A stretch of 64,000 bases of DNA from Pelagovum pacificum (GTDB taxonomy: Bacteria > Pseudomonadota > Alphaproteobacteria > Rhodobacterales > Rhodobacteraceae): assembly GCF_016134045.1 (NCBI RefSeq), contig NZ_CP065915.1, forward strand, positions 1,922,001-1,986,000, given 5' to 3'. This document shows positions 1-64,000 of the stretch, in pieces. Position 1 is the stretch's first letter. Each line of letters begins with the position of its first letter. Both the position numbers and the translations under genes were made by a program. The notes beneath the pieces are model-generated. The model saw nothing but the letters and a program-made list of their open reading frames with translations, had not been told where the DNA came from and did not search any database.

Positions 1-1
1 C

Positions 2-561
2 GATGCCCATTCTCTGGAGCGGGCGGGTGCGAAGATCCTCGCCGCGCTCGAAAACGGGGCGCTGGCATCCGTGGACGCGCCGTGGATCGGGTCCGTGGCC
101 CTCGACGGCAACCTGACGGAGGAGCTGCTGCGCGACATCGCGACATCGGCGCTGTTCGCCGCCGCCGACATCCGCGTCGCGCCCGCTTCGCCCGGAAAGG
201 CGCAACGGCTGCAACCCTTCGTCGGCCATCCCCGTGCGACGCTCTATGTCAATCTCGAGGAGGCCGGGCTGCTCTGCCACTGCAGTTTCGACAGCTCTGC
301 CGACGCGGCCCGCGCCCTGGCAGAGCGCGGCACCGGTCGCGTGCTGGTCACCGACGGCGGACGCGACGCGAGCGCAGCCAAGGCCGGTGGCGCCTGCCAC
401 ACCGCAACGCCGCCCGAAGTTCTGGTGACCCGTGTCACCGGCGCGGGCGACACATTCATGGCGGCCCACATCGCCGCCGAGCGCCGCGGCGCCGGCGATC
501 GCGATGCGCTGGAGCAGGCGCTCCGCGCGGCCGCCGCCTTCGTATCCGGAGACACGCCCCA

Positions 562-565
<4 letters not shown>
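2..565 (+). CDS. psuK: Pseudouridine kinase, PfkB family (5' truncated)
   Basis: The 3' part of a PfkB/ribokinase-fold sugar kinase; the reading frame is open to the left edge, so the start lies outside the window. The C-terminal PfkB signature VTGAGDTFMAAH is visible; its Asp is the usual catalytic base and GAGD forms the anion hole. The next gene is psuG and overlaps it by 4 bp (ATGA), which points to pseudouridine as substrate: the kinase makes pseudouridine 5'-phosphate and PsuG cleaves it. PfkB signature and operon are seen; substrate is inferred from the neighbour. Another PfkB nucleoside kinase is possible but less likely. Confidence 0.85.
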
Positions 566-1476
<911 letters not shown>

Positions 1477-1559
1477 CAGCCCCCGGCGCGTGGGCGTGCG
1501 TTGTTTTCAAGGGGGCGATCCATTAGATACGACTGGACGCGTTCCACGAAGGCACCAAA

Positions 1560-2342
1560 TTGACAGAGCCCCAGTCCCCGGACCATCCTCCGAAGCCGCG
1601 CTTGCGCATCTTCGGCAGGCTTCTTGCCGGGCTTCGCAACAATCTGCTGACCGGGATCATCGTGATCGCGCCGGTCGGCCTGACGGTCTGGCTGATCTGG
1701 ACAGTCGTCGGCTGGGTCGACGGGTTCGTCTGGCCATTCGTGCCCGCGTACTGGCACCCGACGGAGATCTTCAACCGCTCGCTCGGCCTCGTCGGCGAGG
1801 ACCGGATCGAAGTGAACGTCCGCGGCCTCGGCGTCGTGGTCTTCGTGGTCTTCACCATCCTCGTCGGCTGGATCGCCAAGGGGCTGATCGGTCGCTCCTT
1901 CATCCGCTGGGGCGAGAGCATGGTCGGCCGCCTGCCGGTCGTCCGCTCGATCTACAACGGTGTGAAACAGATCGCCGAGACGGTCTTCGCCCAGTCCGAG
2001 ACGAGCTTCGAGAAGGCCTGCCTGATCGAGTATCCGCGCAAGGGGATCTGGGCCGTCGGCTTCATCTCGACCAACACGCGTGGCGAGGTGCGCGAAAAGT
2101 CGACCGGGCAGGAGATGCTGTCGATCTTCCTGCCGACGACTCCGAACCCGACCTCCGGCTTCCTGCTGTTCCTGCCCAAGGACCAGGTGATCGAACTCGA
2201 TATGTCGATCGAGGAAGCGGCCAAGCTCGTGATCTCCGCCGGGCTGGTCTACCCCGGCTCCCGCGACGAAGTGTTGCCGGAGGCTCTGGAGAAGGAGGCC
2301 GACCGCCTCGCCAAGACGAACCGGGAACACGAGAGGGCGTGA
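1560..2342 (+). CDS. DUF502 family membrane protein
   Basis: 260 residues starting at TTG, with a GAAGG-type ribosome site 7 nt upstream; no other in-frame start fits. After a proline-rich, basic N-terminus there is a membrane segment at about residues 30-55 and a second at about 88-108, followed by a soluble domain with the family patterns GRLPVVRSIYNGVKQ and PTTPNPTSGF. This is the DUF502 family, conserved in proteobacteria and without an agreed biochemical role; plant homologues are called COV. It lies 84 bp after psuG and immediately before a LysE-type exporter. Membrane location is seen, function is unknown. Confidence 0.8.
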   Translation: MTEPQSPDHPPKPRLRIFGRLLAGLRNNLLTGIIVIAPVGLTVWLIWTVVGWVDGFVWPFVPAYWHPTEIFNRSLGLVGEDRIEVNVRGLGVVVFVVFTILVGWIAKGLIGRSFIRWGESMVGRLPVVRSIYNGVKQIAETVFAQSETSFEKACLIEYPRKGIWAVGFISTNTRGEVREKSTGQEMLSIFLPTTPNPTSGFLLFLPKDQVIELDMSIEEAAKLVISAGLVYPGSRDEVLPEALEKEADRLAKTNREHERA

Positions 2343-2346
2343 CCCC

Positions 2347-2958
2347 GTGACGATGCTCGGGCCTGCGCTCACCGGCTTCCTCACCGGGTTCTCCCTCATC
2401 CTCGCCATAGGGGCGCAGAATGCCTTCGTGCTGCGGCAGGGTCTGTTGCGGACACATGTCTTCGAGCTATGCCTGCTCTGCGCTCTGTCGGACGCGCTTC
2501 TCATCACTGCCGGGGTGGCCGGGTTCGGCGCCATCACCGCTGCCCTGCCCATGCTGCCGACGATCATGACGCTGGGCGGCGCGGCCTTCCTGCTGGTCTA
2601 CGGGGCGCTGCGGCTCAAGGCCGCGTGGGACGGAGACTACCACATGACGCTCACTGGCGGGTCGGCGCCACTTGCCGCGACGCTTGCGACCGGCGCGGCC
2701 TTCACCTGGCTCAACCCGCATGTCTACCTCGATACGCTTGGCCTCGTCGGGGCGGTCTCCACGCAATACGAGGCGCTCGGCCCCAAGACGGCTTTCGGGA
2801 TCGGCGCGGTTACGGCGTCCTTCGTCTTCTTCTTCTCGCTCGGCTACGGGGCGCGGCTGCTGGCGCCGGTGATGACGTCCGCCCGCGCGTGGCGCTGGCT
2901 AGACATCGGGATCGGCATCGTGATGTGGGCGCTCGCCGCGAAGCTGCTCCTCAGCTGA
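2347..2958 (+). CDS. LysE/ArgO family amino acid exporter
   Basis: 203 residues with about six hydrophobic segments. The N-terminal signature LILAIGAQNAFVLRQGL is characteristic of the LysE/ArgO branch, exporters of basic amino acids such as arginine and lysine. I take GTG at 2347 because the purine-rich GAGAGGG lies about 8 nt before it; an ATG two codons later is the alternative. The gene starts 4 bp after the DUF502 stop, so they are probably cotranscribed. The last 8 bp overlap the 3' end of the convergent patatin gene. Substrate is inferred from the subfamily motif only. Confidence 0.85.
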   Translation: MTMLGPALTGFLTGFSLILAIGAQNAFVLRQGLLRTHVFELCLLCALSDALLITAGVAGFGAITAALPMLPTIMTLGGAAFLLVYGALRLKAAWDGDYHMTLTGGSAPLAATLATGAAFTWLNPHVYLDTLGLVGAVSTQYEALGPKTAFGIGAVTASFVFFFSLGYGARLLAPVMTSARAWRWLDIGIGIVMWALAAKLLLS

Positions 2959-3973
2959 ACATCTCGCGCAGGTCGACCGTGCCGCGCTCGTTCAGGTCGC
3001 TCCAGTGCGCGTCGAGGAACTTCTCCGCCGCCTCGCGCCCCGCCGCCTTGAGACGGGCCAGCACGACCGGGGTCGGCACCATCTTCGTGGCGATGTTGAG
3101 CTCGTTCATCAGCATGTCGTCCGAGATCATGTGGACGAGCACTTCCTTCATCGCCCCCTTCTGCACCGCACCGTCCCCAAGCAGGCGATGGACGAAGGAC
3201 ACCGCCCGAAGCTCCCGCAGTAGCGAGGAGTTGAAGCTGATCTCGTTGATGCGGTTCTGGATCGCCTGCGGATAGGTCGGTACTTCCTCCCGGTAGAGCG
3301 GATTGATGTTCACGATCACCACGTCGTCGGGCAGGTGCCTGGCGTAGAGCGGGAACAGCGCCGGATTGCCGGTGTAGCCGCCGTCCCAGTAAGCCTCGCC
3401 GTCGATCTCGACCGCCTGGAACAGCGTCGGCAGACAGGCGGAGGCAAGCACGGCGTCCGCCGTGATCCCCTCGCCCGAGAAAACCCGGATCTTGCCGCTG
3501 CGCACGTTGGTCGCGCAGATATAGAGCTCCGGCCCGTCGGCCGCGCAGACATGGTCGAAGGCAAGCTCGGACAGGATGTGCCGCAGCGGGTTCTTGAAGA
3601 CGGACCCGTAGACATAGGGCGACATCATCCGCGACGAGATATCGAACGCGGCGAATGCCGGCGAATACTCGATCGCCTTCGCCAACGCCGGCGCGGACGG
3701 CGCGAAGGCGTCGATCCAGGCCGTCAGCCGGTTGTCGGTGACCGCGCCGACCTGAGTCCAGAGCCAGTCGAGACGGGCGCGGGCGCCGTCATTGCCGTCC
3801 TCGACCAGCCCCGCCTTCAACGCTGCGGCATTGAGAGCGCCGGCCGAGGTGCCCGACATCGCGGCGATCTCGACCCGGCCATCCTCGAGCAGCCGGTCGA
3901 GCACACCCCAGGTGAAGGCGCCATGCGCCCCACCACCCTGCAGCGCGAGGTTGATGCGTTTCGGTTCAGCCAC
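2951..3973 (-). CDS. Patatin-like phospholipase
   Basis: 340 residues with a GTG start. The patatin fold elements are present: glycine-rich oxyanion loop GGGAHG at about residues 13-18, nucleophile elbow GTSAG with Ser43, and the DGG motif with the catalytic Asp at about residue 197 (WDGGYTGNP). Such serine lipases act as a Ser-Asp dyad on phospholipids or other acyl esters. No signal peptide, so probably intracellular. The start directly abuts the bdhA stop, giving a bdhA-patatin operon. In PHB-making alphaproteobacteria this pairing is common; a role in lipid or polyhydroxybutyrate turnover is inference only. Confidence 0.85.
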   Translation of the reverse strand: MAEPKRINLALQGGGAHGAFTWGVLDRLLEDGRVEIAAMSGTSAGALNAAALKAGLVEDGNDGARARLDWLWTQVGAVTDNRLTAWIDAFAPSAPALAKAIEYSPAFAAFDISSRMMSPYVYGSVFKNPLRHILSELAFDHVCAADGPELYICATNVRSGKIRVFSGEGITADAVLASACLPTLFQAVEIDGEAYWDGGYTGNPALFPLYARHLPDDVVIVNINPLYREEVPTYPQAIQNRINEISFNSSLLRELRAVSFVHRLLGDGAVQKGAMKEVLVHMISDDMLMNELNIATKMVPTPVVLARLKAAGREAAEKFLDAHWSDLNERGTVDLREMFS

Positions 3974-4747
3974 CTACCGCGCCGTCCAGCCGCCATCCAT
4001 GCTGTGGGTCGTGCCCGTCATCTGCGCAGCATGGTCGGAGCAGAGGAACACCGCCAGCCCGCCGAGCTGCTCGAGCGTGGCGAACTCCTTCGAGGGTTGG
4101 CGATCCAGGATCACCTCGCGGATCGCCGTCTCGCGGTCCATGTCGTACTGCTTCATCGTATCGGGGATCTGGGCCTCGACGAGCGGTGTCATCACGTAGC
4201 CCGGACAGATCGCGTTCGCGGTGATCGGCTCCTCCGCCGTCTCGAGCGCGGTCACCTTGGTAAATCCGACGACCCCGTGCTTGGCCGCGACATAGGCCCC
4301 CTTGTAGGGAGAGGCCCGAAGGCCGTGGGCGGAGGAGATGTTGATCACCCTGCCCCACCCGGCCTTGCGCATCATCGGCAGCGCGGCCGCCGTGGTGTGA
4401 AAGACCGAGGACAGCATGATCGCGATGAGGGCGTCCCACTTCTCGACCGGGAACTCTTCGATCGGGGCGACATGCTGGATGCCGGCGTTGTTGACGAGGA
4501 TGTCGCAGGTGCCCGCCTGTTCGACCAGCGCTCGGGCTTCCTCGCCTCTGGACAGGTCGCCCTTGATGTAGCGCGCGGTGACGCCGAATTCCTTGCCGAC
4601 CTCCTCAGCCAGCGCGTGATCCTCGTCCCGGTCGGTGAAGGAGTTCAGCACGACATTCGCGCCCTCTGCGGCGAGCGCGCGCGCGACGCCGAGCCCGATG
4701 CCGGAGTTCGATCCCGTGACGACGGCGGTTTTCCCCTTGATGGACAT
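3974..4747 (-). CDS. bdhA: 3-hydroxybutyrate dehydrogenase (SDR)
   Basis: 257-residue short-chain dehydrogenase that interconverts D-3-hydroxybutyrate and acetoacetate with NAD. The Rossmann motif TGSNSGIG is at residues 11-18, the NNAG motif follows, and the catalytic Ser-Tyr-Lys set is in SSAHG...YKGAYVAAKHG. The C-terminal part (GYVMTPLVEAQIPD, HSMDGGWTAR) matches 3-hydroxybutyrate dehydrogenases rather than general ketoreductases. It is the first gene of a two-gene minus-strand operon with the patatin phospholipase. The role is use of polyhydroxybutyrate or ketone bodies. The start ATG is preceded by AGAG purines. Confidence 0.93.
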   Translation of the reverse strand: MSIKGKTAVVTGSNSGIGLGVARALAAEGANVVLNSFTDRDEDHALAEEVGKEFGVTARYIKGDLSRGEEARALVEQAGTCDILVNNAGIQHVAPIEEFPVEKWDALIAIMLSSVFHTTAAALPMMRKAGWGRVINISSAHGLRASPYKGAYVAAKHGVVGFTKVTALETAEEPITANAICPGYVMTPLVEAQIPDTMKQYDMDRETAIREVILDRQPSKEFATLEQLGGLAVFLCSDHAAQMTGTTHSMDGGWTAR

Positions 4748-5023
4748 GGCTCTGCTCTCTCCGAGGTCTGGACTGATTGATCACGCCGCCCGGTGGCCGG
4801 CTCTCGAAAGAGATAGTGCTGCGGGTGCGAACTCAGTTCAACCTCCCGCACCGCTCGCGGACTCGGCAAGTGTCCGCCAAGGCGTCGAAAGGCGGATTGC
4901 CGCTACGCGCCTCGCGGGCGATGACGCACGTCTCGCCGCACCGATTCTTCCGATGGATTTGCCGAGGGGATTCGCGCGCGCCGGGCGGAATTGCAGAAGC
5001 ACGCTGCTTACCAATGCATCAAA

Positions 5024-5052
5024 GAAAAAAACGCCCGCACAAGGCGGGCGTT
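5024..5052 (-). terminator. Intrinsic terminator of the small-RNA candidate
   Basis: Minus-strand hairpin: 9-bp perfect stem AACGCCCGC/GCGGGCGTT with 5-nt loop, followed by a run of T (seven, counting the end of the stem) and then C. No minus-strand protein gene ends here, so the terminator implies a non-coding transcript. Confidence 0.8.
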
Positions 5053-5099
5053 AAGTTATTGAGGCAGGTTTCATACAGGCAAGAAACCTATCGAGCAGT
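5024..5099 (-). ncRNA. Candidate trans-acting small RNA, about 76 nt
   Basis: A compact transcription unit without a convincing reading frame. Reading the minus strand, a sigma70-type promoter puts the start at an A (5099). The RNA would form a first hairpin with arms AGGTTTC and GAAACCT (plus 5066-5089), a short A/U-rich linker, and then a perfect intrinsic terminator with stem AACGCCCGC/GCGGGCGTT ending in seven U. It lies in the 466-bp gap between bdhA and the solute-binding protein gene and is divergent to the latter. I do not recognise the family. All elements are seen; that it is a regulatory RNA is inference. Confidence 0.6.
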
Positions 5100-5105
5100 G
5101 CCCCC

Positions 5106-5134
5106 CTTATAAGCAATCTGCCGCGACTGTCCAA
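5106..5134 (-). promoter_or_regulatory. Sigma70-type promoter of the small-RNA candidate
   Basis: On the minus strand: -35 TTGGAC (plus 5129-5134), exactly 17 nt spacer, -10 TATAAG (plus 5106-5111). Seven bases further the expected start is an A at 5099. This is one of the closest matches to the consensus in the window, in a gene-free interval. Confidence 0.6.
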
Positions 5135-5143
5135 GGTAAAAGT

Positions 5144-5172
5144 TTGATAAGGCTGGCGGACGTCTCTACGCT
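5144..5172 (+). promoter_or_regulatory. Possible promoter of the solute-binding protein gene
   Basis: TTGATA at 5144-5149, 17-nt spacer, TACGCT at 5167-5172, about 40 bp before the start codon. Moderate match to the sigma70 consensus; it would be divergent to the small-RNA promoter about 10 bp away. Confidence 0.35.
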
Positions 5173-5213
5173 CATCCTCAAGATCAACAGGGAGCAGAGG
5201 GATTGTCGCTGAA

Positions 5214-7031
5214 ATGAGATCGCAGATTTTCGCCCGAACCGGGCTCGCCGCCATCGCCGTTTCGCTGACACTCGGCGTCACATCCGCCACCGCCGAGCCG
5301 GCCCACGGCATAGCTATGTACGGGGAGCCCGAGCTCCCACCGGATTTTGTGGCGCTCCCCTATGCCAACCCGGACGCACCCGTGGGCGGCCGGATCGTTG
5401 AGGCCAACGTCGGCACGTTCGATTCCCTCAATCCCTACATCCGCAAAGGCAACGTCCCCTGGCAGATCCGCTTCTACATCGGCGAGACGCTGATGGGCCG
5501 GTCGCTGGACGAACCCTTCACGCTCTACGGGCTGCTCGCCGAGTCGATCGAGACCGGACCGAATCGTGAGTGGGTCGAGTTCACGCTGCGCCCGGAGGCG
5601 GAGTTCTCCGATGGCTCACCCGTCACCGTCGAGGACGTGATCTGGTCGTTCGAGACGCTCGGGACCGAGGGCAACCCGCGCTACGCCTCCTTCTGGTCCG
5701 CCGTCGAGAGCCTGGAACAGACCGGCGAGCGCACCGTGCGCTTCACCTTCAACACCGACAACCGCGAGCTTGCGCTTCTGGCCGGTATGCGGCCGATCCT
5801 GAAGAAGGCGCAGTTCGAAGGGCTCGACTTCGCCGAGGAAGGCGACAGCGTCGTGCCGATCGCCTCCTCCCCCTACGTGATCGACGATTACGAGATGGGC
5901 CGCTTCGTCTCGCTGCGCCGCAACCCCGACTACTGGGGCTGGGATGTGCCGTTCCGCGCCGGCAGCTTCAACATCGAAGAATACCGGCTGGAATTCTTCG
6001 GCGATGAGACAGCCGCGTTCGAGGCCTTCAAGGCCGGCGAAGTCACCACGACGCGCGAGTTCAGCGGCGGTCGCTGGCAGACACAGTATGACTTCCCCGC
6101 CATCCAGTCGGGCGAATACGTCAAGGAAGAGATCGCGCACGAACGGCCGTCGGGGATGACCGGCTTCGTGATGAACACCCGCAACCCGCTGTTTCAGGAC
6201 TGGCAGGTGCGCGAGGCGCTCATCACCGTCTTCAACTTCGAGTTCATCAACGACGCGATGACCGGCGGGGCACAGCCGCGCATCACCTCCTACTTCTCCA
6301 ACTCGCCGCTTTCGATGGATCACGGCCCTGCCGAGGGCCGCGTGCTCGAGCTGCTGGAGCAATATTCCGACGACCTCCTGCCCGGCGCCATCGAAGGCTA
6401 CGACCTGCCCGTCTCCGACGGCAGCGAGCGCAACCGCGCCGGCACCGCGCGTGCGCTGGAGCTGTTCGAAGAAGCTGGCTGGACCATCGAGGACGGCGTT
6501 ATGCAGAACGAGGAAGGTGAACCCTTCGAGTTCGATATCCTTCTCGAACAGGGCGGCAGCGAGAATTCCTCGATCATCGACATGTACCTCCAGTCGCTGG
6601 AACGGGTCGGTATCGAGGCGTCCGTCACCACCGTGGACGATGCGCAATATACCGAGCGCACCGACCTCTACGACTTCGACATGACCTACTTCCGCCGGGC
6701 CCTGTCGCTGTCGCCGGGGACGGAGCAGTATCTCTACTGGGGCTCGGAATATGTCGACGAGGAAGCGGGCCGGAACCTGATGGGTGTCAGCTCGCCCGCC
6801 GTCGATGGCCTCGTGGATACGCTGCTGACCGCCACCGACAGCGAGGATTTCTATGCCGCTGCCAAGGCGCTGGACCGGGTGCTGACGACGGGCCGCTACG
6901 TGATCCCGATCTACCAGTGGAACGTCTCGTGGCTGGCCCATGACGCCGCGTTGAAGCACCCCGAGACGATCCCGATCATGGGCGACACGACGAACTGGCT
7001 CCCCGACTACTGGTGGTACGAGGAGGACTGA
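5214..7031 (+). CDS. ABC transporter substrate-binding protein, family 5 (peptide/oligopeptide type)
   Basis: 605-residue periplasmic binding protein. A Sec signal peptide is clear: basic MRSQIFAR, a hydrophobic stretch, then a cleavage site about SATA-EP near residue 27. The rest is the SBP_bac_5 fold, with the family's DGSPVTVEDVIWSF and DYWGWDVPF-type segments. The Ala-His-Gly-Ile-Ala-Met-Tyr-Gly mature start resembles the YejA/microcin-C-like branch of oligopeptide binders. No permease or ATPase genes adjoin it, so it must work with components encoded elsewhere or outside its present operon. Ligand unknown. Strong terminator follows at 7055. Confidence 0.88.
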   Translation: MRSQIFARTGLAAIAVSLTLGVTSATAEPAHGIAMYGEPELPPDFVALPYANPDAPVGGRIVEANVGTFDSLNPYIRKGNVPWQIRFYIGETLMGRSLDEPFTLYGLLAESIETGPNREWVEFTLRPEAEFSDGSPVTVEDVIWSFETLGTEGNPRYASFWSAVESLEQTGERTVRFTFNTDNRELALLAGMRPILKKAQFEGLDFAEEGDSVVPIASSPYVIDDYEMGRFVSLRRNPDYWGWDVPFRAGSFNIEEYRLEFFGDETAAFEAFKAGEVTTTREFSGGRWQTQYDFPAIQSGEYVKEEIAHERPSGMTGFVMNTRNPLFQDWQVREALITVFNFEFINDAMTGGAQPRITSYFSNSPLSMDHGPAEGRVLELLEQYSDDLLPGAIEGYDLPVSDGSERNRAGTARALELFEEAGWTIEDGVMQNEEGEPFEFDILLEQGGSENSSIIDMYLQSLERVGIEASVTTVDDAQYTERTDLYDFDMTYFRRALSLSPGTEQYLYWGSEYVDEEAGRNLMGVSSPAVDGLVDTLLTATDSEDFYAAAKALDRVLTTGRYVIPIYQWNVSWLAHDAALKHPETIPIMGDTTNWLPDYWWYEED

Positions 7032-7054
7032 TCCTCCCGCCCCTAGCACGATCG

Positions 7055-7089
7055 CGGCCCGCCTCCGACAAGGAGGCGGGCCGTTTCAA
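7055..7089 (+). terminator. Intrinsic terminator after the solute-binding protein gene
   Basis: 12-bp perfect stem CGGCCCGCCTCC (7055-7066) / GGAGGCGGGCCG (7072-7083), 5-nt loop, then TTTCAATT. It separates the binding-protein gene from the following small genes. Confidence 0.85.
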
Positions 7090-7181
7090 TTGCAGCGATC
7101 GAGCGTCCGGTGAATTAACCGCCCCTTAAGGTCTGTGTGCTGGCATGTCCCCTGACAACGCGCAGCAGCGGAGGGGTTCTC

Positions 7182-7415
7182 ATGTCCTGGACATCAGTCA
7201 CGGCGGAGTGGCAGGTCTTCATACGCGCTTTCTGCGCCGCCTTCCCCCACCTCGACGGCGAGGCGCTCCGCCGCTTTCGCGGCGACCGTGCGAAGCTCGT
7301 AACCTATCTCTCCGAAGCTCACGACCTGACCGAGGCGGAGGCGTGCGAGACGCTGACCGACTGGTTCGACCTGAACGGGCCGCGGATTCTCGCCGAACTT
7401 GCCCGTGCGGCCTAG
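7182..7415 (+). CDS. Small CsbD-like protein, copy 1 of 3
   Basis: 77 residues from ATG 7182, chosen because GGAGGGG lies 5-10 nt upstream; the longer in-frame extension has no such site. I see no signal peptide or membrane segment. The sequence pattern EW..F, then GDR..LV..LSE, then EA....L.DW aligns without gaps to the second half of CsbD/YjbJ stress proteins (G-R-x-x-LV...A...V-DW). Classical CsbD proteins are small, acidic, helical and induced by stress. Two further diverged copies follow. CsbD kinship is my inference from the spacing of conserved residues. Confidence 0.6.
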   Translation: MSWTSVTAEWQVFIRAFCAAFPHLDGEALRRFRGDRAKLVTYLSEAHDLTEAEACETLTDWFDLNGPRILAELARAA

Positions 7416-7468
7416 GAACCGGGACTCCGCGCGGGTGTTGGTCTTGCGAATGAACGGAGGACTACAAC

Positions 7469-7816
7469 ATGGAATGGCGTGAGGTTTCGTCGAACTGGAC
7501 CGCTTTCGTCCCCAGCGTGCTGACCCGCTGGCCCGCGATCGAAGAAGAAGAGGCGCTGGATGTCGATGGTGACCGTGCGCGTCTGACCACGCTGGTCGCG
7601 AACCGCATGGCGATGAGCCAGGCAGTTGCCGACGGCGAAGTCACCGACTGGCTGATGGGCATGGCCCCGGCCGATACGATGATGGACGAAAGCCTGGACA
7701 ATGCCCGGATCAGCGCATCCGCGGCGGACATTCCTCCGGGCGAGGACGTCTATTCCGAAGACGCCGAGTTCGGCGACGACAATGAAGCTGACCCGCCGGT
7801 GGGACGCACCGGTTGA
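7469..7816 (+). CDS. Small CsbD-like protein, copy 2 of 3, with acidic tail
   Basis: 115 residues, ATG with GGAGG 7 nt upstream. The first 65 residues repeat the pattern of the preceding gene (MEW.....NW..F......W........DGDRARL...VA.RM.......VTDW), and a very acidic tail of about 45 residues (runs of Asp/Glu) is added. No cysteine, signal peptide or membrane segment. 53 bp after copy 1 and overlapping the nominal upstream extension of copy 3, so the three probably form one operon. Function unknown; CsbD-like stress role is only suggested by residue spacing. Confidence 0.55.
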   Translation: MEWREVSSNWTAFVPSVLTRWPAIEEEEALDVDGDRARLTTLVANRMAMSQAVADGEVTDWLMGMAPADTMMDESLDNARISASAADIPPGEDVYSEDAEFGDDNEADPPVGRTG

Positions 7817-7857
7817 CCGAAGCCGCCGCACGCGGCGCAGAGGCAAAGGAGCAAGAC

Positions 7858-8076
7858 ATGAACTGGCAGGACATTACCCGTAATCCCGATCCCGTTGTCG
7901 AAGAGCTGCGGCAGCACTTCCCGGCGACAGATCCGGACGAAGTCCTCAAGACGGACAAAGAGCGCGCGGTTGAGAAGCTGGCCCGCGCCAATGATCTGAC
8001 GCGCCGCGAGGCGCAGGTGGAACTGGACGACCTGATGTTCGCCACCGACCTTCGCCGCTATCGCCGCAAGGCGTGA
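7858..8076 (+). CDS. Small CsbD-like protein, copy 3 of 3
   Basis: 72 residues starting at ATG 7858, supported by AAAGGAG 6-11 nt upstream and by the shared MxW start of the other two copies. An upstream TTG at 7813 would overlap the previous gene and is unlikely. It keeps the framework (NWQDIT, FP..D.DEVL, KERAVEKLA, NDLTRREA..ELDDL) but has lost the second Trp. Ends in a basic RRYRRKA. Last gene of the trio, followed by a bidirectional terminator. Function unknown. Confidence 0.55.
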   Translation: MNWQDITRNPDPVVEELRQHFPATDPDEVLKTDKERAVEKLARANDLTRREAQVELDDLMFATDLRRYRRKA

Positions 8077-8086
8077 TCTGCGCTGC

Positions 8087-8114
8087 GCGGAAGGCTCTTC
8101 GAAGGGCCTTCCGC
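8087..8114. terminator. Bidirectional terminator between the CsbD-like trio and the XRE gene
   Basis: Stem GCGGAAGGC (8087-8095) / GCCTTCCGC (8106-8114) with a 10-nt loop, lying between two convergent stop codons. No long U tract on either side, so efficiency is uncertain. Confidence 0.6.
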
Positions 8115-8115
8115 C

Positions 8116-8739
8116 CTACCCGACCGATGTCACCCAGAGGATCGTCGCATCGTCGGGGCTGATGGACACCACGTTGTGTCCCATCGCAGCGTCGTAATAG
8201 GCGCTGTCGCCGCGTCGCATGTCGACCGGCTCGTAGAATTCCGTGAACAGCCTGATCTGCCCGGTGAGGACGTAAAGGAACTCTTCCCCGTCGTGGCGGA
8301 CCCAGCCATCGAACTCCTCGAAGGTTCTGGCCCGAATCCGCGCGTGGTAGGGTAACATCTTCTTCTGGCTCAGGCTTTCGGCCAGCAACTCGTGCTCGTA
8401 GGTCGTCGTGGCATGAGCCGCACCCTCGCCCGTCCGGGTCAGCGACATGCGCCCGTTGACGCGGCTGTCTGCCGGCGGCGTGAAGAGTTGCGGGATGGAG
8501 ATGTCGAGCCCGGTCGCCAGCTTCTTCAGCGCGTCATAGGTCGGCGACATCTGACCGTTCTCGATCTTCGACAGCGTCGAGCGTGCCAGCCCGGCCTTCT
8601 TCGCAGCCTGCTCCAGCGTCCAGTCCCGCTCCTTGCGCAGGCCCCGCACACGCTCGCCTAGGTCCAGCGGCTGAACAGCCGCATCCGGTCCGCGAGAGCG
8701 GGTGACCCGAAGCAATGTGCCGTTGTCCCTGATCGTCAT
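8116..8739 (-). CDS. XRE-family transcriptional regulator with C-terminal cupin domain
   Basis: 207 residues. Residues about 28-82 form a Cro/C1 helix-turn-helix (LGERVRGLRKERDWTLEQAAKKAGLARSTLSKIENG split over its helices; only short parts quoted as motif: STLSKIENGQMSPT). Residues about 125-205 form a cupin_2 barrel (HDGEEFLYVLTG...GDSAYYDAAMGHNV). Proteins of this layout sense small molecules, often amines or amino acids, and repress catabolic genes. It stands alone, convergent with the CsbD-like genes and divergent from the DsbA-like gene 65 bp away, which is a possible target. Ligand unknown. Confidence 0.88.
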   Translation of the reverse strand: MTIRDNGTLLRVTRSRGPDAAVQPLDLGERVRGLRKERDWTLEQAAKKAGLARSTLSKIENGQMSPTYDALKKLATGLDISIPQLFTPPADSRVNGRMSLTRTGEGAAHATTTYEHELLAESLSQKKMLPYHARIRARTFEEFDGWVRHDGEEFLYVLTGQIRLFTEFYEPVDMRRGDSAYYDAAMGHNVVSISPDDATILWVTSVG

Positions 8740-8803
8740 GAGCCGTCATAGGCGCAAATCCGCGAAGCTTGCAACCTGCGCCGCCGGAAGCTAGCGGTTG
8801 GCC

Positions 8804-9457
8804 ATGACAGTCAAGCTCGACATCATCTCCGATCCCGTCTGCCCGTGGTGTTACATCGGCAAAACGAACCTCGACCGCGCGCTTGAGCGTGCCGGCAATC
8901 CGTTCGTCGTTGAATGGCACCCGTTCCAGCTCAACCCCGACATGCCCGCCGAGGGTATGAACCGGGCCGAGTATCTCACCGCGAAGTTCGGCGAGGGCTA
9001 CGAGGACGCCTACCAGAACGTCCGCATCCAGGCCGCGCAGGCCGGGCTCGAGATCGACTTCGACGGCATCACCCGGATGCCCAACACGATCGACGCGCAC
9101 CGCCTGATCCACTGGGCGGGGATCGAGGGGCGGCAGACCTTCGTCGTTCAGCGTCTGTTCGAGGCCTACTTCAAGGAACATCGCGACATCAGCGATCACG
9201 AGGTGTTGGCCGACATCGCCGACGCGGTCGAGATGGACGCCTCCGTCGTGCGCCGCCTGCTCGAATCCGACGCCGACATCGAGGATATCCGCAGCCGCGA
9301 TGCCCACAGCCGTGAGATGGGCGTGACGGGCGTGCCGACCTTCATCGTCGGCCAGCGCCACGCCGTGCCCGGCGCACAGCCCGCCGATCTCTGGGCCAAG
9401 GTCATCACCGAGATCATGGAGAAAGAGGCCGAGGAGGCCACCGACGACGAGGGGTGA
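8804..9457 (+). CDS. DsbA-family thioredoxin-fold oxidoreductase, FrnE-like
   Basis: 217 residues, taken from ATG 8804 (a TTG two codons earlier is the alternative). The N-terminal SDPVCPWCYIGK holds the CPWC active site, and VTGVPTFIVGQRHAVPGAQ contains the cis-Pro region; an inserted helical domain lies between. This is the cytoplasmic FrnE/2-hydroxychromene-2-carboxylate isomerase-like branch of DsbA: no signal peptide is present. FrnE-type proteins act in disulfide chemistry and oxidative stress tolerance. It runs divergently from the XRE-cupin regulator. Confidence 0.88.
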   Translation: MTVKLDIISDPVCPWCYIGKTNLDRALERAGNPFVVEWHPFQLNPDMPAEGMNRAEYLTAKFGEGYEDAYQNVRIQAAQAGLEIDFDGITRMPNTIDAHRLIHWAGIEGRQTFVVQRLFEAYFKEHRDISDHEVLADIADAVEMDASVVRRLLESDADIEDIRSRDAHSREMGVTGVPTFIVGQRHAVPGAQPADLWAKVITEIMEKEAEEATDDEG

Positions 9458-9551
9458 GCCCCCTTGGACCTCCGGCCAAGGTTGTCTAAGCAACTCCTAA
9501 CGCCGGGCCATCCGAGTCCGACGGGATCCCTTGCCCTCGATCGGACAGCCC

Positions 9552-10784
9552 ATGAAAGACTCCGCCCCCTCTTCCATCGACGACCGCCGACGCCTTCGCG
9601 AACCCGAGTTCATCGCGTTGATGGCGATGAGCTCCGCCGTCGTCGCCTTCTCCGTCGATGCCATGCTGCCGGCCCTGCCGAGCATTGCAGATGAACTGAC
9701 GCCCGACGCGCCGAACCGTGCGCAGCTGATCGTCACCGCCTTCATCTTCGGCATGGGCCTCGGCACGCTGGTGGCCGGCCCGCTTTCCGACCGCTTCGGG
9801 CGCAAGCCTGTCTATCTTGGCGGCATCGCGCTCTACATCACCGGGGCGATCCTCGCCTGGTCGGCGCCGACGCTGGAGCTGATGCTGGCCGCGCGCCTCG
9901 TCCAGGGCCTCGGCGCGGCGGGGCCGCGTGTGGTCTTCATGGCAATGATCCGCGACCTCTACGCCGGACGCGCGATGGCGCGGATCCTGTCCTTCGTGAT
10001 GATGTTCTTCACGCTGATCCCGGCGCTCGCGCCTCTGCTCGGCAACACCATCATCGAGCTGTTCGGCTGGCGCGCGACCTTCGTCGCGTTCGTCGTCTTC
10101 GCCATGACGGCAATGAGCTGGATGTTCCTGCGCCAGCCCGAAACGCTGCCGCCCGAGCGTCGCGCGCCGGTCAGCCCCAAGGCGCTGCTCTCGGCACTGA
10201 AGGAGATCTTCTCGACCCAGACCGCGCTGCTCGCCACCGTGGTTCAGACCTTCATCTTCGGGATGCTGTTCTCCAACATCTCCTCGACCCAGATGATCTT
10301 CGACCAGACTTACGGCTATGGCGACACGTTCCATCTCTGGTTCGGCGGCCTCGCCATCCTGGCGGCGAGCGGCAACGTCCTGAACGCGCAGGTGGTGGTG
10401 AAGACCGGCATGCGCGCCCTGATCCGCTGGGCGATGATGGGCCAGATCTTCTTCTCGACCGCGATGATCCTCGTGCTGTGGCTGCCGCTCCCGGCCTCGG
10501 TCGAGTTCCCGCTGTTCCTTATCTGGACGTGGAGCCTGTTCTTCCAGATGGGCCTGACCATCGGCAACCTGAACGCGCTCGCGCTGGAGCCGCTTGGCCA
10601 TATCTCGGGGAGCGCGTCGGCGCTGATCTCGGCCGTATCGACCATCGGTTCCGTCATCATCGGCGCGACGGTGGGGCTCGCCTTCAACGGCACACCCCTG
10701 CCGCTCGCGCTCGCCACGCTGACCTTATCCTCGCTGTCCCTGTTCCTGACCACGAAGATCAAGCGGGACAGCGACCCGGATTAA
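9552..10784 (+). CDS. MFS multidrug exporter, Bcr/CflA family
   Basis: 410 residues from ATG 9552, about 12 membrane segments after a polar N-terminus. The loop 2-3 signature GPLSDRFGRKPVYLGG and the early FSVDAMLPALPSIADEL are typical of Bcr/CflA drug-proton antiporters. Substrates in this family range from bicyclomycin and chloramphenicol to cysteine; nothing here decides. The last 4 bp overlap the convergent ntrX stop. Inner membrane. Confidence 0.88.
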   Translation: MKDSAPSSIDDRRRLREPEFIALMAMSSAVVAFSVDAMLPALPSIADELTPDAPNRAQLIVTAFIFGMGLGTLVAGPLSDRFGRKPVYLGGIALYITGAILAWSAPTLELMLAARLVQGLGAAGPRVVFMAMIRDLYAGRAMARILSFVMMFFTLIPALAPLLGNTIIELFGWRATFVAFVVFAMTAMSWMFLRQPETLPPERRAPVSPKALLSALKEIFSTQTALLATVVQTFIFGMLFSNISSTQMIFDQTYGYGDTFHLWFGGLAILAASGNVLNAQVVVKTGMRALIRWAMMGQIFFSTAMILVLWLPLPASVEFPLFLIWTWSLFFQMGLTIGNLNALALEPLGHISGSASALISAVSTIGSVIIGATVGLAFNGTPLPLALATLTLSSLSLFLTTKIKRDSDPD

Positions 10785-12178
10785 CCTTCGATATGGGCGA
10801 CGCGCGCGCCCGACTTGTTCGAGGTGACGACGCCGAGCGACTTGAGCTTGCGGTGCAGCGCCGAGCGCTCCATCCCGACGAAGGCTGCGGTGCGGGAAAT
10901 GTTGCCGCCGAAGCGATTGATCTGGGTGAGCAGGTATTCCCGCTCGAACAGCTCGCGCGCCTCGCGGAGCGGCAGCGTGGCGAGCCCGCCCGACAGCACC
11001 ACCCGGTCGTCGTCGGAGCCGGTCCGCTCTTCCGTCGCAGGCAGTTCGCGGGCCGAGATCTCGCCCGTTCCTTCGCCGAGGATCAGCACCCGTTCGACGA
11101 CGTTCTTCAGCTGGCGGACGTTGCCCGGCCAGATCATCGTCTGCAACAGCGCGCGCGCATCGTCGGCAAGACGGCGCAGCGGCAGGCCCTGCGACTTGTT
11201 GAACATCTCGATGAAGTGCTCGGCCAGCACAGGAATATCCTCACGCCGCTCTTCAAGAGAGGGCACGGCGATCGGCACGACGTTCAGACGGTGGAACAGC
11301 TCCTGACGGAAGTTTCCCGCTTCAATTTCGCCTTTCAAGTCCCTGTTTGTACTGGAGATTACCCGAATGTCGACTTGCACCTTGTCGCTGCCACCGACCC
11401 GCTGGAACTGCTGGTCGACGAGCACGCGAAGGATCTTGGACTGCGTGCCAAGCGGCATGTCCGCCACTTCGTCGAAGTAGATCACGCCGCCGTTCGCCTC
11501 TTCCAGCAGGCCGCGTTCGATCCCGCGTTCGCTGCTTTCGCGGCCGAACAGCACCTCTTCCATGCGCTCGGGCTCCACCGAGGCGGAGTTGACGCTGACG
11601 AAGGGCCCCTGCGCGCGGTTCGACTTGGCGTGGATGTAGCGGGCGGCCACTTCCTTGCCCGATCCGGCGGGGCCGGTCAGCATCACGCGGCCATTCGACT
11701 TGGTCACCTTGTCGAGGTTGCTCTTCAGCGTGCGGAAGGCGCCGCTGTCTCCGAGCAGCTCGGTCGCGCCCTGCTCGCTGCGCTTCAGCTCGAAATTCTC
11801 GCGGCGCAGGCGGGAGGTCTCCATCGCGCGCCGGATCACGACGAGAAGCTGGTCGATGTTGAACGGCTTCTCGATGAAGTCGTAGGCGCCGAGCTTGATG
11901 GCGGCGACCGCGGCTTCGATGTTGCCGTGGCCCGAGATGATGATGATCGGGATATCGGGGTGGTCTCGTTTCACGGACTTCAGGATCTCGATCCCGTCCA
12001 TGTCGCTGTCTTTCAGCCAGATATCGAGGATCAGCAGCGCGGGCTGCGCCTTCGCCACCTCGGCCATGCACTGGTCGGAGGTGCCGGCCAGCCGGGTCGT
12101 GTAGCCCTCGTCATGCAGGATTTCCGCGACCAGTTCGCGGATGTCCCGTTCGTCGTCGGTTATGAGAATATCGCCCAT
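10781..12178 (-). CDS. ntrX: Response regulator NtrX
   Basis: 465 residues: receiver domain with Asp52 as phospho-acceptor and Lys104, AAA+ domain with Walker A GPAGSGKE at 169-176 and Walker B YFDEV at about 234-238, and a Fis-type helix-turn-helix at the C-terminus (GNISRTAAFVGMERSALHRKL). The GAFTGA loop that contacts sigma54 is missing: the stretch at 211-231 reads FGRESSERGI and then ERGLLEEANGG. It is the last gene of dusB-ntrB-ntrC-ntrY-ntrX and pairs with NtrY. In alphaproteobacteria the pair controls nitrogen, redox and envelope genes. DNA-binding cytoplasmic protein. Confidence 0.95.
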   Translation of the reverse strand: MGDILITDDERDIRELVAEILHDEGYTTRLAGTSDQCMAEVAKAQPALLILDIWLKDSDMDGIEILKSVKRDHPDIPIIIISGHGNIEAAVAAIKLGAYDFIEKPFNIDQLLVVIRRAMETSRLRRENFELKRSEQGATELLGDSGAFRTLKSNLDKVTKSNGRVMLTGPAGSGKEVAARYIHAKSNRAQGPFVSVNSASVEPERMEEVLFGRESSERGIERGLLEEANGGVIYFDEVADMPLGTQSKILRVLVDQQFQRVGGSDKVQVDIRVISSTNRDLKGEIEAGNFRQELFHRLNVVPIAVPSLEERREDIPVLAEHFIEMFNKSQGLPLRRLADDARALLQTMIWPGNVRQLKNVVERVLILGEGTGEISARELPATEERTGSDDDRVVLSGGLATLPLREARELFEREYLLTQINRFGGNISRTAAFVGMERSALHRKLKSLGVVTSNKSGARVAHIEG

Positions 12179-12194
12179 CTTATTCTTTCTACCT

Positions 12195-14513
12195 CTACAC
12201 TGCCTGTTTTTCCGCCCACGCCCCGACCTGCGCGACCGGGAGGGTCACGATGGCCAGTGCGCCGGCGTGGTTGCTTTCATCGAACGGCTCCGCATCCGTC
12301 AGGGTCAGCGCGCCGCCGTGTTCCTCGATGATCTTCTTGACGATCGGCAGGCCCAGTCCGGTGCCTTTCGATCGCGTGGTCACGTAAGGTTCGAACAGCC
12401 GGGCCCGGTCCTCGGGCAGGCCGATACCGTTGTCTGCAATCTCGATCCGCGCCTCGTTGTCGGCATGGGACATCCGGATGCGGATCTGGGGCGTGACCTC
12501 GTCACCCTTTTCCTGTCGCGTTTCAATGGCTTCGCCGGCGTTCTTGATAAGGTTGGTGAGCGCCTGACTGATCATCGTCGCGTCCAAATCGGCCAGCACC
12601 GCTTCAGCCGGCAGGTCCGCGGTGAAGGCGACCTCGGGTTGTCCGGCCTCCTGCAAGGTTACCGCATCGCGCACCAGTGCCGTCAGGTCATTGCGAATAC
12701 GCTCCGGCTCCGGCATCCGCGCGAACTTGGAGAACTCGTCCACGATGCGCCGCAGGTCGTTGGTCTGTCGCACGATGACGTCTGTCATCTGGAACAGGGT
12801 TTCTTCATCTTCGTCAGACACTTTCGGGCCGAACTTGCGCTTGATCCGCTCGGCAGAGAGCTGGATCGGCGTCAGCGGGTTCTTGATCTCGTGCGCGATG
12901 CGCCGGGCCACGTCGCCCCAGGCCGCCATCCGCTGCGCGCTGACGAGGTCGGTCACATCGTCGAACGCGACCACGTAGCCCTCGATCCGCCCCGCCTCGG
13001 ACCGGCGCGGGGCCATGCGGACGAGCAGGCTCTCCTGCTTGCCGGACCGGATGAGGTTCACCTGCTCCTGCAGCACCTTGCGCTTCTCGCGGCGCAGACG
13101 GTCGAAGAGCGGTTCGAACTCGGGCACGGCGACGGCGAGCGAATCCTGCTGGGTGGTATCGTCCACCGCCAGCAACCGCTTGGCCGACGGGTTCACGAAG
13201 GTCACCCGCCCCTTGGCGTCCAGCCCGACCACGCCCGACGTAATGGACGACAGCACGCTGTCGAACAGCCGTCGCCGGGTCTCGATCTGGTCGGTGCGGC
13301 GCAGAAGCTCCTGCCGCTGCTGCTTCAGTTGAGACGTCATCTGGTTGAAGTAGCGACCGAGCTGGCTGATCTCGTCGTCGCCCTTCTCCTCGCGGACGCG
13401 CACGTCGAGGTCCCCTGCCCCGACCCGCTGCGATGCGCCGACGAGCCGGCCGACGGGCCGTGACAGCCGCTCCGCAAACCAGAGGCCGAGCCAGATGGCG
13501 GCGAGGATCAGGATCACGGCGAAGCCGAAATAGATCAGCCCGAACTCGAACAACAGTCGTCCGCGATCCTGCTCGAGCTGCTGGTACAGCGTCACCGTCT
13601 CCTGCGTCTCGTCCAGCAGGGACAGGATGCCACCGTCGACTTCGCGACTGACGTAAAGCAGGTGGTCGGTGAAATCCTCCAACGGCAGGATCGCCCGGAA
13701 CTCGTTGTTGTCCCAGTCCTCGATGATCGAGATGCCGTCGCGATAGGCCTCGTCGATGCTCTCCTGCGACGGCTGTTCGAAGTCGAACAGGTAGGAGCGC
13801 GCACCACGGGCCACGATCTCGCCCGTACCGTCGATCACGAAGGCCTCCGTCAGGCCGCGCTCGATCTGGCCCTGCACCCGGCCGAGCGCCTGCCGGATCT
13901 CGCCGGGGCTCATGAAGAAGGTGCTGCGCCGCTCCTCGTTCAGGTAGTCGGCGAGGTCGCGCCCGTCCTCCGCCAGTTCCTGCCGGTGTTCATCCTCGTA
14001 GGCCTGCGCCGCTGCGAGCGACGAGCCGACCACGTTGCGCACCCGGTCGGAGAACCAGCCCTCCAGCCCGACATTCAGGGTCAGCACGGCAAAGACCGCG
14101 ACCAGCACCGTCGGCACCAGCGCGACGACGGCGAAGACCCCCGTGAGCCGCAGGTGAAGCCGCGAGCCGGCAGAGCGCGCGCGCCGCGCCGCGACCATCG
14201 ACATCACGCGCCGCAGCACCAGCGTCGCGACGATCAGCACGTAGGCGAGGTCGACGGTCAGCAGGATCCGCACTCCGGGCGATCCGATGACCGAATTGAG
14301 CGGCCCGAGGAAACTGACCGTCAGCCCGGCCAGGATCGGGCCAAGCAGGACCAGCCCGATCGTGGCCGCGTTTTGCACACGCCGCTCCCGCCGCCATCTG
14401 CTGACGCGGGTCAGCTGCAGATCGATCGGAGACCGCCGCACTTGCTCGCCCAGTTCTTCTTGGGGACGTGCTTGCGCACCTCCACCGCCACACTTCCGTG
14501 TTCCATGCGCCAC
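12195..14513 (-). CDS. ntrY: Sensor histidine kinase NtrY
   Basis: 772 residues. An N-terminal block of membrane segments (about 50-170), a long periplasmic stretch, another membrane segment at about 325-350, then HAMP (RLSRPVGRL...GAGDLDVRV), PAS, HisKA with phospho-His in RRIAHEIKNPLTPIQ, and HATPase_c with NADNG-like DNGIGLP and GTGLGLPIVKKI. It phosphorylates NtrX, whose start is 16 bp downstream. The start is GTG at 14513; the first about 45 residues are poorly conserved-looking and a later start is possible. 31 bp separate it from the ntrC stop. Confidence 0.95.
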   Translation of the reverse strand: MAHGTRKCGGGGAQARPQEELGEQVRRSPIDLQLTRVSRWRRERRVQNAATIGLVLLGPILAGLTVSFLGPLNSVIGSPGVRILLTVDLAYVLIVATLVLRRVMSMVAARRARSAGSRLHLRLTGVFAVVALVPTVLVAVFAVLTLNVGLEGWFSDRVRNVVGSSLAAAQAYEDEHRQELAEDGRDLADYLNEERRSTFFMSPGEIRQALGRVQGQIERGLTEAFVIDGTGEIVARGARSYLFDFEQPSQESIDEAYRDGISIIEDWDNNEFRAILPLEDFTDHLLYVSREVDGGILSLLDETQETVTLYQQLEQDRGRLLFEFGLIYFGFAVILILAAIWLGLWFAERLSRPVGRLVGASQRVGAGDLDVRVREEKGDDEISQLGRYFNQMTSQLKQQRQELLRRTDQIETRRRLFDSVLSSITSGVVGLDAKGRVTFVNPSAKRLLAVDDTTQQDSLAVAVPEFEPLFDRLRREKRKVLQEQVNLIRSGKQESLLVRMAPRRSEAGRIEGYVVAFDDVTDLVSAQRMAAWGDVARRIAHEIKNPLTPIQLSAERIKRKFGPKVSDEDEETLFQMTDVIVRQTNDLRRIVDEFSKFARMPEPERIRNDLTALVRDAVTLQEAGQPEVAFTADLPAEAVLADLDATMISQALTNLIKNAGEAIETRQEKGDEVTPQIRIRMSHADNEARIEIADNGIGLPEDRARLFEPYVTTRSKGTGLGLPIVKKIIEEHGGALTLTDAEPFDESNHAGALAIVTLPVAQVGAWAEKQAV

Positions 14514-14544
14514 ATGGCGACTCCGACACGGTTCTGTTGCGCTT

Positions 14545-15909
14545 TTACATCAACTTGCGGCGGCGTGTCACGCGAATATCGAGGTCGGTGATCTTCTTCC
14601 TCAACGTATTGCGGTTGATGCCCAGCAGATCGGCACATTTGGCCTGATTCCCGCCGGTGGCATCGAGCGTGATCTCGATCAGCGGCAGCTCCACTTCCTT
14701 CAGGATCCGCTGGTAAAGGCCCGGCGGCGGCAACACTCCGCCATGCAGGTCGAAGTAGCGCCGCAGGTGCTTGGCCACCGAGGCGGAGAGTTTCTCGCCC
14801 TCGCCGCCACCGCGCAGCGGCTCCATCGCCGGCTGGTTGCCAAGCACGTGTTCGACTTCGACGCGCGTCACCTCGTCCTCGGTCGCGGTAAAGACGAGCC
14901 GGCGGATCGCGTTCTCCAGTTGGCGGACGTTGCCGGGCCAGGAATATGCGCGCACCAGGTCCATCGCCTGTGGGCTGAGGCGCTTCAGCGCGGCGCCTTC
15001 GCGTTCGGCGCGGGCAAGGAAATGCTCGGCCAGCAGCGGGATGTCGTCGACGCGCTCGCGCAGCGAGGGCACGGCCAGCGTCACGCCACCGAGCCGGTAA
15101 TAGAGGTCCTCGCGGAAGTCGCCCGCCTCCATCCGGTTCATCAGGTCGATCTGGCTGGTCGACATGATGCGCGGGCCGGAGTCGCCGAGCGCGTCGAGCA
15201 TCCGGACGATCCGGCTCTGCGCCTCGTCGGGGAAGTCGCCGACCTCGTCGAAGACAAGGCTGCCGCCCTTGGCGCGCGACAGGAGCGCCGACGGCCCCTC
15301 CGCCCCTTCGAGATCGGCGGCGTTGGCGACCACGAAGGGCAGCGTACGCCGGTCCGAGAAATCGTGGATCGCCCGCGCGATCAAGGACTTGCCTGTGCCG
15401 CTCTCGCCCGAGATCAGGACGGGCAGTTGCGTGTTCATCACCCGCGCGACCAGACGGTAGAGCGACTGCATCGCCGGTGTGCGTCCCACCAGCGGCAGGT
15501 CGCCCTCGCCCCGCTCCGCATCCGGGCGCGGCGGCGGCGCGCGGCGCTTCACCTCGAGGGCGCGACCGGCGCGCTTCATCAGGTCGGGCAGGTCGAAGGG
15601 TTTAGGAAGGTAATCGTAGGCCTCGGCCTCCGCCGCCTGGATCGCGGTCATGATCGTGTTCTGCGCCGAGATGACGATGACCGGCAGGCCCGGCCGCTTC
15701 TCGGAGATCATCGGCAACTGATCGAGCCCGTTGCCGTCCGGCATGATGACGTCGGAGATGACGAGATCGCCCTTCCCTTCGTCCACCCACCGCATCAGCG
15801 TCACGAGGGAGGAGGTGGCGTGCACCTTGCAACCAGCACGAGTCAGGGCCTGCGTGAGCACGGTCCGAATGGTGCGATCGTCGTCGGCGACGAGTACGGT
15901 TCCGTCCAT
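14545..15909 (-). CDS. ntrC: Nitrogen regulation response regulator NtrC (GAFTGA-less)
   Basis: 454 residues: receiver domain with Asp53 ([10 protein letters not shown]) and Lys103, AAA+ domain with Walker A GESGTGKS at 168-175 and Walker B LVFDEV at about 218-223, Fis-like HTH at the end ([21 protein letters not shown]). Between the Walker motifs the usual sigma54-contact loop is shortened to [20 protein letters not shown], without GAFTGA. This is the form known from Rhodobacter capsulatus NtrC, which activates the sigma70 RNA polymerase. NtrB is directly upstream with the stop and start adjacent. Controls nitrogen-limitation genes. Confidence 0.96.
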
Positions 15910-16995
15910 CTAGTCTTCTCCGGTGTCAGTTACGTCCTTGGGGACGAGCGGTAGGGAAAGTCGGAACACGGTGCGGCCGGGAATGCTCTCGACCGAGATC
16001 CAGCCGCCGTTGTCTGCGATGATCTTGCTGACGAGCGCGAGGCCGAGCCCGGTGCCGTTCTCGCGGCCCGACACGAAGGGTTCGAACACGTCGGACGCTA
16101 TGTCGGGCGGCAGGCCGGGGCCGTCGTCGATGATCTCCACCTGCAGTGGCAGGCGAACGTGATTGCCATCGGCGCGGCGGACCCGCAGCGACGGCTCGTA
16201 GAAGGTGCGCAGGCGGATCGAACCGCCCTCTTGCCCCGCTTCGGAGGCGTTCTTCAGCAGGTTCAGGAACACCTGCAGCATCTGGTCGGGGTCGACCCAG
16301 GTCTGCGGCAGCGAGGGGTCGTAGTCCTCGATGAACATCATGTGCGCGCCGAAGCCGACGCTGGCCGACTGACGCGACCGGTCGAGCAGGTCGTGGATGT
16401 TCACCGCCTTGCTCAGCGGCGGGCGCAGGTTGCCGAACTGCTCCACCTGCTCGAGAAGCTGCACGATGCGGCGGCTTTCCTCGACGATCAGGTCGGTGAG
16501 CTCGAGGTCGCCGTTCTCCAGGTTCATCGACAGCAGCTGCGCCGCGCCGGTGATCCCGGCGAGCGGGTTCTTGATCTCGTGCGCCAGCATCTCGGCCATG
16601 CCGATGGCCGATTTCGCCGCACGGCCAGAGACGGCGTTCAGCGTCAGACGGCTCGCCACCTCGCGGGGGGAGATCATCATCAGCATGTAGCCCTCGGCGC
16701 TTTGCAGCGGGGCGAACTGGATGTTGCACTGCATCGGCGGGCGCTCACCGCTGCCGACATCGACGTCGTTCACGAAGAGCGAGGACTTCTGCTCCCGCGC
16801 CTTGGCGTAGGGTTCCTCCAGCGCGGCGTCGATCATCACCTTGTCCCAGAGCGGCGCGCCGGTGAGGCTGCGCGAGGACAGGTTCAGGAACGCCTCGGCT
16901 GCCGGGTTGCTGTCGGCGATCGTGTCATCGGGCGCGAGCAGCAGCGCGGGCACCGGGATCGAGTTCCAGAGCGACGGGTCGACGACATGGGTCAT
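15910..16995 (-). CDS. ntrB: Nitrogen regulation histidine kinase/phosphatase NtrB
   Basis: 361 residues, soluble. N-terminal PAS-like domain (residues about 10-120), HisKA with the phospho-His in MLAHEIKNPLAGITG, and HATPase_c with NLLKNASEA, IDDGPGLP and NGTGLGLALVSKI. In the nitrogen cascade PII proteins switch NtrB between kinase and phosphatase toward NtrC. The ATG overlaps the dusB stop by 4 bp and its own stop abuts ntrC, so the genes are translationally coupled. Confidence 0.95.
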   Translation of the reverse strand: MTHVVDPSLWNSIPVPALLLAPDDTIADSNPAAEAFLNLSSRSLTGAPLWDKVMIDAALEEPYAKAREQKSSLFVNDVDVGSGERPPMQCNIQFAPLQSAEGYMLMMISPREVASRLTLNAVSGRAAKSAIGMAEMLAHEIKNPLAGITGAAQLLSMNLENGDLELTDLIVEESRRIVQLLEQVEQFGNLRPPLSKAVNIHDLLDRSRQSASVGFGAHMMFIEDYDPSLPQTWVDPDQMLQVFLNLLKNASEAGQEGGSIRLRTFYEPSLRVRRADGNHVRLPLQVEIIDDGPGLPPDIASDVFEPFVSGRENGTGLGLALVSKIIADNGGWISVESIPGRTVFRLSLPLVPKDVTDTGED

Positions 16996-18008
16996 GCGGC
17001 AAGGGCCCTCGTATCCAGCGCATCGGGAAGCCGTGCGAGAACCGCGGCAGGGTCGCTCGCGGTCAGGATCTCGCGCCGCAGCGCCCCGTCCGTCCCCGCG
17101 CGGTCCATGTACCAGCCGAGGTGCTTGCGGGCGACGCGCGCGCCGAGCCCCTCGGGATAGAAGGCGAGCATCGCCTCGTAATGGGCGGCCACCATGTCAG
17201 CGAGCGCCCTGCCCTCCGGCACCTGCGGTGCTTGCGTGCCGAACAGGTCCGACGCGACTTGCGCGATTTTCCAGGGCGCGCCCTGCGCGCCACGCCCGAT
17301 CATCACGCCGTCCGCGCCGGAGCGCGTCATCGCCGTCCGGGCAGTCCCGGTGTCGATGATATCGCCGTTGGCGATAAGCGGGATCGAGACGGCGTCGCGC
17401 ACGGCCCGGATTGCCGCCCAGTCCGCGGAGCCCTTATAGAACTGGCAGCGGGTGCGGCCGTGGATCGTGACGAGCCGGATGCCGGCGCCCTCGGCTCGTT
17501 TCGCGATGTCGGCGGCGTTCAGGCAGTCGTCGTCCCAGCCGAGCCGGGTCTTCAGCGTCACGGGCACCGAAACTGCGCCGACGACCGCCTCGATCAGCGA
17601 CAGCGCGTGATCGGGCGTGCGCATCAGCGCCGAGCCGGATTCGCCGTTCGTCACCTTCTTGGCGGGGCAGCCCATGTTGATGTCGATGATCGCGGCACCA
17701 TTCGCCTCGGCGATGCGGGCGGCCTCGGCCATCCAATGCGCCTCGCGCCCCGCGAGCTGCACGGCGGTGCGCGCTTCGCCGAATCCGAGCTCCGCCTTCG
17801 CGCCGATTCCGAGGTGGCCCTGCACCATCTCCTGGCTGGCGACCATCTCGGACACGACCCAGCCGGCCCCGAAGGACAGCACCAGCTGCCGGAACGGCAG
17901 ATCGGTAATTCCCGCCAGCGGCGCAAGCGCGACCGGCGGCGCGAGAACAGCCCCGCCGAGGTCGATCCGGACAGGTGTCCGGGAAGTCAGTGCCGTAGGA
18001 TCGGTCAT
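16992..18008 (-). CDS. dusB: tRNA dihydrouridine synthase DusB (NifR3)
   Basis: 338 residues from ATG 18008; a longer reading frame exists but begins in the divergent promoter region. The flavin TIM barrel signatures are present: LAPLAGITDLPFRQL, DINMGCPAKKVTNGESGSALM with the active-site Cys, and IGRGAQGAPW near the phosphate site. It reduces a uridine of tRNA using FMN and NADPH. In Rhodobacterales it is traditionally called nifR3 and heads the ntr operon, as here. The reason for this pairing is not understood. Confidence 0.95.
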   Translation of the reverse strand: MTDPTALTSRTPVRIDLGGAVLAPPVALAPLAGITDLPFRQLVLSFGAGWVVSEMVASQEMVQGHLGIGAKAELGFGEARTAVQLAGREAHWMAEAARIAEANGAAIIDINMGCPAKKVTNGESGSALMRTPDHALSLIEAVVGAVSVPVTLKTRLGWDDDCLNAADIAKRAEGAGIRLVTIHGRTRCQFYKGSADWAAIRAVRDAVSIPLIANGDIIDTGTARTAMTRSGADGVMIGRGAQGAPWKIAQVASDLFGTQAPQVPEGRALADMVAAHYEAMLAFYPEGLGARVARKHLGWYMDRAGTDGALRREILTASDPAAVLARLPDALDTRALAA

Positions 18009-18176
18009 GTGCCCAACGATTGTGCGATCAAGGGGAGACGTAACCTCGCAACTCGGCGATAACAATGGGAGAGGCATCAATTCTAGCGGGACGCTGCGAT
18101 GCGCCCATATTTTGAGCATGTCGCCGGGGTGCGAGGCAGGAATTGCACCGACCGCAACCTGCGCCTATGAGGAGCC

Positions 18177-19292
18177 ATGAAAATCGCGGCCCTCATCGTG
18201 GCAGCCGGCCGAGGCCTCCGCGCCGGTGGCGGCACGCCGAAGCAGTGGCGCCCGCTTGCCGGCGCGCGAGTCATCGATCATGCCGTATCGGCCTTTCGCG
18301 CCGCCGGCATCGACGACATTCACCTCGTCCTGCATCCCGATGATACTTATGAGATTTCCGGCGTCACCATTACCCATGGCGCGGCGACTCGTGACGGTTC
18401 GGTGCGCAACGGGCTCGAGGCGATGGCGACCGATCCGCCCGACCTCGTCCTGATCCACGATGCCGCCCGGCCACTGGTTTCTTCCGCATTGATCGCCCGC
18501 GTCGTCGCCGCGCTGGAGGAGGTCGAGGCCGCCGCGCCAGCCGTGGCCGTGACGGATGCGCTATGGCGCGGCGAAAACGGGCAAGTGTCCGGAACCGAGT
18601 CCCGTGACAACCTCTGGCGGGCGCAGACTCCCCAAGGGTTCCGCTTCGATGCGATTCTCGCCGCGCACCGCGCTGCGACCGGGCCTGCGGCGGACGATGT
18701 TGCCGTCGCCCGCGCTGCAGGGCTTGCGGTCCGGATCGTCGACGGCGAGGAGGACAACCTGAAGATCACCACGCCCGGCGACTTCGCCCGGGCCGAGAAA
18801 CTGATGGAGCGACAGATGGATGTGCGCCTCGGCAACGGCTACGACGTGCACCGCTTCGGCGAGGGCGATCACGTAGTGCTTTGCGGCGTGCGCGTGCCAC
18901 ACGGCCGCGGGCTGCAGGGCCATTCCGACGCCGACGTCGGGATGCATGCGGTCACGGATGCGATCTACGGCGCGCTGGCCGAGGGAGACATCGGCCGCCA
19001 CTTCCCGCCGTCCGATCCGCAATGGAAGGGCGCGGCGAGCGAGATCTTCCTCGCCCACGCCTGCACCCTGGCGGCCGAGCGCGGCTATGCAATCTCGAAC
19101 ATCGACGTCACGCTGGTCTGCGAGCGCCCGAAGATCGGCCCGCATGCCGCTGACATGACGACGGAAATGGCTCGCATCATGCAGCTCGACCCGACCCGGG
19201 TGAGCGTCAAGGCCACCACCAGCGAGCGGCTTGGCTTCACGGGCCGCGAAGAAGGGATCGCCGCCATCGCGACGGCGACATTGATCAAATGA
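18177..19292 (+). CDS. ispDF: Bifunctional IspD/IspF, MEP isoprenoid pathway
   Basis: 371 residues fusing two enzymes. Residues 1 to about 215 are IspD, which joins CTP to methylerythritol 4-phosphate ([21 protein letters not shown]). Residues about 218-371 are IspF, the 2,4-cyclodiphosphate synthase (GNGYDVHRF with metal ligands, [34 protein letters not shown]). The fusion is typical of alphaproteobacteria. GAGGAG precedes the ATG. The first of three overlapping genes (ispDF-pgpA-pncC), divergent from dusB. Confidence 0.97.
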
Positions 19293-19780
19293 ACCGACTT
19301 GTCGCCACGTTCTTCTACTCCGGCCTTCTCAGCCCCGCGCCCGGCACCTGGGGCTCGCTCGCCGCGCTGCCGGTCGCGCTCGTCCTGTTCTGGATCGGCG
19401 GGCCCTGGCTGGTGCTGATCGCCATTCCTGCGCTTTTCGCGCTCGGCCTTCACGCCGCGCGGGAGGTCACGCGGGACATGGCCGACCACGATCCCGGCTT
19501 CATCGTCGTGGACGAGGCCGTCGGCCAGTGGATCGCCCTGCTGCCCGTGCTGTTCGGCGCGTGGCACACCGGGGCCAATGTCCTCGCGCTCTGGCCCGGC
19601 TGGATCGCCGCCTTCGTGCTGTTCCGGCTGTTCGACATCACCAAGCCCGGCCCCGTAGGCGCGGCTGACCGGCGCGGCGACGCGATGGGGCTGATGCTGG
19701 ACGATGTCTGGGCCGGTGTCTTCGCCGCGCTCAGCGTCGTCCTGCTTGCCGCGCTTGCCCACCTCCTGGTGATGCGATGA
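19289..19780 (+). CDS. pgpA: Phosphatidylglycerophosphatase A
   Basis: 163-residue membrane enzyme that removes phosphate from phosphatidylglycerol phosphate in phospholipid synthesis. Family features: [17 protein letters not shown] at the N-terminus, [17 protein letters not shown] in the middle, and [18 protein letters not shown] near the end, with hydrophobic helices between. Overlaps ispDF and pncC by 4 bp each (ATGA), so the three are translated together. Confidence 0.93.
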
Positions 19781-20241
19781 GCGCACTGCTCGACATCGCC
19801 CGCACCAAGGGCGTGATGATCGCGACGGCGGAGAGCTGCACCGGCGGGCTGATCGCAGGCCGCATCACGGATGAGCCCGGCACCTCGGATATCTTCGACC
19901 GGGGCTTCGTCACCTACTCCAACGCGGCCAAGGTCGAGATGCTGGGCATCCGTCCTAAAACGCTCGAAACGCACGGCGCCGTGTCGGAGGAGATCGCCCG
20001 CGAAATGGCGGAGGGCGCCGTCGCCCGCTCCGAAGCCTCGATCGCCGTGTCCGTCACCGGCATTGCCGGTCCCGGCAGCAGCGACACGAAGCCGGAGGGC
20101 CGCGTCTGTTTCGGCCTCGCCACACCGGCGGGCACGACGACGGAGACGGTGGAATTCGGCGCACTCGGGCGTGAGCAGGTGCGCAACGCCACCGTCACGC
20201 ACGCGCTCGAACTGATCCTGAAGGCGCTTCAGGCGCTCTGA
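19777..20241 (+). CDS. pncC: CinA C-terminal domain protein (nicotinamide mononucleotide amidohydrolase type)
   Basis: 154 residues, only the CinA C-terminal amidase domain without the N-terminal MoCF/COG1058 part. Motifs: TAESCTGGLIAGRIT, FDRGFVTYSNAAKVEMLGI, VSVTGIAGPGS. Proteins of this kind hydrolyse NMN to nicotinate mononucleotide and ammonia, recycling the NAD by-product of DNA ligase. Last gene of the ispDF-pgpA-pncC operon; its 3' end overlaps the convergent DUF2254 gene by 13 bp. Function taken from the family. Confidence 0.85.
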   Translation: MSALLDIARTKGVMIATAESCTGGLIAGRITDEPGTSDIFDRGFVTYSNAAKVEMLGIRPKTLETHGAVSEEIAREMAEGAVARSEASIAVSVTGIAGPGSSDTKPEGRVCFGLATPAGTTTETVEFGALGREQVRNATVTHALELILKALQAL

Positions 20242-21545
20242 TCCTGCTCTTCTGCCGCCTCGACGACTGAATCGTCGGCTGAGTTGGCCAGCCGCAGGCG
20301 GTCGTTGTCGAACTTCAGCCCCTGCATCGCGCGGCGGAACTCGATGATCGCCGTCTGCTTGGCCGCCGCCGACAGACCCGGATCGGGGTGACTCATCAGG
20401 CCCTTCAGGATCTTCTGCAACCGCTGCTGCACTTCGATCACCCCCGCGCCGTCCCGCGCGATGGAGCCGAAACCGTCCTCGAGCAGGTCCTCGGGCTCCA
20501 TTACCGGGACATAGAGCCGTTCGTGAACGACGTCACCGATCCGGTCCCCCTCTCCTTCGAAGTCAGACAGGATCCGCGCGATCCGGCCGATCACGTCGAT
20601 CGCGGTGCCGGGGTCGTTGATGCCCGGCGACAGCGCCTTGGAGCCGATCTCGCCCATCACGATCAGGCCGAAGCGGGGATCCTGCTCGTAGGTGCGCAGG
20701 TCCTCGACGACGACGTGGTCGCGCAACATGTCCCCGATGGAGCGCCCCTCGTCCGGGTCGCTCTCGACCTCATCGGTGCCGGTGACATAGGCCATCGTCT
20801 CGTTCATGTGCAGGAACTTGCCGGGCGGCGCGACGAGATAAATCTCGATCTCCCGCTCACGCGCCTGCGCATTCAGGGATTCCTGATACATCATGGATAC
20901 ATAGCCGGCTTTCTTCGTGCGCACCGGGACCGCGCCCTCAGGCACCTCGCGCAGCGGGTTGGCCCCGAGGCACGGTGTCTCTAGCCGCTCACGGAACTGC
21001 CGGACGGTGATCTCTTCCACCTGCCGCGTCGTATCGATCAGGCTTCCGAAGGTCTGGAGGTGCAGCGTCCAGCGGACCAGCGCATAGACGATCAGGATCA
21101 GCACGAACACCGTCATGACGAACAGCACCAGCGCCCGGTCGTCCGAATAGATCCCGATCTCGCGCAGGATGATCCCGGCCAGCGCGTAGACGTAAGCACC
21201 GATGAAGGTGGCGAGCGTGTTCTGCGTCGTCGGATCCCGCAGGATCAGCCGGTGCACGCGGGGTGTCCATTGCGAGGCGGTGTTGCGGTGCACGCTCACC
21301 ATGACGGTCAGCGCAAAGATCGTCGCGGCAAGCATGGCGTTGGCGATGATGTCGAGCAGCCGGTCCGCCGCCTGACCGCCGACGAACGCAGACAGCTCGT
21401 CCGGGATCAGCGGCGAGATCAGCTGAGTCAGCCCGATCGCCAGCAGCGCGAGCGCGCCCATAAGCAGGACGCGCACCCACAAGGTGCGCCAGTAATCCAC
21501 GGCCTTGCGCCAGATCGTCTCCGGCAGTGCTTTCCACTGACCCAT
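20229..21545 (-). CDS. DUF2254 family membrane protein
   Basis: 438 residues from ATG 21545, supported by AAGGAAGGG 6-14 nt upstream; the reading frame continues upstream only as a shadow of the divergent gene. Four membrane segments lie in the first 180 residues (about 22-45, 68-90, 112-135, 143-165); the remainder is a soluble domain with LSPGINDPGTAIDVI-like family motif. DUF2254 proteins are conserved in many bacteria but uncharacterised. Divergent from the DMGDH-like gene 126 bp away, convergent with pncC. Confidence 0.82.
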   Translation of the reverse strand: MGQWKALPETIWRKAVDYWRTLWVRVLLMGALALLAIGLTQLISPLIPDELSAFVGGQAADRLLDIIANAMLAATIFALTVMVSVHRNTASQWTPRVHRLILRDPTTQNTLATFIGAYVYALAGIILREIGIYSDDRALVLFVMTVFVLILIVYALVRWTLHLQTFGSLIDTTRQVEEITVRQFRERLETPCLGANPLREVPEGAVPVRTKKAGYVSMMYQESLNAQAREREIEIYLVAPPGKFLHMNETMAYVTGTDEVESDPDEGRSIGDMLRDHVVVEDLRTYEQDPRFGLIVMGEIGSKALSPGINDPGTAIDVIGRIARILSDFEGEGDRIGDVVHERLYVPVMEPEDLLEDGFGSIARDGAGVIEVQQRLQKILKGLMSHPDPGLSAAAKQTAIIEFRRAMQGLKFDNDRLRLANSADDSVVEAAEEQDQSA

Positions 21546-21671
21546 CAGGTCCCTTCCTTCCGTGACCCCGGCGCGGCGTGTCGCGCGCGGGGGGCGATTC
21601 TGTCGCTCCATGGCATTTTCTCTGCCGGGCGCTCGTCTTAACGTGCGCCGAAGCAGAGGGAGATCAAACCC

Positions 21672-24074
21672 ATGAAGACCACAACCCGCGTCGCTGTCAT
21701 CGGGGGTGGCGTCGTCGGCTGCTCCGTCCTCTACCACCTCACGAAGCTCGGCTGGTCCGACGTGATGCTCATCGAACGCTCGGAGCTCACGTCCGGCTCC
21801 ACCTGGCACGCGGCGGGCGGGTTTCACACTCTGAACGGCGATACCAACATGGCCGCGCTTCAGGGCTATACGATCCGCCTGTACCGCGAACTGGAGGAGA
21901 TCACGGGGCTGTCCTGCGGGTTGCACCATGTCGGGGGCATCACGCTCGCCGACAACCGGGACCGGTTCGACATGCTGGTCGCCGAGCGGGCGAAGCACCG
22001 CTACATGGGGCTGGAGACGAACATCCTAGGCCCGTCGGAGATCCGGGACTACGCGCCGCACATCAACCTCGATGGGATCGTCGGCGCGCTGTGGGATCCG
22101 CTGGACGGGCACCTCGACCCGTCGGGCACGACCCATGCCTACGCCAAGGCGGCGCGGATGGGCGGTGCGGAAATCGTGTTGCACAACAAGGTTCTGGAGC
22201 TCAATCCTCGCGCAGACGGGTCATGGGACGTGTTGACCGAACAGGGCACGATCCATGCCGAGCACGTGGTGAACGCCGCCGGTCTCTGGGCGCGGGAAGT
22301 GGCGGCGATGGCGGGCACCTACGCGCCGCTGCACCCGATGGAGCACCAGTACCTCGTCACCGAGGACATCCCCGAGATCTACGAGGCGGAGGGTGAGCAC
22401 CCCCACGTGATGGACCCGGGCGGCGAAAGCTACCTGCGGCAGGAGGGGCGCGGCCTCTGCATCGGCTTCTACGAGAAGCCCTGCAGGCCGTGGGGCGTCG
22501 GGGGCACGCCATGGACCTTCGGGCACGAATTGCTGCCGAACGACTTCGACAAGATCGAGGAGTCCGTCGCTTTCGCCTACCAGCGGTTCCCGCTGCTCGA
22601 GAAGGCCGGCGTCAAGACGGTGATCCACGGCCCCTTCACTTTCGCGCCCGACGGCAACCCGCTTGTCGGACCGGTGCCGGGGCTGCGGAATTTCTGGAGC
22701 GCCTGCGGCGTCATGGCCGGCTTCAGCCAGGGTGGCGGCGTCGGCCTCGTCCTCGCGCAGTGGATGGTCGAGGGCGAGCCGGAACGCGATGTCACCGCGC
22801 TCGACGTCGCCCGTTACGGCAGCTGGATCACCCGCGGCTACACGCTGCCCAAGGTGATCGAGAACTACCAGAACCGCTTCTCCGTCTCCTACCCGAACGA
22901 GGAACTGCCCGCCGCGCGGCCGCATCGCACGACACCGATGTACGACATCTTCACCGACCTTGGCGCGGTCTGGGGCCATCAGTTCGGGCTCGAGGTGGTG
23001 AACTACTTTGCCCAAGGCGATGAGCCAACGTACGAGACCCCGTCCTTCCGCCGCTCCAACGCCTTCGAGGCCACCGCGCGCGAGGTGAAAGCCGTGCGCG
23101 AGGGCGTCGGCATCAACGAGGTGCACAACTTCGGCAAGTTCTCCGTTACCGGACCGGACGCGCGCGCATGGCTCGACCGGGTTATGGCCGGCCGCATCCC
23201 TGCGCCGGGCCGGATGAGCCTGACACCGATGCTGTCCGGCAGCGGTCGCCTGATGGGGGATTTCACGGTCAGCTGCCTCTCCGAGACCGAATTCCGACTG
23301 ACAGCCTCCTACGGGGCGCAGGCGATCCACCAGCGCTGGTTCGAGCGGCATCTCGACGGCGACGTCACCGTGCGCAACATTTCCGATAGCGTGAACGGCT
23401 TCCAGATCGCGGGACCGAAGGCGACCGAGCTGCTGCAAGCGGTGACGACCGATCCGGTCGACCTGCGGTTTCTCGATGTGCGGCCGATGATCGTCGGACA
23501 GGTGTCCTGTCTCGTCCAACGGGTCAGCTACACCGGCGACCTCGGCTACGAGATCTATTGCGACCCGATGGACCAGCGGCAACTCTGGTCAACCCTGTGG
23601 GACGCCGGCCAGCCGATGGGCCTGACGCCGTTCGGGATGCGGGCGATGATGTCGCTGCGGCTCGACCGGCACTTCGGCTCGTGGCTGCGGGAATTCTCGC
23701 CGGACTACACGGCGGCGGAAACCGGGATCGACCGCTTCATCTCCTGGAAGAAGAACGCCGATTTCATCGGGCGCGCGGCTGCGGAGGCAGAGCGGACAAG
23801 CCCCCCTGCCCGCGTCCTCGCGACCTTCGAGGTGGACGCCGACGACGCCGACGTCGTGGCGTACGAGCCGATCTTCCTCGACGGGTCGGTCGTGGGGTTC
23901 TGCACGTCGGGCGGCTACTCGCACTGGACAGGCCGATCGATGGCCTTCGGCTTCGTGCCGCGCGACCGCGCGACGGAGGGGCTGGAAGCGGAGATCGAGA
24001 TCCTCGGCTCCATGCGCAAGGCGCGGCTCGTGACCGCGCTGGCGTTCGATCCAGAGGGGGAGCGCTACAAGTGA
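21672..24074 (+). CDS. FAD-dependent dimethylglycine/sarcosine dehydrogenase-like protein with GcvT domain
   Basis: 800 residues. The N-terminal DAO-type FAD domain has VIGGGVVGCS at 9-18 and GSTWHAAGG with His46, the position that holds covalent FAD in dimethylglycine and sarcosine dehydrogenases. The C-terminal 380 residues are a GcvT folate-binding domain plus barrel (GKFSVTGPDA, SYTGDLGYEIYCDP, WSTLWDAGQPMGLTPFGMRAM), which would pass the formaldehyde unit to tetrahydrofolate. Role in demethylation of glycine-betaine derivatives is inferred; substrate could be dimethylglycine, sarcosine or a related N-methyl compound. GTGA overlap with the next gene. Confidence 0.85.
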   Translation: MKTTTRVAVIGGGVVGCSVLYHLTKLGWSDVMLIERSELTSGSTWHAAGGFHTLNGDTNMAALQGYTIRLYRELEEITGLSCGLHHVGGITLADNRDRFDMLVAERAKHRYMGLETNILGPSEIRDYAPHINLDGIVGALWDPLDGHLDPSGTTHAYAKAARMGGAEIVLHNKVLELNPRADGSWDVLTEQGTIHAEHVVNAAGLWAREVAAMAGTYAPLHPMEHQYLVTEDIPEIYEAEGEHPHVMDPGGESYLRQEGRGLCIGFYEKPCRPWGVGGTPWTFGHELLPNDFDKIEESVAFAYQRFPLLEKAGVKTVIHGPFTFAPDGNPLVGPVPGLRNFWSACGVMAGFSQGGGVGLVLAQWMVEGEPERDVTALDVARYGSWITRGYTLPKVIENYQNRFSVSYPNEELPAARPHRTTPMYDIFTDLGAVWGHQFGLEVVNYFAQGDEPTYETPSFRRSNAFEATAREVKAVREGVGINEVHNFGKFSVTGPDARAWLDRVMAGRIPAPGRMSLTPMLSGSGRLMGDFTVSCLSETEFRLTASYGAQAIHQRWFERHLDGDVTVRNISDSVNGFQIAGPKATELLQAVTTDPVDLRFLDVRPMIVGQVSCLVQRVSYTGDLGYEIYCDPMDQRQLWSTLWDAGQPMGLTPFGMRAMMSLRLDRHFGSWLREFSPDYTAAETGIDRFISWKKNADFIGRAAAEAERTSPPARVLATFEVDADDADVVAYEPIFLDGSVVGFCTSGGYSHWTGRSMAFGFVPRDRATEGLEAEIEILGSMRKARLVTALAFDPEGERYK

Positions 24075-24649
24075 TCCTCATCCCTGCCGCTGGCGCGTCC
24101 CGCCGGATGGGCGGAGACGACAAGCTGCTGCGCGAGATCGGCGGCGAGCCGATCCTCGTGCGGCAGGTTCGGCGGGCGCTTGCGACGGGGTCACCGGTGG
24201 TCGTCACCCTGCCCCCGGACCGTCACTCGCGGCTCACTGCGCTCGAGGGTCTGCCGGTCGTGGCGCTGATCGTCGAAGATGCGCGCGAAGGCATGGCCGC
24301 CTCGCTCCGCGCCGGGGCGGCGGAGGCGTTGCGGACCGGGGCCGAGAGCCTCACGGTTCTCCTGCCCGACATGCCCGACATCGAAACAGGCGACATCGCG
24401 CAGGTCATGGCGGCCGAGGGACGGATCGTGCGGGCGACGGCCGAGGACGGCACGCCGGGTCATCCGACCCGCTTCGCCGCGGAGTTGCTGGCGGAGTTCG
24501 CCGCGCTCGAAGGTGACACGGGCGCGGCCCCGGTGATCCGTGCGCACCGGGACGATCTGGTGCTGGTTCCGCTAAAAGGCCAACGGGCGTGCCGAGACCT
24601 CGACACGCCCGCTGACTGGGCTGCATATTCCGAAAATTCAGACGATTAG
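24071..24649 (+). CDS. MobA/MocA-like nucleotidyltransferase
   Basis: 192 residues with GTG start overlapping the previous stop. Nucleotidyltransferase fold: PAAGASRRMGGDDKLL is the NTP-binding loop and VLLPDMPDI the metal-binding motif. Closest by pattern to MocA/molybdenum-cofactor cytidylyltransferase, which maturates xanthine dehydrogenase or CO dehydrogenase type enzymes, or to small NTP transferases of unknown substrate. No molybdoenzyme gene is in view. Coupling to the DMGDH-like gene is clear, its meaning is not. Confidence 0.7.
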   Translation: MILIPAAGASRRMGGDDKLLREIGGEPILVRQVRRALATGSPVVVTLPPDRHSRLTALEGLPVVALIVEDAREGMAASLRAGAAEALRTGAESLTVLLPDMPDIETGDIAQVMAAEGRIVRATAEDGTPGHPTRFAAELLAEFAALEGDTGAAPVIRAHRDDLVLVPLKGQRACRDLDTPADWAAYSENSDD

Positions 24650-24658
24650 CTGGCGCTC

Positions 24659-25267
24659 TTAACGCGCCGGGACGACCACGCGGCGGGCGGCTTCGAACCC
24701 CTGGCCCAGCTCGACCAGCGCCGGAAACAGGGCGAGCAGCGCGTCGCGGCAGGCGGCCTCGACACCGCGCGGTTCCGCGGCGGCGGGCTGAAAGCTCTCG
24801 GTCCAGGCACCGTTCGACAGGACCACTTCGTGCTTGTCGAAGAGGATGTGATGGTAGGTCACCTCGGCAACGTCCGCCCGCTCGATCCCGTCGAGGAACG
24901 TCAGGTGGCGCGCTTCGATCAGCACCTCGCTGTCACCGAACATCTCGAGCGCGACATCACCGGACAGAAGGACCCGGTGGAACGGCGCGAGGATCAGGTC
25001 GTTCTCGGGCAGGTTGTGACCGAGCGCCCCGGCGCGGACGATGACGGGCCGCTCCTCGGCGCAGGTCACGGCGACCGTCGCGGTGCCGGTCCAGCGGACG
25101 ACTTGGAGGCCGCTGTCACGCGTGAAGACCCGGTCGCCCGCCGAAAGCTCTTCGATGCGGACTTCGCCACGCGGCGTCGCGATGTAGGTGCCGCCGGCAA
25201 AGGACATCTGCCCATGGGTCGGCGCGACGCGGAGATCGGTAGAGAAGTCGGCGAAATGGGCGGTCAT
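24659..25267 (-). CDS. Hint-domain protein, short form with Ser at the Cys1 position
   Basis: 202 residues, almost only a Hint_2-type domain (residues about 22-165). I start at ATG 25267. Compared with the two neighbouring Hint genes, the region IATPRGE...LSAGDRVFTRDSGLQVVRW, the FHRVL block, and FDKHEVVLSNGAWTESFQP are all kept, but the CFTPGT start of the domain is SFAGGT: the splicing/cleavage nucleophile Cys is Ser22. Hint domains of this class are widespread in Rhodobacterales exoproteins, function unknown. Whether Ser can support self-cleavage here is open. No signal peptide. Confidence 0.75.
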   Translation of the reverse strand: MTAHFADFSTDLRVAPTHGQMSFAGGTYIATPRGEVRIEELSAGDRVFTRDSGLQVVRWTGTATVAVTCAEERPVIVRAGALGHNLPENDLILAPFHRVLLSGDVALEMFGDSEVLIEARHLTFLDGIERADVAEVTYHHILFDKHEVVLSNGAWTESFQPAAAEPRGVEAACRDALLALFPALVELGQGFEAARRVVVPAR

Positions 25268-25405
25268 CGGGGTCAGTCCTGTTCCGGTCACGGGCCTGCC
25301 ACAGCCTGTCGTTTCAAGCACTTACAGCCATCCTTGGCAGTGGATCGGCCGTGCCCCCGGTCGATATCGTCACCTTCGGCCCCAGTTCCCTCCGGTGATG
25401 GTGAG

Positions 25406-25435
25406 AATATGGCTCAAATCGGACAGGCTTGCCAA
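25406..25435 (-). promoter_or_regulatory. Possible promoter of the short Hint gene
   Basis: On the minus strand TTGGCA (plus 25430-25435), 18-nt spacer, CATATT (plus 25406-25411), about 140 bp before the start. Moderate consensus match; the rest of the 309-bp gap between the two Hint genes shows nothing else I can support. Confidence 0.3.
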
Positions 25436-25576
25436 GTTTTGCCGTAATCCGTGCGCTACGGGCGTCCAGTATCCATCATTCGTCGGATATTGTTCCCTAG
25501 TCCGATAGCAATCAGCCGAAATGGGGCGCGGCAATCGAGGCGGCATGCCCCAATTCCCGCCCCATTTACGCTCGAA

Positions 25577-26665
25577 TCATTGGGCGAGCAGTCGCGTCTC
25601 GTGCCGCTTCAGCGACTTGCGCGCCGCGTGGAACGTGCGATCCGCCGACTGATGCTGCAGATCGGGAAAGAGCAGCGCCAGTTCCTCGCGCTGGTCCTCC
25701 TCCAGCCCGCGCAGGTTCCGCTCGCTCGGCTGGAAGCTCTCGGTCCATGCGCCGTTGGAGAGGATCACCTCGTGCTGGTCGAACATCAGGTGGATGTAGC
25801 TGATCCCCGGCGCCATGATCCGCTCGATCCCGGCGCGTCCGACAAGGTGATTGGCCGCGGCGAGCACTTCGCTCTCCTCGAACAGCAGCGCCGCACGCGG
25901 GCCGGTCAGCAGGATGCGGTGTGCGGGCGAGACGACGAGGTCGCGCTCCGGATTGTTGCCCGGCAGGCTGCCGGCCCGGATACGGACCGGCCGCAGCTTC
26001 GGATCGGCCATCAGCTCTTCCGCGGTCAGATCGCGGCGGCCGACCCACCGCAGCTCCTGGATACCGTTGTCGCGGGTGAAGATGCGATCGCCGGCCACCA
26101 GCGTCTCGACCGGGCGCTCGCCGAGCGGTGTGGCGATCAGCGTGCCGGGGGTGAAACAGATGATCGAAATATCCTCGTCCTTCGAGGCATTGATCTTCAC
26201 GTCATTGCCAAGCGGCGTGTAGTCGAGGTCCCCGGTCGTGATGGAGCTGATCTGGCCCGCGAAGGAGCAATCCTCGAGCACGAGGAAGTTGCGCACATCC
26301 CCGCCCCCGACGGGAGTCGCCTTGATGAAGGCGAACTCGCTGCGAAACTCGTTCCCCTCGAGCGTGACGTCGCCATCGGGGCTCGTGATCCGGAGCGTAT
26401 TGTCCGTGCTGAAGCTCTCCGGCGTGATGACGTCGATGGTGTATCTGACGCCGTCGATCTCGAGAATGCCACCATCGGCCCAGGTGTCGTTCAGCTCCTT
26501 CACCGTGGCGCCGTTGTCGTCGTCGCCTGTGTAGGTCGCGTTGTCGACCACACCGAGGATCTGGTCGGACCCGCCCTTGGTATAGGTCGTGTATTCGTCG
26601 ATCGAGGACAGCTCGATCAGGTCGGGCAGCTTCGGAACATGGCCCTTGTCGTGAAAGAACGTCAT
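25577..26665 (-). CDS. Hint-domain protein with novel N-terminal domain
   Basis: 362 residues from ATG 26665 (GGGGGTCC upstream; start MTFF parallels the MTFY start of the next gene). Residues 1-165 are an acidic, beta-rich domain I do not recognise. Cys170 opens the Hint_2 domain (CFTPGTLIATPLGE), with AGDRIFTRDNGIQELRW, SPAHRILL and FDQHEVILSNGAWTESFQP. The C-terminal tail ARKSLKRHETRLLAQ matches the tail of the RTX protein upstream. No Sec signal, so a type I exported or membrane-attached exoprotein is plausible. Function unknown. Confidence 0.78.
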   Translation of the reverse strand: MTFFHDKGHVPKLPDLIELSSIDEYTTYTKGGSDQILGVVDNATYTGDDDNGATVKELNDTWADGGILEIDGVRYTIDVITPESFSTDNTLRITSPDGDVTLEGNEFRSEFAFIKATPVGGGDVRNFLVLEDCSFAGQISSITTGDLDYTPLGNDVKINASKDEDISIICFTPGTLIATPLGERPVETLVAGDRIFTRDNGIQELRWVGRRDLTAEELMADPKLRPVRIRAGSLPGNNPERDLVVSPAHRILLTGPRAALLFEESEVLAAANHLVGRAGIERIMAPGISYIHLMFDQHEVILSNGAWTESFQPSERNLRGLEEDQREELALLFPDLQHQSADRTFHAARKSLKRHETRLLAQ

Positions 26666-26852
26666 TTGCAGGACCCCCATCCATGCAGCAGCAATATCCG
26701 GGATCATGCCATGCCGCAGGTGCGAAGGGATGCGAAATATTCGTGATCTGAGGGGCTTGGCGAGCCGCGATCACACCTGCCGGCGAATTAAAGCAGGCCG
26801 CCTGCCCCGTGCCCGTTTCAGCGACGATTTGTTAACCGGCCCCTGAAATGCA

Positions 26853-26886
26853 GAAACGGGAGATGTCCCCACACATCTCCCGTTTC
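26853..26886 (-). terminator. Strong hairpin after the RTX/Hint gene
   Basis: 14-bp perfect stem GAAACGGGAGATGT (26853-26866) / ACATCTCCCGTTTC (26873-26886) with a 6-nt loop, 66 bp after the RTX stop codon. The U-tract is weak, so it may be a terminator or an mRNA 3' stabiliser. Confidence 0.75.
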
Positions 26887-26951
26887 CGGTCCCGAGGAGT
26901 GCGCTGAAGGCGCTACCCCGGGTCAGGCTGCATTGCTGTTGCCCTGGCGGA

Positions 26952-29894
26952 TCACTCCGCCAGCAGGCGTGCCTCGTGCTTCTTCAGCGACTTGCGGGCG
27001 GAAGTGTAGTTCTCCAGACCCTCGCGGTCGCGCAGCTCCGGGAAGAGCTCGAAGATTTCCTGGCGCTGGCTGTTGCCGATGCCCTTCAGGCTGTGATCGC
27101 CCGGCTGGAAGCTTTCGGTCCACGAACCGTTCGACAGGACCACTTCGTGCTGATCGAACATGAAGTGGATGTAGGTCGTGGCCATCACGTCGATCCGGTG
27201 GATCCCCTGGGCGCCGACAAGGTGCTTGGCCGAGGCCAGGACTTCGCGCTCTTCGAAGTAGAGCTGCGTCTTGTCGTTGGCGACCAGAACGCGGTGGTTC
27301 GGGCTGACCAGCATGTCGCGCTCGGGAAGACCGGCACCGAGGGAGCCTGCCTTGATGAGGACGGGCTTCAGGTGCGGGTTCTTGACGAGGTCGGCACCGG
27401 CCATCTTCTTGTGACCGATCCAGCGGATTTCCTGGATGCCGTTGTCCCGGGTGATGATCCGGTCGCCTTCGCGCAGGTCCTCGACCAGCATCTCGCCCCG
27501 CGGGGTCGCGATGGTGGTTCCGGGCGTGAAGCACGGCATGATGTTCTCGATCTCCTCGAAGGTCAGCGTGCTGCCGTCGGAGTAGGTGACGAAGCCATCT
27601 TCGCGATCGGCGGAGGTGTAGGTGATCTTGAATTCACCGTCTTTCCAGCCGCCGCCGGTGAGGTCGAGCGTGTCGGTCTCATCGCCCACGCCGTCGCCGT
27701 CCGTGTCCGGACCGTCGCCGCCGTAGATCTCGTCGCCGCCGTTGCCGCCGAAGAAGGTGTCGGAGTCCATGCCGCCGTAGAGCGTGTCGTTGCCACGACC
27801 GGCATAGAAGACATCTTCGCCGTCGCCACCGTAGGCCACGTCGTCGCCGTTGCCGTCGGAGAAGCGATCGTTGCCGTCGCCACCGAACATCATGTCGTTG
27901 CCCGAGCCACCGCGCAGCGTGTCGTCGCCTTCGCCGCCGTACATCTCGTCGTCGCCGTCTTCACCGCCGAGCGTGTCGTTGCCGATGCCGCCCTCGATGT
28001 AGTCGTCGCCCCAGCCGGTCCAGATCTCGTCGTCGCCGGAGCCACCGTAGTAGCTGTCTTCGCCGGGGTTGTCGTCGGACTCGCCTTCGACATCGTCCAT
28101 GATGTCATTGCCGTCACCGCCGTAGGCGATGTCGTTGCCCGCGCCGCCGATGATCCGGTCGTCGCCGTCGCCGCCGTACATCTCGTCGTTGCCGTCGCCA
28201 CCGTCGAGGGTGTCGTTGCCGGCGCCGCCGTAGATTTCGTCGTCGCCGTTGTCGCCGAACAGGACGTCGTCGCCCGCACCGTCGACCGCCGCTTCACCCG
28301 GGACGTCAAAGTAGACGTCCGTGATGGTCACGGCCGAGTTGTAGTAGCCTTCGCTGTGCTCGATCGTGATCTTGGAGACCGGGCCGGCGATGTTCACCAG
28401 CGTGGAGAATTTCGAGGAATCCTCGTCGCCGTAGCTGTTCTGGTACTTCGTCTCGACACCGTCGCTGCCGACAGCCTTGAGGCCGTCACCATAGGTGAAG
28501 GACACCGGAACCGCATTGCCCGAGGCGTCGTAGGCCTTGATGATGACCTTGCCCGAGCCGTCGATGTCGTTGACGCGGAAATGCACGTCATCGACCGGCT
28601 TGTCGAAGCCCATCTTGTAGCTGGCCTTGCCGTAGCTCGTGTCGGACAGGTCGGACTGGAAGCCGCTGGTGCTGTCGACCGTCTCGGACCCGCCGTCGAT
28701 GCCGCCGATGTTCTGATTAACGTCGGTGTAATCGTGGTCGATCTTGTAGCTGCTGGCGTAGGTCTTCTCGAAGGAGACGTTCACGCTGCCCGTGTTCTGG
28801 GTGACGTTGAGGATCCTGTCGCCTTCGTCGATCTTGCCGCCATCGTCCGGGTCGGGCAGCTTGTCCCACTCGAAGCTCTCGCGCACCGTCTCGGTGCCGC
28901 CGAGGTCCTTGTCCCCGTAGATGATGTCGTTGCCGTCGCCGCCGTTGATCGTGTCGTCACCGGGGCCGCCGTAGATCGTGTCGTCGCCTTCGCCGGCATA
29001 GACCACGTCGTTGCCGTCACCCGCGACGACGAGGTCGTCGTTCGGTGCGTGGCCGGGGATGATGGCGTCGCCCGAATCGATCATGTCGCCGTCGGTGTCG
29101 ACGTAGGTGTCGTCGATGACATCGTCGCCGTCGGTGCCGAAGACGGTCCCGTCGGGCTTCATGTCAGGCATGACCGACTTGCGGACTTCGACGTAGTCGA
29201 TCTTGCCGTCGAAGAAGCGGTCGTACTGGCCGTCGTCGGATTCACGCGCGCCGAAGGTGAAGCTCTCGTCGTCGTTGTCGGTGATGTCGAAGTCGAGGCC
29301 CTTGGTCTCGGACGTCAGGTTCGCTTCGGTGCCGTCGGTCTTGTTGACGACCTTGAGCATCGCGCCTTCGTCCTTGTCCCAAGAGTAAGCGACCGCGATG
29401 TCGTCCTTTTCGTCGAAGAAGCCGTCCTCGGTCTTCAGGTGCACCATCTTGCCGTTGGCATAGTGGTAGGCCTGCACGGCACCTTCCTTGGTGACGCTGA
29501 TCTCGAAGTAGCCGTCCTTGTCCTTGTCGCAGTATTCACCGCGCGAGACGATCGTGTCCGGGCTGGAGCCGACGTGGCAATCCTGGGTGAACTCGACGGA
29601 GACGGTGCCGGAGTCGAGGTCGAACGGCGCGTCGGTCGTGGCGTTGCTCTCGACCGAGAAATAATCGTTGTAGCCGTCGGTCTTGAGGTAGCCGCCGTGG
29701 GCGCCAGCTCCGTTCTCGAAGTCACCGTTCTGGCGGATGCCGTCGCCGATACCCGTGTCGGTCTTCGTCGCACCGTCCGAGAACTGCCACAGGCCGATCA
29801 CATCCGACCCGTCCGGCGTCACCGAGGTATCGTCGTAGCTGTCGTGGTGCTTGTCATCGACGCAGCCCCACATTTTCCAGAAGTAAAACGTCAT
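26952..29894 (-). CDS. Large acidic RTX exoprotein with LamG-like and Hint domains
   Basis: 980 residues, strongly acidic, few Cys. In order: LamG/concanavalin-like domain at about 30-240, a first RTX block at about 253-327 (nonapeptides such as GGPGDDTIN), a beta-sandwich at about 340-535, a second longer RTX block at about 536-735, then a Hint_2 domain from Cys788 (CFTPGTTIATPRGE ... NHRVL ... FDQHEVVLSNGSWTESFQP) and the tail SARKSLKKHEARLLAE. RTX repeats bind calcium and mark type I secretion substrates; no Sec signal is seen and no type I exporter is in the window. Likely surface or secreted, carbohydrate binding via LamG is inference. Confidence 0.85.
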   Translation of the reverse strand: MTFYFWKMWGCVDDKHHDSYDDTSVTPDGSDVIGLWQFSDGATKTDTGIGDGIRQNGDFENGAGAHGGYLKTDGYNDYFSVESNATTDAPFDLDSGTVSVEFTQDCHVGSSPDTIVSRGEYCDKDKDGYFEISVTKEGAVQAYHYANGKMVHLKTEDGFFDEKDDIAVAYSWDKDEGAMLKVVNKTDGTEANLTSETKGLDFDITDNDDESFTFGARESDDGQYDRFFDGKIDYVEVRKSVMPDMKPDGTVFGTDGDDVIDDTYVDTDGDMIDSGDAIIPGHAPNDDLVVAGDGNDVVYAGEGDDTIYGGPGDDTINGGDGNDIIYGDKDLGGTETVRESFEWDKLPDPDDGGKIDEGDRILNVTQNTGSVNVSFEKTYASSYKIDHDYTDVNQNIGGIDGGSETVDSTSGFQSDLSDTSYGKASYKMGFDKPVDDVHFRVNDIDGSGKVIIKAYDASGNAVPVSFTYGDGLKAVGSDGVETKYQNSYGDEDSSKFSTLVNIAGPVSKITIEHSEGYYNSAVTITDVYFDVPGEAAVDGAGDDVLFGDNGDDEIYGGAGNDTLDGGDGNDEMYGGDGDDRIIGGAGNDIAYGGDGNDIMDDVEGESDDNPGEDSYYGGSGDDEIWTGWGDDYIEGGIGNDTLGGEDGDDEMYGGEGDDTLRGGSGNDMMFGGDGNDRFSDGNGDDVAYGGDGEDVFYAGRGNDTLYGGMDSDTFFGGNGGDEIYGGDGPDTDGDGVGDETDTLDLTGGGWKDGEFKITYTSADREDGFVTYSDGSTLTFEEIENIMPCFTPGTTIATPRGEMLVEDLREGDRIITRDNGIQEIRWIGHKKMAGADLVKNPHLKPVLIKAGSLGAGLPERDMLVSPNHRVLVANDKTQLYFEEREVLASAKHLVGAQGIHRIDVMATTYIHFMFDQHEVVLSNGSWTESFQPGDHSLKGIGNSQRQEIFELFPELRDREGLENYTSARKSLKKHEARLLAE
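27690..28289 (-). repeat. RTX nonapeptide repeat block 2 (coding)
   Basis: About 20 degenerate copies of the 27-bp unit encoding GGxGxDxUx, such as GGDGNDEMY and GGAGNDTLD. Broken once by an acidic insert near residue 603-613. At DNA level it appears as a run of GCCGCCGTCGCC-like motifs. Confidence 0.85.
28914..29138 (-). repeat. RTX nonapeptide repeat block 1 (coding)
   Basis: Shorter block of RTX repeats (AGDGNDVVY, AGEGDDTIY, GGPGDDTIN, GGDGNDIIY) preceded by a GTDGDDVID unit, separated from block 2 by a non-repeat beta-rich domain. Confidence 0.8.
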
Positions 29895-30700
29895 TTCATC
29901 GTCTCCCGCACTCGGCCGCCGTTCGCTGCGCGCCTTGCCGCGTCTGCGGCGAATGGATTGACCCCGAGATCATGAAAGGCCGTTGGGTAACCACGACGAA
30001 GCTCTTGTCAGCAGACAGGCACCCGCATCGAGGTCGCAAAAGCGACGTCTTGATGAGATGCTAGGCAGCTCTGCTGACGCAGACCAGGCGCGGCCACCCC
30101 CATGGCCGAAACATCACCCCCCAGTAGGGCACCCTCGTTCTATGCAGATGCAGCGTAGGGACAAAGGAAAAGTTTGACGAAACCTTGTCCTACTTTGGCC
30201 CTGACCGGTGGAACATGGATGACTGCGGCAAGCGCCCCTGCCCCCGTTCGTGAACAATCAGTGGACATGATCCGGGACCGACTCCGCGGATTACTGAGGA
30301 ATTGTCGCGGATCTCCGGTCAATCCAGCTGCAGTGGCAACCGAAAGTTGCGGCAGTCTAGCCGCCTGTCGACCCTTGCTCGAGCTTTGGTTCGCAAAACG
30401 GAAACAATGTGGTTCCGAAGGTCGCGCCCAATTTTGCCACATTTGCGCCGCAACTGCCCCAGGGGCACCGTTCACGTACCGGCATCAATTTCGCATCTCG
30501 GCGTGAATTGAATGTCGCAAGCGGCCCGGATGAGTCGAATCGCGGCAGCAACTAGGCGAATCTCGACGAATCAGGCCCTTGAAATGTGGCGGAAAGCAGC
30601 CAGACACCCTCTGCCGCCATTCGGGCGGGATTGGGGCAGCCGAACTCAGTCGGTCGAACCGTCGTGCAGCAGTCGCCGTCCGTCGCTTTTGCAGAGAACT
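29895..30700. other. Gene-free interval upstream of the RTX/Hint gene
   Basis: About 800 bp in which no reading frame has a convincing start, codon pattern or recognisable product. Base composition looks less GC-rich than the surrounding genes. It must hold the promoter of the RTX gene (the start is preceded by CGGGAGACG). I see no clear sigma70 pair, inverted repeat of note or terminator that I would defend; a short palindrome TTGCGCCGCAA sits near 30445. Confidence 0.5.
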
Positions 30701-30786
30701 TGGTACCGGTGGTCGGACTCGAACCGACATGACCTTGCGGTCGGGGGATTTTGAATCCCCTGCGTCTACCATTCCGCCACACCGGC
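30701..30786 (-). tRNA. tRNA-Leu, anticodon CAA
   Basis: 86 nt including an encoded CCA. Acceptor arms GCCGGTG and CACCGGT pair with a terminal G-U. Anticodon stem GGGGA/TCCCC encloses loop TTCAAAA, giving CAA, which reads UUG. The long variable arm (around GACCGCAAGGTC) marks a class II tRNA, and the T-arm GTTCGAGTC is intact. Confidence 0.95.
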
Positions 30787-30798
30787 CTTGCGCGTGTC

Positions 30799-30827
30799 TC
30801 CGTAGCGCCGGGCACCGGCGTCGTCAA
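30799..30827 (-). promoter_or_regulatory. Promoter of tRNA-Leu
   Basis: Minus strand: -35 TTGACG (plus 30822-30827), 17-nt spacer, -10 TACGGA (plus 30799-30804); start expected near 30792, 6 nt before the mature tRNA 5' end. Confidence 0.6.
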
Positions 30828-30833
30828 CGAAGG

Positions 30834-31685
30834 CTAGAGGGCATTGGACCCGAAGGTGTCGCAACTGCGCATCCGGGCGGTCTCGTAGCCGGTCCGGAAC
30901 CAGCGTTGACGCTGCTCCGACGTGCCGTGGGTGAAACTGTCGGGGACGACGACGCCGCCGGACTGGCGCTGCAGCATGTCGTCGCCGATCTGGCGCGCGG
31001 CATTCATCGCCTCGTCGATGTCGCCGGCCTCCAGGCTGCCGAACATGTCCTCCGCATGGGCGGCCCAGACCCCGGCGTAGCAATCGGCCTGGAGTTCGAT
31101 CCGGACGGAGATCGCGTTGCTTTCCGCCTCGCCGACCCGGCGGCGGATGTTGTTCGCCTCGCCGAGGATGCCGAGCTCGTCCTGAACGTGGTGGGCGACT
31201 TCGTGGGCGACGACGTAGGCGGCGGCAAAGTCGCCGCCCGCGCCGAGCCGACGCTCCAGTGTCACGAAGAAGTCGGTGTCGAGGTAGATCCGCTGGTCGG
31301 TGGGACAGTAGAACGGGCCGGTGGCCGCGCTCGCCCCACCGCAGGCGGAACTGGTGCGCCCCTTGAAGAGCACGAGGGTCGCCGGTTCGTAGTTGGTCCC
31401 GAGCTGATCCCGGAAGATCGTGTTCCAGACATCCTCGGTATCGGCGAGCGTGACAGAGACGAAATCGGCGGCATCCTCGTCGGCCTGCGTGATCTCGCCC
31501 CCACTGGCGATGTCGCTGCCGTCGAGCTGACCGAGGAGCGGCGTGAGGTCGACGCCGAGTATCCAGCCGACGAGGACGATCACGATGAGCCCTGCCCCGC
31601 CGATGCCCGCGCCGCCGGCCATGCCGCCACTGCGCCCCCTGCGATCCACGATGTTGCGGCTGCCGCGCCGTCCACGCCACTTCAT
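30834..31685 (-). CDS. Neutral zinc metallopeptidase, YpfJ/KPN_02809 family
   Basis: 283 residues from ATG 31685, preceded by GGAGAG. A basic, Gly-rich N-terminus (RGRRGSRN, GGMAGGAGIGGAG) leads into one membrane segment at about 32-52, and the rest is extracytoplasmic. The zinc-protease motif HEVAHH lies in the stretch AAYVVAHEVAHHVQDELG, with the family's FYCPTDQRIYLDTDFF just before it and an ELQADCYAGVWAAH motif after it. An anchored zinc peptidase of unknown substrate. Ends next to tRNA-Leu. Confidence 0.88.
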   Translation of the reverse strand: MKWRGRRGSRNIVDRRGRSGGMAGGAGIGGAGLIVIVLVGWILGVDLTPLLGQLDGSDIASGGEITQADEDAADFVSVTLADTEDVWNTIFRDQLGTNYEPATLVLFKGRTSSACGGASAATGPFYCPTDQRIYLDTDFFVTLERRLGAGGDFAAAYVVAHEVAHHVQDELGILGEANNIRRRVGEAESNAISVRIELQADCYAGVWAAHAEDMFGSLEAGDIDEAMNAARQIGDDMLQRQSGGVVVPDSFTHGTSEQRQRWFRTGYETARMRSCDTFGSNAL

Positions 31686-31777
31686 GTCACTCTCCATCCA
31701 ATGGGCGGACCGGAGCGCTTGACGGCACGGTCCCTGCATGGCCTAACGCCTGAAACGGCAGGCAGGCTCCCGAACTT

Positions 31778-32356
31778 ATGATCAGACGTCTTTACGACTG
31801 GACCATGCGGCTTGCCGACACGCGCTATGCCCTCTGGGCGCTGGCGCTTGTTGCCTTCGCCGAGAGCTCTTTCTTTCCGATCCCGCCCGATGTGCTGCTG
31901 ATCCCGATGATCATCGCCCGGCCCTCGCGCGCGTTCATGTATGCCGCGCTCGCCACCGTGTCCTCGGTCGTCGGCGGTCTGGCCGGCTACTGGATCGGCT
32001 TCGGCCTGAACGAGGCGGTCGCCCAGCCGATCATCGACTTCTACGGTGCGACGGATGACGTCGCCCACATGCGCGACTGGTTCAACGAATACGGCGCCTG
32101 GGCCGTCGTGGTCGCCGGGGTCACGCCGTTCCCGTTCAAGATCATCACGATCGTCTCGGGCATGACGTCCCTCAACCTCGTCGTGTTCCTGCTGTCCGCC
32201 CTGTTCGCGCGGGCGCTCCGCTTCTTTATCGTGGCCGCGCTTCTCTGGAAATTCGGAGAGCCGATCCGCGACTTCATCGACCGCCGGCTTGCGCTTGTCT
32301 TCACACTGTTCTGTGTGTTGCTGATCGGTGGCTTTGCAGCGATTGCTTACCTATGA
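31778..32356 (+). CDS. YqaA/DedA-like inner membrane protein
   Basis: 192 residues, about five hydrophobic segments. The pattern FAESSFFPIPPDVLLIPM near the N-terminus and the GVTPFPFKIITIVSGM re-entrant-like motif are those of the YqaA branch of the SNARE-associated/DedA superfamily, linked to membrane lipid flipping or proton-dependent transport. Divergent from the metallopeptidase gene; overlaps dsbB by 4 bp (ATGA), a conserved-looking pair. Confidence 0.85.
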   Translation: MIRRLYDWTMRLADTRYALWALALVAFAESSFFPIPPDVLLIPMIIARPSRAFMYAALATVSSVVGGLAGYWIGFGLNEAVAQPIIDFYGATDDVAHMRDWFNEYGAWAVVVAGVTPFPFKIITIVSGMTSLNLVVFLLSALFARALRFFIVAALLWKFGEPIRDFIDRRLALVFTLFCVLLIGGFAAIAYL

Positions 32357-32832
32357 CCACGCGACTTCTGACGTCCCTCGCCGCGCTTGGCTCGGCTGCG
32401 CTCCTGGGGGGCGCCTTCATCTTCCAGGCGCTCGGCTATGCGCCCTGTGCGATGTGCCTGTGGCAACGCTGGCCGCATGTCGTGGCGATCGGCATCGGCC
32501 TCGTCGCGCTGCTTCTGCCGTCGCGCATCCTCGCCGCGCTGGGCGGGCTGGCGGCGCTGACGACGGCGGGCATCGGCATCTTCCACACCGGGGTCGAGCG
32601 TGACTGGTGGGAAGGCCCGGCGAGCTGCACCGGAAGCGGCCTCGACGCGTCGGACCCGACGTCGCTGCTGCCCGGCTCGGACAGCGCGCCGCATCTCGTC
32701 ATGTGCGACCAGGTGAGCTGGCAGATGCTGGGCCTGTCGATGCCGAGCTGGAACGCCGTGTTCTCGCTGATCTTCGCCGCGATCTGGTTCACCGCAGCCG
32801 TCCACGCGTCGCAGAGTTCCGCGCGCCACTGA
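32353..32832 (+). CDS. dsbB: Disulfide bond formation protein B
   Basis: 159 residues, four membrane segments. The quinone-linked CxxC is Cys32-Ala-Met-Cys35 in GYAPCAMCLWQRWPH, and the second redox pair is Cys92 and Cys118 in the second periplasmic loop. DsbB reoxidises DsbA and passes electrons to quinone. No dsbA gene adjoins; it is cotranscribed with the YqaA-like gene, whose stop it overlaps. Inner membrane. Confidence 0.9.
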   Translation: MTTRLLTSLAALGSAALLGGAFIFQALGYAPCAMCLWQRWPHVVAIGIGLVALLLPSRILAALGGLAALTTAGIGIFHTGVERDWWEGPASCTGSGLDASDPTSLLPGSDSAPHLVMCDQVSWQMLGLSMPSWNAVFSLIFAAIWFTAAVHASQSSARH

Positions 32833-32877
32833 ATTGCGGGCTTTCGCCGGAGCGAGAGCGGCCTATTGTCCGGTATC

Positions 32878-33816
32878 ATGGACAAGCACATCATTCTGAT
32901 CGGCGCCCCGGTGGATTGCGGCAAGCGCAACCAGGGCTGCCGCATGGGCCCCGACGCCTATCGCGTCGCCGGCCTCGCCCAGGCAGCGACGGCGCTCGGC
33001 TACGAGGTCAGCGACCTCGGCAACCTTAACCCAGAGATCGTCGAGGTGCAGCCGCACCGCAACCCGGCGGTTCATTCGCTGGCCGAGACGGTGGGCTGGA
33101 CAAAGACGCTTGCGACCACTGCGCAGGCGGCCGCGAGAGAAGGCGTACCTGTCTTCCTCGGCGGCGATCACGCGCTGGCCGCCGGGTCGGTGTCGGGCAT
33201 GGCGGCGCACGCCAAGTCTCAGGACCGGCCATTGTTCGTGCTCTGGCTCGACGCGCACAGCGATTTTCACACGCCCGATACGACGGAAAGCGGTAACCTT
33301 CACGGCACGCCGGTCGGCTACTTCACCGGCCGCGAGGGGTTCGACGGGTTCCCTCCGCTGGAGGCGACGGTCGATCCGGCCAACATCTGCATGATCGGCC
33401 TGCGATCGGTCGACCCGCCGGAGCGCGAGGCCCTGTCGAAGACCGACGCGACGCTGGTCGACATGCGCACCATCGACGAGGAAGGCATCGTCGCACCGCT
33501 GCGCACCTTCCTCGAACGGGTGGAGGCGGAGAACGGCCTGCTGCATGTCTCGCTCGACGTCGATTTCCTCGACCCGGCCGTCGCTCCGGCGGTCGGAACC
33601 ACGGTGCCCGGTGGCGCGACTTTCCGCGAGGCGCACCTCGTTCTCGAACTGGTGCACGATAGCGGACTGTTGTCCTCTCTCGATCTGGTGGAGCTGAACC
33701 CGTTCCTCGACGAGCGCGGGCGCACCGCCTCGCTCATGGTGGACCTCACGGCGTCGCTGCTCGGCAAGCGGATCTTCGACCGCCCGACGCGGCCCTTCTC
33801 GGGCAACCATGCGTAA
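32878..33816 (+). CDS. rocF: Arginase
   Basis: 312 residues from ATG 32878 (a TTG four codons earlier is unlikely). Ureohydrolase motifs with the binuclear manganese ligands are intact: GGDHALAAG, DAHSDFHTPD, GNLHGTPVGY and SLDVDFLDPAVAP. NPEIVEVQPH-like and CGKRNQGCRMGPDA N-terminal features fit arginase rather than agmatinase. Splits arginine to ornithine and urea, so it belongs to nitrogen supply. 45 bp after dsbB; probably separate from it functionally. Confidence 0.93.
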   Translation: MDKHIILIGAPVDCGKRNQGCRMGPDAYRVAGLAQAATALGYEVSDLGNLNPEIVEVQPHRNPAVHSLAETVGWTKTLATTAQAAAREGVPVFLGGDHALAAGSVSGMAAHAKSQDRPLFVLWLDAHSDFHTPDTTESGNLHGTPVGYFTGREGFDGFPPLEATVDPANICMIGLRSVDPPEREALSKTDATLVDMRTIDEEGIVAPLRTFLERVEAENGLLHVSLDVDFLDPAVAPAVGTTVPGGATFREAHLVLELVHDSGLLSSLDLVELNPFLDERGRTASLMVDLTASLLGKRIFDRPTRPFSGNHA

Positions 33817-33902
33817 GGGAGGACCACGGCGCTTGCCACGAGCGGCACCGCTCACCTAGGGTTGACCGACAGCGGCCGCTTCACCGGGAGGAGAGTTCCG
33901 AC

Positions 33903-34874
33903 ATGGCCAACGACCCTGGCGCCACGTTCCGGGCCCTGCATCGGAAAGGCGCACCTTTCGTCATGGCGAATGTCTGGGACGCCGGCACCGCGCGATTGCT
34001 GGAATCCCTTGGCATTCAAGCCCTTGCCACGTCGTCCGCGGCCCATGCCTACACTTTGGGGCGGACCGACGGCGGCACGCTCACGTTGCAGGAGGCGCTC
34101 GATCATGCGGCGCTGATCGCGGCGTCCGTGGCGCTGCCGGTGCAGGGCGACTTCGAGAACGGCTTCGCCAAGGAGCCGGAGGCGATGGCCGACGTCGTGC
34201 GCCTCGCCGCGGAGGCGGGCCTCGCGGGCATCTGCATCGAGGATACGGACCTGCCCGGGTCGGAGGCCTATCCGCGCGACCTCGCAGCGGAGCGTATCCG
34301 CGCGGCGGTCGACGCGGCGCGCGGGCTGGACCGGGACTTCGTGCTGACCGCACGGGCGGACGGTGTGCTGAGGGGCAGCTACGGCGTGCAGGAGGCGATC
34401 AAGCGCCTCAAGCTGTTCGAGGCAGCGGGCGCGGATTGCCTCTACGTGCCGATGCCCGGCACGATGGATGACCTGCGGCTGATCTGTGATAGCGTTACCG
34501 CCCCGGTGAACGCGCTCGTCGCGGGACACTTCACGACCCAGTCGATGGAGGATTTCGCCGACGCCGGTGTGGCGCGCCTGTCGCTCGGTTCTGCCCTGGC
34601 GCGCGCGTTTCAGCGCTCGGCCATGGACATCGCCACAGACATGCTTGAGCGGGGCCGTTTCGTCTCGCTTGGGCGGGCGGCCTCGGGGTCCGAAGTCGAC
34701 GCGCTGATCGAACGGAAGGACCAGGTCGTCATTCCGGACGTCATGGCCGAACCGGATGTCTCGCCTGCTTCCCCGGACGAACCGGCGGAGACGATCGAGG
34801 AGCCGACACAGGTGCCGGCCCCCGCAACCACGCCCCCTGACCCGGACACGAAAGAGAGCGACGGCTCCGCCTGA
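33903..34874 (+). CDS. Isocitrate lyase/PEP mutase family protein
   Basis: 323 residues; GGGAGGAGAG precedes the ATG. The PEP mutase/ICL barrel is seen in MANVWDAGTARLLESLG, PVQGDFENGF, AGICIEDTD and LTARADG. The metal-binding and loop residues resemble the oxaloacetate-decarboxylase or 2-methylisocitrate-lyase-like 'PEP_mutase_2' group, whose substrates are mostly unknown. Unusual is a C-terminal tail of about 60 residues rich in Pro, Glu and Thr (low complexity, from about residue 265). Likely a C-C or P-C bond enzyme; no close partner gene. Confidence 0.8.
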   Translation: MANDPGATFRALHRKGAPFVMANVWDAGTARLLESLGIQALATSSAAHAYTLGRTDGGTLTLQEALDHAALIAASVALPVQGDFENGFAKEPEAMADVVRLAAEAGLAGICIEDTDLPGSEAYPRDLAAERIRAAVDAARGLDRDFVLTARADGVLRGSYGVQEAIKRLKLFEAAGADCLYVPMPGTMDDLRLICDSVTAPVNALVAGHFTTQSMEDFADAGVARLSLGSALARAFQRSAMDIATDMLERGRFVSLGRAASGSEVDALIERKDQVVIPDVMAEPDVSPASPDEPAETIEEPTQVPAPATTPPDPDTKESDGSA

Positions 34875-34985
34875 GGAAGCCGCCGCCCGTTTCCGAGGAC
34901 CCTGGGGATGGGGGGTGATCTGCGGTCCCCGGTGGTCACGGTCCGCCGCGAGGGCGGGCCGCACCGTGGTCTCGTCAATCTGCGA

Positions 34986-35579
34986 TCAGAACTGGAAGGA
35001 CACGCGCGCGCTGGCGGTCGTCGCATCCACGTCGATGCCGGAATCGTCGAAGTCGTCGAACTGGTGCTGCAGCACTTCGCCGCCGACCATGATCCCATCG
35101 GTCACCTTGTAGTCGATGCCGATACCGGCGAACGAACCGGAATCCTCAGCCTCGAGCGTGCCGGAGGTCTCGGCATAGGCCCAGCCACCGGTCACGTAGG
35201 GCAGGAAGTTGCCGGCATCATAGCCAAGGCGCAGTTTCGCGCGGCTGACGCTGTCGAGCTCGACGCCGGTCGTGTCGTCCTCGATGTTGGTGGCCTGGTA
35301 GTCGATCTCGCCACCGGCGACGATGCTGCCGAAGTCATGCATGTAGCCACCGTGAAGGCCGTAGACCGCGCCATTGGTGTCGTCGGCCAGCGCGTCGGAT
35401 TCGACACGGCCGTAGCCGAGCGATGCACCACCGTAGAAGCCGCTCCAGTCGGAGCTCATCATCATCGGGGCCGGTGCGGGCGCTGCGGGCGGCGCCATCG
35501 GCGCGGGGTCGTCCAGACCGGCGGCAAAGGCCGGAGCGGCGGCGAATGCTGCAAGCGTGGCGAGGGCGATAGTCTTCAT
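34986..35579 (-). CDS. Outer-membrane beta-barrel protein, Omp25/Omp31-like
   Basis: 197 residues. Sec signal peptide MKTIALATLAAFAAAPAFA with cleavage after AFA, a short Pro/Ala-rich linker (PMAPPAAPAPAPMMM), then an eight-strand barrel pattern with alternating residues and the typical start SDWSGFYGGASLGYG and C-terminal aromatic end SARVSFQF. Similar proteins are abundant porin-like or structural outer-membrane proteins in alphaproteobacteria. Monocistronic, divergent promoter region shared with nothing obvious. Confidence 0.88.
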   Translation of the reverse strand: MKTIALATLAAFAAAPAFAAGLDDPAPMAPPAAPAPAPMMMSSDWSGFYGGASLGYGRVESDALADDTNGAVYGLHGGYMHDFGSIVAGGEIDYQATNIEDDTTGVELDSVSRAKLRLGYDAGNFLPYVTGGWAYAETSGTLEAEDSGSFAGIGIDYKVTDGIMVGGEVLQHQFDDFDDSGIDVDATTASARVSFQF

Positions 35580-35645
35580 CGGAATTCTCCTGTCCGTTTT
35601 TTGATGCGACGCGTCGAGCTGCTCGTAAGCGCCGTCTGTGCACCT

Positions 35646-35675
35646 TCATAACGTTCCGGTGCCGTACACTTTCAA
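35646..35675 (-). promoter_or_regulatory. Possible promoter of the outer-membrane protein gene
   Basis: Minus strand TTGAAA (plus 35670-35675), 18-nt spacer, TTATGA (plus 35646-35651), giving a 5' leader of about 60 nt that contains a run of six A upstream of the AGGAGAATTCC ribosome site. Confidence 0.4.
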
Positions 35676-35769
35676 TTGGACAGATGTGCAGAAGTTCCGT
35701 CTGGGCTTCAAATTGCCGTGCAGTGATCGGGGGTTGCGCAGGTTTCCGCTTGCACCCTGCGTCATCGGG

Positions 35770-36891
35770 TCAGCCTGCCGTCGAGGCCCTTGAAGCCGTC
35801 GCCGGGCGCCCCATCGAGCCGCCGCCGACGGCTGCCGCGACGCCGGTGGTGCCCGGCGCGCTGGTCGGTAGACCGCGCGCCACACGCACAGCGAGGAAGG
35901 CGAAGGCCTGCGCCTCCATCATGTCGCCATCAAGCCCGACCGCTTCCACCGGCTCCACCGGGCAATCCGCCCCGGCGGCGATCATCCGCATCAGGGTCGC
36001 GTTGTGCCGCCCGCCGCCGGTGACGAGAAGACGCTCGGGCGGGGACGGGCAATGGTCGAGCCCGGTCACCACCCCCGCCGCGGCGCAACCTGCCAGCGTG
36101 GCGAGCGCGTCGGCATCCGACAGGTCCGCGACGGCCTCCGTCAGCCAGTCGAAATCGTTCCGGTCGAGCGACTTCGGCGGCATCCGGTAGAAGAACGCCT
36201 GTGACGTGAACCGGTCGAGCACGGCTTCATCGACGGTGCCGCGCCGCGCGAGTGCGCCGCCCTCGTCCCGGTCCCGGCCGAGCCTCGCCGCGCAGAAATC
36301 GTCCATCGGCGCGTTCGCGGGGCCGGTGTCAAAGGCGAGCAGCGCGCCGTCGGCGTCCGGCTTCGGCTTCGTCGGGTCGATCCATGTCAGGTTGCCGACG
36401 CCGCCGAGATTGAGGAACGCGACCGGCTCCGTCGCACCGATGTGGCGGGCGAGCGCGAAGTGATAGAAGGGGGCCAACGGCGCCCCCTGCCCGCCTAGCC
36501 TCACGTCGGCGGAGCGGAAATCCCAGACCACCGGCAGGCCGAGGTAGTCGGCGAGCACCTGTCCGTCGCCCGCCTGGTGCGTGCCGCGCCCGGCGGGATC
36601 ATGGGCCAGCGTCTGGCCGTGGAAGCCGATCAGCTCAGCCTCGATCCCCTCGAGGCAGGCCATGTGCGCCTCTTCCACGATCTCTGCGGCGGCGGCAACG
36701 CCGGGGTCCCCCGGCCAGCGGCCGAGCGCACCCCGCAGGATCATCCGGTCGGTCGGCGAATAAGGACGATAGGCGGTCTCTCCGAACTCGAAAATCTCGT
36801 GTCCGTCGGTGACCAGCACCGCCGCATCAACCCCGTCGAGCGAGGTGCCCGACATCGCCCCGAGCGCCCGCACCGGCCCCGTCTTCAACAT
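35770..36891 (-). CDS. anmK: Anhydro-N-acetylmuramic acid kinase
   Basis: 373 residues. AnmK opens the 1,6-anhydro ring of anhydroMurNAc released during peptidoglycan turnover and phosphorylates it. Motifs: [15 protein letters not shown] at the nucleotide loop, [33 protein letters not shown] split around the metal site, NLGGVGNLT and [14 protein letters not shown]. Full length. Divergent from tyrS (64 bp between starts), a common arrangement in Rhodobacterales. Confidence 0.95.
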
Positions 36892-36955
36892 CCGCTTTTC
36901 CTCTGCCCTGCCTCGCCCTATAGAGTGCCGCGCACGCGAGACGGGAACAAGAGCG

Positions 36956-38200
36956 ATGACCTACCATCCGAAGTCCGACTTCATGGCGACGATCATGGAG
37001 CGCGGCTTTCTTCAGGACTGCACCGACTACCAGGGCCTCGACGAGGCTTTGTCGAAGGGGAGCGTCACCGCCTACATCGGCTATGACGCGACGGCGAAGT
37101 CGCTGCATGTCGGTCACCTGCTGAATGTCATGCTGCTGCGCTGGTTCCAGAAATGCGGCCACCAGCCGATCACGCTGATGGGCGGCGGCACGACGAAGGT
37201 GGGCGACCCCTCCTTCCGCGCCGACGAACGCCCGCTGCTGACCCCTGACCAGATCGACGACAACATCGCCGCCATGAAGGGCGTGCTGTCGAGCTACCTC
37301 GAGTACGGCGAGGGCAAGGCGCTGATGCTGAACAACGCCGAGTGGCTCGACGGTCTGAACTACCTCGAATTCCTGCGCGACATCGGCCGGCACTTCTCGG
37401 TGAACCGGATGCTGTCGTTTGAATCGGTGAAGTCACGGCTCGACCGGGAGCAGTCGCTGAGCTTCCTCGAGTTCAACTACATGATCCTGCAGGCCTACGA
37501 CTTCCTCGAGCTGAACCGCCGCTATGGCTGCCTGCTGCAGATGGGCGGGTCGGACCAGTGGGGGAACATCGTCAACGGGATCGACCTGACCCGCCGGGTG
37601 CTGGATGCCGAGATCTACGGCCTGACGACGCCGCTGCTGACCACGTCCGACGGGCGCAAGATGGGCAAGAGCCAGGGCGGCGCGATCTGGCTGAACGGCG
37701 ACATGCTGTCGCCTTACGAGTTCTGGCAGTTCTGGCGGAACACGACGGACGCCGACACGGGCCGGTTCCTCAAGCTCTACACCGAGCTGCCGGTCGAGGA
37801 ATGCGACCGGCTCGGCGCGCTGGCTGGCTCGGAGATCAACGAGGCGAAGATCATCCTCGCCAACGAGGTCACGACGCTGCTGCACGGGGCCGACGCGGCT
37901 GCCGCCGCCGAGGCGACCGCCCGCGAGGTCTTCGAGAAGGGCGGCGTCGGGGACGATCTGCCGACCCTGACCCTGTCGGCGGCCGATGTCGGCGACGGTA
38001 TCTCGATCGTGCAACTGATCGTGCGCTCCGGTCTCGCCGGCTCCGGCAAGGAAGCCAAACGGCTGATCGCGGACAACGGCGCACGGATCGACGATGAACC
38101 GCTCACCGACGCCGGCCTGATGATCGACGCGGCCGCGTTGTCGGCGCCGATCAAGCTGTCGGCGGGCAAGAAGCGTCACGCGCTGGTGCAACTCGGCTGA
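36956..38200 (+). CDS. tyrS: Tyrosyl-tRNA synthetase
   Basis: 414 residues from ATG 36956. Class I synthetase: the HIGH motif is HVGH in [15 protein letters not shown], and the KMSKS motif is KMGKS in [12 protein letters not shown]. The C-terminal S4-like domain binds the tRNA ([21 protein letters not shown]). Attaches tyrosine to tRNA-Tyr. Starts divergently from anmK; no leader attenuator recognised. Confidence 0.96.
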
Positions 38201-38360
38201 AGCGGCCGGTCACGCGGATTGCGCGACCTGGCCGACGAGGATCGGCGCCGTATCGGCGGGCATTGCCCGGCTGTGACGTCGGCGGGAGTATTTGTGGCCA
38301 GATGAGAGAGCGGGCTGCGCGCCGAAGGTTGGCCTTGTGCCTGTCGCGGGCGCGTTAACC

Positions 38361-38495
38361 TTAATGGGGTGTGACCAGAGCGGCGATCAGCGCAACTGCC
38401 AGGCCGGTCGGCAAGGCGATCAGCATGGCGATCATCGCGGCCCCGAGTCTTGTAAGACGCACCTGCGGCGCGTGGATGCCAAGGACTGTTTTCAT
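38361..38495 (-). CDS. Small membrane peptide, 44 residues
   Basis: A short frame that lies in the otherwise empty 343-bp gap after tyrS. The ATG at 38495 is preceded by GGTGGGAG at an ideal 0-8 nt distance upstream region. The product has a basic start (MKTVLGIHAPQVRLTRLG) and one hydrophobic helix of about 25 residues (AMIAMLIALPTGLAVALIAAL) written here in parts: AMIAMLIALP then TGLAVALIAALVTPH. A single-pass inner-membrane peptide of unknown function. The ribosome site and helix are seen; expression is inference. Confidence 0.5.
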   Translation of the reverse strand: MKTVLGIHAPQVRLTRLGAAMIAMLIALPTGLAVALIAALVTPH

Positions 38496-38543
38496 CTCCC
38501 ACCATTAACGCCGTGTTAGGTTTACGCGGGCTTAACGGTGGGG

Positions 38544-39323
38544 ATGGCAGCGCTGCAGCAACATCCCCTGTTCGCGGGCGCGGTCCGGCGGCTCGGTGGC
38601 GATGCGGAGATCGAGGACGGTGTCCTCGTGCTTCGGCGCAGGATTTGCGGCGTGCCGGTGTCGCTGACCACGCGCCACGCCGGACCGCCGCCGCCGGTCC
38701 TGCTGGTGAACGCGGAGAGGCCCGACGACGCGGTATCGCTTGCCGGGGCGGGATACGCGCAGATCATGACGCCAGCATATGTCGCGGAGCTGGACCTGTC
38801 GCGACCCTTGAGCACGATCCGCGCCGGCCTCAACGCCAAGTGGCGCAACCGGCTGGTCGTCGCGGAGCGGGCGGGGACGGCGCCGACGCTCCGCGCCTTC
38901 GACGACAGAGACATGACCCTGCTTCATGCCGAAGCGCGGCAGCGCCGGGCGAGAGGCTACCGCGCCCTGCCCTCTGCGCTGATCCCGGCGCTTGCGGCCG
39001 AGGATCGTGACGCGGTCCTGTCCGTCAGGGCGGCCGGCGCGGGGATGATCTTCGTCCGGCACGGCGATACGGCGACCTATCTCCTCGGCCTCGCCTGTCC
39101 GGAGGCGCGCGCCAGCGAAGCGCACCGTTTGATGCTCTGGTCCGCCATCGGTCACCTGAAGGCGCTGGGCGTGACGACACTGGACCTCGGCACGGTCGAT
39201 ACCGAGACGTCGCCGGGGCTCGCGCGGTTCAAGATCGGCACTGGGGCAACAATCCGGCTGCTGGGCGGCACCTGGCTGCGACTGCCGCGTTGGCGGCGCG
39301 CCGGTGGGCGTGCTAGCGCTTGA
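38544..39323 (+). CDS. GNAT-fold acyltransferase-like protein
   Basis: 259 residues from ATG 38544 (GGTGGGG upstream; GTG two codons earlier is possible). No signal peptide. The central part LNAKWRNRLVVAERAG and the C-terminal part EAHRLMLWSAIGHLKALGVTTLDLGTVDTE with GLARFKIGTGA resemble FemAB/GNAT-type acyltransferases that use a bound acyl donor; the Lys-Trp-Arg-Asn-like segment is typical of that fold. Substrate unknown. It is 24 bp before the antiporter gene, so probably in one transcript. Confidence 0.6.
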   Translation: MAALQQHPLFAGAVRRLGGDAEIEDGVLVLRRRICGVPVSLTTRHAGPPPPVLLVNAERPDDAVSLAGAGYAQIMTPAYVAELDLSRPLSTIRAGLNAKWRNRLVVAERAGTAPTLRAFDDRDMTLLHAEARQRRARGYRALPSALIPALAAEDRDAVLSVRAAGAGMIFVRHGDTATYLLGLACPEARASEAHRLMLWSAIGHLKALGVTTLDLGTVDTETSPGLARFKIGTGATIRLLGGTWLRLPRWRRAGGRASA

Positions 39324-39347
39324 TACCGCCATATCAGACGGACGCCG

Positions 39348-40601
39348 ATGACCCTGCTTCAGATCGCCTCGCTTCTTATCGTCCTCGCCGCGGTCTTCGG
39401 GACGATCAACTACTTCTTCCTGCGCCTTCCTTCGGCCATCGGCATCCTCGTCGTCGCGCTGTTCGCGTCGCTTACCGTGCTGGTGTCGGACGCCATTATC
39501 CCTTCGCTGACGGTAGCGGAGACGATCCGGGCGGAGGTACTGGACATCGAGTTCTCGGACGCGCTGCTCGAGGGGATGCTCGGCTTCCTGCTGTTCGCCG
39601 GGGCACTGCACGTGAAGCTCGAGAACCTGAAGGCGGAGTGGGTGCCGGTCGTGCTGATGGCGACCATCGGGATCGCGCTCTCGACTGCGATCGTCGGCTT
39701 CGGTTTCTCCTGGATCACGGGGATGCCGCTCCTCGTCGCGCTGGTCTTCGGGGCGTTGATCTCGCCCACCGATCCGGTTGCCGTCCTCGGCGTGCTGCGG
39801 CAGGCGGAGCTTCAGAAGTCGCTCGAGACCAAGATCGCCGGCGAGAGCCTGTTCAACGATGGCGTCGGCTACGTCGTCTTCCTGATCCTCGTCGGGCTTG
39901 CCTTCCCGTCGGCCGGCCATCATGCCGAGGGCGACGTCGTGACCGGTGCCGCGCTGCTTTTCCTGCAGGAGGCGTTCGGTGGCGCGCTGCTCGGCCTCGT
40001 GCTGGGCTGGCTGACTTTCCGGGTGATGCGGCGGATCGACGATTACGCGCTCGAGGTGCTCATCACGCTCGCGCTTGCCTTCGGCGGCTACGAACTTGCC
40101 GTCGCGCTGCATGTCTCCGCGCCGATCATGGCGGTCTGCGCGGGCCTGCTGATCGGCGAGGTCGGCACCAAGTATGGCATGTCGGAGACGACGCGCCGCT
40201 ACGTCGACCATTTCTGGACGCTGATCGACGAAGTGCTGAACGCGGTGCTGTTCCTGATGATCGGGTTCGAGGTCTTCGCCATCGCCTTCGACCGCAGCTT
40301 CCTGATCGCGGGCGGCCTCGCCATCCTGTTGCACCTCGTCGGGCGCTTCTCGGCCGTGTTCGTCCCCGTGATGCTGCTGCGGCCGTTCCGGTCCTTCTCC
40401 GACGGAGTCGTGCGGATCATGACGTGGGGCGGGCTGAAGGGCGGGATCTCCGTCGCGCTCGCCCTGTCGCTGCCCGACAGCGAGTGGAAGCCGGTGATCC
40501 TGACCGCGACCTACGTGGTCGTCGTCTTCTCCATCATCGTGCAGGGGCTCACCGTGGCGAAACTCGCCACGCGGGTCGGCCGGGAGCCGGAGCTCTACTG
40601 A
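39348..40601 (+). CDS. Cation:proton antiporter, NhaP/CPA1 type
   Basis: 417 residues with about 12 membrane segments. CPA1 core features: FLLFAGALHVKLENLK, GALISPTDPVAVLGVLR with the conserved Asp, GESLFNDGVGYVVF with the ND motif, and WGGLKGGISVALALSL late in the chain. Exchanges Na+ (or K+) for H+ to control pH and salt. A long cytoplasmic C-terminal domain is absent. Inner membrane. Confidence 0.9.
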   Translation: MTLLQIASLLIVLAAVFGTINYFFLRLPSAIGILVVALFASLTVLVSDAIIPSLTVAETIRAEVLDIEFSDALLEGMLGFLLFAGALHVKLENLKAEWVPVVLMATIGIALSTAIVGFGFSWITGMPLLVALVFGALISPTDPVAVLGVLRQAELQKSLETKIAGESLFNDGVGYVVFLILVGLAFPSAGHHAEGDVVTGAALLFLQEAFGGALLGLVLGWLTFRVMRRIDDYALEVLITLALAFGGYELAVALHVSAPIMAVCAGLLIGEVGTKYGMSETTRRYVDHFWTLIDEVLNAVLFLMIGFEVFAIAFDRSFLIAGGLAILLHLVGRFSAVFVPVMLLRPFRSFSDGVVRIMTWGGLKGGISVALALSLPDSEWKPVILTATYVVVVFSIIVQGLTVAKLATRVGREPELY

Positions 40602-40701
40602 TCGTGCGGACAACACCCCTGCCCCGTCTTTCCCTCGACACGCCGCTCTTCTGGCGTCGCCACAGGCGCCCGGACGAACGGACCAGCCGGAAGCCACGCC
40701 G

Positions 40702-41526
40702 ATGACCAGATACCTCACTTACGACGTGTTCACTGCCGAGGCCTTCGGAGGCAATCCGCTGGCCGTCGTCCTGGAGGCCGAGGGGCTGTCGACCGAGGCG
40801 ATGCAGCGGATCGCGCGGGAGTTCAATTATTCCGAGACGACGTTCGTGCTGCCGGCGGAGGATCCGTCCCATACCGCGAAGGTCCGGATCTTTACGCCCA
40901 CGATGGAAGTGCCGTTTGCCGGGCACCCGACCATCGGCACGGCGATCGCGCTCGCCGACGACGGGCACGCTGGCGACATGGTGTTCGAACTCGGCATCGG
41001 CCCCATCCCCGTGACCGTGTCCGACGGGCACGCGGTCTTCGAAACCCGCGTCCCGCTCCGCGTCATCGCGCACCCGACGCCGGACGAGATCGCGGCCTGT
41101 CTCGGCCTGCCGGTCGACAGGATCGCCGGCCAGCCGGTCATGGGCGGTGTCGGGCTCGACTTCGTGATGGTGGCGCTGACCGACCGGGCGGCGCTGGCCG
41201 CCATAGATACTGACATCGCCGCGTTCCGGCGCGGGGCGGCGGCTTATCCCGGTGCGCTCGACTTCGCGCTCGCGGCCTATGTGCGGAGCGGTGGCACCGT
41301 CGACGTGCGCATGTTCGCACCGCTCGACAACATTCCCGAGGATCCGGCGACCGGCTCGGCGGCCGCCGCACTTGGCGCGCTGTTCGGTCCGGGCGACTAT
41401 GAGATGAGGCAGGGCGAGGACATGGGGCGGCCCTCGGCGATAACCGTTTCCGTGGCCGATGACGGCGCGATCCGGGTCGGCGGGCGTGCCGTCCGGATCA
41501 TGGAGGGCACGCTTCTGCGGACTTGA
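40702..41526 (+). CDS. PhzF family epimerase/isomerase
   Basis: 274 residues, two-lobed diaminopimelate-epimerase-like fold. PhzF features are seen: the N-terminal [16 protein letters not shown], the catalytic Glu in [22 protein letters not shown], and [14 protein letters not shown] near the end. PhzF proteins isomerise or epimerise small metabolites; only a few take part in phenazine synthesis, and no phenazine genes are near. True substrate unknown. 67 bp before purL start. Confidence 0.88.
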
Positions 41527-41593
41527 GAGGGCAGCCGCTTCCCCCCGACCCGGTCCTGCGCTAGAGAGGCGCCGATCCGAAGGGGGACCGTCG

Positions 41594-43753
41594 ATGCAAG
41601 AGCCTGCCATCACCGAAGAGCTGATCGCCGCGCACGGCATAAAGCCCGATGAATATTCGGAGATCCTGCGCATCCTCGACCGGGAACCGACGTTCACGGA
41701 GCTCGGCATCTTCTCGGCGATGTGGAACGAGCATTGCTCCTACAAGTCCTCCAAGAAATGGCTGCGCACCCTGCCGACCAGTGGCCCGCAGGTGATCTGC
41801 GGCCCCGGTGAGAACGCGGGCGTCGTCGACATCGGTGACGGGCAGGCCGTGGTCTTCAAGATGGAGAGTCACAACCACCCCTCCTACATCGAACCCTACC
41901 AGGGCGCGGCGACGGGTGTGGGCGGCATCCTGCGGGACGTCTTCACCATGGGCGCCCGGCCGATCGCGGCGATGAACGCGCTGTCCTTCGGGGAGCCCGG
42001 CCATCCCAAGACCCGGCAACTGGTGCATGGGGTCGTGGAAGGTGTCGGCGGCTACGGCAATTGCTTCGGCGTGCCGACCATCGGGGGCGAAGTGCGCTTT
42101 CACGCCGCCTACAACGGCAACTGCCTGGTGAACGCCTTCGCGGCTGGCCTGGCCGACGCGGACGCGATTTTCTACTCCGCCGCCTCCGGCGTCGGGATGC
42201 CGGTGGTTTACCTCGGCGCCAAGACCGGCCGGGACGGTGTCGGCGGCGCGACGATGGCCTCCGCAGAGTTCGACGACACGATCGAGGACAAGCGCCCCAC
42301 CGTGCAGGTCGGCGACCCCTTCACCGAGAAGCGCCTGATGGAGGCCTGCCTCGAGCTGATGCAGACCGGGGCCGTGATCTCGATCCAGGACATGGGGGCC
42401 GCGGGCCTCACCTGCTCGGCGGTCGAGATGGGCGACAAGGGCAACCTCGGCGTGCGGCTGGACCTCGAGCGGGTGCCGGTGCGCGAAGAGAACATGACCG
42501 CCTACGAGATGATGCTGTCGGAAAGCCAGGAGCGGATGCTCATGGTGCTGCGCCCCGAGAAGGAGGCCGAGGCCAAGGCGGTGTTCGACAAGTGGGACCT
42601 CGACTTCGCCATCGTCGGCGAGACGATCGCGGAAGACCGCTTCCTGATCGTGCACAATGGCGAAGTGAAGGCCGACATGCCGCTCAAGGCGTTGTCGGGC
42701 AACGCGCCGGAATACGACCGCCCGTGGGTCGCCACCCCGGCGGCCGAACAACTGGCCGACGTGCCGGGCATCGACCCGGTCGACGGGCTGAAGGCGCTGC
42801 TCGCCTCGCCCAACTACACCGCGAAATCATGGGTCTACGAGCAGTACGATCACATGGTCATGGCCGACACGGTGCGTGCGCCCGGTCTCGGCGCGGGGAT
42901 CGTGCGAGTGCATGGCACGACCAAGGCGCTCGCCTTCACCAGCGACGTCACGCCCCGCTACGTCAAGGCGAACCCGGTCGAGGGCGGCAAGCAGGCCGTG
43001 GCCGAAGCCTTCCGCAACCTCGTTTCGGTCGGGGCGCGGCCCTTGGCCTCTACCGACAACCTGAATTTCGGCAACCCCGAGAAGCCCGAGATCATGGGCC
43101 AGTTCGTCGGAGCGATCGAAGGGATCGGCGCGGCGTGCGAGGCGCTCGATATGCCGATCGTCTCCGGGAACGTCAGCCTCTACAACGAGACGGACGGCGT
43201 CGGCATCCTGCCCACGCCGACCATCGGCGGCGTCGGCCTGATCGACGACCTTGACGCGGCGATCACCGGAACTGCGCGCGACGGGCATGTGCTGCTGATG
43301 CTTGGCGAGACGACCGGCCACCTCGGCCAGTCCGCGCTGCTGGCCGAAGTCTTCGGCCGCGAAGACGGTGACGCGCCGACCGTCGACCTCGACCTCGAGC
43401 GGCGGAACGGCGAGTTCATCCTCGCCAACCGCGACTCGATCCGGGCCTGCACGGACATTGCCGACGGCGGCCTTGCGCTCGCCGCGTTCGAAATGGCCGA
43501 AGCCGGACAGGTTGGGCTGTCGCTGGATGTCGCGGACACGCCGACGCTGTTCGGCGAAGACCAGGGCCGCTACCTGATCGCCTGCAATTTCGACGCGGCG
43601 GAAGCGCTGATGCTGGACGCGTCGCGGGCCGGCGTGACCCTGACGTCGGTCGGGCGCTTCACCGGGCAGAACGTGAAGATCGGCCCCTCGTCCGCACCGT
43701 TGGACGAACTGACCGCGCTCTACCGGACGAGTTTCGAGGCGATCTTCGGGTGA
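41594..43753 (+). CDS. purL: Phosphoribosylformylglycinamidine synthase subunit PurL
   Basis: 719 residues, the small-subunit-requiring form of FGAM synthase in purine synthesis, working with PurQ and PurS and ATP. Start ATG 41594 after GGGGG purines. Motifs: [40 protein letters not shown] (cut here as [20 protein letters not shown]), [16 protein letters not shown], and [16 protein letters not shown]. Full length. purQ/purS are not in the window. Followed by bolA and grxD, an order often seen in Rhodobacterales. Confidence 0.96.
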
Positions 43754-43821
43754 TCACGGGCGCTTTCCCTTGAAGGGTGCGCATCGCCTGAATAGCTTTC
43801 TGACAGAAGAGGACGGTTGCC

Positions 43822-44058
43822 ATGGCCATCACTGCACATGAAATCGAAGACCTGATCCGGGAAGCATTTCCGGACGCCCGCGTCACCGTCGAGGGCGACG
43901 ATGGCGCGCATTTCTCGGCCGAGGTCGTGGACGAGAGCTTTCGCGGCCAGAACCGGGTGCAGCAGCAGCGCGCGGTCTACGCGGCGCTGAAGGGCAAGAT
44001 GGACGGCGCAAACGGCGAACTGCATGCGCTGGCGCTGACCACGAGGGTGCCGGAGTAA
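43822..44058 (+). CDS. BolA-family protein, IbaG/BolA-like
   Basis: 78 residues. The BolA fold with the invariant His in GAHFSAEVVDESFRGQNRVQQQRAVYAALKGKM (short parts: GAHFSAEVV and QNRVQQQRAVYAAL). BolA proteins bind [2Fe-2S] clusters together with CGFS glutaredoxins; the partner grxD follows 454 bp downstream. Starts 69 bp after purL. Iron-sulphur distribution or iron sensing is the expected role. Confidence 0.88.
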   Translation: MAITAHEIEDLIREAFPDARVTVEGDDGAHFSAEVVDESFRGQNRVQQQRAVYAALKGKMDGANGELHALALTTRVPE

Positions 44059-44135
44059 GCGGACCGGCCGACTGGTGTAGTCGGTCGAATGTGGGTTTTC
44101 CTTGACCGCGAGTCCCCGTACTTCTCCTAAACCAC

Positions 44136-44156
44136 CAATTTTTCGCCGAAAAATTG
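44136..44156 (+). repeat. AT-rich 21-bp palindrome, copy 1a
   Basis: Perfect odd palindrome: half-site CAATTTTTCG, one central C, then CGAAAAATTG, followed by ATAC. Identical to copy 1b 172 bp downstream; related copies occur near 54058 and 58604. Stands out sharply from the high-GC surroundings. Confidence 0.85.
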
Positions 44157-44307
44157 ATACCCACGTTAAGGTTAACGCTCGGTGCAACGAGCACAGGGGT
44201 ATGTATGGAATGCTACCCAGGTCGCTACGCAGCGGGCTCGCCGGTCGCCCGCTGGCGAACGTTCTGCGCGATGACTCTATCCCGAAAGTCGGTACTCCCC
44301 GTCACCC

Positions 44308-44328
44308 CAATTTTTCGCCGAAAAATTG
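44308..44328 (+). repeat. AT-rich 21-bp palindrome, copy 1b
   Basis: Same 21 bp as copy 1a (CAATTTTTCG, C, CGAAAAATTG), followed by ATAA. The 150 bp between the two copies show no gene and no further similarity. Confidence 0.85.
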
Positions 44329-44512
44329 ATAACACGCCGGGCCGTTGAGAAATCGTTACCCTGCCCGGCCTGATTGCCGAAAATTCCAGGTACTTATGCT
44401 GCGCCTCGGGCCGCCCGATATCACACCGGCCGCCCCCACTGGATTCCTGCCGCCCACACCTCTATCTGTCGTCGGGACAGATGATCCAATTCCCACCCCA
44501 GGAGGGAGCAGC

Positions 44513-44878
44513 ATGACCACCACCGCCGAAGACCAGATCCGCGACACCGTGACGAGCAACGACGTCGTTCTTTTCATGAAGGGCACGAAGACGATGCCGC
44601 AGTGCGGCTTCTCGAGCCGCGTCGCGGGTGTGCTCAACTACATCGGCGTCGAGTACCAGGATGTGAACGTCCTCGCCGATGACGGTATCCGTCAGGGCAT
44701 CAAGGACTACTCCGACTGGCCGACCATCCCGCAGCTCTACGTTAAGGGTGAGTTCGTCGGCGGTTGCGATATCATCACCGAGATGACGCTGTCGGGCGAA
44801 CTCGACCAGCTGTTCGACACCAAGGGCGTGGCCTACTCCAAGGACGCCGCCGAAAAGATCCGCGAAACCAACGCCTGA
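44513..44878 (+). CDS. grxD: Monothiol glutaredoxin, Grx4/GrxD type
   Basis: 121 residues from ATG 44513, with a perfect GGAGGGAG ribosome site. The CGFS active site is Cys31 in KTMPQCGFSSRV; WPTIPQLYVKGEFVGGCDI carries the cis-Pro and GG-C-D glutathione-binding loop. Binds a [2Fe-2S] cluster with glutathione and works with BolA in iron-sulphur trafficking. Full length. Confidence 0.96.
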   Translation: MTTTAEDQIRDTVTSNDVVLFMKGTKTMPQCGFSSRVAGVLNYIGVEYQDVNVLADDGIRQGIKDYSDWPTIPQLYVKGEFVGGCDIITEMTLSGELDQLFDTKGVAYSKDAAEKIRETNA

Positions 44879-44895
44879 TCCGGGGGCCGGCGGCG

Positions 44896-45594
44896 ATGGA
44901 GACGACGCTCACGATCATCGTGCTGGTCGTTGCCGCGCTCGCCGGTAACCTTCTGATCTTCACCGCGATCCGCAAGGGTGGCCGGCAGCGCGAGGCGCTG
45001 AAGGCCGCCGCGGTGGAGCGGAACTGGACCTACCGCCACACCCCTGCAACCGGTGGAAAGGCCGCCCGGACGGAGATCGGCGACCCCTCCGGCGACTGGC
45101 GCCTGACCATCGTGAGAGGCGCACGGGGCGAACGTGGCTCCGGCGCGCGATACACGACGTTCGAGACCGGCCGGCATGCCTTGCCCGCCGGTCTCGCCGT
45201 TCTTGGGCCAGCGCTGCCGGCTCAAACCGCGCGGATGGCGGAGGGGATGCTTGGCTCTGTCGTGGGCTCCATGCTCGGCAAGTTGCTTATGGGGCTCGGG
45301 ACCGAAGCCGCGTCCGACGTGCCCCGGCTCGAAACGGTGGAGACGCACGGCACCGACAGGGGAACGCTGATGGCGACGCCCGAGGCGACGCAGGCGCTCG
45401 ACCCGCTGATCGGCAATCCGGACCTCCTCGCCGCGCGCGATGGGGTGAACGAGGTTCAGCAGCCGATCGTCCTGCGTGGCACCTTCGGGATGAGCCTGCG
45501 GGTCCGCAAGGCCCTGACGTCGCGCGAGGAGGTCATCGCGCTCGCCACGCTCGGTCAGACGCTGTCCGCCGCACTCGACATCGCCGAAAGTTAG
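44896..45594 (+). CDS. Hypothetical membrane-anchored protein
   Basis: 232 residues starting 17 bp after grxD. One N-terminal membrane segment (METTLTIIVLVVAALAGNLL), the rest soluble, with a mid-protein hydrophobic stretch (GMLGSVVGSMLGKLLMGLG). I do not recognise the family; it looks conserved-style and well codon-biased. Its stop overlaps the convergent ccoS stop by 4 bp. Probably cotranscribed with grxD. Function unknown. Confidence 0.65.
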   Translation: METTLTIIVLVVAALAGNLLIFTAIRKGGRQREALKAAAVERNWTYRHTPATGGKAARTEIGDPSGDWRLTIVRGARGERGSGARYTTFETGRHALPAGLAVLGPALPAQTARMAEGMLGSVVGSMLGKLLMGLGTEAASDVPRLETVETHGTDRGTLMATPEATQALDPLIGNPDLLAARDGVNEVQQPIVLRGTFGMSLRVRKALTSREEVIALATLGQTLSAALDIAES

Positions 45595-45749
45595 CCCTTG
45601 GGCTGGTCGTCGTAATCGTCGCGCAGGATGCGGTGCGCGTCGCCGTCCGGGTCGTCGTACTGCCGGTTGCGCAGCGTCCACCAGAACGCCCCGAGCCCCA
45701 GCAGCCCGAGCCCGAGCGACACCGGGATCAACAGAACAAGCACCTCCAT
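45591..45749 (-). CDS. ccoS: cbb3 oxidase assembly protein CcoS
   Basis: 52 residues, too short for most gene lists. One membrane helix (MEVLVLLIPVSLGLGLLGLG) followed by AFWWTLRNRQYDDPDGDAHRIL, the CcoS signature of aromatic and RxxQYDD. Required for assembly of active cbb3-type cytochrome oxidase. Start ATG overlaps the ccoI stop (TGATG). Last gene of ccoGHIS. Confidence 0.93.
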   Translation of the reverse strand: MEVLVLLIPVSLGLGLLGLGAFWWTLRNRQYDDPDGDAHRILRDDYDDQPKG

Positions 45750-47914
45750 CAGCGGGTCCTCAGCGCGTTGAGCGAAACCATGATCGACGAGGCCGACATC
45801 GCGATGGCCGCCGAAAGCGGCGTGGCGAGCCCGAGGAACGCGACCGGCACCGCCACCGCGTTGTACATCAATGCGATCCCGAAGTTCTCCAGGATACGCC
45901 GCCGGGCGCTGCGCGCGACACCGAGCGCTTCGGCAACCGTTTGCAGTCCCGGCGCGGTGATGACCACGTCCGCCGCGACGCGCGCCGCCTCCAGCGCGGA
46001 GGCCGGCGACATCGAGACATGCGCCGCCGCAAGCGCGCCCGTGTCGTTGAGCCCGTCGCCCACCATCAGCACCTTGCGGCCCTCTTCGGACAGCCGTCCG
46101 ATTTCGGCAGCCTTCTCGCCCGGCAACATGCCAGCGCGCCAATCCGTGAGACCAATCTCCCCGGCGATCGCGCGGACCTGCGCCTCGGCGTCGCCCGACA
46201 GCAGCAAGACCGGCAGACCGCGCAAGCGAAGCGCAGCGATCAGATCGGCGGCGCCGCTGCGCAGCTCCTCTGTGAAGGCGAAGGACGCGGACAGGTGACC
46301 GTCAACGGACAGGACGGTCCCCGTCCCCTCGGGACCGGCCCATCCGGCGCGGCCGAGGCGGACCACCCTGCCCTCGCACATCGCCTCGACGCCGTGGCCG
46401 GGTACTTCGGTCACCTGTTCGATAGCGGGCAGCTGCAGTCCGGCGTCCCGCGCGGCGAGCGCAATGGCCCGTGCCCTAGGGTGATCGGACGCCGCGCCAA
46501 GCGCCGCTGCGAGCGCGAGCGCTTCGGCATCGGCGCCATCCAACAGCCTCGGGCGGCCCGTGGTCAGCGTCCCGGTCTTGTCGAAGACCACCATGTCGAC
46601 TTCTGCCAGCCGTTCGAGCGCGGTGGCGTGCTTCACCAGCAGCCCGCGCCGGAACAGCCGGCCCGACGCGACGGTGGAGACCGCAGGCACGGCCAGCCCG
46701 AGCGCACAGGGACAGGTGATGATGAGCAGGGCGATGGCGATGTTCATCGCCAGCCGCCAGTCTCCGCTGATCCCGAGCCACGTCACGAACCCGGCGAGCG
46801 CCAGCAGGTGTACGGCCGGCGCGTAGATCCGCGCGGCCCGGTCGGCGAGCGAGTTGTAGCGCGAGCGCGCCTGTTCCGCGACGGCGACGAGATCGGCAAG
46901 GCCGTGCAGGAGCGTATCTTCCCCGACTGCCGTGGCCCGCAGGGTGAGGGGCCCGGTCAGGTTCACTTCGCCCGCCCGCAATGCCTCTCCTTTCGAGACA
47001 GTCACCGGATCGCTCTCACCGGTGAGGAACGCGCGGTCGATGTCGCTTTCGCCCTCGGTCACGATGCCGTCGACCGGCACGCGGCCGCCGGGGCGGACGA
47101 GGACGACGTCCCCGACGGCGAGGTCGGCCGTCCGCACCGTCTCGGTCCCGTCGGCCCCGAGGCGCAGCGCGACCGGCGCTTCAAGCGCGGCGAGCTCGGC
47201 AGCGGCGGACCGGGCGGTGGCACGCGTCTTCTGGTCGAGCACCCGGCCCGCCAGCAGGAAGAAGGTCAGCGACAGCGCCGCGTCGAAATAGGCGTGGCTG
47301 CCGTGGTTGATCGTCTCGAACAGCGACATGCCGGCGGCCAGAAGGATGGCGAGCGAAATCGGCACGTCCATGTTCAGCCGCCCCGCCCGGATCGCTGCGA
47401 AGCCTGAGCGGAAGAAGGGCTGCGCCGAAAAGCTGATGGTCGGCAGTGCGATGGCGGCGGAGATCCAGTGGAACAGGTCCCGCGTGGCGTCGCTGGCCCC
47501 GGACCAGACCGCGACGGACAGCAGCATCACGTTCATCATCGCAAAGCCGGCGACGCCAAGCCGCATCAGAAGGTCCCGCGCGGTGCGGTCGGCCTCCCCG
47601 GCGGAGAGCGTCGCGCCGTCGAGCGGCTGCGCTTCATAGCCAAGTGCGGAGAGCCGTGCGGCAAGCGCCTCTGCCGTGATGCCGGGATCGACCTGCACCG
47701 TCGCGCGCTTGCGGGTCAGGTTGACCTGTACCCCCGCGACACCCGGCATGGCGGCAAGCCCCGCCTCGACACCGGAGATGCAGGAGGCGCAATGGATCGA
47801 GGGCAGCGACAGGTGACGCACCGCACCGCCTGTTCCGGTCGCTTCCGCACCCTCGCGCGGGATGGCGAGGCAGCCCGGGCAGGAGGCCGGGCCGACATGT
47901 TCGACGAGGGCCAT
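45749..47914 (-). CDS. ccoI: Copper-exporting P1B-type ATPase CcoI (FixI)
   Basis: 721 residues. N-terminal CPGC (12-15) and HMA domain with HCASC (Cys42, Cys45), then P-type ATPase core: CPC in TCPCALGLAVP, phosphorylation Asp in FDKTGTLTTGR, and GDGLNDTGALAAAHVSMSP with hinge GDGLND. Supplies copper for the binuclear centre of cbb3 oxidase rather than for detoxification. Coupled to ccoH (1-bp overlap) and ccoS. Confidence 0.95.
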   Translation of the reverse strand: MALVEHVGPASCPGCLAIPREGAEATGTGGAVRHLSLPSIHCASCISGVEAGLAAMPGVAGVQVNLTRKRATVQVDPGITAEALAARLSALGYEAQPLDGATLSAGEADRTARDLLMRLGVAGFAMMNVMLLSVAVWSGASDATRDLFHWISAAIALPTISFSAQPFFRSGFAAIRAGRLNMDVPISLAILLAAGMSLFETINHGSHAYFDAALSLTFFLLAGRVLDQKTRATARSAAAELAALEAPVALRLGADGTETVRTADLAVGDVVLVRPGGRVPVDGIVTEGESDIDRAFLTGESDPVTVSKGEALRAGEVNLTGPLTLRATAVGEDTLLHGLADLVAVAEQARSRYNSLADRAARIYAPAVHLLALAGFVTWLGISGDWRLAMNIAIALLIITCPCALGLAVPAVSTVASGRLFRRGLLVKHATALERLAEVDMVVFDKTGTLTTGRPRLLDGADAEALALAAALGAASDHPRARAIALAARDAGLQLPAIEQVTEVPGHGVEAMCEGRVVRLGRAGWAGPEGTGTVLSVDGHLSASFAFTEELRSGAADLIAALRLRGLPVLLLSGDAEAQVRAIAGEIGLTDWRAGMLPGEKAAEIGRLSEEGRKVLMVGDGLNDTGALAAAHVSMSPASALEAARVAADVVITAPGLQTVAEALGVARSARRRILENFGIALMYNAVAVPVAFLGLATPLSAAIAMSASSIMVSLNALRTR

Positions 47915-48357
47915 CAGTCGACGATCACGATGATACGTTGCTGGAAGGGCGTGCCGTCCTCGGCCTCCGCCTCAAGCCGCAGGTTCCAGTTGCCGCCCGA
48001 CGCCTCGACCGGGGCACGGAAGACGGCCCCGTCGAAGGTGAAGTCCGGCACCTGGTCGTCGCGGACGCTGGTGGAGCGGCCGAAGATGCCGCTGAGCGTG
48101 GCGGGCTGAACCGGGCCGTCGGCGTCGGTGATCGACAGGACGAGCTCTCCGTCATGTTCGTGGGCGGTGACCTCCCAGCCGAGCGCCTCCTGCGCCGCGC
48201 GCGCCTCGTCGAATTCCTGGCTCGCGACGTAGGAATTGTGGGTCTCGAGCCCCGGGAAGGTCCGCACCGCCTGCGTCGCCATGGTGACGTTGACCGCGAT
48301 GATGATGCCGAAGGCGCCGGTCATGCCGAGCAGCACGTGATGTCCCCTGATGACCAT
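47914..48357 (-). CDS. ccoH: cbb3 oxidase assembly protein CcoH (FixH)
   Basis: 147 residues: one N-terminal membrane helix (HHVLLGMTGAFGIIIAVNVTM) and a periplasmic FixH domain with HNSYVASQEFDEARAAQEALGW. Needed for assembly of cbb3 oxidase, probably a chaperone of the CcoN subunit. Starts one base after ccoG and overlaps ccoI by one base. Confidence 0.95.
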   Translation of the reverse strand: MVIRGHHVLLGMTGAFGIIIAVNVTMATQAVRTFPGLETHNSYVASQEFDEARAAQEALGWEVTAHEHDGELVLSITDADGPVQPATLSGIFGRSTSVRDDQVPDFTFDGAVFRAPVEASGGNWNLRLEAEAEDGTPFQQRIIVIVD

Positions 48358-48358
48358 C

Positions 48359-49783
48359 CTAGTTGCCCTTTCCGTTGAAATAGGTGTCCTCGTGTGCGCG
48401 ATCGTCGTTGGCCAGATCGGTCACCCAGATCCGCACGTCGGTGCGGTCGCGCGTCGCCTGCTCGCTGCCGGCAGGCGCGGTGATGTAGACGCGGGCGAGC
48501 TGTGAGCTGTCGGCGGGCACCTCTATGGTCGCGTCGTCCGTTCCCTCCACCTCGAGCGACAGGGGCCCTGCCCCGCTCAGGCTGACGGCGAAGGGCCGTG
48601 CCTCGCCATGCTTGTTGCGCAGCCGGACCTCGTAGGCGTTGCGGACCGACCCGTCGGCCATCGTCACGAAGGTCGGATTGCGCACCGGCGCGACGGTCAG
48701 GTCGATGTCGGAGCGGATGAACAACGCGAACAGCAGCCCGAGCCCGACGATCGACCAGAGCGCGGTGTAAAGCAGCGTCCGGGGCCGCACCACATGCCGC
48801 CAGATCGGGGTCGGTGCTTCGCCCCGCTGTTCCTTCACCTCGTCGGTGAGCGCGAAGTAATCGACCAGCCCGCGCGGCTTGCCGACCTTGGCCATCATGT
48901 CGTCGCAGGCGTCGATGCAGAGCCCGCAAGTGATACATTCCAGCTGCTGGCCGTCACGGATGTCGATGCCCATCGGGCAGACGTTCACGCAGGCCCGGCA
49001 GTCGATGCAGTCGCCGAGCGCCTCTGCGCCGGCGGCCTTGCGGTGCTTGCCGCGCGGCTCGCCCCGATGGGCCCGGTAGCCGATGGTCAGCGTGTTCTCG
49101 TCCATCATGGCGGATTGGATGCGCGGCCATGGGCAGGCATAGATGCAGACCTGCTCGCGCGCGATGCCGCCCATGAAGACGGTGGTGAAGGTGAGGATCG
49201 CCATCGTCGTGTAGGCGACCGGGTGCGCCTGACCGGTGACGAGGTCGGCCGCCAGCGTCGGCGCATCCGCGAAGTAGAAGACCCACGCCCCGCCGGTGGC
49301 GAGGCCGATCAGCGCCCAGACGGTATATTTCGTGATCCTGAGCCGGACCTTCCGGGCGTTCCATTTCTGGTTCCAGAGCCGGACGCGGGCGTTGCGGTCG
49401 CCCTCGATCCAGCGCTCGGTCAGGATGAAGAGGTCGGTCCAGACGGTCTGCGGGCAGGCGTAGCCGCACCAGACCCGGCCGAGCGCGGAGGTGAAGAGGA
49501 ACAGCCCGAGCCCCGCCATCACCAAGAGGCCCGCGATGAAGTAGAATTCGTGCGGCCAGATCTCGATCCAGAAGAAGAAGAACCGCCGGCTCGCCATGTC
49601 CAGCAGGACTGCCTGATCCGGAAGTTCCGGTCCGCGGTCCCACCGGATCCACGGCGTGAGGTAGTAGATCCCGAGCGTCACGGCCATGATCCACCACTTC
49701 ATGCGGCGGAAGAAGCCGTTGACCCGCTTGGGGAAAACGGGCTCGCGTGACTTGTAGAGCTTGGGGGCCGGAGAGGTTGTCAT
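48359..49783 (-). CDS. ccoG: cbb3 oxidase accessory protein CcoG (FixG/RdxA)
   Basis: 474 residues. Several membrane segments in the N-terminal half, then a ferredoxin-type domain with two 4Fe-4S motifs (CIDCRACVNVCPMGIDIR and CITCGLCIDACDDMM), and a C-terminal periplasmic immunoglobulin-like part. CcoG is a cupric reductase-like electron carrier for copper insertion. Heads ccoGHIS; a perfect FNR box lies 61-74 bp upstream of the ATG. In the usual order it follows ccoNOQP, which is absent here. Confidence 0.95.
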   Translation of the reverse strand: MTTSPAPKLYKSREPVFPKRVNGFFRRMKWWIMAVTLGIYYLTPWIRWDRGPELPDQAVLLDMASRRFFFFWIEIWPHEFYFIAGLLVMAGLGLFLFTSALGRVWCGYACPQTVWTDLFILTERWIEGDRNARVRLWNQKWNARKVRLRITKYTVWALIGLATGGAWVFYFADAPTLAADLVTGQAHPVAYTTMAILTFTTVFMGGIAREQVCIYACPWPRIQSAMMDENTLTIGYRAHRGEPRGKHRKAAGAEALGDCIDCRACVNVCPMGIDIRDGQQLECITCGLCIDACDDMMAKVGKPRGLVDYFALTDEVKEQRGEAPTPIWRHVVRPRTLLYTALWSIVGLGLLFALFIRSDIDLTVAPVRNPTFVTMADGSVRNAYEVRLRNKHGEARPFAVSLSGAGPLSLEVEGTDDATIEVPADSSQLARVYITAPAGSEQATRDRTDVRIWVTDLANDDRAHEDTYFNGKGN

Positions 49784-49843
49784 GGCGATGCCGCAAAAGT
49801 TGATCTTTCGATCTGTCTTTTACGGCACTGGCCACGGGTCTCC

Positions 49844-49857
49844 TTGACTCAGGTCAA
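49844..49857 (-). promoter_or_regulatory. FNR/FnrL box upstream of ccoG
   Basis: Perfect inverted repeat TTGAC-TCAG-GTCAA, matching the FNR/FixK consensus TTGAT-N4-ATCAA apart from the innermost symmetric pair. A TAAAAG (-10 like, plus 49817-49822) on the minus strand puts the start near 49810 and the box centre at about -41, the class II activator position. Confidence 0.75.
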
Positions 49858-49887
49858 TCGGCACCGGGCGGATTGACGCAGGCCAGG

Positions 49888-50226
49888 CTATTTGCGCAGG
49901 CAACTCGCCAGCAGGGTCACCTCTTCGCCGGTTTCGCCGTCGACCCAGTTGAGCATCGCCTCGTCGCCCTTGGTCCACCAGACATAGTGGGACCCGTCGG
50001 ATGGCCAGCCGTAGCGCACGCCGGAGGCGGCCTCTTCGGCCTCGAGCTGGATCATGCCGCCCTCGACTTCGAGAACGGCGATATCTGTATTGGTGTCGGT
50101 GACATAGACGACGGGCACTTCGACCCCGCGCTCGCAGCCGTAGCGGATGAAGGAGGTCTCGGCCGATGCAGCCCCGGCGAGAAGGCCCGCGACGAGGCTC
50201 GCGGCGATGACGGCGCGGGCCATCAT
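49888..50226 (-). CDS. Periplasmic MliC/PliC-like lysozyme inhibitor
   Basis: 112 residues. Sec signal peptide cleaved about GAASA-ET (no lipobox Cys, so a soluble PliC-like rather than lipoprotein MliC form). MliC fold pattern: FIRYGCERGVEVPV with Cys31, the AASGVRYGW motif, WTKGDEAML and a final Cys near 109 that would form the disulfide. Family members block c-type lysozyme. The ATG overlaps the zapA stop, so it is coupled to the zauP-like/zapA pair. Confidence 0.8.
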   Translation of the reverse strand: MMARAVIAASLVAGLLAGAASAETSFIRYGCERGVEVPVVYVTDTNTDIAVLEVEGGMIQLEAEEAASGVRYGWPSDGSHYVWWTKGDEAMLNWVDGETGEEVTLLASCLRK

Positions 50227-50618
50227 GACGCGGCCTTTTCCTCGACCTCCGACGCGAGCGCTTCCGCCCGCGCGGCCAGTTCGGCCATCGACTCGGTGAC
50301 GCTGGTGGGCACGACCGGCACTTCGATGCGCTCGGGCTCGGGCGCGGGGCGGCTCTCCAGCGTGACGAGTTGGGAGCGCAGCTGCGTCGCGAGGGCTTCG
50401 GCCTCCTGCAGCTTCTCTTCCAGCCCGGCGGTGCGGTCGGCGAGCATCAGCCCCGCCATCAGCAGCATCCGCGATTCCGGCAGCCGCCCGATCTGATCGG
50501 CAAGCGCCGCCGCCTCGGTGTCCAGCATGCTGGCGGCCGTGTGCAGGAAATCCTCTTCGCCTTCCTGGCAGGCGACCTCGAAGACGCGGCCACCGATCTC
50601 GATATCGACCTTGGGCAT
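50223..50618 (-). CDS. zapA: Cell division protein ZapA
   Basis: 131 residues. N-terminal ZapA domain (MPKVDIEIGGRVFEVACQEGEE, part VDIEIGGRVFEV) followed by a coiled coil (ESRMLLMAGLMLADR ... LEEKLQEAEALATQL) and an acidic tail. Bundles FtsZ filaments at the division site. The gene start overlaps the stop of the coiled-coil gene upstream (TAATG). In many proteobacteria the 6S RNA gene lies nearby; I found none here. Confidence 0.9.
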   Translation of the reverse strand: MPKVDIEIGGRVFEVACQEGEEDFLHTAASMLDTEAAALADQIGRLPESRMLLMAGLMLADRTAGLEEKLQEAEALATQLRSQLVTLESRPAPEPERIEVPVVPTSVTESMAELAARAEALASEVEEKAAS

Positions 50619-51118
50619 TATCCGCGCTCCTCTGCCATCGGTTTCAGTTCTGCCATCACGGCGGCGACTTCGGCGGCGTCCGCGTCGCGCAGGGCGCGCA
50701 GCGAGTCGAGCTCGGCCAGCATCGCCTTGTTGATGAGGTGTGGTTCGGCGACTTCCTTGGCCATCGCGGAGCGCAGCTTGCCGTTGATGTCGCGCAACTC
50801 GGCGTTCATCTGGCGCAGGCGCTGCATTTCCTCGTCGAGGCCGGAGAAGCGCTGGCGCTGCGCGGCGGCTTCCGTTTCAAGCCGGGAGACCTTGCTGTCC
50901 TGCCGCTCCTTCACGGCCTTCACCCGCTCTTCCAGCTGGGCGCTAACCGAGCGTTCCTCTTCGAGCTGGCCCTCCAGTTCGGCGATCCGCGCGACCATCG
51001 CGGCGGTGTCGGAGGCCTCCCCCTCGGAGTCGGCCGCGGGACCGAGCGAGTCCATGCCCGCACGGATCCGGTCGAGCGCCTTGGCGATCCGGCCTTCGAG
51101 TTCGTTCAGCTCGTCCAT
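50618..51118 (-). CDS. Coiled-coil protein, ZauP-like (ZapA partner)
   Basis: 166 residues from ATG 51118; the longer frame upstream runs into the divergent promoter. Nearly all heptad-type coiled coil (ELNELEGRIAKALDRIRAGM, ARIAELEGQLEEERSVSAQLEERV, LDEEMQRLRQMNAELRDING: quoted only in parts). Position directly upstream of zapA with translational coupling is that of ZauP in Caulobacter, which binds ZapA to FtsZ bundles at the Z-ring. The match is by position and shape, not by sequence alignment. Divergent from tkt. Confidence 0.65.
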   Translation of the reverse strand: MDELNELEGRIAKALDRIRAGMDSLGPAADSEGEASDTAAMVARIAELEGQLEEERSVSAQLEERVKAVKERQDSKVSRLETEAAAQRQRFSGLDEEMQRLRQMNAELRDINGKLRSAMAKEVAEPHLINKAMLAELDSLRALRDADAAEVAAVMAELKPMAEERG

Positions 51119-51249
51119 CTGCCTGTCCTTGCAAACTGCATTAGCACCACGTCTTTCGCACATGCGCGGCTTCACCGTCCGAATCGCGGCGGCTGTGGAA
51201 AAGGGTATGCGATAGGCCCAGAAGCGGCAAATGATAGGCTGCCGCGCGC

Positions 51250-51277
51250 TTGCACTCGGGCGTCGCCTTGGTATGAC
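51250..51277 (+). promoter_or_regulatory. Possible promoter of transketolase
   Basis: TTGCAC at 51250-51255, 16-nt spacer, TATGAC at 51272-51277, about 30 bp before the start codon with AAAGGAG ribosome site at 51294-51300. Spacer is one short of ideal. Confidence 0.35.
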
Positions 51278-51306
51278 CTCCGGGAAGCTCATCAAAGGAG
51301 ACCCGC

Positions 51307-53325
51307 ATGGATCTCGACGCCCTGCGCACTGCCCACCCCGATCACTGGAAAATGGCCTCCGCCATCCGAGCCCTCGCGCTGGATGCGGTCGCTGCCGCGA
51401 ACTCCGGCCACACCGGCATGCCGCTCGGCATGGCCGATATCGCCACGGTCCTGTTCCGCGACCACATGTCGTTCGATCCGAAGGATCCCGAATGGGCCGA
51501 CCGTGACCGGTTCATCCTGTCCAACGGCCACGGCTCGATGCTGCTCTATGCCCTGCTCCACCTAACGGGCTATGAGGAGTTCACGATCGAGCAGCTGAAG
51601 AACTTCCGCCAGTGGGAGTCGATCACCGCGGGCCACCCGGAGAATTTCCTCGCCAAGGGCATCGAAGTGACCACCGGCCCGCTCGGCCAGGGCATCTCGA
51701 ACTCGGTCGGCTTCGCCATCGCCGAGGAAAGCCTGCGCGCCCGCTTCGGCAACAAGCTGGTCGACCACTGGACCTGGGTCTTCGCCGGCGACGGCTGCCT
51801 CATGGAGGGCGTGAGCCAGGAAGCGATCGCGCTCGCCGGGCACCTGCAGCTGTCGAAGCTCGTCGTGTTCTTCGACCACAACTCGATCACCATCGACGGG
51901 CCGACCTCGCTCGCCGACAGCACCGACCAGGTCGCGCGGTTCGAGGCCTCCGGCTGGCATGTCCAGCAGATCGACGGCCACGATCCCGAAGCGATCGGCA
52001 AGGCGATCGAGGCGGCCAAGGCCGACCCGCGGCCCTCGATGATCCAGTGCGAGACGCACATCGCGCTCGGCCACGCCGCGCAGGACACGGCCAAGGGCCA
52101 CGGCGCGCTGACCGACCCCGACCAGCTCGCCGCCGCGAAGGAGGCCTACGGCTGGACCGGCGGCCCGTTCGAGATCCCCGGCGACATCAAGTCGATGTGG
52201 GAAGCCACCGGCGAACGCGGTGTGGCGGCGCACAAGGACTGGCAGGGCCGGCTCGAGGCGACCTCCGCCGGCAAGCGCTCCAAGTTCGAAGCGGCCATGT
52301 CGGGCGAGATCCCGAACAAGCTGACCTCGACCATCCGCGCCCTGAAGAAGCAGATGACCGAGAGCGCGCCGAAGCTGGCGACGCGGGCGTCGTCCGAGAA
52401 GGCGCTCGAAGTCATCAACCCGGTCGTGCTCGAGACGCTCGGCGGGTCCGCCGACCTCACCGGCTCGAACAACACGTTGACCGCCGATCTGGGCATCTTC
52501 GACGCCGAGAACCGCAAGGGCCGCTACATCCACTACGGCATCCGTGAGCACGGCATGGCCGCGGCGATGAACGGCATGGCGCTGCACGGTGGCGTGCGCC
52601 CCTACGGCGGGACGTTCTTCACCTTCACCGATTACGCCCGCGGTGCGATCCGTCTGTCCGCGCTGAGCCACGCGCCGGTGGTCTACGTGATGACCCACGA
52701 TTCCATCGGCCTCGGCGAGGACGGCCCGACCCACCAGCCGGTCGAGCATCTCGCCATGATGCGCGCGACCCCGAACTACGTCGTGCTGCGCCCCGCCGAC
52801 GCGGTCGAGACCGCCGAAGCCTGGGAGATCGCGCTGCTTCGCAAGAATGGGCCGACGATCCTGGCGCTGTCGCGCCAGGGGCTGCCGACCGTGCGCACCG
52901 AGCACAAGACGAAGAACCTCTCGGCGCAGGGCGGCTACGTGCTGGCCGAAGCCGAGGGCAAGCGACAGGCGATCCTGATGGCCACCGGCTCCGAAGTCTC
53001 CGTCGCGCTCGCCGCCCGCGAGGCCCTGCAGGCGGAAGGCATCGGCACGCGCGTCGTGTCCATGCCGTCGATGGAGCTGTTCGCCCAGCAGGAGGAAAGC
53101 TACCGCAAGCGCGTCCTGCCCGGCAGCGCCGTGCGCGTCGCGATCGAGGCCGGCGTGCGCCAGCCCTGGGATCGCTGGCTGCTCGGTGAGCGTGGCCGCG
53201 AGGCGAAGGCCGGCTTCATCGGAATGGACAGCTTCGGCGCCTCTGCTCCGGCCGGCGAACTGTTCGAGCAGTTCGGCATCACGTCCGAAGCGACGGTCGC
53301 CAAAGTGAAAGAGCTTCTCGGCTGA
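51307..53325 (+). CDS. tkt: Transketolase
   Basis: 672 residues, thiamine-diphosphate enzyme of the pentose-phosphate and Calvin cycles that moves two-carbon units between sugar phosphates. Motifs: [23 protein letters not shown] with the TPP/Mg site and the NHNSITI-like DHNSITIDG, the central [19 protein letters not shown], and [26 protein letters not shown] precedes the ATG. Divergent from the zauP-like gene; the usual gap/pgk neighbours are not in the window. Cytoplasmic. Confidence 0.97.
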
Positions 53326-53328
53326 GGC

Positions 53329-54045
53329 TCACTGGTCGCCGCGGAACCCCGTGGCGACCACGAACTTCTCGGAGCTGTCGGACCGCGAGGCCGGCGGCTT
53401 CACGTTCGCCACCTTTTCGAAGCGCTGCTTGAGAAGGGTCTGAAGGCTCCCCTCCGCACCGCCGGCGAGGACCTTGGCGACGAACGTCCCCCCATCCGTC
53501 AGCACGTCGAAGGCGAAGTAGGCCGCGGCCTCGCACAGCGCGATGATGCGCAGGTGGTCGGTCTGCTTATGGCCGGAGGAGGATGCGGCCATATCCGACA
53601 TGACGACGTCCGCCGGGCCGTCCAGCCACGCCTTCACCTTGTCGTCCGCTCCGTCTTCGAGGAAGTCGAGCTGGTGGATCTCCGCCCCCGCGATCGGGTC
53701 GATCTCCTGCAGGTCGATGCCGATGATGCGGCCGACCTTCTTGTCCTTCCGCTCGCCGAGCGAGTTGATGCGCGGTACCGCGACCTGGCACCAGCCACCG
53801 GGGGCGCAGCCGAGGTCGACCACACGCGCGCCGGGCACGAGGAAGCGATACTTGTCGTCGAGCTCCAGGATCTTGTAGGCGGCGCGGCCGCGATAGCCGT
53901 CGGCCTTCGCCCGCTTCACATAGGGGTCGTTCAGCTGGCGCTGCAGCCAGAGCGTGGAGGACATCTTGCGTCCACGCGCCGACTTCACCTTGACGGTGAG
54001 ATCGCGCTGGCCACGTCCGGAGGATTTACGAGGTTTTTTCGACAT
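53329..54045 (-). CDS. rlmE: 23S rRNA 2'-O-methyltransferase RlmE (FtsJ/RrmJ)
   Basis: 238 residues. The SAM-binding [14 protein letters not shown], the DLQEIDPI motif and the catalytic K-D-K-E tetrad region [19 protein letters not shown] fit FtsJ, which methylates the ribose of U2552 in the 23S A-loop. The N-terminus is basic ([17 protein letters not shown]), usual for rRNA binding. Convergent with tkt (3 bp between stops). Upstream of its start, before ppx, sits a pair of AT-rich palindromes. Confidence 0.95.
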
Positions 54046-54057
54046 ATCCGCTCATGC

Positions 54058-54103
54058 CGAATTTTCGCCGAAAATTCGATAGCGATTTTTCGTTGAAGAA
54101 TCT
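54058..54103 (+). repeat. AT-rich palindrome pair, locus 2
   Basis: First unit is a perfect 21-bp palindrome (half-site CGAATTTTCG, central C, 54058-54078), then 4-nt spacer ATAG, then a second, decayed 21-bp unit starting CGATTTTTCG (54083-54103) with mismatches in its right half. It fills the 58-bp gap between the ppx/gppA stop and the rlmE start. Same layout as the pair at 58604. Confidence 0.8.
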
Positions 54104-55216
54104 TTAATAGGGCCCGTCTTCAAGAACGCCATCCGCACTCATCTGCGCATAGAGCAAACCTTCCCGCAGCCCCCGGTCCGCGACCGACAACCGGTCGGTC
54201 GGCCAGATGCGCATCAGCGCCTGCAGGATCGCCGCCCCCGACATGATGAGCGCCTGCCGATCCTTGCCGATCCGCGGATCGTTGCGCCGCCCCTCCGGCC
54301 CGAGTTGCAGGTAATCCTGGATCACCGCGTCGATCTGCTGCGAGGTCATCCGCAGCCCGTCCACCTTGCTGCGGTCGTAGCGCCGCAGCCCGAGATGCGA
54401 CGCCGCCACCGTCGTCACCGTCCCTGACGTGCCGACGATCTGGAAGCCTTCGGTCACCTGCTCGGACGCGTAGGGCGCGAATTCGGCGAGGTTCTCCTCG
54501 AAGAACCAGCTCATCAGCGCGAAGCGGGCGGAATCGTTCTCGACGTCGCGGAACTGGTCGCGCAGTGTCGCCACACCAAGCGGCACGGAAATCCAGTCGA
54601 CGACCTTGGCGACCGGAAACGGCCCCGGATCCTGCTTGAAGCCGGAATGCAGCCGCATGATCGCCTTCGGCCGGTCGTGGCGCGGCACGTTGGTGAGGTC
54701 GATCCAGACGAGCTCGGTCGAGCCGCCACCGATATCGACAACCAGCAACTGGTCGGTCCGTGTCGACACGAGCGGCGCGCAGGAGATAACGGCGAGACGC
54801 GCCTCTTCCTCGGGTTCGATGATCTCGAGCTTGAGCCCCGTCTCGCGCTTGACCTGCGCGATGAACTGGCCGGCGTTGGTGGCACGACGACAAGCCTCGG
54901 TCGCGACAAGCCGCATCCGCGTGACCTTGTGGCGGCGGATTTTCTGCATGCAGATCCGCATCGCATTGACCGTGCGCCCCATCGAGGCGCGCGACAACCG
55001 CCCGGAGCTTTCCAGCCCGAGCCCGAGTTGCACGGACTTGGAGAAACTGTCGATCACGTGGAACTGACTGCCCTTCGGCTGGGCAATCAGCATGCGACAG
55101 CTGTTCGTGCCGAGATCCAGCGCCGCGTAGAGCGTGTCCGGATCCGGTGGGGATGGCGCAGGGCTCTCGACCGGTTTCGGGAACGCGCCTGCGCCCTTCG
55201 GACGCCTGGGCGCCAT
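54104..55216 (-). CDS. Ppx/GppA family phosphatase (exopolyphosphatase type)
   Basis: 370 residues; I choose ATG 55216 because GGAGGG sits 8 nt upstream of it, while the ATG at 55231 would bury that site. ASKHA-fold motifs: AALDLGTNSCRMLI (phosphate 1), LVVDIGGGSTELVWID (phosphate 2) and GTSGTVTTVAA plus GLREGLLY. Such enzymes cleave polyphosphate or pppGpp. Pro-rich N-terminal extension of about 30 residues is unusual. Minus strand, upstream of rlmE with a palindrome pair between; the same order exists in several alphaproteobacteria. Confidence 0.9.
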   Translation of the reverse strand: MAPRRPKGAGAFPKPVESPAPSPPDPDTLYAALDLGTNSCRMLIAQPKGSQFHVIDSFSKSVQLGLGLESSGRLSRASMGRTVNAMRICMQKIRRHKVTRMRLVATEACRRATNAGQFIAQVKRETGLKLEIIEPEEEARLAVISCAPLVSTRTDQLLVVDIGGGSTELVWIDLTNVPRHDRPKAIMRLHSGFKQDPGPFPVAKVVDWISVPLGVATLRDQFRDVENDSARFALMSWFFEENLAEFAPYASEQVTEGFQIVGTSGTVTTVAASHLGLRRYDRSKVDGLRMTSQQIDAVIQDYLQLGPEGRRNDPRIGKDRQALIMSGAAILQALMRIWPTDRLSVADRGLREGLLYAQMSADGVLEDGPY

Positions 55217-55231
55217 GGTCACGCCCTCCAT

Positions 55232-55447
55232 ATCAAGTTGCTTTCAATCTACGTTTCCCGACGCGCTGAAGCAAGGGTTGTCGCCGGGCCCGCAAGGCCG
55301 CTACCCGCCTGACGCCGGGTCGCGTCGGCCTTGCGGCCCTGCGACGGGCTGCGCGATGTTCTGGTCGCTGGCCGCTGTCATTTGGTCGAAATCCGACGCG
55401 GGGCGACGCGGGCGGCCCCGTATGAAGGCGGCAACGAGGAGATTGGC
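55232..55447. other. 216-bp divergent intergenic region upstream of the one-carbon cluster
   Basis: Between the ppx/gppA start and the DUF gene at 55448. It has short GC hairpins (such as GGGCCCGCAAGGCC near 55287) but I could not fit it to the SAM or SAH riboswitch patterns that precede folate genes in related bacteria. Confidence 0.4.
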
Positions 55448-55744
55448 ATGGCGGACGTCACGATCGTCTACTGGCGGGACATCCCGGCTCAGGTCATCGT
55501 CGGCAAGGGCCGGCGTGCGGCGAAGGTTCAGTTGTCGGAGCGGTTCGAACAGGCGATCGACCGGGCCGCAATGAAGATCGGCGCAGACGGCACCGACGCC
55601 TACCTTGCCGAATGGCGCAAGGCTGACCCGGTCTTCGTCGAGGGAGACGATACGTCAGCCGCCGCGGCCATGGCCGCGCGGCTGGAGACGGAGTACGACA
55701 CCGCGCGCCTCAAGGCGCTGATCGACAACGACGGCTGGGCGTGA
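55448..55744 (+). CDS. Conserved small protein of the 'virulence factor' family, first gene of one-carbon operon
   Basis: 98 residues from ATG 55448 with GAGGAG upstream. The start ADVTIVYWRDIPAQVIVGKGRRAAKVQL is the hallmark of the small 'Virulence_fact' family (PF13769-like name by memory), found in Rhodobacterales next to metF and methyltransferase genes. No catalytic motif, signal peptide or membrane helix. Overlaps the presumed upstream extension of metF. Role unknown; the context suggests methyl-group metabolism. Confidence 0.7.
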   Translation: MADVTIVYWRDIPAQVIVGKGRRAAKVQLSERFEQAIDRAAMKIGADGTDAYLAEWRKADPVFVEGDDTSAAAAMAARLETEYDTARLKALIDNDGWA

Positions 55745-55770
55745 TCCACCGAAACCTTAGGGAGGCCCTC

Positions 55771-56688
55771 ATGGCTCTGCTGAATTTCCGCCGCAAGGAG
55801 GCCCCGGTCACGGGCGGTGCCGGTGACTTCCTTAAGGGCTATTCCATCGAGGTCATGCCGCGCACGGCCGAGAAGGTCGAGGACTTCCGCGCATTGCTGC
55901 CTTCGGGCACCCGCGTCTACATCGCCCACATCGACGGCACGCCGATCGAGGACATGGTCGCCACCGCCCGCCGCATCGCGGCCGACGGCTTTCCGGTCAT
56001 GCCGCATTTCCCGGCGCGGATCATCCCCGACAAGGCGACGCTCACCGACTGGATCGACCGCTACCAGGGCGAAGCGGGCGTCGACCAGGCACTGCTGCTC
56101 GCCGGTGGCGTCTCGCAGCCGCACGGCGACTTCCATTCCTCGATGCAGCTGCTCGAGACCGGGCTTTTCGACCGTGCCGGCTTCAAGCGGCTGCATGTTG
56201 CCGGCCACCCCGAGGGTAACCGCGACATCGACCCGGATGGCAGCGCGAAGAACGTCTCTGAAGCGCTTCTCTGGAAACAGAAATTCTCCGAACGAACGGA
56301 TGCCGCGATGGCCCTGGCGACGCAGTTCGCCTTCGACGCCGACCCGATCATCGCCTGGGCCGAAGGCCTGCGCGAGGCTGGCGTCTTCCTGCCCGTCCAT
56401 ATCGGGATCGCAGGTCCGGCAAAGCTTCAGACGCTGATCAAGTTCGCCATGGCCTGCGGTGTAGGCCCGTCGCTGAAGGTCCTGCAGAAACGTGCGCTCG
56501 ATGTCAGCAAGCTGCTGCTGCCCTACGAACCTACGGAGGTCGTCTCCGCGCTCGCCACGCACAAGGCGGCGCATCCGGAGTTCCTCGTCGAGCAGGCCCA
56601 CTTCTTCCCCCTCGGCGGCATCAAGGCCTGTGCGGACTGGGCGAACGCGAACGGCGGAACGGGACTGCGGGCGGTTGCCCGTGGCTGA
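55771..56688 (+). CDS. Methylenetetrahydrofolate reductase-like protein
   Basis: 305 residues, start ATG 55771 chosen because AGGGAGG lies 7 nt before it. MetF-type TIM barrel: SIEVMPRTAEKVEDFRALLPSG near the start (E as in MetF SFE-PPK position), PHFPARIIPDKATL, AGGVSQPHGDFHSS, VAGHPEGNRDIDPD, PVHIGIAG, and a C-terminal YEPTEVV. Reduces methylene-THF to methyl-THF with FAD. Together with the methyltransferase downstream it likely works in demethylation of a methylated amine. It is a different branch from E. coli MetF. Confidence 0.8.
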   Translation: MALLNFRRKEAPVTGGAGDFLKGYSIEVMPRTAEKVEDFRALLPSGTRVYIAHIDGTPIEDMVATARRIAADGFPVMPHFPARIIPDKATLTDWIDRYQGEAGVDQALLLAGGVSQPHGDFHSSMQLLETGLFDRAGFKRLHVAGHPEGNRDIDPDGSAKNVSEALLWKQKFSERTDAAMALATQFAFDADPIIAWAEGLREAGVFLPVHIGIAGPAKLQTLIKFAMACGVGPSLKVLQKRALDVSKLLLPYEPTEVVSALATHKAAHPEFLVEQAHFFPLGGIKACADWANANGGTGLRAVARG

Positions 56689-57358
56689 TCCTGCCCCCAC
56701 CCCCGGTGCGCTGCTGTTCGACCTCGACGGCACGATGCTCGAGACCGACCCGATGCACGCGGCGGTCTTCGCCGAACTCTTCGCGGAGCGCGGTCAGAAA
56801 ATCGACGAGGCCTACTACATGGCCAACATTCACGGACGGCTGAACCGGGAAATCTTCGGCGACTTCTTCCCCGGTGAGGATGCGGCTGCACTCGCCGACG
56901 AGAAGGAAGCGCGCTTTCGCGAACGGCTGGGCACCGAGGCAGCGCCGATGGCCGGTCTTCCGGCACTGATCGAGCGGGCGCAGGCGGCGGGCTGGAAGCT
57001 CGCCGTTGTCACCAATGCGCCCGGCCCGAATGCCGAGGCGATGCTGTCCGCGATTGGTCAGCGTCAGCATTTCGACACGATCGTGCTGGGCGACGATTGC
57101 CCGCGCGGCAAGCCGGACCCCTATCCCTATGCCGAAGCCATGCGCCGCCTCGGCGTGCCGGCCGAGCACTGCGTCGCCTTCGAGGACAGCCGCGCCGGGG
57201 TCGCCTCCGCCGCCGGCGCCGGCGCGCTGGTCGCCGGGGTTCGCTCCGCGCTCGACGACGCCGCGCTCAAGGCAGCCGGCGCCGCCGTGACGATTGCAGA
57301 TTTCGAAGATCCCGCGCTCGAGTTCGCGCTCGACCGCCTCAATGGAGCCACCGCATGA
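56681..57358 (+). CDS. HAD-superfamily phosphatase
   Basis: 225 residues, GTG start overlapping the previous stop by 8 bp. HAD motifs: DLDGTMLETD (motif I with nucleophile Asp), VVTNAPG (motif II Thr/Ser), GKPDPYPY (motif III Lys) and FEDSRAGVASAAGAGA (motif IV). The helical cap is type C1. Close in pattern to phosphoglycolate phosphatase or beta-phosphoglucomutase-like enzymes. Sits inside the one-carbon operon between the metF-like and methyltransferase genes. Substrate unknown. Confidence 0.85.
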   Translation: MADPAPTPGALLFDLDGTMLETDPMHAAVFAELFAERGQKIDEAYYMANIHGRLNREIFGDFFPGEDAAALADEKEARFRERLGTEAAPMAGLPALIERAQAAGWKLAVVTNAPGPNAEAMLSAIGQRQHFDTIVLGDDCPRGKPDPYPYAEAMRRLGVPAEHCVAFEDSRAGVASAAGAGALVAGVRSALDDAALKAAGAAVTIADFEDPALEFALDRLNGATA

Positions 57359-58317
57359 CCCGCACCGTCCTCGAAAGCAAAAGCAAGACGACCGTGATCG
57401 GCTTCGATGAGCCCTTCTGCGTGATCGGCGAACGGATCAACCCGACCGGGCGCAAGAAGCTCGCTGCCGAACTCGAGGCCGGTGACTTCTCGACCGTCGA
57501 GAAGGACGCACTGGAGCAGGTCGCCTGCGGGGCGATGGTGCTCGATATCAACGCGGGCGTCGTTTACAACTCCAATCCCGATCCGAACCTCACCGAACCG
57601 CCGCTGATGACCCGGATGATCGAGCTGGTGCAGGGGCTCGTGGACATTCCGCTCTGCATCGACAGCTCGGTGCCTGCCGCGCTCGAGGCCGGTCTGGCCG
57701 CGGCCGAAGGCCGGCCGCTTTTGAACTCGGTAACGGGCGAGGAAGAGCGGCTTGAGCTGGTGTTGCCGCTGGTCAAGAAATACAACGTTCCGGTCGTCGC
57801 GATCAGCAACGACGACACCGGTATCTCCGAAGACCCCGACGTGCGCTTCGCTGTTGCCAAGAAGATCGTCGAGCGGGCTGCAGACTTCGGCATTCCCGCG
57901 CATGACATTGTGGTCGATCCGCTGGTGATGCCGGTCGGAGCAATGGCGACCGCCGGTCAACAGGTCTTTCAGCTGGTGCGCCGGCTGCGGGACGAACTGG
58001 GCGTGAACACAACCTGCGGCGCGTCGAACGTCAGCTTCGGGCTGCCAAACCGGCACGGCATCAACGGGGCGTTCCTGCCGATGGCGATCGGTGCTGGCAT
58101 GACCTCGGCGATCATGAACCCGACGCGGCAGGTCGAAATGGAAGCGATCCGCGCCGCGAACCTGCTCATGAACCACGATGCGCACGGCTCTGCCTGGATT
58201 GGCTTCTCGCGGGTTCTGGACGCGACGGCCGGGGGCGAGAGCTTCGTCGACGCCTCGCGCGCGGCGATGGAAGCCGGCGGCGGCGGTCGAGGCGGTCGGC
58301 GGCGCCGCCGGGCTTAA
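57355..58317 (+). CDS. Methyltetrahydrofolate:corrinoid methyltransferase-like, pterin-binding domain
   Basis: 320 residues, ATGA overlap with the HAD gene. Dihydropteroate-synthase-like barrel of MeTr/MetH: GERINPTGRKKLAAEL, GAMVLDINAGV, PLCIDSS, LLNSVTGEEE, GASNVSFGLPNRHGIN, ending in a Gly/Arg-rich basic tail (GGRRRRRA) rarely found in canonical MetH. Transfers the methyl group of methyl-THF to or from a cobalamin protein; direction not decidable. Neither a corrinoid protein nor an MttB-type methyltransferase gene lies beside it. Followed by a small gene. Confidence 0.85.
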   Translation: MTRTVLESKSKTTVIGFDEPFCVIGERINPTGRKKLAAELEAGDFSTVEKDALEQVACGAMVLDINAGVVYNSNPDPNLTEPPLMTRMIELVQGLVDIPLCIDSSVPAALEAGLAAAEGRPLLNSVTGEEERLELVLPLVKKYNVPVVAISNDDTGISEDPDVRFAVAKKIVERAADFGIPAHDIVVDPLVMPVGAMATAGQQVFQLVRRLRDELGVNTTCGASNVSFGLPNRHGINGAFLPMAIGAGMTSAIMNPTRQVEMEAIRAANLLMNHDAHGSAWIGFSRVLDATAGGESFVDASRAAMEAGGGGRGGRRRRRA

Positions 58318-58351
58318 CGCGGCGTTCATCAGGATCGGCGAGAAGCCCGGC

Positions 58352-58588
58352 ATGACACATCATGCCATTCCCGCCGATCCCCGTGCCGAGCTCTGGCTCG
58401 ATTCCATATTCACCGCGAAAGCCGCGCTGAACGGCGGTGTCGTCCGGCGCGCCGTCAACTGGGTCGAAGCCGAGATCGGCCGTGAGCGGCTCGTCCGCGA
58501 AGTCCAGGCGCGACACTTTCACATGCTCGAATGCGGCGGGCAGTTCGTGATCGTCTGCAATCCCGGCCGCATCCGGATGATTTGCTGA
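58352..58588 (+). CDS. Small conserved-looking protein following the methyltransferase
   Basis: 78 residues from ATG 58352, 34 bp after the methyltransferase stop. Regular codon use; ribosome site weak. Helical, no signal or membrane segment. Pattern LWLDSIFTAKAALNGGVVRRAVNWVEAEIGRERL (given in parts: GGVVRRAVNWVEAEIG), and a final FVIVCNPGRIRMIC. Such 80-residue proteins occur after this methyltransferase in related genomes and are sometimes mislabelled phosphoribosylanthranilate isomerase. Function unknown. Confidence 0.6.
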   Translation: MTHHAIPADPRAELWLDSIFTAKAALNGGVVRRAVNWVEAEIGRERLVREVQARHFHMLECGGQFVIVCNPGRIRMIC

Positions 58589-58603
58589 CAATGCGAACCT
58601 TCA

Positions 58604-58649
58604 CGGATTTTCAATGAAAATCCGATATCGATTTTTCGACGAAAAATCG
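58604..58649 (+). repeat. AT-rich palindrome pair, locus 3
   Basis: Two perfect 21-bp palindromes with a 4-nt spacer. First: half-site CGGATTTTCA, central A, 58604-58624. Spacer ATAT. Second: half-site CGATTTTTCG, central A, 58629-58649. It lies between the small gene and the lipA terminator; its right-hand TTTTTCG also serves as T tract of the lipA terminator. Confidence 0.85.
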
Positions 58650-58670
58650 TGAGGGCTCTAGGCCCTCACG
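58632..58670 (-). terminator. lipA terminator
   Basis: On the minus strand a 9-bp stem CGTGAGGGC/GCCCTCACG (plus 58648-58670, loop CTAGA) is followed by ATTTTTCG. The lipA stop codon lies inside the stem. Its downstream T tract belongs to the palindrome copy at 58629-58649. Confidence 0.85.
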
Positions 58671-59622
58671 CCGTCGCGCCGAGCTTGCGCAGCCGGTTCT
58701 CGCGCAGTCGTTCGAAATCCTCGCCGGCGTGGTAGCTCGATCGCGTCAATGGGGTCGCGGACACCATCAGAAAGCCCTTGCCATAAGCGGCCTTCTCGTA
58801 GCTGGCGAACTCTTCCGGCGTGACGAACCGATCGACGCGATGGTGCTTCGGCGTCGGCTGGAGATACTGACCGATTGTCAGGAAATCGACATCCGCCGCA
58901 CGCATGTCTTCCATGACCTGCACGACGGCCTGCCGGTCCTCCCCGAGCCCCACCATGATCCCCGACTTCGTGAAGATCGTCGGATCAAGTTCCTTCACCC
59001 GCTGCAACAGGCGCAGCGAGTGGAAGTAGCGCGCGCCGGGGCGCACTTCCGGGTAAAGACCCGGAACCGTTTCGAGGTTGTGGTTGAACACGTCCGGCTT
59101 TGCCGCGACGACGACTTCCAGCGCCTCGGGCCCGCAGCGGATGAAATCCGGCGTCAGGATCTCGATCGTCGTGCCCGGCGCGCGATGGCGGATGGCCCGG
59201 ATCGTCTGGGCGAAATGCAGGGCGCCGCCATCTTCGACATCGTCACGGTCGACGGAGGTGATGACCACGTGGTTGAGGCCGAGCTTGGCGACCGCGTCGG
59301 CGACCCGACCCGGCTCGAACACGTCGAGCTCTTCCGGCGGCTTGCCGGTCGCGATGTTGCAGAATGTGCAGGCCCGCGTGCAGACTTCCCCCATGATCAT
59401 CATGGTGGCATGGCCCTGCGACCAGCATTCACCGACGTTGGGACAGCCCGCTTCCTCGCAGACGGTGACGAGCTTGTGCTCGCGGATCGTCTCCTGCGTC
59501 TTGCGGTAGCCTTCGGATGTCGGGGCTTTCACCCGGATCCAGTCCGGCTTCTTGGGCTGGGCATTGTCGGGCCGACGCGCCTTTTCGGGGTGGCGCTGGC
59601 CGGGGATCTTGAGATCGCGCAC
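58666..59622 (-). CDS. lipA: Lipoyl synthase
   Basis: 318 residues with GTG start at 59622 (AGGAGACC upstream; the longer frame is a shadow). Radical-SAM enzyme that inserts two sulphurs into octanoyl groups. The auxiliary cluster Cys are in [12 protein letters not shown] (55, 60, 66) and the radical cluster in CTRACTFC (81, 85, 88); the C-terminal RSSYHAGE carries the conserved Ser ligand. Ends in a clear terminator. Divergent/upstream neighbour is oxyR, on the same strand 79 bp upstream. Confidence 0.97.
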
Positions 59623-59701
59623 GGTGGGTCTCCTTCCTCGCCCGTTGATGTAACCTACCGCAGCGGCGATGCAATCTCCAGCCTCGCAAAGCAGCCATGC
59701 A

Positions 59702-60640
59702 TCACGCGGCCGGGGCCGTCCGGTCCCGGGCCATCCCGATGAGCTCGGCAGCCGCATCCCGCAGGATCTCGGCCAGGTCGTCGGCCCAGGCGGCATCGAC
59801 GCTGCTCTGCCGCCGCACCAGCGCCAGGGTCCGGGACGGCTCGGGTGCCGCGAAGCGCATCAGCGCCAGCCGGGGGGCGGAGGCCGTCTCGGTCCGGATC
59901 GCGATTTCGGGCAGCAGCGTCAGGCCGAACCCTTCGGAGACGAGGCCGACCAGCGTCGACAGGGACGAGGCGCCGAGATCTACCTGCCGGCGCGCGGAGA
60001 TCGCGCAGACTTCGAGCGCCTGATCGGCGAGGCAATGCCCCTCGTCCAGCAACAGCAGTTGATCGGGCGAGACTTCCGTGGGCCGCAACCGCTCCGCCCG
60101 GTCGGCCCAGGTCGCGATCCGGGAGATCGAGCCGGCCAGCACGAACCGGTCGGTCGCGATCGGATCGGCGCGAAGCCCAGGCTCGCTTACCGGCAGCGCC
60201 ATCACGGCGGCATCGAGCCGGCCGAGACGCAGCGCCTCGACCAGGCGGTCGGTCTGCGCTTCCCGCACGCGCAGCTCCAGCGTCAGGTCGCGCGCCCGGA
60301 TCCGGGTCAGGGCCAGCGGCAGCAGATATGGGGCGACCGTCGGGATCACGCCGAGGTTGAGCCGACCGCGCAACCCTTCCTTGAGCCGGGTCGACTGGGC
60401 GAGTTCCTCCACCTCCGCGAGGATGCGGCGCGACCTGACCAGAACGTCCTGCCCGGCACGCGTCAGCCGGATCTCGCGCGGCAGACGTTCGACGAGCTTC
60501 GTGCCCAGACGATCCTCCATCTCGCGGATCTGCGTCGAGAGCGCCGGCTGCGTGACATGCACCTGCGCGGCGGCGAGGCCGAAGCCGCCGGTCTCGGCGA
60601 GCGCGACGAAATAGCGGAGTTGCTTGAGCGTGACATCCAT
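59702..60640 (-). CDS. oxyR: Hydrogen-peroxide-sensing LysR regulator OxyR
   Basis: 312 residues: N-terminal LysR winged helix ([38 protein letters not shown], quoted in part: [13 protein letters not shown]), and a regulatory domain with the redox pair Cys203 and Cys212 in [14 protein letters not shown], spaced 9 as in E. coli OxyR (199/208). Divergent from katA with 97 bp between starts, the standard OxyR-catalase arrangement; peroxide oxidises the Cys pair and activates katA. Confidence 0.95.
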
Positions 60641-60675
60641 AACCCTGTCTTATGGCAACGACAAAAAATCTCAAC

Positions 60676-60690
60676 TTGGATTTATTCCAA
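60676..60690. promoter_or_regulatory. Inverted repeat in the oxyR-katA intergenic region, probable OxyR site
   Basis: TTGGA-TTTAT-TCCAA, a perfect 15-bp inverted repeat of the LysR type (T-N11-A core) 48 bp before the katA start. It lies where an activator of katA would bind; another, weaker symmetry in the oxyR-proximal half is possible. Confidence 0.5.
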
Positions 60691-60737
60691 ACTGCGCAGA
60701 TCCTGTCGCCAATCCGACTCGAATGGAGGTTACCCCC

Positions 60738-62234
60738 ATGTCCAAGCGCCTTACGACGACGGCCGGCGCGCCGATGCCGTCCAACGACACCTCGAAGACC
60801 GCCGGCCCGCGCGGCCCGGTCCTGCTCGAGGATTACCAGCTGATCGAAAAGCTGGCCCACCAGAACCGCGAGCGGATCCCCGAGCGGGTCGTTCACGCCA
60901 AGGGCTGGGGTGCGCTCGGCACCTTCACGGTGACGCACGACATCACCAAGTACACGCGCGCCAAGCTCTTCTCCGAAGTCGGCAAGAAGACCGAAGTGCT
61001 GTCCCGCTGGTCCACCGTGGCCGGTGAGCAGGGCGCGGCGGATGCCGAACGCGACGTGCGGGGCTTCTCGCTGAAGTTCTACACCGAGGAAGGCAACTGG
61101 GACATGGTCGGGAACAACACCCCGATCTTCTTCGTCCGTGACCCGCTGAAGTTCCCCGACTTCATCCGCACGCAGAAGCGGCACCCCAAAACCAACCTTC
61201 GCTCGCCCGAAGCGATGTTCGACTTCTGGGCAGCGCAGCCGGAATCTGTGCACCAGGTGACGATCCTGATGTCCGACCGCGGCATCCCGACGAACCCGAT
61301 GCACATGAACGGCTACGGCTCGCACACCTATTCCTTCTGGAACAACGACGGTGAGCGGTTCTGGGTGAAGTTCCACTTCAAGACCCAGCAGGGCCACAAG
61401 CACTACACCAACGACGAAGCTGAAAAGCTGATCGGCTCGACCCGCGAGTCCTACCAGGAAGACCTCTTCAACGCGATCGATGAGGGCAAATTCCCGAAAT
61501 GGACCATGTTCATCCAGGTCATGCCGGAAGCCGACGCCGACAGGCCGGACTTCAACCCGTTCGACCTGACCAAGGTCTGGCCGCACAGCGACTACCCGCT
61601 GATCGAGGTCGGCGAGCTTGAGATGAACAAGAACCCGGACAACTACTTCCAGTGGATCGAGAACGCGGCCTACTCGCCGTCGAACAAGGTTCCGGGCATC
61701 GGCTACAGCCCCGACAAGATGCTGCAGGCGCGGGTCTTCTCCTACGCCGACGCGCACCGCTATCGCCTTGGCACGCACTACGAGGCCCTGCCCCCGAACG
61801 CGCCGAAGTCGGCGGTTCACCACTACCACAAGGACGGCTCCATGCGGTTCTTCCAGAACGACACCGGCAATCCGGACGCCTACTACGAGCCGAACCAGTA
61901 TTCGGACGCGCCCGTCGCCGACATGTCCTTCGAAGAGCCGCCGCTGCGCATCGATGCCGACGCCTTCCGCCACGAGCAGGAAGTGACCGATGTCGATTTC
62001 GTCCAGCCGCGCGCGCTCTATGCCGAGGTGCTGAATGACGAGCAGCGCCATCGCCTGCACCACAACATGGCCGCGGCCATGGGTCCGTGCTCGCAGCCGG
62101 TGAAAGAGCGCTGGTATGCCGTGCTCGAGCGGGTGCACCCCGACTACGCCGCCGGTGTCCGCAAGGCGGTCGAAGAGGAAGGCGATGTGAACGCCGTTCC
62201 CGTCACCGAGGACACGCCGGTCCACGCCAAGTAA
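60738..62234 (+). CDS. katA: Catalase, small-subunit haem type
   Basis: 498 residues, start ATG 60738 after GGAGG. Decomposes hydrogen peroxide. Catalase motifs: catalytic His in [17 protein letters not shown] (canonical members have GSGAYG here, so GWGALG is a substitution in the family signature), [22 protein letters not shown], and the haem-ligand Tyr in [14 protein letters not shown]. Small-subunit clade 3 by length. Transcribed divergently from oxyR and ended by a strong terminator. Cytoplasmic. Confidence 0.96.
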
Positions 62235-62260
62235 GCGGCGGACCATCGACCATACGGATC

Positions 62261-62285
62261 AGGGCGCCTTCGGGCGCCCTTTTTC
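62261..62285 (+). terminator. katA terminator
   Basis: 8-bp perfect stem AGGGCGCC (62261-62268) / GGCGCCCT (62273-62280) with UUCG tetraloop, followed by TTTTC. Textbook intrinsic terminator. Confidence 0.92.
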
Positions 62286-62309
62286 GTCGTTGCGCGGCAC
62301 ACGGGATTC

Positions 62310-62329
62310 ATATAAGTCTGAACTTATAT
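62310..62329. promoter_or_regulatory. 20-bp palindrome, probable ArsR operator
   Basis: Perfect inverted repeat of 8-bp arms ATATAAGT and ACTTATAT around CTGA, 23 bp before the SRPBCC start. Its halves read TATAAG/TTATAT like -10 elements, so a bound repressor would block the promoter. ArsR repressors bind such AT-rich palindromes; the ArsR gene is the second gene of the operon. Confidence 0.7.
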
Positions 62330-62352
62330 CAATCTCATCCCGGTATCCTGCC

Positions 62353-62985
62353 ATGGATTTCCAAAAGCACCTCGGCGCAGTCGATCGAACGGTGACGGAG
62401 CTTGAGCGCGACGGCGCCCCTGCCCGCGCCGTCAGCCTGACGCGCATCTATCCGACCGATCCGTCCGACCTCTGGGACGCGCTGACTAGCAAGGACCGAC
62501 TGCCCCGCTGGTTCGCCCCGGTCGATGGCGACTTCCGACCCGGTGGAAGGTTCAAGATCACCGGCAATGCCGAGGGTGAGATCCTCGAATGCGAGGAACC
62601 GCGACTCCTGTCGCTCACCTGGGAATTCGGCGGCGGCATCAGCTGGGTCGACGTTACGCTGTCGCCCGAGGGCGACGCGACGCGCCTGACGCTGGTGCAC
62701 ACGGCACCGGTCACGCCGCACTGGGCGCAATTCGGTCCTGGCGCAGTCGGCGTCGGCTGGGACCTCGGGCTGCTGGGGCTTGCTCTGCACGTCGCGGACC
62801 CTGACGCCGAAAAACCGGACGAGACCTCGTTCCACACCCTGCCCGAAGGCCGCGCCTTTATCATCGGCAGCGGCGAGGACTGGATCCGGGCAGACGCCGC
62901 AGGCGGCGCCACGACGGAGGAGGCCGAGGCGCGGGGCCGTGCAACCATCGCCTTCTACACCGGCGAGCCGCTTCCGGAGAGCTGA
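62353..62985 (+). CDS. SRPBCC/AHSA1-domain protein
   Basis: 210 residues from ATG 62353. START-like fold of the AHSA1 (activator of Hsp90 ATPase-like) group: RIYPTDPSDLWDALTSKDRLPRWFAP and the SWEF-like LSLTWEFGGG, with VTLSPEGDATRLTLVHTAPV. These bind hydrophobic ligands. A Met upstream at 62290 would overlap the operator and is unlikely. Always paired with an ArsR repressor in related genomes, here with TGATG overlap, suggesting one ligand-inducible unit. Confidence 0.85.
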   Translation: MDFQKHLGAVDRTVTELERDGAPARAVSLTRIYPTDPSDLWDALTSKDRLPRWFAPVDGDFRPGGRFKITGNAEGEILECEEPRLLSLTWEFGGGISWVDVTLSPEGDATRLTLVHTAPVTPHWAQFGPGAVGVGWDLGLLGLALHVADPDAEKPDETSFHTLPEGRAFIIGSGEDWIRADAAGGATTEEAEARGRATIAFYTGEPLPES

Positions 62986-63308
62986 TGGAGGCTTTCGACG
63001 TCTTGGGCGACCCGGTCCGCCGCCGCCTTCTGGAGCTTCTGGCGCGGGATGAAGCCGCCTCCGGTGAACTCGTCGAGGTGATCCGGGCGGAGTTCGGGAT
63101 CTCGCAAGCAGCGGTCTCACAGCACCTCAAGGTGCTGCGGGAGAACGGGTTCGCCACCGTCCGCCCTGAAGGCGCGCGCCGGATCTACGCCGTCGATCCC
63201 GCAGCCCTCAGGGACGTGGACGGCTGGCTCGACCAGTTCCGGCATTTCTGGGAGCCGAAGCTCGACGCGCTTGCGACCGAGATCGCGCGCGGCAAGAAAG
63301 CGCGTTAG
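62985..63308 (+). CDS. ArsR-family transcriptional repressor
   Basis: 107 residues, winged helix: VLGDPVRRRLLELLARDEAASGELVEV, the recognition helix ISQAAVSQHLKVLRENGFATVRPEGARRIYAV (in part: SQAAVSQHLKVLRENGF). No Cys pair for metal, so not a metal sensor of the ArsR/SmtB type. Autorepression through the palindrome at 62310 is inferred. Start overlaps the SRPBCC stop. 3' end overlaps the convergent next gene. Confidence 0.9.
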   Translation: MEAFDVLGDPVRRRLLELLARDEAASGELVEVIRAEFGISQAAVSQHLKVLRENGFATVRPEGARRIYAVDPAALRDVDGWLDQFRHFWEPKLDALATEIARGKKAR

Positions 63309-64000
63309 CCGATCTTCGGCGCCAGCGAGCCTTGCGCATCGTAGTGACGCCGAAGCCGTTGCAGGGCGATACGCAACACGATCTTGCCCGAGCGCGCGGA
63401 CCAGCCCATCCGACGCTCCGCCTCTTCCATACCTTCGAGGTAGCAACAGCAGCGCAGCGCCACATCGCTGAGGCCGGGGCCGAGGTCCTCGAACGCAGCC
63501 TCGACCCGGGCACGGGCGGCTGTAGCGGGGGTATCCGCAGTCGTGTCATTGCTCGCCGCCATCCGGGAGAGTTCGTAATCCTCGCGCAGCCGCTCGCCGG
63601 CCCGCACGAGATCGCGGTCGAGGAACGGGCCACCGTCCCGGTCCCGGCGCCGCGAGAGGCCGACAAGCGGGCTTTCGGGCAGCGAGATCGGCGTCGCATC
63701 CCGGTGCTGCCGCCGCGCGGAGCGGAACGGACCGGACGAAACCACTTCCGAACGGTCGCGCGCGCGGTTCTCGCGGGCGGCGATCATCTCGCGCAGCGCG
63801 GTGCGCCCGCTCGCCGTGATCCGGTAGCGGGCAATGCGGGCGGCGGGTGCGCCGCTTTCGATCCATTCGTTGAGGGCGAGCACTTGCGCGATGGGGGCAT
63901 CCACGACGGCGAGCCGGTCCGTATCGCCGTCGGCGAGGTCGCGCACGACCACCGCCCGGTCCATCTCCCGCGCAACGGCCAGAACGGCGCCCTGCTCCGC
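63305..64000 (-). CDS. DUF6456-domain protein with helix-turn-helix (5' truncated by window edge)
   Basis: At least 232 residues of a longer protein; the frame is open to the right edge, and the Met 12 codons inside is not a convincing start. N-terminal visible part (ARIARYRITASGRTALREMI) is winged-helix-like, followed by an Arg-rich linker (RSARRQHRDATPI) and a C-terminal helical domain with SDVALRCCCYLEGMEEAERRMGWSARSGKIVLRIALQRLRRHY (in part: RCCCYLEGMEEAERRMGWSA), which is the DUF6456 mark in Rhodobacterales. Unknown function, possibly regulatory. Confidence 0.7.
   Translation of the reverse strand, partial: AEQGAVLAVAREMDRAVVVRDLADGDTDRLAVVDAPIAQVLALNEWIESGAPAARIARYRITASGRTALREMIAARENRARDRSEVVSSGPFRSARRQHRDATPISLPESPLVGLSRRRDRDGGPFLDRDLVRAGERLREDYELSRMAASNDTTADTPATAARARVEAAFEDLGPGLSDVALRCCCYLEGMEEAERRMGWSARSGKIVLRIALQRLRRHYDAQGSLAPKIG

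Follow-up and report, generated by a model that had tools for sequence, protein, structure and literature searches.

A single-copy small RNA, apparently universal in Rhodobacteraceae, with conserved complementarity to the mraZ/dcw leader

The minus strand of the window, by which we mean the whole 64,000-nt stretch of Pelagovum pacificum DNA that was analyzed, carries a predicted small RNA (sRNA) gene that is single-copy and apparently universal in Rhodobacteraceae. Comparison across genomes makes it quite likely that the gene encodes a stand-alone, trans-acting, family-wide sRNA that pairs with one site (site 1) in the mraZ/dcw leader, and the sRNA probably links growth conditions to cell division. 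The relevant features, in window coordinates, are:

5214..7031, plus strand, ABC transporter substrate-binding protein gene (Pfam SBP_bac_5), divergent neighbour
5131..5147, minus strand, conserved upstream box TCAAACTTTTACCTTGG, overlapping the -35 element
5129..5134, minus strand, -35 element TTGGAC, read in the sequence
5106..5111, minus strand, -10 element TATAAG, read in the sequence
5024..5099, minus strand, sRNA gene of 69-76 nt depending on the 3' end, with its presumed 5' end at A5099
5060..5099, minus strand, near-invariant 40-nt core ACTGCTCGATAGGTTTCTTGCCTGTATGAAACCTGCCTCA
5092..5098, minus strand, CTGCTCG in the 5' part of the RNA, which complements CGAGCAG in the mraZ leader (site 2, no more than suggestive)
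5066..5089, minus strand, hairpin I with loop TTGCCTGTAT and arms AGGTTTC (5089-5083) and GAAACCT (5072-5066)
5064..5082, minus strand, main seed TTGCCTGTATGAAACCTGC, which complements site 1 in the mraZ leader
5024..5052, minus strand, intrinsic terminator, with a hairpin of nine pairs (5052-5030) and a T run
3974..4747, minus strand, 3-hydroxybutyrate dehydrogenase gene (TIGR01963, above cut-off), co-oriented and downstream

A sequence-only reading of this DNA had described a promoter, its spacer, a start at the A of position 5099, the hairpin arms and a terminator, and each lies on the minus strand where it was placed, with 17 nt between the -35 and -10 elements. Taken by themselves, these promoter and terminator signals are weak, single-sequence evidence. 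A sigma-70 scan of positions 3000-8000 found no promoter, and the two terminator-like sites in that interval, which overlap and both lie at the sRNA, are not above the chance expectation of 2.3. The predicted fold of the 76-nt RNA has an energy of -25.0 kcal/mol (z = -4.97 relative to 200 shuffles), and 68 nt precede a run of seven T both in the window's sRNA and in C. flavus, giving a possible length of 69-75 nt. A small ORF inside the RNA, MKPASIT, was considered and rejected, its frame and stop being lost in relatives in an alignment judged by eye. It is conservation across the family that sets the sRNA gene beyond chance, despite the weak single-sequence signals.

A 141-bp query matched all 37 family genomes, the window's own included, as well as 2 of 24 genomes of other families, the latter over 22-27 nt of the terminator part. 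A covariance model (R1), built from 62 sequences and scoring 105.8 bits on the window's locus, served for the search of Rhodobacterales that the sequence-only reading had proposed. It matched every one of the 390 order-sample genomes (139 genera, each genome labelled Rhodobacteraceae and each at least 99% complete by table), once per genome and with E of 1e-5 or better. In a class sample of 385 genomes, the five family genomes all scored 104-108 bits and 30 of 380 non-family genomes gave matches of at most 32.4 bits, where R1 searches over more than 40 genomes (the order and class samples) use stricter filters and may lose weak matches; 25 of those 30 non-family loci were inspected and share at most 23 of the 40 core positions. 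No exact core match was found in viral contigs, searched as a check for phage carriage. No Rfam 15 family was matched by the sRNA at its gathering score; a permissive search reached 27.9 bits at best versus a cut-off of 50, and Leu_leader, Trp_leader and Hrs13 show a weak, terminator-type likeness below their cut-offs. The only tRNA in the window, and its only Rfam match at gathering score, is a tRNA-Leu (caa) at 30701-30786.

Within the RNA, the core shows a single substitution across 62 aligned distinct sequences (alignment A1, which took in 62 of 121 distinct RNA sequences), and it is intact in 29 of 30 loci chosen independently of the core pattern (L001-L030). Loci L031-L148 are exact 27-nt core matches, among the matches listed, and core identity there is by construction; the letters outside the 27 nt, loci L001-L030 and the model searches are independent of that selection. 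Some loci repeat one genome (L008 and L052). The pairs of hairpin I do not vary in the 62 sequences. Compensatory changes in related genomes, whose absence the earlier reading had named as part of a refutation, are found in the terminator stem, where seven of eight consensus pairs show two-sided changes.

The promoter region was usable in 141 of 148 loci, 140 of them distinct. Among the matches listed, TTGG is retained at -35 in 134 of these 140 and TATA at -10 in 131; TTG and TATA separated by 19-22 nt are retained in 130, the 17-nt spacer in 115, CAAACTT of the upstream box in 116, and a T run in all 140. At no more than one mismatch, an extended form of the box occurs in 15 of 23 family genomes, one copy each and always at the sRNA gene, and was not found in the other eight. 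The box thus marks no visible regulon, and we rejected its reading as a shared-regulon motif because at this threshold it marks the sRNA gene only in the family genomes. The TTG and TAT elements are spaced as in the RpoHI/RpoHII promoter logos described in PMC3441632, although identical hexamers also fit sigma-70 and the T at -9 favoured by RpoHI is mostly A in the sRNA promoter. Three loci (L049, L068 and L115) combine an intact RNA core with a promoter box that is altered or unrecognisable.

The surroundings of the gene are conserved as well, and they bear on two local explanations of the RNA. To the earlier statement that no minus-strand gene uses the terminator it should be added that a co-oriented 3-hydroxybutyrate dehydrogenase gene starts ~277 bp beyond it. 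This gene lies downstream in 116 of 148 loci, among the matches listed, which would suit a leader or attenuator of the dehydrogenase; at seven loci, however, the next gene after the core, 75-299 bp away, runs on the opposite strand (L012, L044, L055, L081, L098, L125 and L136, in a context search that covered eight gene types). The divergent substrate-binding protein gene, whose mRNA the sequence-only reading had proposed as the target, flanks the RNA in 136 of 148 loci, again among the matches listed, but its pairing with the sRNA is about as strong as that of shuffled sequences: across 132 loci among the matches listed, the median duplex energy at the start of the gene was -25.0 versus -24.3 for shuffles, and 8% of the starts fell within the lowest 5% of shuffles. 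Moreover, the RNA is present at L038, L056 and L068, where no binding-protein gene was found beside it. When eight neighbouring gene types were tested as targets, between 0 and 9% of loci fell within the lowest 5% of shuffles, and no type stood out as clearly enriched. Synteny counts are lowered by locus ends, and ORF-based context calling, noisy in GC-rich DNA, was excluded from the results.

Given that the neighbours vary in this way, with the next gene on the opposite strand at some loci and no binding-protein gene found at others, a leader of the dehydrogenase gene is extremely unlikely and a private regulator of the binding-protein mRNA very unlikely; the adjacent binding-protein gene is probably not a target of the sRNA. 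The earlier view of a stand-alone sRNA, by comparison, is supported by conservation, single copy, terminator covariation and the opposite-strand next gene at some loci. In three Paracoccus species (four records, including L207 and L208), the sRNA lies on a second replicon of 1.46-2.24 Mb that is listed as a plasmid, and in Paracoccus ferrooxidans both usual neighbours are annotated by name beside it on a 1.46-Mb second replicon.

We searched the window's own genome for complements of the unpaired stretches of the sRNA and obtained one long match, GCAGGTTTCATACAGGCAA, a 19-nt perfect complement at G000:C1:1217585-1217603 (site 1). It lies ~0.7 Mb from the sRNA gene, upstream of mraZ (Pfam MraZ, 63.7 bits versus a cut-off of 23; the NCBIfam equivalog cut-offs were not reached) and rsmH (above cut-off in both TIGR00006 and Pfam); with these two genes downstream, the leader is identified as the dcw leader. 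MraZ was found in 61 of 61 order-sample genomes, and in the 61 leaders, all of which were read, site 1 is located 178-254 nt upstream of the inferred mraZ start. Ten leaders match the 18-nt complement at all 18 positions, 26 at 17, 13 at 16 and 12 at 11-15, so that 49 of 61 family leaders reach at least 16 of 18, whereas shuffled leaders (n = 1,220) reach 14 at most. The longest uninterrupted complement spans 16-19 nt in 38 leaders, at least 12 nt in 56 and 9-11 nt in 5, compared with 5-11 nt when each leader was shuffled once. The CAGGC of site 1, which faces the loop of hairpin I, is identical in all 61. Three further family genomes (C. flavus, Rhodobacter sp. TJ_12 and Haematobacter) all have 14-17 contiguous nt of site 1. 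Among 24 genomes of other families, 19 have mraZ, and the site is absent from all 19 (at most 12 of 18, up to 1,500 nt upstream).

When the window's sRNA was cofolded with each leader, the median gain was -20.1 kcal/mol versus -7.8 with site 1 shuffled, and the native site was better in all 52 usable leaders; the other nine of the 61 were dropped from this comparison and from the T-run distances below since a simple T-run pattern did not fit them. At the level of sequence, the conserved complementarity of the sRNA is to the mraZ/dcw leader. The invariance of the sRNA core means that compensatory sRNA-leader changes cannot show. In 57 of 61 leaders a second motif, CGAGCAG (site 2), lies in antiparallel order, 31-43 nt beyond site 1 on its 3' side. 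The own genome, one of the four without it there, has a 10-nt complement in the terminator arm instead. As a second pairing site this is suggestive only, because it is a single 7-nt motif inherited by all.

Complementarity and DNA identity are indistinguishable by sequence alone, and the common sequence might be a DNA-binding site present at both places rather than an RNA pairing site. We consider this very improbable: both copies appear to lie within transcribed RNA (for the leader copy, by extrapolation) on strands that give complementary RNAs, and the sRNA copy forms a hairpin between a conserved promoter and a conserved terminator. The loop complement TACAGGCAA is rare in the own genome, with 6 occurrences including the sRNA gene versus 20 for a reversed control.

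The leader that carries site 1 is itself a source of sRNA. According to PMC5089854, the 268-nt dcw leader of Rhodobacter sphaeroides yields the 206-nt sRNA UpsM by partial termination, RNase E produces a 130-nt UpsM fragment, and the long dcw leader is exclusive to Rhodobacteraceae, as is the sRNA described here in the samples searched. UpsM differs from the latter in role, being the predicted target RNA, made from the mraZ leader. A further R. sphaeroides RNA, StsR (formerly RSs0827), is described in PMC8307010 and PMC8625941 as a 72-nt orphan sRNA under RpoHI/RpoHII control; it is reported to pair with both UpsM and the dcw 5' UTR, alter their structure, open an RNase E site, trigger UpsM cleavage and affect dcw read-through. 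Hfq binding and induction in stationary phase are further attributes of StsR. In 52 leaders, the start of site 1 lies a median of 153 nt (range, 144-170) before the end of the leader T run, and in C. flavus it lies 153 nt before it. Provided that UpsM has the same ends as in R. sphaeroides, site 1 would correspond to about nt 54-71 of UpsM, and the cut leaving the 130-nt fragment would fall ~5 nt 3' of site 1, in coordinates extrapolated from C. flavus and relatives. A cut next to site 1 would fit an StsR-like action there. Some 30-60 nt beyond site 1, on its 3' side, leaders L252-L312 also have in common a strongly conserved stretch similar to GCGAGCAGACATCCCCCCAGGTGG. It seems to lie in a hairpin loop, and its run of C resembles a seed by which UpsM itself would be directed to a ribosome-binding site.

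We propose that the loop of hairpin I (TTGCCTGTAT) would be the first part of the sRNA to touch site 1 in the mraZ leader, after which hairpin I would open and up to 19 pairs could form, while the 5' end of the sRNA may clamp the second leader site. By analogy with the published R. sphaeroides work, pairing would remodel the leader beside the RNase E site, and the resulting cuts in UpsM and the dcw mRNA would restrain division under stress or in stationary phase.

The direction of this control could also be the reverse, with the abundant leader RNA acting as the regulator that sponges the sRNA, whose real targets would be other mRNAs. UpsM is reported to be the most abundant sRNA and to make up ~60% of Hfq-bound sRNA (PMC5089854), which would suit a sponge. 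Pairing with the leader itself, however, accounts for most of the core, and StsR is reported to trigger UpsM cleavage (PMC8307010 and PMC8625941); we regard a sponge as quite unlikely. Our search for other targets covered three short patterns, and within this narrow search of the own genome TGAGGCAGG and TATCGAGCAG, used as seed patterns, led to no convincing target at a start codon.

With regulation by the sRNA as the preferred reading, the question becomes its relation to StsR, which we compared by its published descriptions, the R. sphaeroides stsR sequence being outside the comparison. Like StsR, the window's sRNA is an orphan gene with its own promoter and an intrinsic terminator, its possible length of 69-75 nt takes in the 72 nt of StsR, and the two have a common predicted partner in UpsM and the dcw 5' UTR, with which pairing of the window's sRNA was found in silico. 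These likenesses suggest that the sRNA works like StsR and is probably its ortholog. We withhold the name because the printed StsR probe mismatches this RNA: the Northern oligo GGACAGTGAAGGTAGAACGG, as given in PMC11354728, is not complementary to the window's sRNA, its reverse complement matches at most 11 of 20 positions in the sRNA regions of four relatives, and its target, at up to three mismatches, was not found in C. flavus or in 29 of 30 relatives searched.

A misprinted probe in PMC11354728 is possible. Before mraZ, the reverse complement of the oligo reaches 12 of 20 at best among the 61 leaders, and in the C. flavus mraZ region it is the reverse complement that matches better (14 of 20 versus 11 of 20), a result that weakens the misprint idea and thereby makes StsR orthology slightly less probable. 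The oligo itself reaches 15 of 20 in 2 of 61 leaders, a weak likeness to the sense strand immediately upstream of mraZ. Another published StsR target, rpoE, with pairing near its start codon, finds no support across relatives. At the rpoE starts of 29 species other than R. sphaeroides, the median was -25.0 versus -27.4 for shuffles, and 3 of 29 start regions were at or below 5% of their own shuffles, without enrichment. A thirtieth rpoE locus lacked a start and was left out, and ChrR gave no match in C. flavus.

These results allow the alternative that the sRNA is a second UpsM/dcw-directed RNA distinct from StsR, so that R. sphaeroides would have two RNAs acting on one leader. The mismatched probe, the failure to find its target in C. 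flavus, which has the RNA, and the lack of conserved rpoE pairing favour this alternative, but the compatible length, orphan status, RpoH-compatible promoter and common partner speak for StsR, and the oligo in print is perhaps not the StsR probe, a mix-up that is unproven. We judge a second RNA rather unlikely. A stronger version, in which the sRNA is the older and universal dcw-leader sRNA with a near-invariant 40-nt two-seed core and StsR is a later, local addition, we consider unlikely.

No account of this sequence or its conservation was found in the open full-text literature, a scope outside which the main StsR paper (10.1093/nar/gkab491) lies, and the sole match to sequence fragments searched in paper texts was an unrelated insect paper.

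If the sRNA is StsR, a mechanism described in one species would become a family-wide rule by which division is coupled to the state of growth; otherwise there is a second layer, and were it the older of two RNAs, sRNA-to-sRNA control of division would be a family-wide housekeeping circuit. To our knowledge, it is uncommon for a bacterial sRNA to be single-copy, syntenic and almost unchanged over 40 nt throughout a family, and rarer still for one to have a conserved pairing site explaining the constraint. The sites are open to matched mutations in R. sphaeroides 2.4.1, Ruegeria pomeroyi DSS-3 or P. denitrificans.

Other sRNAs reported from the family were also compared. Neither the Paracoccus Intergenic 60 nor the Ruegeria trans-sRNA list offered a sequence or position identifying it with this sRNA, and both were set aside. 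For the Paracoccus denitrificans RNA 'Intergenic 134', identity with this sRNA is an unproven lead only. PMC5107571 gives it as 84 nt long and conserved in Rhodobacteraceae, like the window's sRNA, and reports hits in Actinobacteria that, compared by description, do not fit. From two rising series in Table 1 of that paper we infer that 'Intergenic 134' lies on chromosome 2, and in three related Paracoccus species it is likewise a second replicon that carries the sRNA described here.
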